Below, in pieces: positions 1 to 38,394 of a DNA stretch of 38,394 bases. The DNA comes from a virus. Positions within the stretch are counted from its first letter, which is position 1. Every line of letters starts with the position of its first letter. Below the pieces are notes generated by a model. That model was not told where the DNA came from and searched no databases. It saw nothing but the letters and a program-made list of their open reading frames with translations. Made by a program: the position numbers and the translations under genes. The DNA is taken from positions 1-38,394 of the IMG/VR virus record IMGVR_UViG_3300042569_000464. One strand, 5' to 3'.

Positions 1-164
1 TAACGGTTAACTTCATTACGCATTGTTTCTTCTCTATACATGCGTTTATTTTTGTTAACCGATTCTGCAACTAGAAACGGACCTTCAATGAAAAGAGTTT
101 TCTTTCCATCTTTTTCTTCCGTTAAGTATTGTACCGATTCGGTAAGTTCTCTAATGAGTTTCAT
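1..164 (-). CDS. 21: Prohead core scaffold protein and protease gp21, N-terminal part
   Basis: This is the first 54 codons of a gene that runs off the left edge. The translation begins MKLIRELTESVQYLTEE and continues through FIEGPFLVAESVNKNKRMY, which I recognise as the N-terminus of the T4 gp21 family (T4 gp21 is 212 residues). The family is a serine-type protease that cleaves scaffold and capsid proteins in the prohead. The catalytic residues lie beyond the window edge and cannot be checked. The start is supported by an AAGGA ribosome site about five bases upstream, and it sits 8 bases after the stop of the 173-residue gene, so the two are probably cotranscribed. Its position after gp20 and gp67 matches T4 order. 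Confidence 0.9.
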   Translation of the reverse strand, partial: MKLIRELTESVQYLTEEKDGKKTLFIEGPFLVAESVNKNKRMYREETMRNEVNR

Positions 165-172
165 TTTAATCC

Positions 173-694
173 TTATGGTCTTATGCCGTAACTACCGTAG
201 TTAAATGCAGCTGGATCGTTAAACTGACCACGTTGATAGTGTTCGTTGTCTTTACGTAATTCTAATATTAATGTATATGAATTGTTTGCGACCATGCCTC
301 TAGTTTGAATACCTATATCACCTTTGGAGTTTGCTGTTCCTTTTGTGTTGTTTGGTATTGTTACCCAGTTACCTTGGCCATCAAACTCACTATTACCATT
401 CAATATGAATATCGGTGCGGTAGTATCGGCGTGCCAAAATAAATTAACATCACCAGTATTAGGACCTGAATACCATAAACGATTCAGAGCTAAACCATAG
501 TAAGATAGTGCGCCTGTATTTGCGGTCGATGAAAGTAAATTTCCTTTTGAACTATCTAATGCACCATACAATGAGTTAGCTGTAATTCTTCTGTTGTTGT
601 CTTCTTGACCAGTACCATCAAACTTGCCTGTTAACTTAATAACGGCATGTTCTGTTGTGTCTTTAATGACTTGATATGAAAATGAATTTGCCAT
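173..694 (-). CDS. Conserved phage structural protein of unknown function (173 aa) between gp67 and gp21
   Basis: The product is 173 residues, beginning MANSFSYQVIKDTTEHAVIK. It looks beta-rich with no obvious membrane segment or signal peptide. I recall similar proteins in marine T4-like phages but know of no assigned function. In T4 this position holds gp68, a small prohead core protein, but the length and composition here do not look like gp68, which is expected to be short and charged. Motifs such as TGKFDGTGQEDN near residues 22-33 and the polar, Asn-rich middle suggest a virion surface or head-associated protein, which is inference. A T4 late promoter-like TATAAATA lies 27 bases upstream of the start, with AGGGA as ribosome site, so it may begin the unit that continues into gp21. 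Confidence 0.75.
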   Translation of the reverse strand: MANSFSYQVIKDTTEHAVIKLTGKFDGTGQEDNNRRITANSLYGALDSSKGNLLSSTANTGALSYYGLALNRLWYSGPNTGDVNLFWHADTTAPIFILNGNSEFDGQGNWVTIPNNTKGTANSKGDIGIQTRGMVANNSYTLILELRKDNEHYQRGQFNDPAAFNYGSYGIRP

Positions 695-721
695 TTGAAA
701 TCCCTGTTATTGTTTGAATAA

Positions 722-729
722 TATTTATA
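722..729 (-). promoter_or_regulatory. T4-type late promoter -10 element (TATAAATA)
   Basis: On the minus strand this reads TATAAATA, an exact match to the T4 late promoter -10 element recognised by the gp55 sigma factor. It lies 27 bases upstream of the start at 694, in the 47-base gap after the gp67-like gene. No -35 element is expected for this class. Confidence 0.65.
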
Positions 730-741
730 CCAGTGTCAAAA

Positions 742-954
742 TTATTCAGTTTCGGTTGTTGCAGGTTCATCTGCATGTGCAACCTCATCTTCAGCAGTTG
801 CATCATCTGGATTCATTAATTGTTTTGCAACTTCTACCTTGTGTGTTTCAATATGAGCTTTAACTCTATCGTGTAGTGCAGAATATAATGCATTACGCAT
901 TTCGATTGCGTTATCTGTTTCTGCGTAGTCTACTATTTCTCTTGCTTTATCCAT
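742..954 (-). CDS. 67: Prohead core protein, gp67-like
   Basis: A 70-residue protein beginning MDKAREIVDYAETDNAIEMR, with a helical N-terminal half and a strongly acidic tail (EDEVAHADEPATTETE). The pattern of an N-terminal [AR]EIVDYA-type helix, an RNALYSAL segment and a charged C-terminus matches the small prohead core proteins of marine T4-like phages annotated as gp67 (T4 gp67 is 80 residues). T4 gp67 is part of the internal scaffold and is cleaved by gp21 during maturation, leaving small internal peptides. The gene follows gp20 by 13 bases and has a strong AGGAGA ribosome site. The location 20-67-(x)-21 agrees with T4. A shared TATAATTA element lies just upstream, overlapping the gp20 stop. 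Confidence 0.75.
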   Translation of the reverse strand: MDKAREIVDYAETDNAIEMRNALYSALHDRVKAHIETHKVEVAKQLMNPDDATAEDEVAHADEPATTETE

Positions 955-964
955 TGTTATCTCC

Positions 965-972
965 TAATTATA
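965..972 (-). promoter_or_regulatory. Possible variant late promoter element (TATAATTA)
   Basis: The minus strand reads TATAATTA, one base off TATAAATA. It sits within a 12-base sequence (965-976) identical to one upstream of gp20 (2724-2735). It overlaps the gp20 stop codon and lies close to the ribosome site of the gp67-like gene. That is too close for a transcript start with a normal leader, so confidence is low. Confidence 0.25.
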
Positions 973-2713
973 AAATGCGTTTCAATCTGGTAAATGTTGT
1001 TTCAACTTCTTCTAAGCTGAGGTCACCTTTAACCGATTTCGAACCACTGGAACTTTTTGGTTTACTACTTGATGATGAACTACCACCACCAGAACTGGAA
1101 CCACCAGCTGGTGCAGGATCAGGCATCAATTGTGCCTGTTGTACCATTTGGTCGGTTTGGACTTGTCCTAACATCTGTTGTTGTGCAACATCATTTGTTA
1201 CAGCAACAGGCAATCCAAGACCCATTTCTTTTTCTGTTTCAATTTCTTTATCCATATCTGTAATCTCATCATCTGTTAGACGCAACACATTTTGTTGAAT
1301 CCATTTTTGTGAGAAATAACGACCAGTGTATGGATCAACCGATTGTAACAACGTTAATCTTTGTGACATTAATTCCGCTTCTTTTAATTCGGAGAAATTA
1401 TTATCTTTAATGAAGTCATAATGAATATCTTCTTTAAACAATTCCCATTCTTCATCTGTACAAATGCCTTTCAGTACACACTGTACACGTAAGGCTTGAT
1501 TGAATACTTCGGAAAATTTACTTCTTAATCTGTCTACAAATTTAGAGAATTTTAATTCATCTCTAGTAATCTCTGATGAACGACCAAGTGAGAATCCTTG
1601 GTTAGGTTCTAACCTAGAGATTGGAACACACAACGCACCATAGAGTTTCTTCTGGAAGTATTTAACGTCTTCCAACTCGCCTAGGTTCTGTCCACCTGGT
1701 AGTGTAGTAATCTCTGTACCTTTGCCACCTTCTCGGCGTGGTAACCAGAAATCTTCCATCATGGACATAAACTTGCGGTCATCACGTACTTCACCTGTAT
1801 TGGCATCATAGACAAGTTTATTTTTATACTTGACCATAATATCACGCATGTATTGTTCGGCCTTTAATTTTGGTAAATTGCCAACGTCAATGTAAAAGAT
1901 ACGGCGTTCTGGTGCTCTTGAGATACGGTAGATAACTGTTGCATCCTCTATCATACGTAATTGATTAAGAGGTTTAATTGCTTTATGTAGATAACTCAGA
2001 ACAACCGCACGGCGGGAGTCCATAAGACCCGATACCACCGAAATAATAGAGTCTGTTGTAATGCGAACACCAACAGGACCAAAATTGGATGCACTACCAC
2101 TAACAACTTTGTCGTTGTATATGTAGTACTCATTCACTGGTTGCATAACATCTGCACCAGTTCTTTCATCTTTTTGTTTCTTCATCTCACGAACCTTACG
2201 TAATCTACGTGGGTCGATGTAACGAAGTTCTTTGATACCTTCTTGTGGTTTCTCACGGTCAATAATGATGTGATAGTACATTCTACCATCAACATAGTAA
2301 CGGCGGAAGATATCTTGTGCCATGTTCTGATAACTCAACATACGCAAAACGGTATTGAATTCTTCTTTAATGGCCTTTTTAATTTTGTCGGCAACTTTTA
2401 AATCATCTAAAATAATTTGTGTTATTTTGCCATCATCATCTTGAACAATAGCCTCATTAACTATATCATCTATCGCAGATTCAATTTCAGGTTGCATAGC
2501 CATTTCACGGTAACGAGAGATTAGTTCTACTTCATTCTTTGCGGTACCGTCAAGGTCAACATAAGTGCCGTAGTAAGCGGCAGATGTAATAGTTAATGCC
2601 CCATCGTCTTGCGTTGGTGGTGCAAATGATTGTTGTGCGGTAGAATCTTCCTCATCCTTTTGGCGAGAAATTGTAAAACCGAACAGTGAAAATTTATTTG
2701 TGTTGTTTGCCAT
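968..2713 (-). CDS. 20: Portal vertex protein gp20
   Basis: A 581-residue protein (T4 gp20 is 524) with family hallmarks: an N-terminal sequence FSLFGFTISRQKDEEDS, a MQPEIESAIDDIVNEAI segment near residues 72-89, YYHIIIDREKPQEGIKELRYIDPRRLRKVRE in the wing region, and EPNQGFSLGRSSEITRDE near residue 370. It forms the dodecameric ring at the head vertex through which DNA enters and to which the terminase and neck bind. An unusual feature is a serine- and glycine-rich low-complexity stretch at about residues 537-558, just before the conserved C-terminal helix ending TFTRLKRIL. It probably accounts for part of the extra length. No clear Shine-Dalgarno sequence precedes the start. The gene follows a strong terminator after gp19. 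Confidence 0.97.
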   Translation of the reverse strand: MANNTNKFSLFGFTISRQKDEEDSTAQQSFAPPTQDDGALTITSAAYYGTYVDLDGTAKNEVELISRYREMAMQPEIESAIDDIVNEAIVQDDDGKITQIILDDLKVADKIKKAIKEEFNTVLRMLSYQNMAQDIFRRYYVDGRMYYHIIIDREKPQEGIKELRYIDPRRLRKVREMKKQKDERTGADVMQPVNEYYIYNDKVVSGSASNFGPVGVRITTDSIISVVSGLMDSRRAVVLSYLHKAIKPLNQLRMIEDATVIYRISRAPERRIFYIDVGNLPKLKAEQYMRDIMVKYKNKLVYDANTGEVRDDRKFMSMMEDFWLPRREGGKGTEITTLPGGQNLGELEDVKYFQKKLYGALCVPISRLEPNQGFSLGRSSEITRDELKFSKFVDRLRSKFSEVFNQALRVQCVLKGICTDEEWELFKEDIHYDFIKDNNFSELKEAELMSQRLTLLQSVDPYTGRYFSQKWIQQNVLRLTDDEITDMDKEIETEKEMGLGLPVAVTNDVAQQQMLGQVQTDQMVQQAQLMPDPAPAGGSSSGGGSSSSSSKPKSSSGSKSVKGDLSLEEVETTFTRLKRIL

Positions 2714-2723
2714 AGTTTGTGTG

Positions 2724-2731
2724 TAATTATA
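2724..2731 (-). promoter_or_regulatory. Possible variant late promoter element upstream of gp20 (TATAATTA)
   Basis: The minus strand reads TATAATTA between the terminator (2737-2768) and the gp20 start at 2713. It is one base off the T4 late consensus. A promoter is needed here if the upstream terminator is efficient. The flanking 12 bases recur exactly upstream of the gp67-like gene. This is inferred and unproven. Confidence 0.35.
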
Positions 2732-2736
2732 AAATC

Positions 2737-2768
2737 AAAAAAACATGGGAGACCCTATTGGGCCTCCC
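2737..2768 (-). terminator. Rho-independent terminator after gp19
   Basis: Read on the minus strand, GGGAGGCCC-AATA-GGGTCTCCC forms a nine-pair stem (one G-T wobble) with a four-base loop. After three intervening bases it is followed by seven T residues. It starts 8 bases after the gp19 stop and ends before gp20, so it should separate tail-protein transcripts from the portal/head unit. It is the only strong intrinsic terminator seen in the window. Confidence 0.88.
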
Positions 2769-2776
2769 GTTATATA

Positions 2777-3319
2777 TCAAGATGTTGTGTCTGTTTCCCA
2801 GAATTGGTAAGCAAACGTACATGTAAATTCTTCAATTGCGTCATTTGAACCCCAATCAAGGTCGATTGGTGCCAAATCTAATGGAAATAAACCAACGAAA
2901 TTATATTTCTTCAATTCGTTGCCTGTTTTACCATATTGAATAACGTTTGCATCAACAGAATAACCATTAGAATTTCTTGCTGCACCGCTTCTTACGTTAC
3001 CTGAGTGACTATTGATAGAGTTCATCCAGTTTTCTAAAGAATTTCTGATTGCAAAATCTTCATCGTTAATGATTGTCAATGTCCAGTCAGCAAAAGTTCT
3101 GTTACCTGGAAATTTCATCTCACGTCCAAAGTAAAATACTGGAACTGTACCAATTGAAGAACCTGGTAGTTGTGCTGTTTTGGCCATAAAGGTTAGTTTC
3201 TGACCAGCAGCTGTTGAGTTTGTTACGTTTGATGGAAATATTAAAGAGACAGAGAATAAATTAGGACGTGCTCCGTCTCCAATCATATTAGCTCTGAATT
3301 CTGATACATTAAATGCCAT
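2777..3319 (-). CDS. 19: Tail tube protein gp19
   Basis: A 180-residue protein (T4 gp19 is 163) beginning MAFNVSEFRANMIGDGARPN, with the segments LFSVSLIFPSNV, FYFGREMKFPGNRTFADWTL and GLFPLDLAPIDLDWGSNDAI, all typical of T4-like tail tube proteins. It polymerises in hexameric rings to form the inner tube of the contractile tail. A strong AGGAG ribosome site precedes the start. A late-promoter-like AATAAATA lies 19 bases upstream and overlaps the gp18 stop codon, and a strong terminator follows, so gp19 may be made both as a single-gene transcript and by readthrough from gp18. Confidence 0.96.
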   Translation of the reverse strand: MAFNVSEFRANMIGDGARPNLFSVSLIFPSNVTNSTAAGQKLTFMAKTAQLPGSSIGTVPVFYFGREMKFPGNRTFADWTLTIINDEDFAIRNSLENWMNSINSHSGNVRSGAARNSNGYSVDANVIQYGKTGNELKKYNFVGLFPLDLAPIDLDWGSNDAIEEFTCTFAYQFWETDTTS

Positions 3320-3338
3320 TGTTTTCTCCTATATCGTT

Positions 3339-3346
3339 TATTTATT
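3339..3346 (-). promoter_or_regulatory. Late promoter-like element upstream of gp19 (AATAAATA)
   Basis: The minus strand reads AATAAATA, one base off TATAAATA, 19 bases upstream of the gp19 start and just overlapping the gp18 stop. The spacing matches the other candidate late promoters in the window. Confidence 0.5.
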
Positions 3347-5036
3347 AAGCTGCGCCAACGATTGTTACGAAGTCAACACCAGTACCAACAGCAATAAAGT
3401 TCAACTGAATGTAGTTTACTGAACGTGCAGGTTTAAGGTAGATATCTCCAACGAATTGGTTGCTATCAATAACTTGTTGTGTGTTGTTTGTTGAATCGCA
3501 AACAACTCTAAAGTCTGTCAAACCACGGCGTCCTTGAATGTCACGCAAGAATGGTGATACTAGAGCAATAAATTGTGCTCTTGTAAATTCATCATTCAAT
3601 TCAAACATTGAGAACTTGGCAGCTTGTGCAATTGCCTTTTCAAGTGTAATAAACAAACGGCGAACGTTAATACGGTCAAATGCTGATGGTTTATTTAACA
3701 ATGTTTTGTCACCAAACAATACTGTGCCTTGACCTGGGAATGATACAACTGGATTAACACCTGCTGCATACAATGTATCACGGAATGACTTGTTTGGATT
3801 CCATGCTAACTTAATACAGTTCTTAATTGCGCCACGGTTGAAACCAGCTGGTGAGAACCATGGGTCACGAATGTTATCTGTGTACACACACAATCCAGCA
3901 ATATCACCGTTCAGTGGTACCCAACGATATGTGTTGTTGTATTTGTCGAATTGGTATTTCCATCCAGAATCAGCAACAACATAAGAAGAACTTCTTGATA
4001 GTGTTGTTAACCAATCTTGAATATTAGTTGTTTCGCTGCCTGCTTTATTAACTACGTCTGCATATCTCGGAGAAATAAAAGCCACACAGTCTGCACGACC
4101 AACAGCAATGTTGTCGATAACATATTGTTGAACTGTAATTGAATGTCCGCCTGTTAGTACCAAGGAAACGTCAATAGATTCTTTGTTAGCAAACAAATCG
4201 TAAGATATTTGTAAGTTTCCATCAGTTGGCGCAACAGAAGAACCTGTAATTAAACTAATTAATTGATTGGTTGCTGGATTTGCAAAAGTTCTGCCTGCAG
4301 CAGTTTGTCCCCATGTAGCATTTGTTGTTGCATAATCAACAGGATCCATTGCATAAACATATTTTGAGTTATTGAAAATAACTTGTTTATAGTAGTTTGT
4401 AACACCGTTGATAACTGCATCAGAAGCAGCCGAAACAAAACCGTATGTTTCTAAGATTGCACCGGCAGAACCTGTAAACAATCCATCTTGGTCAATAACA
4501 ACGATGTGCATCTCATCTTTTACACCATTAACAGAATCAGCAAAATCTGATGTGCCTGGTGCAGATGTGAAATAATTTTTGTATGCCCATGTGCTATATG
4601 TTTGTGTGTTTGCACAAACAGCAATATTGATAGAGTTTCCTAAAACACCTGCATATCTGGCCGCAAATGGACCGTAACTATTACCGTTATTGGTATTTAA
4701 ATAAGTAGATTCAAAAACATCTTCGTTTTTAATTTGTACATTTAATGTACTACCATCGGTTGCATTGTTTGCTAATGCACCAACTGCACGTACAACACTT
4801 AAGTTATTACCATAAGACAGAAAGTTTGCAGCAGTAAAGAATGATACTGCTGAATCTGAATTAGGTTTACCATATGTGCTTGCGAGTGTTATTTCACTAT
4901 CTATCTGTTTTACCTTGTCTGCTGGACCCCATTGAAAGGTTCCAGCAAATGCACCAGCGGTCTGTTGAACTGCGGGTACAACTGTTGTTGCGTCCACTTC
5001 AGCTACAGTTACGCCTGGAGAGATTTGAAATGCCAT
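3345..5036 (-). CDS. 18: Tail sheath protein gp18
   Basis: A 563-residue protein (T4 gp18 is 659) starting MAFQISPGVTVAEVDATTVVP, the usual sheath N-terminus. It ends with the conserved C-terminal domain from about residue 509, with FRVVCDSTNNT, DIYLKPARSVNYIQLNF and a hydrophobic tail. This domain forms the inter-subunit mesh that joins sheath rings. The shorter length fits a reduced outer protruding domain, the most variable part of the family. The product forms the contractile outer tail that drives the tube through the host envelope. A strong AAGGAGAA ribosome site is present, and a candidate late promoter CATAAATA lies 48 bases upstream in the 67-base gap after gp17. Confidence 0.97.
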   Translation of the reverse strand: MAFQISPGVTVAEVDATTVVPAVQQTAGAFAGTFQWGPADKVKQIDSEITLASTYGKPNSDSAVSFFTAANFLSYGNNLSVVRAVGALANNATDGSTLNVQIKNEDVFESTYLNTNNGNSYGPFAARYAGVLGNSINIAVCANTQTYSTWAYKNYFTSAPGTSDFADSVNGVKDEMHIVVIDQDGLFTGSAGAILETYGFVSAASDAVINGVTNYYKQVIFNNSKYVYAMDPVDYATTNATWGQTAAGRTFANPATNQLISLITGSSVAPTDGNLQISYDLFANKESIDVSLVLTGGHSITVQQYVIDNIAVGRADCVAFISPRYADVVNKAGSETTNIQDWLTTLSRSSSYVVADSGWKYQFDKYNNTYRWVPLNGDIAGLCVYTDNIRDPWFSPAGFNRGAIKNCIKLAWNPNKSFRDTLYAAGVNPVVSFPGQGTVLFGDKTLLNKPSAFDRINVRRLFITLEKAIAQAAKFSMFELNDEFTRAQFIALVSPFLRDIQGRRGLTDFRVVCDSTNNTQQVIDSNQFVGDIYLKPARSVNYIQLNFIAVGTGVDFVTIVGAA

Positions 5037-5084
5037 TTTATTCTCCTTGAATTATTATGTTCTTTTGGCAAAATACCATAAGAG

Positions 5085-5092
5085 TATTTATG
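5085..5092 (-). promoter_or_regulatory. Late promoter-like element upstream of gp18 (CATAAATA)
   Basis: The minus strand reads CATAAATA, one base off TATAAATA, in the gap between gp17 and gp18 and 48 bases upstream of the sheath start. An extra promoter here would suit the high copy number needed for sheath protein. Confidence 0.5.
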
Positions 5093-5103
5093 AAAGGCTG
5101 GTT

Positions 5104-6801
5104 TTATAACCTTTCCAATCTGTTTCTCATAAACTTTGCATACGTTTCTCCACCGTCTGCAACTTCCCACATGTCACCACCCATAATCTCAAAATCATGT
5201 TCCAAACCATCTTCGATGATTGGAGCTGGCAAAACATCATCATCCATTTGATTCATATTTTCTAACTGAATCTGTTTACGTATGTCGTGGTTAACAATCT
5301 CTTTAAAATATTGTTGGGTTGTTACCCAAGAAAACATGACCAGAGACATGACCATATCGTCATTTGCACCATCTTCTGCACTAAAGGAATTCTTTTGCTG
5401 AATAAAAGTGGTCAACTCGGAGTATGTATCAAAATCTTGAATCAACAATTTGTCACCTTCAATCAAAGTCTTAAGGTTTGAACAACCAATTGCCTTGACC
5501 TGAGGAGACATTTTCAATCCCATTTGAACGCCACGGGCAAACCCAGCCGACAATTGTTGCGGTTTCTTATTGCCTGTAAATATTTTCCAAAGGTTTTCAT
5601 ATTCAAAATCTGAATGTAATGAGTCTGCTACCTGGGGATTGTTATTAATTTCCACCAAAACATATGCATCGTTGTAATATCTCGCTGCATTATAGATGAC
5701 TGTTGGAAACAATATAGGTGTAATTGATGAACTCTTATAGGTTGCCACTTGTTTGTATGGTGTCTGTGAGATATCAATTACAGAGAAGGCTGAACTATCA
5801 AGATTTCTACCTTCTGAAACATCGACCGTGATTGCATACAGGTGGTCGGATTTAGATTCATTCACACCTTCTTTAACCGGATGTTCATATATTTTTAACA
5901 GGTCGTGGTTCGCAATTGGGTCGGTATATACCAACTGTTGCAGTTTGTAACCAGAAACCAAAGTGTTTGAAGAACCTAAAAACTCAGTTTCAAATTCTTG
6001 TGAGAATTGTCGTTGAGAAGTATTGCGAATTGTTTCTTCTTTCCACTTCTCATCTCGACCAGGTACTTGTGACCAATGTATTTCAAAATTAATATAATTA
6101 TTTTTCTTATTAATTGAGTCCATCCATAACTTGTAGAATAGATTCATACCATTAGGTGTAGATACAATAATAATCTTTGTCTTTTTACCTGATGAAATTA
6201 CAGGGTAAACAGAGTTGAAGAATTCTTCCGCAATATTGTTTGGTACGAAAGCAAATTCATCCAAGAATACGATGTTAAAAGAACCTCCACGAATTGCAGA
6301 TGATGAAGTGGATGCAGCAACAATCTTGGAACCATTTTCAAGTTCTACGTTACCTTTGTTCCATGTAACGATACCTTGTTGTAACCACATTGGCAAATTT
6401 TCATATGCAAGTTGGTATTTGGCCAAAATATCACGAGCCAAAGCACCTTTGTTTGCAAGAACTGCACAGTTTTGTTGGTCTGTAAATATGGTTGCCCATA
6501 ACATATACGCTACGGTGGTTGTAGTTTTACCAACCTGTCGAGGACATTTAGTGATAACGAACCGGTTGTCCTTGAAAAGTTTTAACATTTTTTCTTGGAA
6601 CGGCCACATCTTAAAGTTGATTAGGCCGTCATCAACGTTAACAATCTTAATATAATTTTTTGCAAAATAAACAGGGTCTTTGGCACATTTTATATATTCA
6701 TCAACCTGTTCCTGTGTATATTCTACCTTAACACCGGCCTTTTTAAGTAATGGATTATCTCGGTACGCTTCACCAAATTTTAAATCTACATTATCAATCA
6801 T
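5104..6801 (-). CDS. 17: Terminase large subunit gp17 (packaging ATPase and nuclease)
   Basis: A 565-residue protein (T4 gp17 is 610). The N-terminal ATPase domain shows Walker A CPRQVGKTT at residues 86-94, Walker B IVFLDE at 177-182 and the coupling motif STPNG at 214-218. The C-terminal RNase H-fold nuclease shows DVSEGRNLDSSAF with Asp327, VLVEINNN with Glu384, and GANDDMVMSL with Asp481/482, in the order expected for the metal-binding acidic residues. The enzyme docks on the portal, pumps DNA into the prohead and cuts concatemers. Its start overlaps the gp16 stop by four bases (ATGA), indicating translational coupling of the two terminase subunits. All key residues appear intact. Confidence 0.98.
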   Translation of the reverse strand: MIDNVDLKFGEAYRDNPLLKKAGVKVEYTQEQVDEYIKCAKDPVYFAKNYIKIVNVDDGLINFKMWPFQEKMLKLFKDNRFVITKCPRQVGKTTTTVAYMLWATIFTDQQNCAVLANKGALARDILAKYQLAYENLPMWLQQGIVTWNKGNVELENGSKIVAASTSSSAIRGGSFNIVFLDEFAFVPNNIAEEFFNSVYPVISSGKKTKIIIVSTPNGMNLFYKLWMDSINKKNNYINFEIHWSQVPGRDEKWKEETIRNTSQRQFSQEFETEFLGSSNTLVSGYKLQQLVYTDPIANHDLLKIYEHPVKEGVNESKSDHLYAITVDVSEGRNLDSSAFSVIDISQTPYKQVATYKSSSITPILFPTVIYNAARYYNDAYVLVEINNNPQVADSLHSDFEYENLWKIFTGNKKPQQLSAGFARGVQMGLKMSPQVKAIGCSNLKTLIEGDKLLIQDFDTYSELTTFIQQKNSFSAEDGANDDMVMSLVMFSWVTTQQYFKEIVNHDIRKQIQLENMNQMDDDVLPAPIIEDGLEHDFEIMGGDMWEVADGGETYAKFMRNRLERL

Positions 6802-7211
6802 TCTTTACTTTTTAAAAGTTTATTTAATTCAGCGGTTGAACCAACGAAAATTGCTTTATCAATTTTGGTATCACCTTCTTTTTGTTTACCATCCATTGTA
6901 CGCATTTGTTTTTGTACCGCAAGTAGTTCTTTGTTCGCATCAACCACATTCTTTAGTAGTGTTGCATAGACTTCAAATGCCCGTGGATGTTGTCCAGCAG
7001 ATGCAATGTGTCTTAGTTCTTCCATTGCATCTTTGCCGTTATCAATCAACTCTTGTAGATTGTCCTTCGTTTGTTCGTAGGCATCTTGTAAGTCTGTTTT
7101 TAAATCTGGACCTTCTTCAGTCTTAGTAACTACCGGTAACAGAGGTTTTATTTCCTGTTCTACCGGTGTTACATCAAATAATTTTTCCATGTTTTTGTCA
7201 AATGTATTCAT
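6798..7211 (-). CDS. 16: Terminase small subunit gp16
   Basis: A 137-residue mostly helical protein (T4 gp16 is 164), beginning MNTFDKNMEKLFDVTP. The central helices TDLQDAYEQTKDNLQELID and GQHPRAFEVYATLLKNVVDANKELL match the T4-like small terminase core, which oligomerises into rings, recognises DNA and stimulates the gp17 ATPase. The phrase HPRAFEVY is a good family marker. It overlaps gp17 by four bases. Upstream, the usual neighbour gp15 has been displaced by a 1.7-kb beta-propeller-like gene whose stop lies 14 bases away. No separate promoter was seen, so it probably depends on transcription from gp13. Confidence 0.94.
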   Translation of the reverse strand: MNTFDKNMEKLFDVTPVEQEIKPLLPVVTKTEEGPDLKTDLQDAYEQTKDNLQELIDNGKDAMEELRHIASAGQHPRAFEVYATLLKNVVDANKELLAVQKQMRTMDGKQKEGDTKIDKAIFVGSTAELNKLLKSKE

Positions 7212-7225
7212 ATTTTTAACTTAGT

Positions 7226-8968
7226 TTATAATGCTGCGATTCTACTCTTAAAGTCATTGAAGTCGGATGATGCTGCAACCAGTACCTTTAGATTAGCCAA
7301 AGGTACAGAAGCACCAACTTGAATTGTATTGTTTGCAAATTGAATGCTTGCAACATTTGCCAAAGATTTTCCACTTACATCTAAAGCTACGGTGCTTGAT
7401 CCTGAAGAAGGTATAACAATTGTTCCGTTGCTTGTAAATTCCCATTGTTCTTTAAAATAATCAATTGTCTGTTCATTTTCTGGACTAGGATTCTGATAAG
7501 TAACAGCATTCATTGTATATGAATATGTTGTATTAATAGCAAGTGTTACTGTTGTGTTTCCACTACCAACTGTTGTGCTTGTGGTGGTTGCTGCAGATGG
7601 TACAGTCACATATGTAAAGTCGCCCCATTTGGTTGAACTTGAATATGCATACAGACCAGGTAAAGTTCCGTCTATTGGTAATTCATAAGTAATTGCAATT
7701 GCTTTTGTACTGCCGTTTGGATATGCATATCCGGTACCAACAAGAAAATCACCTTTTACGTCCATCTGTCTATGGCCAAGTCTAATATTTTGACCTGCGC
7801 CTGGAACTTGAAGTGAATTTGCCCAAGCAAGGTAACCATTGGCGGCAAGCACTTTGTAATTAATAAATCCAGTTTTATCGTTAGGGTCTGTGGTTGTTCC
7901 GTTTACATATAGATAATTATCACTATACTTAATCCAATTAATTTTTGGTGATGTTACACCAGTTATTTCTTTTTCCCAAACCAATTGATTGTTTGCTCTA
8001 AACATATATATGTTTGTATTTGTTGCAGCATACCAGTTGTTTGATGAATCATAACTTAAACCAATGATTGTATTTCCATATTTGTTGACATTACTTGTTC
8101 TAATGTAAAGACCTTCTGTATCAAACTTATGCACTTGTCCGTTTGCTGACCCAACTAATAAACCACCACGATTTGGTAAAGCAATAATAACGGATGCGTT
8201 TGCCGCATTGCCTGCATTATAAAACGTGAAATACAATTCACCTGTAATATCAAGACCCGTAATTAAATTGTGTTCACCAGTATAATATGGAAAATCTTCA
8301 TCGTCAACACAGATATCTTTAGAACCAATTGAATCTGTAATTAAAGTGTTCCAGACATTTTGTCCTAGATAGTTAAATTTTGTAACACGGGTTGACCTAT
8401 CATCTGGAATGTTTGTTAATAAGTATATGTTATTATTTCCGTCAACTGTTACTGAATCACCATAACTTGCTACTAGTGTTCCACCCACGTTGGCCGCAGG
8501 AACAGATTTTCTCCAATATATTGAACCATATGGATCAAATTTAATAACTGTTGCCTGTGGTAAACCAGTAACTTCATTCTGTGTTGTCATTGATACTACA
8601 ATATTATTTGCAGAATCAAATGCGACACTATGGCCATATGCATTGTTGGCTTGTGTATCTATTTGACCAAACAACATACCCCAAGCTCTATGTTCATGTG
8701 GGTCAGTAGCAATTTCAACCTTTGTATTACTATACATGGTGGTATTGTCAAATAAAATATCACCCAACGAAGCGGTGTTTGCTTTGTTGAAAGCATTCTG
8801 TGCCAACTCTTGGTTGGTTTCATAATATGTATTTGATGTATTTGAGTTAAAAGAAACTGTAGTATACAACTCAGTAAAGTTGTTATTTGTTTTGGTAAAA
8901 GCCGTTCTTAATGAATCGCCTTTGCCATCATTTGCTCTAATACCAATATTGATAGTTTGTTTAGCCAT
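7226..8968 (-). CDS. Beta-propeller-like virion protein inserted between gp15 and gp16
   Basis: A 580-residue protein. The N-terminus, MAKQTINIGIRANDGKGD followed by LRTAFTKTNNNFTELY, is a signature found at the start of many marine T4-like phage structural proteins and is probably a virion attachment segment. A short Ala-Asn piece (QELAQNAFNKANTA, about residues 54-67) resembles the stalk repeats elsewhere in the window. Residues about 100-430 carry repeated blades such as TVDGNNNIYLLTN, GLSYDSSNNWYAATNTNIYMF and KFDPYGSIYWRKSV, resembling SBBP/NHL beta-propellers. The C-terminal third looks like a separate beta domain. There is no catalytic motif. The likely role is a particle-surface binding protein, which is inference. 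It splits the conserved gp15-gp16 pair and has only an ordinary AGAGA-type ribosome site. Confidence 0.8.
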   Translation of the reverse strand: MAKQTINIGIRANDGKGDSLRTAFTKTNNNFTELYTTVSFNSNTSNTYYETNQELAQNAFNKANTASLGDILFDNTTMYSNTKVEIATDPHEHRAWGMLFGQIDTQANNAYGHSVAFDSANNIVVSMTTQNEVTGLPQATVIKFDPYGSIYWRKSVPAANVGGTLVASYGDSVTVDGNNNIYLLTNIPDDRSTRVTKFNYLGQNVWNTLITDSIGSKDICVDDEDFPYYTGEHNLITGLDITGELYFTFYNAGNAANASVIIALPNRGGLLVGSANGQVHKFDTEGLYIRTSNVNKYGNTIIGLSYDSSNNWYAATNTNIYMFRANNQLVWEKEITGVTSPKINWIKYSDNYLYVNGTTTDPNDKTGFINYKVLAANGYLAWANSLQVPGAGQNIRLGHRQMDVKGDFLVGTGYAYPNGSTKAIAITYELPIDGTLPGLYAYSSSTKWGDFTYVTVPSAATTTSTTVGSGNTTVTLAINTTYSYTMNAVTYQNPSPENEQTIDYFKEQWEFTSNGTIVIPSSGSSTVALDVSGKSLANVASIQFANNTIQVGASVPLANLKVLVAASSDFNDFKSRIAAL

Positions 8969-8986
8969 TTATTTCTCTCGTTTTGT

Positions 8987-10003
8987 TTACTGATTTGCAG
9001 CTTTATTGATTGTAGTAACTTCAGCCAATGTATTATCTGCCTTAGCTTCTTCTTTGTCAACAGACATGTAATCAATATCTGTACTAACTCTACCAATCGA
9101 ATCGACTTCAACGAATTTCAATGGGTTCAAGTTGTATGATGTAAAGTTATAATTTGCCAATGTGTTAATCCCGTATATAGGTTTGTCAGACACGAAGTTT
9201 CCTGTTAGTTCTTTTAGTCTCAATACATTATCTGTAAATTGAACAACCATGCCTGTTGCTGATGCATCATCTGGAGTATAACCTTGATATACTTTTTCAC
9301 CCACTTTATATGTTCCGTAACCAGAATCCAAGTTCATGTAAAATTCAATTACTTCTTCTTGTGACACTAGGTTGTATACAGAAACAAAGGCACGATTGAT
9401 AACACTAGTCTCTGTAACCTTACCAAATATAAAACCTTTGACTGTGAAGTTCAATGTCCAAACAATCATTCGAGTTTCATTTTCTCTACCACCTTCATAA
9501 GTAATTTCATGTTGTGTGGAATTTAAAATGACAGGAACTTCTTTAATAATTCCCATCTCAGGAATAAGGTTTAATTTAATCGTATAATCTGGTGTAAAGA
9601 ATGGTAAAATGTGTTCAATGATTTGTGTACCATCTTCTATGTTACGTACATAGATGTAAAGATTAAAATCGAAATTGTATGGTACTGGATTGTATTGTGA
9701 AAGTACTCCTGATGGTGGAGTTCCTGAAAAATTTTTAATGTTTGTGTTTTGTTTTCTACTTGAGTCGTATGATAAACCAGCCATTTCAAATGACATACGA
9801 GGTAAAGTCAATTGAACTTTTTTATCTAAATTCAAATCTTCTTCAAGGCGCATGACATAACGTTCTTTACTTGCATATGCAATAGGAACAATAAATCTTT
9901 CTGATTCTGTAAGGTCTGGTTTAAATCTATACAAGGTAATGCTATCAAATAGATTACCAAATCCTACAACCAATTTTCTTATGACACGATTATATGTTGA
10001 CAT
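8987..10003 (-). CDS. 15: Tail sheath stabiliser/terminator gp15
   Basis: A 338-residue protein (T4 gp15 is 272). The N-terminal region contains KLVVGFGNLFDSITLYRF, YASKERYVMRLEEDL, LPRMSFEMAGLSYDSSRK and YNPVPYNFDFNLYIYVRN, and then FTPDYTIKLN and VPVILNSTQHEITYEG. This is the recognised T4-like tail sheath stabiliser pattern. Gp15 caps the finished tail as a hexamer and joins it to the neck. The C-terminal about 100 residues (YQGYTPDDASATGMVVQFTD onward) extend beyond the T4 protein. The start codon overlaps the gp14 stop by one base (TAATG), so the two are translationally coupled. The product acts with gp13 and gp14 at the head-tail joint. Confidence 0.94.
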   Translation of the reverse strand: MSTYNRVIRKLVVGFGNLFDSITLYRFKPDLTESERFIVPIAYASKERYVMRLEEDLNLDKKVQLTLPRMSFEMAGLSYDSSRKQNTNIKNFSGTPPSGVLSQYNPVPYNFDFNLYIYVRNIEDGTQIIEHILPFFTPDYTIKLNLIPEMGIIKEVPVILNSTQHEITYEGGRENETRMIVWTLNFTVKGFIFGKVTETSVINRAFVSVYNLVSQEEVIEFYMNLDSGYGTYKVGEKVYQGYTPDDASATGMVVQFTDNVLRLKELTGNFVSDKPIYGINTLANYNFTSYNLNPLKFVEVDSIGRVSTDIDYMSVDKEEAKADNTLAEVTTINKAANQ

Positions 10004-10884
10004 TAAATTCTTCCAAACGGATTGGTTTCAGTGAAGTCAATAATGTTATTTGCAGTATCAAACAAATAAGAATTGTCGTAACTTTCATTTTTTGTACTAT
10101 CTTTTAATGGATCATAAGATGCCAAAAAGTATCTTGCATTACTTGTTGCACCAATGATTGCAACGTTGTCACGGAATTCACCTGCAATATTTGTGACCTT
10201 TAGTGAGTCATCTGGTTTGATCCATTCTTGTACTAAAGCCACAACCCATGCATTTGCTTGTGTATTATCTGTAGATTGAAATACAACTTCTCTAGCTTCA
10301 TATGTTCCAGTTCCAGTACCAGTAGTCAAGTCTAGTGTGTAACTTGATTGAATCATTACATCATCAATGTCTTCCACACCAGTGTCGATAACTTCTTGTG
10401 AGTACTTGAATTTCTCTAGTTCCAATTCATAGAAGAATGGTATCTTACGTCCCAACATGAAAAAGTCTTTTGTTTGGTTTGTAAATTTAATTTCAAACAA
10501 CTCACCAGTACCATTTAAGAACGGTACATAAATCAAATCACCTTCTCTTGGTCTTGTGAATATATCTTGTGGTACACGTTGAGAAAAAGAACGTTTTGAT
10601 AATATGATGTTAACAGTGTTCTTAATTTCAAGGCCAAATTTAGAAAAGAATTCTTTTTCGCCACCATATTCCATGGAACTTGATAGGTAGAATTCAATTG
10701 GAAAGGCTGCACTGAATCTTTTAATTGGATCCTCACCATACAATATGTCTCTATCGGTTTCATTTTCAATAGGTAAATAGTAGGCGTCAAAACCCATAAT
10801 CTTGATTGATTCAACAATCAAGTCTTCAACTACCCTCTGCTCAGCAAGAGAGTTATAGTTATTGAAATAAACCGAGGTTGCCAT
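10003..10884 (-). CDS. 14: Neck protein gp14
   Basis: A 293-residue protein (T4 gp14 is 256). Family features include VYFNNYNSLAEQRVVEDLIV, IMGFDAYYLPIENETDRDIL, LYGEDPIKRFSAAFPIEFYL and FEIKFTNQTKDFFMLGRKIPF. The gp13/gp14 complex seals the packaged head and forms the surface on which the tail docks. It starts one base after the gp13 stop and ends in a one-base overlap with gp15, so gp13-14-15 form a tight translational unit. A likely family-specific addition is the region after about residue 185 (TGTGTGTYEAREVVF). The C-terminus NPFGRI is a conserved end in related phages as I recall. Confidence 0.94.
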   Translation of the reverse strand: MATSVYFNNYNSLAEQRVVEDLIVESIKIMGFDAYYLPIENETDRDILYGEDPIKRFSAAFPIEFYLSSSMEYGGEKEFFSKFGLEIKNTVNIILSKRSFSQRVPQDIFTRPREGDLIYVPFLNGTGELFEIKFTNQTKDFFMLGRKIPFFYELELEKFKYSQEVIDTGVEDIDDVMIQSSYTLDLTTGTGTGTYEAREVVFQSTDNTQANAWVVALVQEWIKPDDSLKVTNIAGEFRDNVAIIGATSNARYFLASYDPLKDSTKNESYDNSYLFDTANNIIDFTETNPFGRI

Positions 10885-10885
10885 A

Positions 10886-11662
10886 TTAGTTCATGAACAT
10901 TTCTAGTGGTGCACCATACTTGTCACCAATTTCTGCATGTAACGCATCTATTTCTTCCTTGGCTTCACTATAGATTTTGTCACCATTTAACTTGACACCA
11001 CCTGGCAATTGAATGCCTTCAAACTTTTTAAGGTTGTTACCCCAAGAACGTTTGATAAGTGCTGTTGCATATTCTTTCAACCAACGGTCATTCCATGCCT
11101 GTGTGTACACATCAGGATCAATCACCGCATAACATTCTGCAATGACTGTTGTGCCGATTGGTGCTTCGTTTCTACCCCAACCCCAATCAATATACAATCT
11201 TTGCATGTGTCTTTGGAATCTAATAGGAACTTCACCAGTGAACAGTTGTTCCAACATACGCAAGTGTTGTAATGTCAACGTATAGTTAATGTATGAAGCG
11301 GAGGTAAAGTCATACAACTCATTCAAACGGAGTTGATATCTCAAATCAAACATATTGACTTGAGAATGTGAATCTGAAATAGGAAATATTCTGGTGATAC
11401 CAGCAATTTGTAGAACGTTGTTTGAGGAATCTGTGGCTTGAGCTATGTTCAAATACTTGTTGTTAATGTCTGTCTGGTCTATCTTTTTAATGTAATAGAC
11501 TTTTTGTAGACCATCAAAATGATAATCTTGCCAGTATTGCAACGCATCATCAATACGGTCTTCTACCTGGTCGTCATCAACGTTGATTTCGATTACAGGA
11601 AACCCTAGTCTACGCAGGCAATAATCTTTGAATGCCGTTCTTGTTGTGATTGTTTTCGCCAT
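10886..11662 (-). CDS. 13: Neck protein gp13
   Basis: A 258-residue protein (T4 gp13 is 309). It begins MAKTITTRTAFKDYCLRRLG, followed by FPVIEINVDDDQVEDRIDDA and LQYWQDYHFDGLQKVYY. Later segments HMQRLYIDWGWGRN and EVPIRFQRHMQ also match the family. It is the head-completion/neck protein that binds below the portal and works with gp14. It is the first gene of the conserved block: a candidate late promoter (CATAAATA) ends 18 bases upstream and the Shine-Dalgarno GGGGG lies inside a short inverted repeat. The gene upstream is an unknown repeat-bearing protein instead of fibritin. Confidence 0.95.
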   Translation of the reverse strand: MAKTITTRTAFKDYCLRRLGFPVIEINVDDDQVEDRIDDALQYWQDYHFDGLQKVYYIKKIDQTDINNKYLNIAQATDSSNNVLQIAGITRIFPISDSHSQVNMFDLRYQLRLNELYDFTSASYINYTLTLQHLRMLEQLFTGEVPIRFQRHMQRLYIDWGWGRNEAPIGTTVIAECYAVIDPDVYTQAWNDRWLKEYATALIKRSWGNNLKKFEGIQLPGGVKLNGDKIYSEAKEEIDALHAEIGDKYGAPLEMFMN

Positions 11663-11663
11663 T

Positions 11664-11683
11664 ATATCCCCCTATAGGGATAT
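11664..11683 (-). promoter_or_regulatory. Inverted repeat covering the gp13 ribosome binding site
   Basis: The arms ATATCCC and GGGATAT flank a six-base loop, giving a seven-base perfect stem directly before the gp13 start. The 3' arm on the minus strand contains the ribosome binding purines. The stem also overlaps the end of the CATAAATA element, so a transcript started from that promoter would probably lack most of the 5' arm. Readthrough transcripts from upstream would contain all of it. A role in translation is inferred only. Confidence 0.4.
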
Positions 11684-11688
11684 TTATG
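11681..11688 (-). promoter_or_regulatory. Late promoter-like element upstream of gp13 (CATAAATA)
   Basis: The minus strand reads CATAAATA, one base off the T4 late consensus, 18 bases upstream of the gp13 start in a 45-base intergenic gap. It would drive the gp13-14-15-propeller-16-17 unit. Confidence 0.55.
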
Positions 11689-11707
11689 CTTCGGGTTTCC
11701 ACTCAAA

Positions 11708-12052
11708 TTACATCCAATATTCTCTTTGGGCAATTTCTCCAAAAGGTTTAACGATATTTGCATCAATTCTTCCGTTGATTGTATTTGTCATAGTTGTATA
11801 TGATTTACTTGCAGCGTTTTGCATCGAACCATTAGTTACCAATAATATATTTGCATCAGAAACTACATTTGAAGCAACAACACTTTGAATAATATTCATC
11901 TGGCCAGCAATTGTAGATATGTTTGCATCACCAACTACATTTGAAGCAACAACACTTTGAATAATATTCATCTGTCCTGGAATAGGATTGACTGTACTAA
12001 ACGTATTTGATGTAGTTACCAACAATAGTGTTGCTGTGTTTATTAATGCCAC
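11708..12052 (-). CDS. Unknown 114-aa virion-associated protein with a tandem 24-residue duplication
   Basis: The product is 114 residues with two adjacent copies of a 24-residue unit, GQMNIIQSVVASNVVGDANI plus four residues, at about residues 26-49 and 50-73. The units are nearly identical at protein level and share a 42-base identical core in DNA. The C-terminal part (about residues 74-114) contains MQNAASKSYTTMTNTINGRI and ends REYWM. There is no signal peptide, transmembrane segment or known motif. It begins 4 bases after the 406-residue protein and is the last gene of the second adhesin module before gp13. The repeated amphipathic unit could form a short coiled or helical segment. The function is unknown. 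Confidence 0.65.
   Translation of the reverse strand: MALINTATLLLVTTSNTFSTVNPIPGQMNIIQSVVASNVVGDANISTIAGQMNIIQSVVASNVVSDANILLVTNGSMQNAASKSYTTMTNTINGRIDANIVKPFGEIAQREYWM
11850..11993 (-). repeat. 72-bp tandem duplication inside the 114-aa gene
   Basis: Two in-frame 72-base units lie at 11850-11921 and 11922-11993, each coding for 24 residues. Bases 11861-11902 and 11933-11974 are identical over 42 bases. The near identity suggests a recent duplication. Confidence 0.85.
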
Positions 12053-12056
12053 TTAA

Positions 12057-13277
12057 TTACTCCATCGGCACCGCAAAACCAACCCGTTGGCCATTACCTT
12101 GGTACATTGGCCAAATCATATAAGTTTTAGTATTGTACACGAATGTATCTCCAGGTGTATACTCGCCATTAAATATATATACACCGCATTGGTCACTAGC
12201 GTTACCGCCGTAATTACCATATGGGGTTGCTTCCCATCCGAATGGCATCAAGCCGAAACCTGTAGATGCTAAATCAGCACTTGGATATCTATTGCTTGTT
12301 ACGTTACTATACGAGCCTGAGTATGATGGAAGTACAGCACTTGCTAATGTACCTGCTGTTTGAACTGTTTGTAACCCATAATTACCAGAAGTTCTGCCGT
12401 TCATAGTCATATGAACCCCTTGATTATAAATTCTTGGCCAAGCAGTAGCAACCTGCGGCAAAGCAGACACTATACTATGAACACGTAGTGGTAACGTGGT
12501 AGTGTTGGTAGTAAAATATAAATTTTGTACAGTAGTTAAGTCATTGTTTGTACCATATCCTATACCTGCACCTCGTTGAGATGTGTATAATACAGGATAA
12601 ATTCCGTTACTATCAAGGTTATGATAGTCAAAACGAGTATATTGTGTTTGGAAAAATGGTCCACCTTGTATGCTACTGTTAGAATAAGATGTGCCCCAGC
12701 CAACGTTGTAACTAGTGGCGTTGGTGACAGCCCAAAAGAAACACTTATCCGTTATGTAAGCCCAAAATGTTCTAATGTTAGCATGGCCACTACCAGATGC
12801 CAACTGGGGTGATATATTTCCATAATTATTTCCACCTAATGTTAAGTTAGTACCTGAAGTACCGGCAGTAATTTCACTAAACGTTACTGGCATTGATGTT
12901 GAGGACATAGTGCCACCTGTAATCGCAGTACCAACCTCAAAGTATGCGTAACCGGTTCCAGCTGGACCAACTATTCGTGTATAAACATTACTAGAAGGTG
13001 CATCATATACTGGTTGTTCTAACGTAAAGTTTAACATTGCATTTTGCAAATCGTTGGTGAATACGTGTGCTTTTGTATTTGCTGGATTAACAGTTCTAAT
13101 AATCGTACTATTGTTTGCATCAAAGTTTGCTGTTAATGTTGCCGAATAAGAAGCACTAGTAAATCTACTTTGCAATGCACTCACACTGGTGATTGAACTT
13201 GTGTTAACAATGTCTGCTATTATTCTTAACGGAATTGTAAATCTAGTGTCTGCTGTAAAACTTAATTTAATAAACAT
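12057..13277 (-). CDS. Tail-fibre-like protein (406 aa), paralogue of the adjacent 416-aa protein
   Basis: The product is 406 residues, beginning MFIKLSFTADTRFTIPLRII. It shares an overall plan with the upstream 416-residue protein: a start of the form M-[FY]-IK-L-[SN]-FT-[AS]-D, then I[AV][DN][EI]I[VI]NT, the marker 'SALQS/SLQS', a middle region with GPFFQTQYTRFDYHN, and a C-terminal block FNGEYTPGDTFVYNTKTYMI followed by a RVGFAVPME end. The region around RYPSADLASTGFGLMPFGW also matches its neighbour. The content is Ser/Thr/Asn/Gly-rich and beta-like with no catalytic motif. It is probably a surface-exposed virion protein, such as a fibre tip, and was presumably duplicated from or with the 416-residue gene. 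It lies two bases after that gene. Confidence 0.75.
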   Translation of the reverse strand: MFIKLSFTADTRFTIPLRIIADIVNTSSITSVSALQSRFTSASYSATLTANFDANNSTIIRTVNPANTKAHVFTNDLQNAMLNFTLEQPVYDAPSSNVYTRIVGPAGTGYAYFEVGTAITGGTMSSTSMPVTFSEITAGTSGTNLTLGGNNYGNISPQLASGSGHANIRTFWAYITDKCFFWAVTNATSYNVGWGTSYSNSSIQGGPFFQTQYTRFDYHNLDSNGIYPVLYTSQRGAGIGYGTNNDLTTVQNLYFTTNTTTLPLRVHSIVSALPQVATAWPRIYNQGVHMTMNGRTSGNYGLQTVQTAGTLASAVLPSYSGSYSNVTSNRYPSADLASTGFGLMPFGWEATPYGNYGGNASDQCGVYIFNGEYTPGDTFVYNTKTYMIWPMYQGNGQRVGFAVPME

Positions 13278-13279
13278 GA

Positions 13280-14530
13280 TTATTCCTTTGGAATTGCTAT
13301 GCCAACACGGTCTGTGTATCCAGAAAAAGTTGGTAAAATTTTGTATGTTTTTCCATTAAATGAAAACTCATCTCCTGGATAATAATCTCCATTAAATAGA
13401 TACCAACCACCTTGTGTGCTGGCATCACCGCCAGAATTATTGTAGTATGAATGTCTCCATGAGATTGGTAACATTCCAAAAGTTTGAGTCTTCAAATCTG
13501 AACTAGGATAACGTGTATGTACTGTTTTAAAAATAGCTGCACCTTGTGCTGCGGTGGTGATGGTGCTGATAGAACCAGCTGAAACTGTTGTCAATGCAGT
13601 AAACTCATTGTATCTAGTACCTATACCCCAAGTAACATAAGGTTGAAGTATCATTGGCCAGCTGGCAGTTGTTGACGGATAAGCACTAATTAAATTAAAC
13701 ACTCTAAATGGAATAAAATTGCCTGTGGCCGAATTGTGTTGTGTGTTATCTATTCTGTCCCAATCTGCTACGCCACCAAAACCAATACCTACTCCTCTAC
13801 CCCAATTTGTAAACATTAATGGTGTTATATTTGTTGCATTGGTGTTTGTGTAATCAAACCTATTATATTGACTAAAGATGAATGGTCCACTAAATGATGT
13901 ACTAGCACTATAACTATTACCAAATCCAAGGCTATAAGTGTTGCCATTTGTGCAACAAAAAACAAGAGCATTATCACTTAAATACATGAAGAAAGTTCTT
14001 ACAGTACTAAATCCACTGGTACTCGAACCAATTGAACCAGATGATCCTGAAGCCACTGAATTGTTAAAAGTTGGCGGTGTGCCAAGAACTGTAGTTGCAG
14101 TACCAGTTCCTGAAATAGGTTGACTATTTGCGCTTGATAAAGTTCCACTAGATAAACCGTTAGCTGTTCTAACCGTTGATACACCAGCGGAATCCGTAGC
14201 ATTTTGAAATTGAATATAATATTTTTTTGTGTTATCATCATAATGAGAGAACTCAAGTGTCCATGCATGTTGGTCATCTGTCGCACCGGCGCCGTTTCTA
14301 GCATAACGAGAAACCGTGTTTGATGTTAGTCCGGTCGTACCAGTACCTGTTCTAATAATTTCACTTGTGTTTGCATCAAAACCAGTCAACAATGTTGACC
14401 ACCAACTGTTGGCAGTCGCAGCACTTTGCAAAGATGCAACGTTAGCGATACCCGTATTGATAATCTCGTTGACAACACGATATATGTGGTGTATTTTTTT
14501 ATCTGATGTAAAATTTAATTTGATATACAT
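13280..14530 (-). CDS. Tail-fibre-like protein (416 aa), paralogue of the 406-aa protein
   Basis: The product is 416 residues, starting MYIKLNFTSDKKIHHIYRVV. It parallels the downstream 406-residue protein throughout, including SGPFIFSQYNRFDYTNTNAT in the middle, RYPSSDLKTQTFGMLPISWR, and the C-terminal FNGDYYPGDEFSFNGKTYKI with RVGIAIPKE as the end. More distant relatives in the first module are the 401- and 435-residue proteins. The family seems to have a short conserved N-terminus (possible virion docking) and a conserved C-terminal cap around the G-D/Q-x-F-x-[FIY]-N motif. The start overlaps the stop of the 94-residue gene by one base (TAATG), so translation is coupled. It is proposed to be a host-binding or baseplate/fibre component. 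This is inference. Confidence 0.75.
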   Translation of the reverse strand: MYIKLNFTSDKKIHHIYRVVNEIINTGIANVASLQSAATANSWWSTLLTGFDANTSEIIRTGTGTTGLTSNTVSRYARNGAGATDDQHAWTLEFSHYDDNTKKYYIQFQNATDSAGVSTVRTANGLSSGTLSSANSQPISGTGTATTVLGTPPTFNNSVASGSSGSIGSSTSGFSTVRTFFMYLSDNALVFCCTNGNTYSLGFGNSYSASTSFSGPFIFSQYNRFDYTNTNATNITPLMFTNWGRGVGIGFGGVADWDRIDNTQHNSATGNFIPFRVFNLISAYPSTTASWPMILQPYVTWGIGTRYNEFTALTTVSAGSISTITTAAQGAAIFKTVHTRYPSSDLKTQTFGMLPISWRHSYYNNSGGDASTQGGWYLFNGDYYPGDEFSFNGKTYKILPTFSGYTDRVGIAIPKE

Positions 14531-14814
14531 TATTCTGTTCCTTCTTCTATCACAGGTTGTTCTGGTACATCTTCAGCCTGTGCTAATGCATAAGCAAAAT
14601 CTTCTGGAATTACAGTGCCTTTGGCCACAACAAAATATGCCATTGGACCAGCCACTTCGTACCAAATGCCAGAAAGGTTTTGAATCTTACTGTACGCATA
14701 GTCCAAGAATTCTTGGCTTGTTTTTGGTTCCAAGAATGTTGCTGCATAATAATCATGTTGCCATGGTGACAACCATGGAGTTTGAAAGATGTTTTGTATT
14801 TCTTCGAATCTCAT
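14530..14814 (-). CDS. Unknown small protein with acidic tail (94 aa)
   Basis: The product is 94 residues, beginning MRFEEIQNIFQTPWLSPWQH. It has an aromatic N-terminal half (DYYAATFLEPKTSQEFLDYAY), a central IWYEVAGPMAYFVVAKGTVI that looks like a beta hairpin, and an acidic Pro/Glu-rich tail (EDVPEQPVIEEGTE). There is no signal peptide or catalytic motif. It lies between the stalk-repeat protein and the 416-residue protein, and couples to the latter by a TAATG overlap. A 104-residue gene with an acidic tail occupies the equivalent place in the other module, but I see no convincing sequence similarity between the two. A small chaperone or adaptor for the neighbouring fibre proteins is possible but unproven. 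Confidence 0.65.
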   Translation of the reverse strand: MRFEEIQNIFQTPWLSPWQHDYYAATFLEPKTSQEFLDYAYSKIQNLSGIWYEVAGPMAYFVVAKGTVIPEDFAYALAQAEDVPEQPVIEEGTE

Positions 14815-14817
14815 AAC

Positions 14818-15609
14818 TTATCCTTGATATATGAAGTTAATGTATAAATCTGAACCACTGCTACTTTGTGTAATATCAACCGTTAAGTAGTCTGATGAGG
14901 TAACTGGAATCGTTAAACCGGTTTGTGTGTTTGATGTTTCAGCACCCGCAAATCTTATTGTGTTTATAACAGTACCATTCTTCTTAACAACAGCTGTGCT
15001 TTGTGTTAAACCTGGAGAGGCCAAATAGGAAGTAATTGATGTTACGTTTGCTGTTACAAGAGGTATATAGTGTCTTAGTGTGCCAACGTTTTCTGTCAAT
15101 GCACCTTTCCAGTAATAGGTCTTTACGTAAGCTGCGGTAGTACCACCGCCACCACCTGTATTTGCAGCTGCGAAGGCTGCGTTCGCTGTGTCAAAGGCTG
15201 CGTTAGCGGTATTAAAAGAACTGTTTGCTTGTGTTCTTGCAAATGCGTCTGTGCCACCACCTGTATTTGCCTGAGTATAAGCAGCATTAGCACGGTCAAA
15301 GGCCGCATTAGCAAATGATGCACCTGAATTGGCTGTTGTAAATGCACCGTTAGCAAAGTCTGCGGCTGAGTTTGCTTTATTAAAAGAATTATTGGCTTGT
15401 ACTCTTACCCATGTATCGGTAGAATTGTTCGCTTGTAGAAAGGCCGCATTAGCTGAATCATATGCATTATTGGCTTGTACTCTTACCCATGTGTCAGTAG
15501 AATTATTTGCTTGCAAGAAAGCAGCATTAGCTCTTGCAAATGCAGATGGTACCAAAGAAGAAAAGTCTTTGGTCGAATCTAATCTTGATGGAGGGACTTG
15601 AGTTGACAT
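14818..15609 (-). CDS. Ala-Asn stalk-repeat tail protein (263 aa)
   Basis: The product is 263 residues. Residues about 20-160 are built from seven-residue Ala-Asn units, such as AFLQANNSTDTWVRVQANN and GAFTTANSGASFANAAFDRA. The repeat resembles heptads of a trimeric helical stalk. Residues about 165-263 form a C-terminal beta domain with AVVKKNGTVINTIRF and SSDYLTVDITQ, related to the C-terminal domain of the 387-residue protein (IIKKNGTSIGN and TTDYLTLDVNG). The architecture of an N-terminal stalk and a beta head fits a short tail-fibre or whisker component, which is inference. A candidate late promoter AATAAATA lies 20 bases upstream. It heads a probable operon with the 94-, 416-, 406- and 114-residue genes. 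Confidence 0.8.
   Translation of the reverse strand: MSTQVPPSRLDSTKDFSSLVPSAFARANAAFLQANNSTDTWVRVQANNAYDSANAAFLQANNSTDTWVRVQANNSFNKANSAADFANGAFTTANSGASFANAAFDRANAAYTQANTGGGTDAFARTQANSSFNTANAAFDTANAAFAAANTGGGGGTTAAYVKTYYWKGALTENVGTLRHYIPLVTANVTSITSYLASPGLTQSTAVVKKNGTVINTIRFAGAETSNTQTGLTIPVTSSDYLTVDITQSSSGSDLYINFIYQG
15388..15492 (-). repeat. 78-bp period direct repeat in the 263-aa stalk gene
   Basis: A 27-base identical sequence occurs at 15388-15414 and 15466-15492, 78 bases (26 codons) apart. It encodes the recurring TDTWVRVQANN unit of the stalk. The same unit recurs in the 387- and 1194-residue stalk proteins. Confidence 0.75.
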
Positions 15610-15629
15610 TCTTTATAACCTTTTCATTC

Positions 15630-15637
15630 TATTTATT
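15630..15637 (-). promoter_or_regulatory. Late promoter-like element upstream of the 263-aa stalk gene (AATAAATA)
   Basis: The minus strand reads AATAAATA, one base off TATAAATA, in the 49-base gap after the 1209-residue gene and 20 bases upstream of the 263-residue start. It separates the two adhesin modules. Confidence 0.45.
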
Positions 15638-15658
15638 TCACATTTTTTATTGAAAATT

Positions 15659-18600
15659 TTAGATGTACCAGGTTTGAGTGACCGTAGCCGGCGCAGATAT
15701 TGCATTTCCATTGGCTGATATTTCTGTGCCTGAACTGTATGCGTATGTTGGTAGAGGAACAATCGTTGATATTGATGGGTTTATTGTGTTGGAACTTATC
15801 ACCGAATTAAATGAATTTGTGCTAACAGTTACAATACCTTCAACATTTTGTGAATGTATATCTGTTGTAATGGTATTAATAAACACTAATGTATTTTGAT
15901 TGGTGATTGGATTCAATACCGTTATTGCCACTGATCCGTTGGAACTTAATATTGCCTCCACATTTTGTGAATGTATGTCGGATGTGCTGGTGTTAATTGG
16001 TGTAAAAGAATCCACGGATGTTGAAAAACTATTCGTAACAACAGCAGTTGAAGTTTTAATTGTAAAAGCAATTGTGTTCGAACCAACAGTAAGAAATCCA
16101 TTGGCTGAAGATAATAAAGGAGCCGAGGTGTTTGTGGTAATTATTAGTGTGCCTGTTCCTACGTTTGTAGTTCCACCAGCGGAAGTAAATGTTCCTGGAT
16201 ATTCTGTATTGGCCGCAACGTTTCCGTTACCTGTAACAGTAAATGCATTTGTACTATAATCAGTAAGGGTGCTTTGACTCTTACATGTTAATAAACTTGT
16301 TTGTGTACCTGTGATTGCAGCGATACCTGTTCCAGAACTTTGTGTTGCAAATAATGGTGTTACAGAAGGAGTAAAGTTTGCTGTATAAACTGCAACACCT
16401 TTAATAACTCTCAAATTAGAAATGTTGCCTTGCAAATCTCCATAATAACCGGAACCTATTCTTACGAGTGATGCACCGCCTGCATAATTTGTAGTATCAG
16501 CTTGCGTTGATGCAGTGCCTGTTCCATTGATCCAGTATTTCAATACACTTGATGTTCTAGTAATTGCAACGTGTGTCCAAGAACCACTTGTTGGATTGGC
16601 AGGTAATGAACTGAGCGCAAGATAATACAAACTTGAAGCTGCATTGGAGTTTTGCCAGTAGATATTACCTGAAAGAATTATAAGAGACCAATTTGTTCCA
16701 CCTGATGCATATTGATTGATAATATCAAATCCTGCGTCTGTGGTTTTAATCCAAAATTCAATGGTAAAATCACCTGTGCCGAATTGAAATGGTAAGCCAT
16801 TAGTAACAGTTAAGAAATCGCCTGTGCCATCAAAATAATTACTACCTAATGGCAGCGGTGCGATTATATTCGTAAATGTTCCAGTTAAAGGAAAATTAGA
16901 TAACTGCGAACTAGTAACATTACTACCTGTGATGGCATAAGGAATCAATGCGTTATTACTTAATCCATTTGTTGCAGCCGTGTATGTTAAATTTGAACCC
17001 CAGCTGGCACCAATTGATCCAGTTAAGGATGTTAAATAAGACACAGCTATATTTGTTGTATAACCACCAGCAGTAATAGTTATAGTATTCGCTGAAACAG
17101 TTGTTAGTGTGGTCCGTAAAGTTAATTGTGATACACTATTAGCTATTGTAAAATTACCAGTAAGTGATGCACCATTAATTTGTGTGCTCTCAACACCAGT
17201 AATTGTGTATGCTACATTGGTACCATCGACCTCATCCGCAGCGTATGTAATTGTTACACTATCACCCCAATATAAACTGTTTGTGTTTGCTGTTAAACCA
17301 CCAGTGAAAGTTTGAAATGTTCCACTACTATAAAATGCATGAACTGTATCTGAACCAACTGTAGTAACATTACCGCCTAGTGCCCGTTGGCTACCTGCGT
17401 ATCTAACCACTACAATACCAGAGCCGCCTGAACCACCATCGTTTGTTACGTTGTAGTGTGAACCACCGCCACCACCTGAACCAGTGTTGACACCGGCCGC
17501 ACCACCTTTTTTGTTTGTTTGTGAAGATAAAGAACCAACTTCACCATCAACACCAGCATTAAGTCCGCCTGTACCAGCAAGGCCGCCGCCACCAACTTTA
17601 GGTGCGCCGCCTCCACCACCACCTAGTCCGCCGTTACCGGCATTGCCACTATAACCTGCACCGCCGCCGCCTGCAGCCCAATAATAACTTGTTCCTAAAA
17701 TGTTGTTTGTTAGACCAACGCCACCGTTAGCAGGTGTGTTTGATCCTGCAGCACCTGCACCACCACCGCCACCTGGATAGTAACTGCCGCCAGAACTACC
17801 ACCGTTGTTGCCTTGGCCTGCTGTACCTAAACCAAACGTTGTACTACCACTACTAGCTACACCGCCACCTGAACCACCGTTGCCGGCAGGAGAATTGTTG
17901 TTAGCATATTCTGAAGCGCCACCGCCACCGCCGATTGCAGTTAAACCAAATACAGAACTGTCTTGCCCGTTTGTACCTCTAACTTGACCAACACCTGGAG
18001 GTGCACCTGCGCCACCTGCACCAACTGTAACTGTGTATGTTCCACCTGTAATTGAGTATGTATTGGCTGCCAAGTAACCACCAGCACCACCGCCACCACC
18101 CATGTCTGAACCACCACCGCCACCACCTGCAACTATAAGATATCTTGCAGAAATACCAGGTGTAATTACAACGTTTGCTGTATACGTTCCTGTTGTGATA
18201 GATAAAGTTTTTGTATCAGCAACTTTTCCTTTTGTTGGTACACTAAGTGTAAAAGTGCCGGCTGTGTTTGTAAAATAACCTGTTAGTGGTGTGCCGTTTA
18301 AATCTGCTGTTGTTACACCTGTTATTGTGTATGATACATTAGAAGAATTACTATCATACAAAGTGAAATCTATTGTTGTTCCACTAACAACTGTGTTTGC
18401 TGGTTGATAAAATCCATTTGGAAAATTTGCAGCAAAATAAATCTTACCTGCATTTCCATTCAAACTACTTGAACCATTACCGCCTTGTCCTGAGGTTCCT
18501 GCATTTGAGTCTGTATAATTTCCGGCATATAGGTTGTTAGAACCATTGGTCATTGATCCGTTTAAGACAAGTGTTGGATGTAGATAACCTGAACCGCCAC

Positions 18601-19288
18601 CGCCACCAAAACCACCTTCGTTACCGCCACCTTCACCGCCACCATAGTAACCACCGCCACCGCCACCTGAACCTGAATCGGCACCGTTGTATGTTCCTAC
18701 GCCGCCATTACCAAAACCTGTGCCGCCTGCTGATGTAGATGTACCTGTATTACCGCCGCCGCCGTTGCGGCCAGAACCTGAGTTGCCAGTTCTTCGACTG
18801 CCAACGCCACCGGCACCTGCAGCTGATTGAGTGCCACCATAACCACCACCAGAACCAGCACTATCACTATTAGAACCTGAAGTTCCGCCACCGCCACCGC
18901 CTTGTCGTGTTGCACCACCAGCAGAACCACCGCCACCGCCAGCAACTAGAATTGCAGTTGAATTTGATGTGAATTGTATGCCTGAGCCGGCACCACCGCC
19001 ACCAGCAGTACGAGTAGCTGAACCTGCGCCTGTACCACCGCCACCTACTATTAATTGATATGATGTACCTGATGCGAGTGTTATAGAACCATTTGCATAA
19101 CCTGCACCTGCACCTGCACCACCTTCACCTGAACCACCACCGCCACCCCATATCTTGGTGGGAATAGACATATCAGCTGACGGTACAATTGTCCACGTTC
19201 CAGCCGTTGATAGTGTTAGAGCACCATCAACAGATAAGTCCCATGTTGATTTCCCACTAACTGCTGGGGAAATACTAAAAGTTGCCAT
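15659..19288 (-). CDS. Large glycine-rich and LamG-domain adhesin-like protein (1209 aa)
   Basis: The product is 1209 residues. After a short N-terminal segment there is a glycine-rich domain (about residues 48-300, many GGGGG runs), a linker with bacterial Ig-like segments, a second glycine-rich domain (about 384-635, opening ARYLIVAGGGGGG and closing GGSGIVVVRYAG), a further Ig-like section with YTITGVESTQINGASLTGNF, a LamG/concanavalin-like domain (about 819-976, FDGTGDFLTV and GTGDFTIEFWIK through LRVIKGVAVYTANFTP), and a repetitive C-terminal tail containing DIHSQNVEAI and DIHSQNVEGI. Glycine-rich sandwiches are known in some T4-like adhesins, and LamG folds commonly bind carbohydrate. 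A host-glycan adhesin is likely but unproven. No good ribosome site is visible. It is last in the first adhesin module. Confidence 0.82.
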   Translation of the reverse strand: MATFSISPAVSGKSTWDLSVDGALTLSTAGTWTIVPSADMSIPTKIWGGGGGSGEGGAGAGAGYANGSITLASGTSYQLIVGGGGTGAGSATRTAGGGGAGSGIQFTSNSTAILVAGGGGGSAGGATRQGGGGGGTSGSNSDSAGSGGGYGGTQSAAGAGGVGSRRTGNSGSGRNGGGGNTGTSTSAGGTGFGNGGVGTYNGADSGSGGGGGGYYGGGEGGGNEGGFGGGGGSGYLHPTLVLNGSMTNGSNNLYAGNYTDSNAGTSGQGGNGSSSLNGNAGKIYFAANFPNGFYQPANTVVSGTTIDFTLYDSNSSNVSYTITGVTTADLNGTPLTGYFTNTAGTFTLSVPTKGKVADTKTLSITTGTYTANVVITPGISARYLIVAGGGGGGSDMGGGGGAGGYLAANTYSITGGTYTVTVGAGGAGAPPGVGQVRGTNGQDSSVFGLTAIGGGGGASEYANNNSPAGNGGSGGGVASSGSTTFGLGTAGQGNNGGSSGGSYYPGGGGGAGAAGSNTPANGGVGLTNNILGTSYYWAAGGGGAGYSGNAGNGGLGGGGGGAPKVGGGGLAGTGGLNAGVDGEVGSLSSQTNKKGGAAGVNTGSGGGGGSHYNVTNDGGSGGSGIVVVRYAGSQRALGGNVTTVGSDTVHAFYSSGTFQTFTGGLTANTNSLYWGDSVTITYAADEVDGTNVAYTITGVESTQINGASLTGNFTIANSVSQLTLRTTLTTVSANTITITAGGYTTNIAVSYLTSLTGSIGASWGSNLTYTAATNGLSNNALIPYAITGSNVTSSQLSNFPLTGTFTNIIAPLPLGSNYFDGTGDFLTVTNGLPFQFGTGDFTIEFWIKTTDAGFDIINQYASGGTNWSLIILSGNIYWQNSNAASSLYYLALSSLPANPTSGSWTHVAITRTSSVLKYWINGTGTASTQADTTNYAGGASLVRIGSGYYGDLQGNISNLRVIKGVAVYTANFTPSVTPLFATQSSGTGIAAITGTQTSLLTCKSQSTLTDYSTNAFTVTGNGNVAANTEYPGTFTSAGGTTNVGTGTLIITTNTSAPLLSSANGFLTVGSNTIAFTIKTSTAVVTNSFSTSVDSFTPINTSTSDIHSQNVEAILSSNGSVAITVLNPITNQNTLVFINTITTDIHSQNVEGIVTVSTNSFNSVISSNTINPSISTIVPLPTYAYSSGTEISANGNAISAPATVTQTWYI

Positions 19289-19328
19289 TTAATTAATCTG
19301 TGAGTCTAGTTTTGCAAAGCGACTAATT

Positions 19329-20636
19329 TTATGCCTTTCTTACCAAGAACATATCTCTGTATAGACCGTCATTTCCTATTACGTATGCATAATATGCTTC
19401 GTTATTAATGACAAATGTTTGACCTGGTGTGTAGTATTGTTGTAAGAAAGTATCTGATCCACTCATACTCTTATATAATCCTATTGCTGTGCCGCCAGCA
19501 GTCGTTGCACCCTGCGTGTTCTTTGCAAATACAATTGGAAATGCTGGAGGAACAAAAGTGCCTGTGGATGGATCGGTTGTTGGACCAGTTACTTGATAAG
19601 TTCCTCTAACTTTTGATTTAAAATTGCCAAATCCTGCCGAAGGACAAAATGGCAACTGCATCTCATTTGCCCAAAGGTATCTAGGATCTCTGATGTAATT
19701 ATTCCACCCTGACGTTGAATATGAATGACATGAAAGTGGATCTATATAGTTGCCACTTACGTCAAGAACCGCCCCCGAGGTGGCATTTGACGGCTGGTTG
19801 TTTATTCGATACCAATATGGTGAACTGTTTACTGTGCCTGAACTTGAAAGAGTTCTTGTCCACATACTTGCATTTGATCCACAAGATTGATCCCAAAAGT
19901 ATGAGGCGTCATAACAAACACTTGCTATCGGTGGATTATCGTTATATGAATCTTCCCAAGCTTGAGTAGTTCTTAGTCCGACATACATCATAGCACCAGG
20001 TCCATAACTTGCCGTTCCTGATAAACCGCCCGACATTAATATAAAATATCGTTCAGTGCTAGCTACCAACCATTCACCTCCTTGTACTCCTGGTGCCCAT
20101 GGAGTATAACTATATGCAGTGGTTGATTCATCAGTCTTATTAACATCAAATCGGTTACTAGTATATACTCCACCGGCCGCTGGCATAGCTTGAGTTGTAC
20201 CTAACAAATAATTTCCACCCGCATTAGCAGTTGTATTAAAACCGTGTGAAACTAATATGTGAGGATAAGTTGTATATGATCCATTGAAAACATAATTAAC
20301 ATTAGTTCTGAAACTCAACTTGCGAAACGGAAATGCACTTTTACCACTATCTCTAGAAAGGTCTAGTGTATAAGGAGAAGCAAAAGTTGTAGAATAGTTT
20401 GAAGTTATGTTTGTGTTAGCAGTGTTTGCCCAACCACCACCTTCAGTATTACTGATAACCTGTGTGATTATATCTGCTCCAGCAGGTGATGCTGTTGGTC
20501 CAGTTTGTGATAAAGCACTTGGTGTTGTGTTTGCAGCTGCAGTAGTTATGGCTTGTATTGCTCGTAAAAAATTTATAGCAACTGCTTCTTGGTCGGTTAC
20601 CGTACCGTTAACTGAGGGGTTAATCTTACATAACAT
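19329..20636 (-). CDS. Tail-fibre-like protein (435 aa), 400-residue family
   Basis: The product is 435 residues, starting MLCKINPSVNGTVTDQEAVA. The segment NFLRAIQAITTAAAN resembles the short N-terminal helix of its relatives. The C-terminal block YYTPGQTFVINNEAYYAYVI and the MFLVRKA end match the G-[DQ]-x-F-x-[FI]-N type cap of the 406- and 416-residue proteins, though more loosely. The central region is Ser/Thr/Asn-rich with conserved aromatic residues (WDQSCGSNASMW, YIRDPRYLWANEMQLPF). It lies four bases after the 401-residue gene with a GGAG ribosome site. The role is presumably virion-surface or fibre, with no enzymatic motif. Its position as second of a pair mirrors the 406-residue gene of the other module. 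Confidence 0.72.
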   Translation of the reverse strand: MLCKINPSVNGTVTDQEAVAINFLRAIQAITTAAANTTPSALSQTGPTASPAGADIITQVISNTEGGGWANTANTNITSNYSTTFASPYTLDLSRDSGKSAFPFRKLSFRTNVNYVFNGSYTTYPHILVSHGFNTTANAGGNYLLGTTQAMPAAGGVYTSNRFDVNKTDESTTAYSYTPWAPGVQGGEWLVASTERYFILMSGGLSGTASYGPGAMMYVGLRTTQAWEDSYNDNPPIASVCYDASYFWDQSCGSNASMWTRTLSSSGTVNSSPYWYRINNQPSNATSGAVLDVSGNYIDPLSCHSYSTSGWNNYIRDPRYLWANEMQLPFCPSAGFGNFKSKVRGTYQVTGPTTDPSTGTFVPPAFPIVFAKNTQGATTAGGTAIGLYKSMSGSDTFLQQYYTPGQTFVINNEAYYAYVIGNDGLYRDMFLVRKA

Positions 20637-20640
20637 ATTT

Positions 20641-21846
20641 TTACTCCGTTAGTAATGAATAATCATTAATTGTGAATCTTCGAACACTGCTTCCGTCAAC
20701 GTAAGTTGTGTGTGCTCCGTATATATTTTCAGGAATTTTATATAATCCATAAATTACAGACAATACGTTGCCGTTATCTTCATGATTAATAAACACTGGA
20801 TTTTCTATTACAACTACAGAACCATTTTCATTAAATTTTCTTAATGGTGGTGTACTGACCAGGCTCATGGCGGCCTGTGAACCATAAGAATTAGTTGTAA
20901 ACTTATATCTATAAGGTATAATTCCACCGAAATATTCAGATTCTAAATCAATACCTGCCATTAATGCATCAGCCGTATATATTCTCGATACGCCATTTTT
21001 ACCAATGTCAAAAATACCAATAGATGTTGCATTGTAAGGACTACTTATAACAAGCATTTTACTACTTACAATAATGTCGATACCTTGTTGTAGACCATAA
21101 GCATTAAATGTGTTTGGTAATATGTTGGCACTTACAGGTCTAAAAACTTGCCAGTAAGTAAATCCAAATACTGCGTTCATCTCGTTTGATGTTGATGTAA
21201 CATAAGTGCCGGTTGATCCAGTTGTGCCAGTTATTTGTGATGAAATTGTTGTCGATGGAGAAACACTATTTGGATCATAAGAATTTGCGCCACTATTTCC
21301 TAATGCATATTCGCCAGCTTTTGGAAACATCAAACCCATGGCGCCACTGAAGTTGCCGCCTGCGGTTCCAGTAGAATAATATCTATCATAATTTGGACCG
21401 ATTATATCACCAGCAGCCAGTGTATATCCAAGCTTTAAATTGCCAACAGCATTAACTGTCATTGTTGTACCAGAAAATTTTGCTTGTATGTATCCAATAG
21501 ATTCATACTTTACTACTTCTCTGGAATTAATTAGAGTATCGGTACCAGATGTGTATGAGTTTGCAAGTGTTATGCTTGTTAATTTTGTTGCATCATAAGA
21601 TAATCTAATGTAATCTGTTTGGTCACCATAGTCATTGTGTATTTTACTGTAAGTGTCTGAACCTGCAGCTGTGCCTACTTGAGCATATTTTCCTGTTGGA
21701 TATGTTCCATAGAATATGGTGTTTGCTGTATCACATCCTGAACCTAAATCTCCTGTCGAACTAGCCAAACCTCTGATAATTTTATCTACGTCAGTTCTCA
21801 TAGTGGTGACGTTAGCCGTACTGTTCATTCTATATCTAACTAACAT
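20641..21846 (-). CDS. Tail-fibre-like protein (401 aa), 400-residue family
   Basis: The product is 401 residues, starting MLVRYRMNSTANVTTMRTDV, with DKIIRGLASSTGDL after it. The N-terminal pattern of a hydrophobic strand followed by a short helix resembles the 406/416-residue proteins. The centre has FGFTYWQVFRPVSANI and DIIVSSKMLVISSPYNATSI. The C-terminus ends IYGAHTTYVDGSSVRRFTIN plus YSLLTE, a fibre-end-like sequence different from the GDxF cap of its relatives. The gene overlaps the stop of the 104-residue gene by one base (TAATG) and has an AAGGAGA ribosome site. The relation to the other three family members is weaker and rests on position plus the N-terminal similarity. Confidence 0.68.
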   Translation of the reverse strand: MLVRYRMNSTANVTTMRTDVDKIIRGLASSTGDLGSGCDTANTIFYGTYPTGKYAQVGTAAGSDTYSKIHNDYGDQTDYIRLSYDATKLTSITLANSYTSGTDTLINSREVVKYESIGYIQAKFSGTTMTVNAVGNLKLGYTLAAGDIIGPNYDRYYSTGTAGGNFSGAMGLMFPKAGEYALGNSGANSYDPNSVSPSTTISSQITGTTGSTGTYVTSTSNEMNAVFGFTYWQVFRPVSANILPNTFNAYGLQQGIDIIVSSKMLVISSPYNATSIGIFDIGKNGVSRIYTADALMAGIDLESEYFGGIIPYRYKFTTNSYGSQAAMSLVSTPPLRKFNENGSVVVIENPVFINHEDNGNVLSVIYGLYKIPENIYGAHTTYVDGSSVRRFTINDYSLLTE

Positions 21847-22160
21847 TACTGGTCTCCTTGTGATACTGATTCGACTTCTGTATTGGCATCAGGTTCGGGA
21901 TCGGGAATTATTGGTTCTTGATAACTTAAATCTGCGACCTGAATAAATTTTACAGACTCTAAATTTTCAAAACTATGAAAGTAATATTTGCCGCCAGGCA
22001 CTTGAGTAACGGCAGTTTGTATTTGTCCGTCACCGTGTTCGGCCACAAATTGTTCGGTAATATATACTAAAGGTGGTTCACCATCAGGAATATTACCTGT
22101 AAATTCATAGACATAGCCCGAATAAATTGAAAAAATTTGTTTGAAATAGTAATTTGTCAT
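21846..22160 (-). CDS. Unknown small protein with acidic tail (104 aa)
   Basis: The product is 104 residues, starting MTNYYFKQIFSIYSGYVYEF. I chose the methionine at 22160 over an upstream one at 22220 because the longer reading frame would overlap 50 bases of the preceding stalk gene, while this start lies 10 bases after its stop. The first part contains aromatic beta-like strands (VYITEQFVAEHGD, VPGGKYYFHSFENLES). The last about 25 residues are acidic and proline-rich (YQEPIIPDPEPDANTEVESV). The gene occupies the same place as the 94-residue gene of the other module and is coupled to the 401-residue gene by a TAATG overlap. The function is unknown; an assembly adaptor is possible. Confidence 0.68.
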   Translation of the reverse strand: MTNYYFKQIFSIYSGYVYEFTGNIPDGEPPLVYITEQFVAEHGDGQIQTAVTQVPGGKYYFHSFENLESVKFIQVADLSYQEPIIPDPEPDANTEVESVSQGDQ

Positions 22161-22170
22161 AGTCTTATAT

Positions 22171-23334
22171 TTAGGTGTTTGTGTATTTAATTCTAACAAA
22201 TAAGTCTGTTGCGGATGCACCGTTCACATCTAAAGTTAGATAGTCGGTAGTCGCCAAACTTACACTTATATTTGCCGGAGTCATAACAGTTTGATTCTGA
22301 GTAATGGTAAATGTATTACCTATACTAGTTCCATTTTTCTTAATGATGTAAGTAAAGTTAGCACCAGTGGCCGCAGTCGATAGGTTTGCATAAACTGTAC
22401 TTAGTGTCATTGCTCTAGGTGGATAAAACCTACTGGTGCCTGTATATGGTACAGTTATTGCACCAGTCATCGTTAGACTGACATATGTATCTACGGATGA
22501 ACCACCGCCACCAGTATTTGCCTGTGCATAGGCCGCATTAGCACGAGCAAAGGCTGCATTGGCAAATGTTGCACCCGAATTGGCAGTCACAAATGAACCA
22601 TTAGCAAATGAGGCTGCTGAATTTGCGGTTACAAATGAACCATTAGCAAAAGAACCCGATGAGTTGGCTGTGTTGTATGCATTGTTGGCTTGGTTTCTCA
22701 CCCATGTATCTGTGGAACCTGTATTTGCCTGAGCATAGGCAGCATTAGCCCTATCAAAAGCACCATTAGCAAAACTGGCCGCAGCATTTGCAGTTACAAA
22801 AGCACCGTTAGCAAATGAACCTGCATTGTTTGCTTGTAAGAAAGCACCATTTGCAAAAGAAGAACCTGTGTTTGCAACTCCATAACTGGAATTAGCCCTA
22901 TCGAAAGCACCGTTAGCAAACGATGCAGCTGCATTGGCTGTTATGAAAGAACTGTTCGCAAATGAGGCACTAGAATTAACAGAAGCAAAGGCCCCATTAG
23001 CAAATGAGGCTGCATTGTTTGATTGTTCGTAACTTGAATTTGCTCTTAAGAAAGCACCGTTAGCAAATGTTGCACCGGAGTTTGCGGTTGTAAATGATGC
23101 ATTAGCAAATGTTGCACCGGAGTTGGCTGCATTAAATGCGTTGTTGGCCTGATTTCTAACCCAGCTGTCGGTTGCATTATTGGCTGTATTGAATGCCGCA
23201 TTAGCTCTATCAAAGGAACCATTTGCAAATGCAGCTGCCGTGTTTGCCTGTAGAAAAGCCGCATTAGCCTGTACAAATGCATCACTTGCAGTTGTATCAT
23301 CTATAATGAACGGTTTAATTTTTAGTAGTGACAT
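22171..23334 (-). CDS. Ala-Asn stalk-repeat tail protein (387 aa)
   Basis: The product is 387 residues. Residues about 13-280 consist of Ala-Asn heptad repeats, mostly in 14-residue pairs of the form SFANGAF + VTANSAA, with two inserts of the type TDSWVRNQANNAF. Residues about 283-387 form a beta domain with LTMTGAITVPYTGTSRFYPP, IIKKNGTSIGN and TTDYLTLDVNG, related to the C-terminal domain of the 263-residue protein. The regular Phe/Ala/Asn heptads suggest a trimeric coiled-coil stalk carrying a terminal head. This gene leads the genes 104-401-435-1209. It follows the cupin gene by 21 bases with only a weak ribosome site. The expected place is a fibre or whisker on the virion. Confidence 0.8.
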   Translation of the reverse strand: MSLLKIKPFIIDDTTASDAFVQANAAFLQANTAAAFANGSFDRANAAFNTANNATDSWVRNQANNAFNAANSGATFANASFTTANSGATFANGAFLRANSSYEQSNNAASFANGAFASVNSSASFANSSFITANAAASFANGAFDRANSSYGVANTGSSFANGAFLQANNAGSFANGAFVTANAAASFANGAFDRANAAYAQANTGSTDTWVRNQANNAYNTANSSGSFANGSFVTANSAASFANGSFVTANSGATFANAAFARANAAYAQANTGGGGSSVDTYVSLTMTGAITVPYTGTSRFYPPRAMTLSTVYANLSTAATGANFTYIIKKNGTSIGNTFTITQNQTVMTPANISVSLATTDYLTLDVNGASATDLFVRIKYTNT

Positions 23335-23355
23335 TTTTTATTTAATTGATATCTC

Positions 23356-23733
23356 TTAAATGTTTTCAATCTTTTTTACTTTTTCCCAATAATCTTCTGG
23401 ACATGCTTGTGCTGAATTCGGATCATGTTGTTCTCCGTAAATGTCACCAATAACTTCTCCGTCAATGTTTCTTAAAGCAAATACACAATAATAAATTGTG
23501 TCATCTTCTAAAGCAACAATTTTATGTTCTTGTTCTTTTTTAATAACAATAAAAGTTGGTGCGGTAAATTGTTTTGGTTCTTTACCTTCAACAGTAACTT
23601 CTACTTTACCTTTTGTTAGTAATGTTACATGGTCAAAAAAATGTTTGTGGCCAGGAACTTTATCTTCTTTTCTTTCCAGAACATGTTGTCTAACCCAAAT
23701 ATTTCCAAAATAACCAAGTTCATGTGATGACAT
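23356..23733 (-). CDS. Cupin-fold protein (125 aa)
   Basis: A 125-residue protein with a single cupin domain. The first motif, PGHKHFFDHVTLLTKG (from residue 27), places His29, His31 and His35 (Asp34 adjacent) in metal-ligand positions, and His70 in the second motif (APTFIVIKKEQEHKIVAL) is the matching distal ligand. A conserved Glu is replaced by His35, giving a possible all-histidine site. Cupins bind metals or sugars and include isomerases and oxygenases, so the reaction cannot be assigned. It is unusual in a run of structural genes. A role in modifying a sugar or a receptor-binding component is possible. It starts 15 bases after the 126-residue gene. Confidence 0.75.
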   Translation of the reverse strand: MSSHELGYFGNIWVRQHVLERKEDKVPGHKHFFDHVTLLTKGKVEVTVEGKEPKQFTAPTFIVIKKEQEHKIVALEDDTIYYCVFALRNIDGEVIGDIYGEQHDPNSAQACPEDYWEKVKKIENI

Positions 23734-23748
23734 AATAATATAAACCTT

Positions 23749-24129
23749 TTAAACAGTTACTACAGGTGTTGATTCTCCGTCAGATATATCTTTCCATGAA
23801 AGTGTTTCTTCATCCCACTTATACACTTTACCATCTGTAGGCATATCGACTGGTGCAGTCCACAAACAAGTGTCTTCTACTAATGTCCAACTATTGTATG
23901 GTTTAGGTGGTATAAATGCATCACGCACTGAATCATAAGTATATCCTGTACCAGCATAATTCTTTCTCAATGGTGTTCCACCTAATGTGTGTACACCGCC
24001 ATGTGTGTTGTAACTTGTTTGTACGAAAGAACTTGGTTCTCCAAATAAACCTGTATTAATTACATCTTGTTCTATTACTAGAACTTGTGTTACGATGTTG
24101 TTACTATCAATTTGTGCAAAGTGTGCCAT
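23749..24129 (-). CDS. Conserved marine T4-like phage protein (126 aa), unknown function
   Basis: The product is 126 residues. It opens MAHFAQIDSNNIVTQVLVIE and contains LRKNYAGTGYTYDSVRDAFI, PPKPYNSWTLVEDTCLWTAP and YKWDEETLSWKDI. I recognise this as a family found in many cyanophages and related T4-like marine phages near tail-fibre genes. The segment DTCLWTAPVDMP and the final DISDG are typical. Its function is unassigned. The protein has a beta-rich, Trp- and Tyr-containing sequence without catalytic motif and may be a virion surface protein. An AAGAGG ribosome site and 9 bases separate it from the glycine-rich 297-residue gene. Confidence 0.72.
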   Translation of the reverse strand: MAHFAQIDSNNIVTQVLVIEQDVINTGLFGEPSSFVQTSYNTHGGVHTLGGTPLRKNYAGTGYTYDSVRDAFIPPKPYNSWTLVEDTCLWTAPVDMPTDGKVYKWDEETLSWKDISDGESTPVVTV

Positions 24130-24138
24130 TTTTACCTC

Positions 24139-25032
24139 TTAAGAAATTCTATATTTAACAATTACAATACCTGAACCACCGTTTTTGCCGCCGCTGCCGT
24201 TCCAACCTCCGCCGCCGCCGCCGCCCATGTTAGCTACACCAGTTTCATCTGCTCTACCGGCGCCTTGGCCACCAGTTGCTCTATATCTTTCCATGGTTGC
24301 ACCATATCCATCATTAATTCCAATACCACCACCGCCGCCAACAAATGTAACTGTGTTTCCTTTTATCATAAAATATTGTGCATTGCCACCTTGGCCACCT
24401 ATATCGGAATTGTATGTACTTCCTCTGCCAGCTGCTCCTGAACCGCCGTGTGAATATCCATTGCTGCCTGTTGTGCCGGTTTGAAAACCGTTGCCGCTTA
24501 CCGAATAAATCCTATAGGTTTGTCCGCTTTGTGGATTTGATCCACCAGTCGATGTTACACTTATACCTGTTCCGATAAAAGAAGATGATGCCGCAGTGCC
24601 AATGGTACCAGCTGCTTGACCAGCACCAATTGTTACTGTGTATGTTGCTGCTTCTAAAGTTGCTAGTGCTGAACCCGCAATAGCTACATCTCTAGTAAAA
24701 AGATTTGCATTTTCTGCGCCATAATATTTTACTTGGCCACCAGCACCACCGGTTGTACTCGTATGGCCACCACTACCAGCACCCACAACTAATAATTCAA
24801 TACTATTATTGGATGCACCTAAAGAACTTACTACAAATGAACCACTTGATGTGAATGTATGTACTTTGTAAGTTGCATTATTTGCATCGGTAAATGTGGT
24901 AACTGTACCACCCGTGGCCGTAGGTCCAACTGTGACAGCACCGCCACCACCTCCAGCTGAAGCAACTGGTTGCACATAAGATATAGACCTATTAAAACTT
25001 AATCCACTTAAGGAAGATTTTTTAATTGCCAT
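24139..25032 (-). CDS. Glycine-rich adhesin-like protein (297 aa)
   Basis: The product is 297 residues, beginning MAIKKSSLSGLSFNRSISYV. From about residue 55 it has the family pattern VHTFTSSGSFVVSSLG, ELLVVGAGSGG, repeated Gly-Gly-Ser/Ala segments, and a final GGGGGGGWNGSGG ending GGSGIVIVKYRIS. The same closing motif (GGSGIVVVRYA) occurs in the 1209- and 469-residue proteins, so all three contain one glycine-rich domain type. Such domains may fold as packed polyglycine-II helices, and some T4-like phages use them as receptor-binding tips. This is the short, single-domain member. Its start overlaps the stop of the 109-residue gene by one base (TAATG). A host-binding role is inferred. Confidence 0.78.
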   Translation of the reverse strand: MAIKKSSLSGLSFNRSISYVQPVASAGGGGGAVTVGPTATGGTVTTFTDANNATYKVHTFTSSGSFVVSSLGASNNSIELLVVGAGSGGHTSTTGGAGGQVKYYGAENANLFTRDVAIAGSALATLEAATYTVTIGAGQAAGTIGTAASSSFIGTGISVTSTGGSNPQSGQTYRIYSVSGNGFQTGTTGSNGYSHGGSGAAGRGSTYNSDIGGQGGNAQYFMIKGNTVTFVGGGGGIGINDGYGATMERYRATGGQGAGRADETGVANMGGGGGGGWNGSGGKNGGSGIVIVKYRIS

Positions 25033-25361
25033 TAATAATTCTCCGAACCAAACGCACTGAAGGTAACGTTGCCTGTGTTAGCATAAACAGTAAGAACATC
25101 AGTTGCTGCTAGTGTTAAACCTAATGTCAAAGCAACAGTATCACTTGCACCTAAAACTGTGTCGTATGAAATGTATTGTGAATTGGCCAATGATGCACCA
25201 GCTGGTCTGCAAGCAATTCTAAAACTTGTTGTGTTTGCTGACAAGTTTGCAATTGAAATCGTAGAAATTACTGTACTGTTTGATGCAGGTACTGTGTAAA
25301 GAGTTGTTGCAGTATTTGGTGATGGATTAGATTGACCTAAAATTTTTAAGACCGATGGCAT
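25032..25361 (-). CDS. Small beta-sandwich-like protein (109 aa), paralogue of the 108-aa protein
   Basis: The product is 109 residues, beginning MPSVLKILGQSNPSPNTATT. It shares the layout of the 108-residue protein at 34462-34788: TTLYTVPA with STVISTISIANLS against TTIYTAGA with STTVIGMTIANIL, and LTLAATDVLTVYA against LVMRANDALKVST. Both are beta-strand rich with no catalytic motif and belong to a small protein type I recall near tail-fibre genes in marine phages. They might be fibre-tip or joint proteins. The gene starts three bases after the 89-residue gene and is translationally coupled by TAATG to the glycine-rich gene. Confidence 0.72.
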   Translation of the reverse strand: MPSVLKILGQSNPSPNTATTLYTVPASNSTVISTISIANLSANTTSFRIACRPAGASLANSQYISYDTVLGASDTVALTLGLTLAATDVLTVYANTGNVTFSAFGSENY

Positions 25362-25364
25362 TTG

Positions 25365-25634
25365 TTAAGCTCCCATTAATAAAAACGTGTTTGTATATGT
25401 CAATGCAACGTTTGCAGATGTGAATGCTGCATTAGCTGTTGCATATGAATTGTTGGCTGTATTTGCGGATGACCTTGCAAATGCTTCGGTGACTGATGGT
25501 ATACCACCTACAGTTGTACCATCATGCACGACTACCACACCTTTAGTTGTATCAACAGTAACTTCTCCGGTTGCTCCGGTAAAGATTATGGTTTGTGCAG
25601 TAGTTCCTCGCCTGAATTGTAGTTGTGTAGCCAT
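25365..25634 (-). CDS. Small protein with phage attachment-type N-terminus and a stalk segment (89 aa)
   Basis: The product is 89 residues. The first about 45 residues (LQFRRGTTAQTIIFTG followed by EVTVDTTKGVVVVHDGTT) closely resemble the N-terminal domain of major tropism determinant and other tail-fibre proteins, which is used to join a receptor protein to the virion. It is followed by a short Ala-Asn repeat (ANTANNSYATANAAF) that ends in a hydrophobic tail. It therefore looks like a minimal attachment-plus-stalk piece without its own receptor domain. It could anchor the next proteins or be a remnant of a larger fibre. A candidate late promoter CATAAATA lies 19 bases upstream, so it may head the unit that continues leftward to the 1209-residue gene. 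Confidence 0.75.
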   Translation of the reverse strand: MATQLQFRRGTTAQTIIFTGATGEVTVDTTKGVVVVHDGTTVGGIPSVTEAFARSSANTANNSYATANAAFTSANVALTYTNTFLLMGA

Positions 25635-25653
25635 TTATATTCCTTAATATATG

Positions 25654-25661
25654 TATTTATG
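25654..25661 (-). promoter_or_regulatory. Late promoter-like element upstream of the 89-aa gene (CATAAATA)
   Basis: The minus strand reads CATAAATA, one base off TATAAATA, 19 bases before the 89-residue start and overlapping the 79-residue stop codon. It is the likely start of a long unit through 15659. Confidence 0.5.
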
Positions 25662-25896
25662 TTAGATAACCAGCATCAAGTGGGATTAAACTATCTGGAT
25701 AAAAAACTGATATTGTTGTTTTATTATCCCAAATTCTACCATACTGTTCTAAACCTAGTCCACCAAAAATTTCTTCTGCTACTGAACCCATATCACCTAA
25801 AGGAAATTTAACCTGAGTAAATGTATCAGAACTCGCATAACCCAAATCAACTAATGTCTGGTCTTCTATGTTATATGTTCTAATTTTAGTTGCCAT
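25657..25896 (-). CDS. Unknown small protein (79 aa)
   Basis: The product is 79 residues, beginning MATKIRTYNIEDQTLVDLGY, with FGGLGLEQYGRIWDNKTTIS and a C-terminus PLDAGYLT. There is no membrane segment, signal peptide or known motif. The start MATKIRTYNI resembles the first strand of several neighbouring short tail proteins, but the rest is unassigned. A candidate late promoter AATAAATA lies 15 bases upstream, overlapping the stop of the 1180-residue gene. An AAAGG ribosome site precedes the start. It lies between the LamG-domain protein and the attachment-type 89-residue protein, which suggests a fibre or accessory virion role, by context only. Confidence 0.6.
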   Translation of the reverse strand: MATKIRTYNIEDQTLVDLGYASSDTFTQVKFPLGDMGSVAEEIFGGLGLEQYGRIWDNKTTISVFYPDSLIPLDAGYLT

Positions 25897-25911
25897 TTTT
25901 TAAACCTTTTG

Positions 25912-25919
25912 TATTTATT
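25912..25919 (-). promoter_or_regulatory. Late promoter-like element upstream of the 79-aa gene (AATAAATA)
   Basis: The minus strand reads AATAAATA, one base off TATAAATA, 15 bases upstream of the 79-residue start and overlapping the 1180-residue stop codon. Confidence 0.42.
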
Positions 25920-28900
25920 ACTTGGTTGGTAATGCTGATGGTGGTGTAAAGTTTGCTGTATATCGTGCGTATCCTTTTGTGAATCTTAAATCGTCTATAT
26001 AAGCATTAATATATCTACCACCTTCACCTGAATAAAAATTAGCACCAATATATAATCCATCCATACTTGCCGCAGTGCCGCCGTCTAATGCCGCACTTGA
26101 CGTAGCAGTTGCTTGTATAGTACCATTTACAAACATTCTCCATGTACTACCGGAACGTGTTATGGCTAAATGAACCCATGCACCATTTGTTACATTAGAT
26201 GTGCTAGCCATTAATGGCTGAGTTGCAATATTGTTTACCCAAAAACTATACTTACCTGCAGCACTGGAATGCGGTGCGTGAAATGCCCACTTATTAGCTG
26301 CCCATGTTGTATTATAATTACCCATAATATTTGGATTCCATGCTGCATTTTGTGAAACTGGATAGTACCAAAATTCTATAGTAAAGTCACCCGAACCCAT
26401 AGCATAATTTAAGTTTGGAGGTGAATATAGATAATCACCAGAACCATCAAAATAGATGCTAGCGTTGTTATACTTTTTAACCGCAGTGCTTATTTGTACA
26501 CCACCTAAAGTCTCTATCACATTACTACCGTGTTGGTCAATGATACCTGCATTGGTGAAGTTCAACAATAGACTTGTATTTGCTATTGCTGTTAGTGGTG
26601 CAGCTGGTGGGATGAATCCTGTTGTATATAATGCAGTACCATTAATTATACGATGGTTGGAAATATAACCTATAAATCCACCTCTATTATTAGTACCACC
26701 TGATACAGATGCGTACATACCAATAACCCATCTCGCAGCCGTGAATGATGTACTATCCGTAAAACTAGCGCCTTGAACACCATTTACAAAAATCTTTATA
26801 GTAGAACCACTACGTGAATAAGCAATATGATTCCACACACCAACATTAGCTGGAATAGTTGAAACGGTTGATGTATTTGTTCCTGCATTATAGAAACTAG
26901 GATATGATCCAGTACTATTCACGGAAAGCGTAAGTCGATTATTTTCTGTAGCGTTTGATTGGTCTCTTGTGTCCACCAAACAACTGGCGCCAACTGCATC
27001 TCCGCCAGTCCAACTTGTATTAGTACCATATATCCACATTTCAACTGTGAAATCACCAGTCATATTTACCGATGCACCCGAACCTGCATTAATATAGTCG
27101 CCTGTACCATCAAAGTATGCACTACCACCATGTAAACTTGGAGTATAACTTGCTAAACTCTGTGCGGTGTATCCGAATGGATTATCTATAAAAATATTCT
27201 GTGTTCCTGACACACCTAAACTTCTTGCAGAAGATGAGTTGTCTATTAGTGTAGGATTTTGAAACGTTAATACTTTTGTATTTGTTATATTAGTTAATGG
27301 TGTGCTTGGTGGAGTAAAATTGCTTGTATATACTGCTGTACCATTAACAATTCTAAAGTTTGATAGTTTACCACTAAGATATCTACCCGCACTTTGATTA
27401 CCATAACCAATATCATATGTTAGATTTTGGTTAGAATAGTCTGTACTATTTGCTACTGTGCCTACACTCGTACCATCAAAATATATTGTGATTGTTCCTG
27501 AATTGCGTACCACAGCAACATGGTGCCAAGCGTTATTCAATATAGAAGAAGCACTGACAGTAAGTATACCTGCTTGACCATATTGATATTGAAGAATTAA
27601 ATTACCACTAGCGATAATAAGTGCTAAACCAACACCAGTTTCAGGTGCAATCATTTCCCAACTTGTATCATCTGTTTTTGTCCAAAATTCAACTGTATAG
27701 TTTCCTGATCCAAACAGACTATCAGCTGAAGTACTTGGCACAGTTACATAACTAGAACCATTTAGATATGTACTGTAACTTATTGGTACTGCTTCAGGCA
27801 CACTACCGAATGGATCCAAGGCTTGAACTGAAACATCACCTGCTCTAGTGATTGCAAAACTATTAGGTGAGTTATCAATGAATCTATTTGATTGGCATAT
27901 TAATAAACTTGTATTTGCAATTGCTGTTAGAGGAGTTGTACTTGGTGTGAACGTAGTAGTATAAAGTCCTGTGCCTTTAAGAATCCTTAAATTGCTACAG
28001 TACCCAGCTTGGGAACTAGTACCACCGGCATCATCTGTAAATACTCTGACTTTGGTGCTAGTATAATTATTTCCATCAGTATATGATGATCCAACCTGTG
28101 AACCATTAACAAATAAACGAGTAGTACCTGAATTTCTAGAAAGTGCAATATGATACCAAACATTAGTTGATAGGGTTGAGCCAACTATTTTCGCTCCGCC
28201 GTCTGTGTAATATGTTAGTACATCACTGTTCATATATAGCGTAGGCCTAACTGAAGGATGAGTGCCTCCTCGTTGGTCAATCAAGTTGGGAGTACCACCT
28301 ATCGCAGTTAAGTACGCCCAAAATTCTATTGTAAAATCGCCGGTGCCGTATGTGAATGCTGAACTAGTAGCACTGTCAAGATAATCACCAGTACCATCAA
28401 AGTAATTACTCCAACCAGTAACACTATAAGGACTAAATGTGCCTTGGCTTGTATTACCTACTCTTGTGATAGTGAAATTATTGTTACTTGAGTCTATGAA
28501 TATATTATTGTTTGAACCATTGTTTGCCGAAGTGCCTTCACCATTCAATAACAATGTTGTATTCTTAAAAAATGCGTCACTAGAAACACTAACCACCCAT
28601 GTAAATGTTCTTGTTGCTGTTCTATTTGTATTTGCAGCTGTGGCTGTTATGACACTTATTGTGTTACCAAGAACAGTTGGAGTTCCTGTTACATTAGAAC
28701 CACTTATAGTTACTCCAGTTGGTAATGCATTTGCGGTATATGCAATAGATTGTCCGGCCACACTAGTTGCACTTAGTGTAACATTCGACATTGCTGTGTC
28801 CTGAAACAATGCAGTAACTGTTCCATCAGCAGGTGAACTCCATGTAACAACATCTGGATTGATTGTTATACTAAATGTACGGTCTGTATCCTGATTCTGT

Positions 28901-29460
28901 GCGTCAGTTGCACGAATTGTGAATGTGTATGTTGTTGAACTTGCAGTTGCTTGTGTTGTACCTGATAACAAACCTGTTGAAGTATTCAAAGAACTTCCAG
29001 GTGGCAACGTACCAGAATAAACACTGTATGTTATTGCTGCATCTCCTGTGGCTGTTAATTGTGTACTTAACGCATCAGTTTCATATACTGTCGCTAAACT
29101 TCCAGCAGTGTTACTCCATGCTGGTGTACCACTATAACTAATACCAGGAATAGATATGGCAGTGCCACCATCCGTATTGACAACATACAATGGATATGTA
29201 CCGCCACTATTTGCTGGTGCTGTGAATGTTATAGATGTATTGCTTACTACAGTAACAACACCTGCATATGATCCATCAACTATAACAGATGCACCGGCAA
29301 TAAAACCACTACCAGTCAAAGTGATTGTTTGACCGCCTGCTGTTGTTGCCGCAGTGTCATCTCCAGGATAAGTTATGCTGGTAATTTTTGGAATACTAAC
29401 AGAAGCTAGAGATGCTAACGTTGATGTTTGTATATTGTCTGTTGAAATCTTTAATGTCAT
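25918..29460 (-). CDS. Multi-LamG adhesin-like protein with IPT/TIG and putative-Ig domains (1180 aa)
   Basis: The product is 1180 residues with clear modules. Residues about 22-110 form an IPT/TIG domain (GGQTITLTGSGFIAGASVIV). About 112-205 is a putative-Ig domain (GTLPPGSSLNTSTGLLSGT, FTIRATDAQNQDTDRTFSI), and about 205-297 a second Ig-like segment. Four LamG/concanavalin-like domains follow, starting near residues 353, 563, 780 and 1000, each opening with a strand such as YFDGTGDY, LNGSSYV or IYFDGSGDY and a DFTIEFW-type core, and closing with a [LH]RI[LV][KN]GTAxYT-type strand and a F[TI]PP or FTPS linker. LamG folds often bind glycans, so a polysaccharide-binding adhesin is the best inference. 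No catalytic motif is seen. It is six bases downstream of the 469-residue gene, which shares its TIG/Ig start. Confidence 0.82.
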   Translation of the reverse strand: MTLKISTDNIQTSTLASLASVSIPKITSITYPGDDTAATTAGGQTITLTGSGFIAGASVIVDGSYAGVVTVVSNTSITFTAPANSGGTYPLYVVNTDGGTAISIPGISYSGTPAWSNTAGSLATVYETDALSTQLTATGDAAITYSVYSGTLPPGSSLNTSTGLLSGTTQATASSTTYTFTIRATDAQNQDTDRTFSITINPDVVTWSSPADGTVTALFQDTAMSNVTLSATSVAGQSIAYTANALPTGVTISGSNVTGTPTVLGNTISVITATAANTNRTATRTFTWVVSVSSDAFFKNTTLLLNGEGTSANNGSNNNIFIDSSNNNFTITRVGNTSQGTFSPYSVTGWSNYFDGTGDYLDSATSSAFTYGTGDFTIEFWAYLTAIGGTPNLIDQRGGTHPSVRPTLYMNSDVLTYYTDGGAKIVGSTLSTNVWYHIALSRNSGTTRLFVNGSQVGSSYTDGNNYTSTKVRVFTDDAGGTSSQAGYCSNLRILKGTGLYTTTFTPSTTPLTAIANTSLLICQSNRFIDNSPNSFAITRAGDVSVQALDPFGSVPEAVPISYSTYLNGSSYVTVPSTSADSLFGSGNYTVEFWTKTDDTSWEMIAPETGVGLALIIASGNLILQYQYGQAGILTVSASSILNNAWHHVAVVRNSGTITIYFDGTSVGTVANSTDYSNQNLTYDIGYGNQSAGRYLSGKLSNFRIVNGTAVYTSNFTPPSTPLTNITNTKVLTFQNPTLIDNSSSARSLGVSGTQNIFIDNPFGYTAQSLASYTPSLHGGSAYFDGTGDYINAGSGASVNMTGDFTVEMWIYGTNTSWTGGDAVGASCLVDTRDQSNATENNRLTLSVNSTGSYPSFYNAGTNTSTVSTIPANVGVWNHIAYSRSGSTIKIFVNGVQGASFTDSTSFTAARWVIGMYASVSGGTNNRGGFIGYISNHRIINGTALYTTGFIPPAAPLTAIANTSLLLNFTNAGIIDQHGSNVIETLGGVQISTAVKKYNNASIYFDGSGDYLYSPPNLNYAMGSGDFTIEFWYYPVSQNAAWNPNIMGNYNTTWAANKWAFHAPHSSAAGKYSFWVNNIATQPLMASTSNVTNGAWVHLAITRSGSTWRMFVNGTIQATATSSAALDGGTAASMDGLYIGANFYSGEGGRYINAYIDDLRFTKGYARYTANFTPPSALPTK

Positions 29461-29466
29461 TTTTAA

Positions 29467-30876
29467 TTAAAATGTTATACTACCAGAGGATGTGAATTTG
29501 TAAATTTTGTAACCACCAGTTGTTGTGAATGTTGGCGAACCCGTAACTACTGCATCTGGATATGTATCTGCATATCGTATAACCACAATACCTGAGCCGC
29601 CAGAACCACCAGCTATAACGCCGCCAGAATAACCGCCGCCACCGCCACCACCGCCGGTGTTAATACTTCCCGCTGTACCAGTAAAGGTTTCAGTACTGCC
29701 GCCGCCACGGCCGCCGCCGCCAAGTCCGCCATAACTTAGACCATTAAAACCTCCACCGCCGCCGCCACCTGCATAGTATGTTGATGTGCCAGTAATTGAT
29801 GAAGTAACACCAATACCACCTTTGCCTTGATTGTCACTCGGAGCATTATTGTCATAACCTACAGCACCGGCTCCGCCGCCACCGCCTGCATAGTAATTGG
29901 CGCCGCCATTGAAAGATCCGCCATTATAACCTTGCCGTGGTGGTCCTGCGGTACCTAATCCGCCAGTCGCAACGTTGTTGTCAGCAGTTCCACTACCGCC
30001 GCCACTTCCTCCGTTAGCACCTTGTGCATTTTGGAACGGGGATCTACCACCTGCGCCACCACCAATACCTGTTAATGTTGTTATTCCAGAACCACTAATA
30101 GAACTATTTGCTCCATTAGTAGTTGAACTTGTTGTGGATGTTCCACCTGAACCAATAGTTACGGTGTAAATTACGCCCGAGGAAATAGAAAGGTCATTAG
30201 TTAAGAGTCCGCCAGCACCACCGCCAGCACCATATGCTCCACCAGCACCGCCGCCGGCAACCAACAGATAGTTAATGCTTGTTGGCGAATCCGCAGCAGC
30301 AATTGAGAATGACCTGCTTGCAGTTTGTCCTTCTGCATCTGTGGCTGTGATAGTAAATGTACTTGTGCCTGATGTACTTGGTGTACCAGTTATTGCACCA
30401 TTAGCACTAATTAAATTTAATCCAGAAGGTAAACTTCCACTAGTTAAACTATATGTAATAGTTGAATCGCTTGTTGCACTAACTGATTGTGTGTAGGATG
30501 TTCCAACACCAGCATTAAATAAAGATCCACTTGATGTTACCCATGAAGGTGCAGTACTATATGTTATGCCGTTCGGTTTTATACCTACACTACCATCAGT
30601 GTTATAAACATACAGGTGATATGCACCTAAACTTTTTGCTGGACTAGTAAAAGTTAAACTAGTACTACTTACATAAGTTGTACTGCAAGTATTTGAATCC
30701 ACATAAACTACTGCACCAGAATTGAAACCGGAACCAGTCACAGTCAATGTTTGTCCGCCAGCAGGAACGTCAACAGAAGGAGTTACTGATGTTACCTTAA
30801 CACTAGACGATACACCTGCACTAACGATAACAGGAGTAAATGAGTTTGCTTTTAATGATTTTAAACTTGTTGCCAT
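29467..30876 (-). CDS. IPT/TIG, putative-Ig and glycine-rich adhesin-like protein (469 aa)
   Basis: The product is 469 residues from MATSLKSLKANSFTPVIVSA. I prefer the ATG at 30876 because it overlaps the stop of the previous gene by one base (TAATG). An earlier ATG at 30897 would add only seven residues. Domains are an IPT/TIG domain (about residues 25-105; GGQTLTVTGSGFNSGAVVYV), a putative-Ig domain (about 110-200; SGSLPSGLNLISANGAITGT, FTITATDAEGQTASRSFSI), then a glycine-rich domain (about 201-440) of the same type as in the 1209- and 297-residue proteins, closing GGSGIVVIRYAD, and a short C-terminal strand. It shares its N-terminal half with the 1180-residue protein, but a glycine-rich half replaces the LamG half. 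Confidence 0.8.
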   Translation of the reverse strand: MATSLKSLKANSFTPVIVSAGVSSSVKVTSVTPSVDVPAGGQTLTVTGSGFNSGAVVYVDSNTCSTTYVSSTSLTFTSPAKSLGAYHLYVYNTDGSVGIKPNGITYSTAPSWVTSSGSLFNAGVGTSYTQSVSATSDSTITYSLTSGSLPSGLNLISANGAITGTPSTSGTSTFTITATDAEGQTASRSFSIAAADSPTSINYLLVAGGGAGGAYGAGGGAGGLLTNDLSISSGVIYTVTIGSGGTSTTSSTTNGANSSISGSGITTLTGIGGGAGGRSPFQNAQGANGGSGGGSGTADNNVATGGLGTAGPPRQGYNGGSFNGGANYYAGGGGGAGAVGYDNNAPSDNQGKGGIGVTSSITGTSTYYAGGGGGGGFNGLSYGGLGGGGRGGGSTETFTGTAGSINTGGGGGGGGYSGGVIAGGSGGSGIVVIRYADTYPDAVVTGSPTFTTTGGYKIYKFTSSGSITF

Positions 30877-33800
30877 TATAGTTCCAATACCTTCCAACCA
30901 TATGTAGTGTTACTATAAACTAAGCCAAAACTACTTTGGTCTATGTCTACTAACAAATCACTAGCAATACCTTGAATCTTATGACTGTTTCTTGCAACAG
31001 TTAAATTGTTTGCACTGAATGTTCCAGCCAAATCATTGAAACGAATCGTATCACCTAGTGTTGCACTTGCTGGTAACGTCATTGTTATTGGACCAACTGT
31101 TGTGTCAACAAAATATCCACTGCTTGTAACCATGGTCGTGTTTGCATTTGCAATATACCATGTCATTGATGAACCACTCGAACTAGCTGCAACCAATTCA
31201 CGCACTTGAATATCAACGCCATTAGCTGGCGCAGTAGAAAATACTACGTTAGCTCCAGATACTGTGTAATCTGTAATTGGTCTTTGTAAGATACCATTTT
31301 CAGCAACGAGTAAATTATTTGCAACGACACCTGATGTTACTGTAAAGTTTGTTGCTGTGTTGTTACCAGTATATGTTCTATACACCAGAGTGCCTGAACT
31401 ACTTACTATACTTGTTGCTGCTAAAGTTGTAACTTCAATGTATGCAGTGTTTGGTGGAACAGAATCAAATGTTAAAATGTTTCCTGATAAACTATAGGAA
31501 GTTTTAGGTTGCATTACACCTTGTACAGAAACAAAGATTATATTTTCACTGTCTGGTGTTGTAGACAAAGTGAATGCTGAATTTGAACCATCACCAGTAA
31601 ATGCATCAACATAACCAGTTAATGTTCCACCAGAACCGGTGTTTGCCTTATTGAAGGCTGCGTTTGCTTGTGCTCTAGCCCAAGTGTCTGCACCGCCAGC
31701 AGTATTGGCTGCCGTGAAAGCCGCATTGGCTGTGTTGTATGCGTTGTTGGCTTGATTTCTAACCCACGGATCCGTTGCATTGTTTGCAGCATTAAAGGCT
31801 GCGTTAGCAGTTACAAAGGCACCATTAGCAAATGAAGCACCAGAGTTTGCTTTATCGAAAGCACCATTAGCAAATGATGCTGTGGTATTTTGTGCTGTAT
31901 AGGATGCATTAGCAGTTATAAAAGCTGCATTAGCAAATGAGGCACCAGAGTTTGCCGTTGTGTAAGATGCATTAGCGAAACCAGCCGTTGTATTTTGTGC
32001 GTCATAGGATGAATTGGCTCTTAGAAATGCACCGTTTGCGAATGAGTTAGTTACACCTATTGATGTTGCAATTGTTGTACTAAAGTTTGCATCATTACCT
32101 AATGCAGTTGCCAATTCATTTAATGTATCTAACGTTGTTGGCGCAGAGTTTACAAGATTTGCAATTGCATTACCAACATAAGTTGTTGTTGCATATCCAG
32201 CAGAAGCATGATTGCCCCAAGCATATGCTGCATTGGCTGTTATGAAGGCACCATTAGCAAATGATGCACCAGAATTGGCTGCATTGTATGCTGCGTTTGC
32301 TTGTGTTCTTACCCAAGTATCTGTTGAGTTATTGGCCGCATTAAAGGCAGCATTAGCAGTTATGAAGGCACCATTAGCGAACGATGCGGCTGAGTTGGCA
32401 ACGATAAAGGATGCATTAGCAAACGAAGCACCAGAGTTGGCTGTAACAAAGGCACCATTGGCAAACGAAGCTGCTGAATTGGATGTTACAAAGGCACCGT
32501 TAGCAAAACTACCAGCATTATTGGCTGTATCGTATGCATTATTAGCTTGAGTTCTTACCCAACTATCAGTAGAATTATTGGCTTGTAAGAAGGCCGCATT
32601 AGCGGTTGCATATGCCGAGTTGGCTCTGTTAAATGCAGAATTGGAATTGTCTGTAACTACTGGAACATTACTTAACAATTCACGTACTTGAATTATTGAT
32701 CCGTTTGCGGGAGATTCCACAAAGGTAATAATATTTCCTGTTACACTATAATCTGTCAGTGGATTTTGTGTAATACCATTATCAAAAACAAGTATACTAT
32801 TTGCAGTTGTGTTAGATGAAATTGAAAATGTATTTGTGTTACCATCACCAGTAAAATTTCTGGTTATATAATATAAAGCAGCAGTATTACTAGCTGTAAT
32901 AATTGTGTTGTATGCTAAATTGGCTGTAATAAAAGCCGCATTTGCTTGTGCTCTTGCAAAAGTGTCTGCACCACCACCTGTATTTGCTTGTGCATAGGCT
33001 GCATTAGCATGGCTAAAAGCCAAACTAGATATTGTTACACCGGTATTGGCTTGTGTAAATGCACCATTAGCAAATGAAGCACCAGAGTTTGCAACTTCGT
33101 AACCGGAGTTGGCTCTTAAAAAAGCACCATTAGCAAATGATGCTGCCGCATTGGCTGTTACAAAAGATGCATTAGCAAATGTTGCACCAGAATTGGCTGA
33201 TACAAAAGCTCCGTTAGCGAATGATGCACTAGTATTTGCAACTCCGTAACCAGAATTTGCACGTTCAAAGGCTGCATTAGAAAAGATTGCGGCTGAATTG
33301 GCTGCAACAAATGCACCATTAGCGAATGAACTTGCATTGTTTGCCTGCGTGAAGGCACCATTAGCAAATGATGCTGCCGCATTGGCTGTTACAAAAGCAC
33401 CATTAGCAAAACTAGAACCTGAATTTGCCGTAACATAACTGGAGTTTGCTCTATCAAATGCACCGTTTGCAAATGAACCGGCACTTGTTGCTTTACTATC
33501 AGCTGTATTAGATGTTGTGAATGCTCCGTTAGCAAAACTTGCTGCTGAGTTGGCAGTTACAAAGGCACCATTAGCAAAACTACTAGCGCTATTGGCTGTA
33601 TCGTATGCATTATTAGCCTGACCTCTTACCCAAGTATCTGTTGAATTGTTAGCCTGTGCGTAGGCCGCATTAGCACGGTCAAAGGCTGCATTAGAAAAGA
33701 TTGCAGTAGTGTTTTGTGAAAGATATGATGCATTTGCGGTTACAAAGGACGCATTAGCAAACGATGCTGATGAATTAGCCGTATCAAATGCATTATTAGC

Positions 33801-34460
33801 CTGACCTCTTACCCACGTATCAGTAGAATTATTTGCCTGTGCATAAGCAGCATTGGCTCTATCGAAGGATGCATTTGCAAATATAGATGCCGAGTTAGCA
33901 ACAACAAATGAACCATTGGCAAACGAAGCTGCCGAGTTGGCCTTATCATATGCCGTGTTAGCTTGTGTTCTTACCCATGTATCGGTAGAACTATTGTTGG
34001 CTTGTAAAAAGGCCGCATTGGCAGTTGCATACGCTGCATTGGCAGTGTTTGATGCATATGGGTCTACGGCACCACCGCCAGTGATAGTTGTTATCTCAAC
34101 ATTGGCACCATTTTCAAATGTGCTGTCAAATGTAACTACATTACCAGTAACAGTATATGTACTTCTTAATTGAGTAATACCATCAACAACTGCAATTATA
34201 TAATTTTCACTAGTCGGTGTTGTACTTAAATTAAATGTTGTTGTTGCACCATTAGCAGTGAACTCATCAGAATAAACTGATACTGGTGCTGCAGTAAAAT
34301 TTCCACCTGTATTTGCTTGAGCATAAGCCGCATTGGCACGAGCAAAGGCCGCATTGGCAAAAGAGGCTGCTGAGTTAGCAGTTACAAATGCACCATTGGC
34401 AAATGAACCGGCTAACCTTACATCCTTTTTATCTTGGTTGCCAATGTAACTAAATTCCAT
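30876..34460 (-). CDS. Large Ala-Asn stalk fibre protein with interspersed beta domains (1194 aa)
   Basis: The product is 1194 residues, beginning MEFSYIGNQDKKDVRLAGSF. Long stalk regions of Ala-Asn heptads occupy most of residues 17-515 and 607-940, with TDTWVRxQANNAY-type inserts at several places. Four beta segments of about 60 residues interrupt or follow the stalks, each shaped like FTxxGxxxxFxLSxxPxSxNxIxVxxxGxxQxxxxYxxxGNxxTF (for example FTGDGNTNTFSISSNTTANS). A segment near residues 780-810 (TLDTLNELATALGNDANFST) resembles a repeat seen in other phage fibre proteins. The C-terminus (about 1105-1194) has TMTLPASATLGDTIRFNDLA and ends YGWKVLEL. It starts two bases after the 108-residue stop. 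It is probably a long rigid fibre rod, and the strongest candidate for one here. Confidence 0.82.
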   Translation of the reverse strand: MEFSYIGNQDKKDVRLAGSFANGAFVTANSAASFANAAFARANAAYAQANTGGNFTAAPVSVYSDEFTANGATTTFNLSTTPTSENYIIAVVDGITQLRSTYTVTGNVVTFDSTFENGANVEITTITGGGAVDPYASNTANAAYATANAAFLQANNSSTDTWVRTQANTAYDKANSAASFANGSFVVANSASIFANASFDRANAAYAQANNSTDTWVRGQANNAFDTANSSASFANASFVTANASYLSQNTTAIFSNAAFDRANAAYAQANNSTDTWVRGQANNAYDTANSASSFANGAFVTANSAASFANGAFTTSNTADSKATSAGSFANGAFDRANSSYVTANSGSSFANGAFVTANAAASFANGAFTQANNASSFANGAFVAANSAAIFSNAAFERANSGYGVANTSASFANGAFVSANSGATFANASFVTANAAASFANGAFLRANSGYEVANSGASFANGAFTQANTGVTISSLAFSHANAAYAQANTGGGADTFARAQANAAFITANLAYNTIITASNTAALYYITRNFTGDGNTNTFSISSNTTANSILVFDNGITQNPLTDYSVTGNIITFVESPANGSIIQVRELLSNVPVVTDNSNSAFNRANSAYATANAAFLQANNSTDSWVRTQANNAYDTANNAGSFANGAFVTSNSAASFANGAFVTANSGASFANASFIVANSAASFANGAFITANAAFNAANNSTDTWVRTQANAAYNAANSGASFANGAFITANAAYAWGNHASAGYATTTYVGNAIANLVNSAPTTLDTLNELATALGNDANFSTTIATSIGVTNSFANGAFLRANSSYDAQNTTAGFANASYTTANSGASFANAAFITANASYTAQNTTASFANGAFDKANSGASFANGAFVTANAAFNAANNATDPWVRNQANNAYNTANAAFTAANTAGGADTWARAQANAAFNKANTGSGGTLTGYVDAFTGDGSNSAFTLSTTPDSENIIFVSVQGVMQPKTSYSLSGNILTFDSVPPNTAYIEVTTLAATSIVSSSGTLVYRTYTGNNTATNFTVTSGVVANNLLVAENGILQRPITDYTVSGANVVFSTAPANGVDIQVRELVAASSSGSSMTWYIANANTTMVTSSGYFVDTTVGPITMTLPASATLGDTIRFNDLAGTFSANNLTVARNSHKIQGIASDLLVDIDQSSFGLVYSNTTYGWKVLEL
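31650..34420 (-). repeat. In-gene repeat region coding Ala-Asn stalk units
   Basis: Short repeated coding units, about 42 bases per 14-residue pair (SFANGAF plus VTANSAA type), extend through most of this interval within the 1194-residue gene. They are interrupted near 32640-32900, and again near 31990-32220, by non-repeat domains. Similar units recur at 22500-23300, 15170-15540, 25400-25480 and 34870-34980. Confidence 0.75.
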
Positions 34461-34461
34461 G

Positions 34462-34788
34462 TTATGTTATTTCCAATAGACTCAAAATAACATCTGCTGC
34501 TGAAGCATTACTTGTTGAAACTTTGAGAGCATCGTTGGCTCTCATTACTAATTTCTGTTCACCACCAATTGTAATCAAAGAATTACCTGGATCAATTACA
34601 GCCATCTTAACCATATAATAATCCGACCCACCGGAAGTTAAGATAACGTTTGCGGTTATTGATGTGTTTAATATGTTTGCAATCGTCATGCCAATGACTG
34701 TCGTTGATACATTGGCACCAGCTGTATAGATTGTGGTAGGTGATGTTCCGACTGCTGCTTGTAGTTGATTTTTAAAAGTATTTGCCAT
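34462..34788 (-). CDS. Small beta-sandwich-like protein (108 aa), paralogue of the 109-aa protein
   Basis: The product is 108 residues, starting MANTFKNQLQAAVGTSPTTI, with TVIGMTIANILNTSITANVI and LVMRANDALKVSTSNASAAD. Similarity to the 109-residue protein at 25032-25361 includes an N-terminal TxIYTxxAxxST type strand, an IANxL segment and the [AV]xxAxDxLxVxx segment. The fold is predicted to be beta-rich with no active-site motif. A late-promoter-like AATAAATA lies 18 bases upstream and the ribosome site AAGGAAA is clear. The gene is immediately followed (one base) by the 1194-residue fibre gene, so it may be made together with it, for example as a fibre joint or tip protein. This is inference. 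Confidence 0.72.
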   Translation of the reverse strand: MANTFKNQLQAAVGTSPTTIYTAGANVSTTVIGMTIANILNTSITANVILTSGGSDYYMVKMAVIDPGNSLITIGGEQKLVMRANDALKVSTSNASAADVILSLLEIT

Positions 34789-34806
34789 TTAAATTTCCTT
34801 ATCCTT

Positions 34807-34814
34807 TATTTATT
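34807..34814 (-). promoter_or_regulatory. Late promoter-like element upstream of the 108-aa gene (AATAAATA)
   Basis: The minus strand reads AATAAATA, one base off TATAAATA, 18 bases before the 108-residue start and in the 29-base gap after the 159-residue gene. It would start a unit of the 108-1194-469-1180 genes. Confidence 0.48.
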
Positions 34815-34817
34815 ACA

Positions 34818-35297
34818 TCAACTAAAGGCGATTGTGAACGCAACAATGTCGGAGTTTACATCTAGGGCGGTTGTTCCTGTATTTGCTTTATCATAGGCTG
34901 CATTGGCATGAATAAAGGCCGCATTAGCAAATACGGCCGTAGTATTTTGTGCAGCATAGGCCGCATTTGCTCGGTCAAACGCAGGACCAGGATCACTTCC
35001 TCCTGATACCGATGCATTGATTGTGATTGTTTTTGTGGTTGTGTTGGTGCTAATGGTAACATTATTACCAGCAACGAAAGACAAGGTGTCTGAACCACTT
35101 CCCGCAAATATTAGGGAGCTGTTTGAGTTGATTGTGTCAAACGAGAATTGGTTGGAAATGTATGAAGTTCCACCAAGACTGTTTTTATAAAACAGTTTTC
35201 CATCGGCGTAGTTAAGAGCGACCTCACCAAATGCAAGACCTGATGGTGTGTTTCCTGTTACGCCTGATTTTTTTAACTGTATTGCTGTGTTTGACAT
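34818..35297 (-). CDS. Attachment-type N-terminus and stalk tail protein (159 aa)
   Basis: The product is 159 residues. The N-terminal part (AIQLKKSGVTGNTPSGLAFG, then EVALNYADGKLFYKN) is the same type of short attachment domain as in the 638-, 75- and 89-residue proteins. It is followed by a beta section (about 50-100; FAGSGSDTLSFVAGNNVTIS) and an Ala-Asn stalk segment (about 108-142; AFDRANAAYAAQNTTAVFAN). The C-terminus is short (DVNSDIVAFTIAFS). The combination of anchor, beta spacer and a short stalk suggests a small fibre or fibre adaptor, which is inference. It starts four bases after the 241-residue gene. Confidence 0.73.
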   Translation of the reverse strand: MSNTAIQLKKSGVTGNTPSGLAFGEVALNYADGKLFYKNSLGGTSYISNQFSFDTINSNSSLIFAGSGSDTLSFVAGNNVTISTNTTTKTITINASVSGGSDPGPAFDRANAAYAAQNTTAVFANAAFIHANAAYDKANTGTTALDVNSDIVAFTIAFS

Positions 35298-35301
35298 TTA
35301 C

Positions 35302-36027
35302 TTAAAACGATCCGCCATCCTTGAGTTCGCCATCAGCACTAACTAAACTTGTTATAGCAGTTGGTGCCACTTCTTTATTCAGCTGTTCTTCAATTTTTTT
35401 TCGCTTGGCAGGAGGTAGTTGTAAGTATTCAATCTTTTCAGTTAATGATTTAATCGTATCATTTAAATTACTTTTTTCAGTTTCATGTTTCTGAATCAAC
35501 AGTTTAACATTCTTGTCATTTTCTTGATTAATGCCATCAATCTTTCCAGTATTTTCGGCATTAATAGAGTTGATTCTATTGTCAAGTTCTGTACGAACTC
35601 TATTAGTTTCTTCTCTGGCTCGAATCAATTCACCTTTAAACGTTTCAACGTGTGTTGCTTGATTCTTAACACTTTCATAGTCTCTAAACTTTGTGTTTAA
35701 TTCTTCAAGTTCAACACGATGTTTATTGGCCAATTCATTAATGTCGGTACTTTGTTTAGAAACAAGTTTTTCCTTTTCGTCTAACTTGTTTCTTAATTCT
35801 TGTATAACATTATTTTCATTTGATGCATTGGCCTGTTCCAATTCTTCAATTAATGATTGTAATTCATTATTGGATCTTGCCAATGCTTCAAGTTTTTCAC
35901 TCTGTTCTTTTACTACATCATCAGTAATTTTTTGGTTCGCTTGCATTGAAACATTTCGGACAACACAGTCTGTCATTGTTGCCGTCAATGTTTCAATATA
36001 ATAATTTAAATACTTTTCACTTGCCAT
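35302..36027 (-). CDS. Long coiled-coil virion-associated protein (241 aa)
   Basis: The product is 241 residues, beginning MASEKYLNYYIETLTATMTD. Residues about 35-200 are highly charged heptad sequence (VVKEQSEKLEALARSNNELQ, LIEELEQANASNENNVIQEL, NKHRVELEELNTKFRDYES, KSNLNDTIKSLTEKIEYLQL), giving a long predicted coiled coil. A basic patch LPPAKRKKIEEQLNKE follows near 203-218. The end is KDGGSF, the same D-x-G-x-F type as its upstream neighbours. There is no enzyme motif. It could be a tail or fibre scaffold or chaperone. It has an AGGAG ribosome site in a 47-base upstream gap that carries nine A residues on the plus strand. Confidence 0.72.
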   Translation of the reverse strand: MASEKYLNYYIETLTATMTDCVVRNVSMQANQKITDDVVKEQSEKLEALARSNNELQSLIEELEQANASNENNVIQELRNKLDEKEKLVSKQSTDINELANKHRVELEELNTKFRDYESVKNQATHVETFKGELIRAREETNRVRTELDNRINSINAENTGKIDGINQENDKNVKLLIQKHETEKSNLNDTIKSLTEKIEYLQLPPAKRKKIEEQLNKEVAPTAITSLVSADGELKDGGSF

Positions 36028-36074
36028 TTCAAACTCCTATCATAAAAAAAAATCTATTACATTATATAGTCAGC

Positions 36075-37991
36075 TTAGAATTGACCTCCATCCAAAGCGG
36101 ATGACCAAATAGGAACACCTGCATTGGTTACTGTAAGAATTTGATTAGACCATGTTTGGTCGGATGAACCTGCAGCAGCAGTAACAGCTAGTGCATTTGA
36201 ACCATCGCCGTATACGATACCCTTTGTTGTAAATGTAGAAGCACCAGTACCGCCTTGTGTTACAGTCAGACCAGATATATCACCAGCAGTTGCAGCACTT
36301 ACACGGCCATAGGCATCAACAGTCAACGATGTGATTGTCTTAGCGGCACCTAATGTACCAGTCAATGTATACGTTACGTTAGCGATTGCTTGAATTGCAC
36401 CATTGCCATTACCAACCAACATTCTACCAGCGGTGAATGTCGATGCACCAGTACCGCCTTGAGCAACTGATAGACCAGAAATTTCTTGTTGTGTGAATCC
36501 TGTTACACGACCATATACGTCTGTTGTAATATTGTTAACTGTGTTTGATGTTGCAACGTTTACGTTTACAACAGAAACGTTTGCTTGTGATACTAGACCA
36601 CCTGTGCCGTTACCAAGAACAACCTGACCTGCGTTGAATGTACTTTGTCCTGTACCACCTTGGCCAACTGTTAGACCAGAAATTTGACTGAATGTTGCAG
36701 CGGTTGTTCTACCATATGCATCAACAGTTACAGAAGTAATGGTGTTATTTTGTGCGCCAGCACCAGTTTCAACATAAGTTGTATTAGCAAGTAGTTTTAA
36801 TGAGTTTGAACCATCACCAACAAGGATAGAACCAGCTGTGAACGAACTTGCACCAGTACCACCACTTGATACTACTAAATCTGTACCTAAGATGAGATTA
36901 TTAATCTCAGCGGTGCCAGCAACAAATAATGTTCCAACGTTTGCTTGAGTTGTATTAGCGTATGCTGCAATTAAATTGGATTTTAAAGTTGCTTGGCGGA
37001 AGGTTCCATCTGCAACGTTAATTACGTTACTTGTTGGATCGCCTGTGTAATTATCGAATAGATAGTATGCACCATCACCAGCGTGACGAATCAAACCAGC
37101 AGAACGGGCCGATCCATCATTATATGAACCAACAAAACCGATATCAACTGCATCACCTGTGTTGTTTGCTGCAAGACCAATCAATGAATCTTCAACTGTC
37201 AATGTTGTTACATCATATTTTGTAACTGCACCTAGAACAGCAAGGTTACCACTGATGGTAATATTACCATCAATTGTTTGATTCAAAGATGCAGTATTTG
37301 CACGAACAACTGTAGTGTCTACACCAAAAGAAACTGCATTGTCTGTTACTGCTGATGTGATACCTTCACCACCAATGAAAGTGATTGTGTCATCAACTAA
37401 ATTAACTGAATCTGTACCGGTGTCGCCTTTAATAGCCAGTGTTGTTGAGATTGTTGCCGAATTGGCAATGGTCATAACACGACCGTTTGCAGACACTTGA
37501 ATGATAGGTATTACTGTTGAACCACCATAAGTACCAGCAGTTAGACCAGCAATCGTATTAAGTGATGCACTTAATGTTGCATTTGCAGTACCATTAAACA
37601 ACTGTGCAGAAGCAGTAATGTCACCACCAGTAACATTAATAAATCTATCTGTTTGGAATTGCGTTGCGGAGTTTGCGTTACCTGAGAAAGCGCCAGTACT
37701 TAATACGCCGCCATCAGAGAAACTAATACTTCTGACGTTTGCGTGGCCTAAGAAAACGTTACCAGATGCGTCACGTTTAACTAAGGTGCTTACAGTATTT
37801 GAACTGGTAGCTGCATCAATCTGTGAGGTATAGTATTGACCACCAACATTAACAACACCTGTGCCAGATGGTGAACCAATGAAAATGGTATTTGAAAGGT
37901 ATGAATAACCAAGTTCACCAGCTTGTAGGCTTACTGGTGTGCCTAACGTGGTGGAACGCTTGATTAGAATTGAGGTGTTTCCGATGGCCAT
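36075..37991 (-). CDS. Repeat-containing tail fibre protein (638 aa)
   Basis: The product is 638 residues. The N-terminus TSILIKRSTTLGTPVSLQAG followed by ELGYSYLSNTIFIG is the attachment-type domain. The middle contains GLIRHAGDGAYYLFDNYTGD, a segment seen in other marine phage fibre proteins. The C-terminal part is about three and a half repeats of some 70 residues: GGTG[AQ]S[ST]F[TN]AG..[LV].G[DN]G, then TVDAYGR[TV], then a [IQ]SGL[TS]V[AGT]QGGTG joint, as in many phage fibre repeats. It ends LDGGQF. It should be an elongated fibre component assembling on the tail. A candidate late promoter CATAAATA lies 42 bases upstream. Confidence 0.82.
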   Translation of the reverse strand: MAIGNTSILIKRSTTLGTPVSLQAGELGYSYLSNTIFIGSPSGTGVVNVGGQYYTSQIDAATSSNTVSTLVKRDASGNVFLGHANVRSISFSDGGVLSTGAFSGNANSATQFQTDRFINVTGGDITASAQLFNGTANATLSASLNTIAGLTAGTYGGSTVIPIIQVSANGRVMTIANSATISTTLAIKGDTGTDSVNLVDDTITFIGGEGITSAVTDNAVSFGVDTTVVRANTASLNQTIDGNITISGNLAVLGAVTKYDVTTLTVEDSLIGLAANNTGDAVDIGFVGSYNDGSARSAGLIRHAGDGAYYLFDNYTGDPTSNVINVADGTFRQATLKSNLIAAYANTTQANVGTLFVAGTAEINNLILGTDLVVSSGGTGASSFTAGSILVGDGSNSLKLLANTTYVETGAGAQNNTITSVTVDAYGRTTAATFSQISGLTVGQGGTGQSTFNAGQVVLGNGTGGLVSQANVSVVNVNVATSNTVNNITTDVYGRVTGFTQQEISGLSVAQGGTGASTFTAGRMLVGNGNGAIQAIANVTYTLTGTLGAAKTITSLTVDAYGRVSAATAGDISGLTVTQGGTGASTFTTKGIVYGDGSNALAVTAAAGSSDQTWSNQILTVTNAGVPIWSSALDGGQF

Positions 37992-38015
37992 TATTATTAT
38001 CCTTTTTGATTAGTT

Positions 38016-38027
38016 GGATTTAAATCC
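38016..38027 (-). promoter_or_regulatory. 12-bp perfect palindrome in the leader of the 638-aa gene
   Basis: GGATTTAAATCC is a perfect 12-base palindrome, 7 bases after the CATAAATA element and 24 bases before the 638-residue start. It lies near the expected transcript 5' end. A gp13 leader palindrome lies similarly close to its CATAAATA. The function is unknown and chance is possible. Confidence 0.3.
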
Positions 38028-38033
38028 TATATC

Positions 38034-38041
38034 TATTTATG
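38034..38041 (-). promoter_or_regulatory. Late promoter-like element upstream of the 638-aa gene (CATAAATA)
   Basis: The minus strand reads CATAAATA, one base off TATAAATA, 42 bases upstream of the 638-residue start and overlapping the stop codon of the 75-residue gene. Confidence 0.5.
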
Positions 38042-38264
38042 AAAAATTGCCTGCATCAATTATACTAAGCGCATTAGCAATATACTCTGGACCAGCAATA
38101 CTGACGATATTATTGGTCCATAATTGGGTTTCCACATTTAATGTGGTACTACCAATGAAAAGTGTGTTGGAAAGAAAAGAAAATGCCAATTCTCCGTCAG
38201 CCAAGTTACTTGGTGCAGTGTTCGCATAGGAACGCAGTATCTGGATTGTTGTATTTGATGCCAT
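38037..38264 (-). CDS. Small attachment-domain protein (75 aa)
   Basis: The product is 75 residues, starting MASNTTIQILRSYANTAPSN, followed by LADGELAFSFLSNTLFIG. This is the attachment-type domain seen at the start of the 638-residue protein, here nearly alone. The remainder (ETQLWTNNIVSIAGPEYIAN, ALSIIDAGNFS) ends in a D-A-G-N-F-S variant of the neighbours' C-terminal signature. It may be a stand-alone anchor or adaptor for fibre attachment, or a truncated fibre, and the sequence does not decide. It starts 8 bases after the stop of the partial gene at the right edge and its stop overlaps the late-promoter-like element of the 638-residue gene. Confidence 0.7.
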   Translation of the reverse strand: MASNTTIQILRSYANTAPSNLADGELAFSFLSNTLFIGSTTLNVETQLWTNNIVSIAGPEYIANALSIIDAGNFS

Positions 38265-38272
38265 AACTTATC

Positions 38273-38394
38273 TCAAAAGAAACCCATATCAACACCCTGG
38301 AATGCCAAATAAGTTACTGAGTTTGCCACTGCACGTTGAATTGCTTCTTCTGGAATCACACCAGCAATGGTCTGTACTGGTGTAAGACCACCAA
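38273..38394 (-). CDS. Unknown protein, C-terminal 39 residues (gene cut by window edge)
   Basis: The visible end is GGLTPVQTIAGVIPEEAIQR followed by AVANSVTYLAF and QGVDMGFF, with stop TGA at 38273-38275. It is short, helix-like and ends in a D-x-G-x-F pattern (DMGFF) as in its downstream neighbours. The position next to the attachment-domain proteins suggests another virion or tail protein. I cannot assign a family from 39 residues. The frame is continuous to the window edge. Confidence 0.65.
   Translation of the reverse strand, partial: GGLTPVQTIAGVIPEEAIQRAVANSVTYLAFQGVDMGFF

Follow-up and report, generated by a model that had tools for sequence, protein, structure and literature searches.

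A gp9/gp10-type anchor joined to a predicted beta-propeller at the variable gp15/gp16 junction of a T4-like aquatic virus

Genes at the gp15/gp16 junction

The window analysed here is an entire IMG/VR record of 38,394 bases from a T4-like aquatic virus. Its structural genes are arranged in the order gp13-gp14-gp15-X-gp16-gp17-gp18-gp19-gp20, where X is an intact ORF of 580 codons with an ATG start (7226..8968, minus strand), exactly as described by the first-pass annotation of this DNA. The ORF is flanked upstream by the gene of gp15, the tail terminator or sheath stabiliser (8987..10003, minus strand; 338 aa; PF16724, E=1.2e-62), and downstream by the gene of the terminase small subunit gp16 (6798..7211, minus strand; PHROG 445, E=1.1e-28; PF11053 above cut-off). 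Its 580 aa product combines a gp9/gp10-type anchor, a predicted seven-bladed beta-propeller and an exchangeable C-terminal module, and homologues of it were identified at the same junction of other viruses, being intact in all complete copies. In phage T4 the genes of gp15 and gp16 are adjacent, as had also been said of them, and lie 8 nt apart.

The propeller gene is spaced 18 nt from gp15 and 14 nt from gp16, a packing like that of its neighbours, and a Shine-Dalgarno-like GAGAG (8975..8979, minus strand) lies 6 nt 5' of its ATG. A search of the window placed no T4-type late promoter (TATAAATA) near the gene, and sigma-70-like matches were no more numerous than expected by chance, which bears out the earlier remark that no promoter of its own is visible. 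The gene is likely to share a transcript with the late neck, terminase and tail genes. The sole TATAAATA of the 38-kb window is found at 722-729 (minus strand), directly upstream of the gene at 173-694, where four occurrences in the window would be expected by chance.

Domain architecture of the propeller protein

Residues 1-38 (8855..8968, minus strand) correspond to the N-terminal anchor of the T4 baseplate proteins gp9 and gp10. Using the window protein alone, PHROG 677 and 958 (gp9/gp10-type baseplate wedge) match the N-terminal part; the protein falls under the curated cut-off of PF07880 and is unlisted there at E<=0.1, and a PDB search with this single sequence gave chance matches only. 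Its 96% identical copy in G001 scores 18.2 bits against the PF07880 cut-off of 25, while copies from four sister genomes (G002, G005 and G006 among them) exceed it. It is the family profiles that carry the anchor homology: one built from 12 homologues aligns with residues 2-37 of T4 gp10 (E=3e-4), and another, from 15 diverse anchors, with residues 1-36 of T4 gp10 (E=4.4e-15) and with T4 gp9 (E=0.002). Furthermore, gp9 of cyanophage P-SSM7 is 55% identical to the propeller protein over 42 residues with nothing significant beyond, and hhalign of the anchor with this gp9 (95.9%) gave an alignment limited to residues 1-43; the middle and C-terminal domains of gp9 are thus absent from the propeller protein. 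The N-terminus, previously read as a virion-attachment region in general terms, is on these profiles specifically a gp9/gp10 baseplate-wedge anchor. Homology with T4 gp9/gp10 (PF07880, PHROG 677/958) covers these approximately 38 residues, whereas everything after the anchor differs, the payload here being the propeller.

Residues 39-84 (8717..8854, minus strand) are predicted to form a helical linker, possibly a coiled-coil stem, with AF2 helices placed at low confidence at residues 17-42 and 52-65. The AF2 model of the full-length protein is weak (pLDDT 54), its anchor and C-terminal regions being modelled at low confidence. Modelling of residues 85-470 from an alignment of 17 sequences gave a pLDDT of 82.4 and a pTM of 0.87. 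Seven groups of four strands can be discerned in this model (residues ~111-156, 169-211, 219-250, 258-293, 303-336, 343-387 and 402-455, as grouped by us), making up a predicted seven-bladed propeller at residues 111-455 (7604..8638, minus strand). Foldseek against the PDB returned a list dominated by propellers (CylK, NHL, WD40 and designed propellers), the highest TMt, 0.74, being that with a designed 7-blade protein. AF2 and Foldseek hence agree with the propeller-like blades suggested earlier; as the TM-scores are moderate, the blade number of seven is a prediction.

The top query TM-scores among the Foldseek matches listed belong to an enzyme, CylK, and phage endosialidases are trimeric propellers carried on a stem (PMC4901313). 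Both would suit a virion-borne enzyme that degrades glycans in the manner of a depolymerase, rather than a pure binder. Pfam and PHROGs contribute generic propeller models only (BamB-like, SBBP, NHL, ACSF4), with no enzyme family at a meaningful score, and such an activity is considered quite improbable.

Searched with the full protein, 50,697 cultured phage records gave no match, and the propeller is thus not known from isolates. A literature search, to which most subscription journals were closed, likewise turned up no description of a propeller at the gp15/gp16 junction. A bacterial source for the propeller was also sought; the matches, which came from five Bacteroidota genomes at 24-29% over stretches of 100-200 aa, were uninformative.

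Residues 531-580 (7229..7378, minus strand) constitute a C-terminal module ending in LANLKVLVAASSDFNDFKSRIAAL. Comparison of homologues identified three such modules on the same propeller, with the endings ...LANLKVLVAASTDFxxFKxRIAAL, ...NLPHNWFD and ...WKRVAWSNNTW. Six changes of module are required on the propeller tree; for the commonest class, well-supported branches make at least four unavoidable. A LANLK-like ending is present also on fibres with another N-terminus. Read on this tree, the C-terminal module of the propeller protein has been swapped repeatedly.

Content and evolution of the junction

IMG/VR was searched by gp15 and by the propeller, yielding 162 non-redundant loci with a readable gp15/gp16 junction, among which the counts of junction content depend on the query and are not frequencies. 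The junction was empty in 62 loci and held the anchored propeller in 42; other anchored proteins of 64 to 1729 aa occupied it in 18, fibres with a different N-terminus (MxxTLQFKR...GANGELIID) in 23 and something else in 13, with four loci being unassignable. On a tree of the gp15 body, parsimony requires at least 26 changes of junction content (a quick tree, whose starred branches force fewer). The propeller clade forms a single starred branch of this tree, by which the propeller appears to have entered the junction once and stayed. With the propeller as the only query, all 80 contigs kept carry it at this junction or cut by the end of the contig, one of them with a garbled downstream side and apparently misassembled. 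Contig IMGVR_UViG_3300020042_010337 (loci L124, L193 and L439) was left out of the tree, as its gp15 occurs on both strands and an inverted-repeat assembly error is likely.

The propeller gene had been viewed as an insertion into a strongly conserved block. It has been described that g15-g18 is a hypervariable region of cyanomyoviruses (PMC2984593), so that this premise falls; five genes lie between 15 and 16 in phage Melnitz, and variable inserts of the kind by which the g15-g18 region of T4-like phages is recognised occur at the 15/16 junction itself. The suggested survey did recover the same insertion in 42 of the 162 loci; the 62 empty junctions and the remaining contents mark the block as variable. 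Since many sister phages are without it, the T4-like plan does not depend on the propeller gene. In the part of the review concerned with this region (PMC2984593, reviewing Millard 2009), variable content likewise lies between conserved structural genes and the cargo described is metabolic (plastoquinol oxidase, dehydrogenases), whereas here mostly anchored fibre-like proteins are found between 15 and 16. In S-CAM1 and S-H38 the variable cargo is located between 16 and 17.

Two of the other anchored occupants of the junction stand out. A protein of 1729 aa (L041:6001-11190; also in L042 and L043) possesses the same anchor and a C-terminal RCC1-type propeller, and represents a second and unrelated combination of anchor and propeller. 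The other (L050:6001-6195) is only 64 aa long, made up of the anchor plus a C-terminal peptide of LANLK type, and is a naturally minimal form that lacks a payload.

Some occupants of the junction are non-anchored genes, which would be consistent with a late protein that is not part of the virion, located for instance on the surface of the infected cell and acting in superinfection exclusion. The propeller protein possesses the gp9/gp10 anchor, its gene sits in the late structural operon, and the defence library gave no match to any defence or counter-defence family; a role outside the virion is accordingly held to be very improbable.

The propeller protein is 61-75% identical between related viruses, compared with 76-96% for its neighbours, in seven of eight comparisons; in the closest pair (with L015) it is 89% identical. 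Values of omega are 0.14-0.25 for the propeller gene and 0.03-0.17 for its neighbours. The gene is thus evolving faster than its neighbours while under purifying selection, a pattern that suits a host-recognition protein which is functional and evolves more quickly, and not one in decay.

Probable site and role in the virion

The baseplate cluster is where phages P-SSM7 and Melnitz encode their sole anchor, just upstream of gp8, and the T4 genes of gp9 and gp10 likewise lie beside gp8, whereas the propeller gene lies between gp15 and gp16. S-H38 encodes one anchor gene, distant from gp15. Two large propeller-carrying contigs, G001 (179.7 kb) and G002 (172 kb), both of which may be incomplete, have their only confident anchor in the gene at the gp15/gp16 junction. 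G001 shows one extra weak match (20 residues, E=0.02), and the gp8 neighbourhood of the two holds no anchor but a different fibre-like gene. No anchor was found in four contigs with an empty junction (G008, G015, G016 and G017; 111-236 kb), which may also be incomplete. Most economically, the gp9/gp10 role, where it is kept, would have moved to the gp15/gp16 junction. A tentative extension, which we regard as possible though not probable, is that the junction is set aside for the exchange of host-recognition arms. The anchor would have been relocated there from the baseplate cluster, so that a single replaceable gene would take on all of the gp9/gp10 function, filled with payloads unrelated to one another (propellers of two kinds, the minimal 64-aa plug and repeat fibres).

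The first-pass annotation had proposed attachment to the neck or tail from gene position. Attached to the neck, the propeller protein would sit on the gp15 ring as a whisker or collar structure, from which the host is sensed or bound. The gene does adjoin gp15, and in T4 it is fibritin that touches gp15 (PMC3004832), offering a precedent. Moreover, the C-terminal tail of gp15 differs between propeller-bearing loci and related loci with an empty junction, and three anchored loci without a propeller (L039, L050 and L212) also have extended gp15 tails. The N-terminus of the propeller protein is gp9/gp10-like, however, and no match of the protein to fibritin was obtained in Pfam or PHROGs. In addition, the distant loci L069, L071, L075 and L076 pair anchored proteins with a gp15 tail of the empty type, so the tail does not strictly follow the anchor, and recombination into the 3' end of gp15 would account for the local link between them. 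As a docking partner of the anchor, the gp15 tail was rejected: the association holds in near clades and fails in distant ones. Decoration of the neck is consequently judged unlikely. In itself, the gp15 of the window (8987-10003), like those of L039, L050, L212 and L144-L148, was observed to carry a C-terminal extension past the core of cultured gp15 proteins; within the near clade, anchored loci and those with an empty junction differ in the last ~40 residues of gp15.

Because the gp9/gp10 domain is encoded in the baseplate cluster of cultured relatives, beside gp8, the baseplate rim is a better-supported site than the neck, even though the propeller gene is not beside baseplate genes. The propeller gene probably encodes a modular host-recognition protein, an adhesin or short fibre, displayed on the baseplate rim of the virion. 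In T4, the N-domain of gp9 binds gp7, gp9 carries the long tail fibre, and both gp9 and gp10 are trimers (PMC3004832). The propeller protein would similarly trimerise, use its N-terminus to dock on the baseplate wedge (a gp7-like protein, by analogy with T4) and replace gp9/gp10 in its lineage. In G001 the gene of a gp7-like wedge protein lies between gp6 and gp8. The helical linker may then act as a short stem, with the face of the propeller binding a host-surface ligand, probably a glycan, and the C-terminal module capping the structure, trimerising it or tuning its specificity. The junction would operate as a cassette slot, in which recombination between conserved flanks swaps payloads and sometimes the type of anchor.

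A similar domain order has been described for Gp45, the receptor-binding protein of Staphylococcus siphophage phi11, which is built as stem, propeller and tower (PMC4901313). The order of parts is similar in the protein studied here, with a predicted N-terminal helical stem, a predicted central propeller and a C-terminal module; Gp45 has five blades, in contrast to the seven predicted here, and no sequence homology between the two was found. Judging by the citation in PMC4901313, gp131C of phage PhiKZ is a seven-bladed propeller of a myophage located at the baseplate periphery; PhiKZ is an unrelated phage and the likeness is one of description only.

As a baseplate adhesin, the propeller protein would link the hypervariable junction of abundant T4-like phages to a function, namely the exchange of anchored host-binding arms. 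A gp9/gp10 anchor of 38 residues with a replaceable payload behind it may further serve as a sequence handle for predicting the adhesins of uncultured phages with otherwise unrecognisable tail fibres. According to a review, g10, g11, g12, g34, g35, g37 and wac were not found in cyanomyoviruses, and the propeller protein is a candidate for the missing fibre-attachment parts of non-enteric T4-like phages.

A long series of fibre- and adhesin-like genes, sharing the strand of gp13 and lying upstream of it, was also observed (11708-38264). Glycine-rich and Laminin_G_3 domains, IPT/TIG domains and alanine-zipper repeats occur among their products, and the genes at 12057-13277 and 13280-14530 are neighbouring look-alikes encoding 406 and 416 aa. 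These genes represent many further candidate host-contact proteins of the phage, besides the propeller protein.
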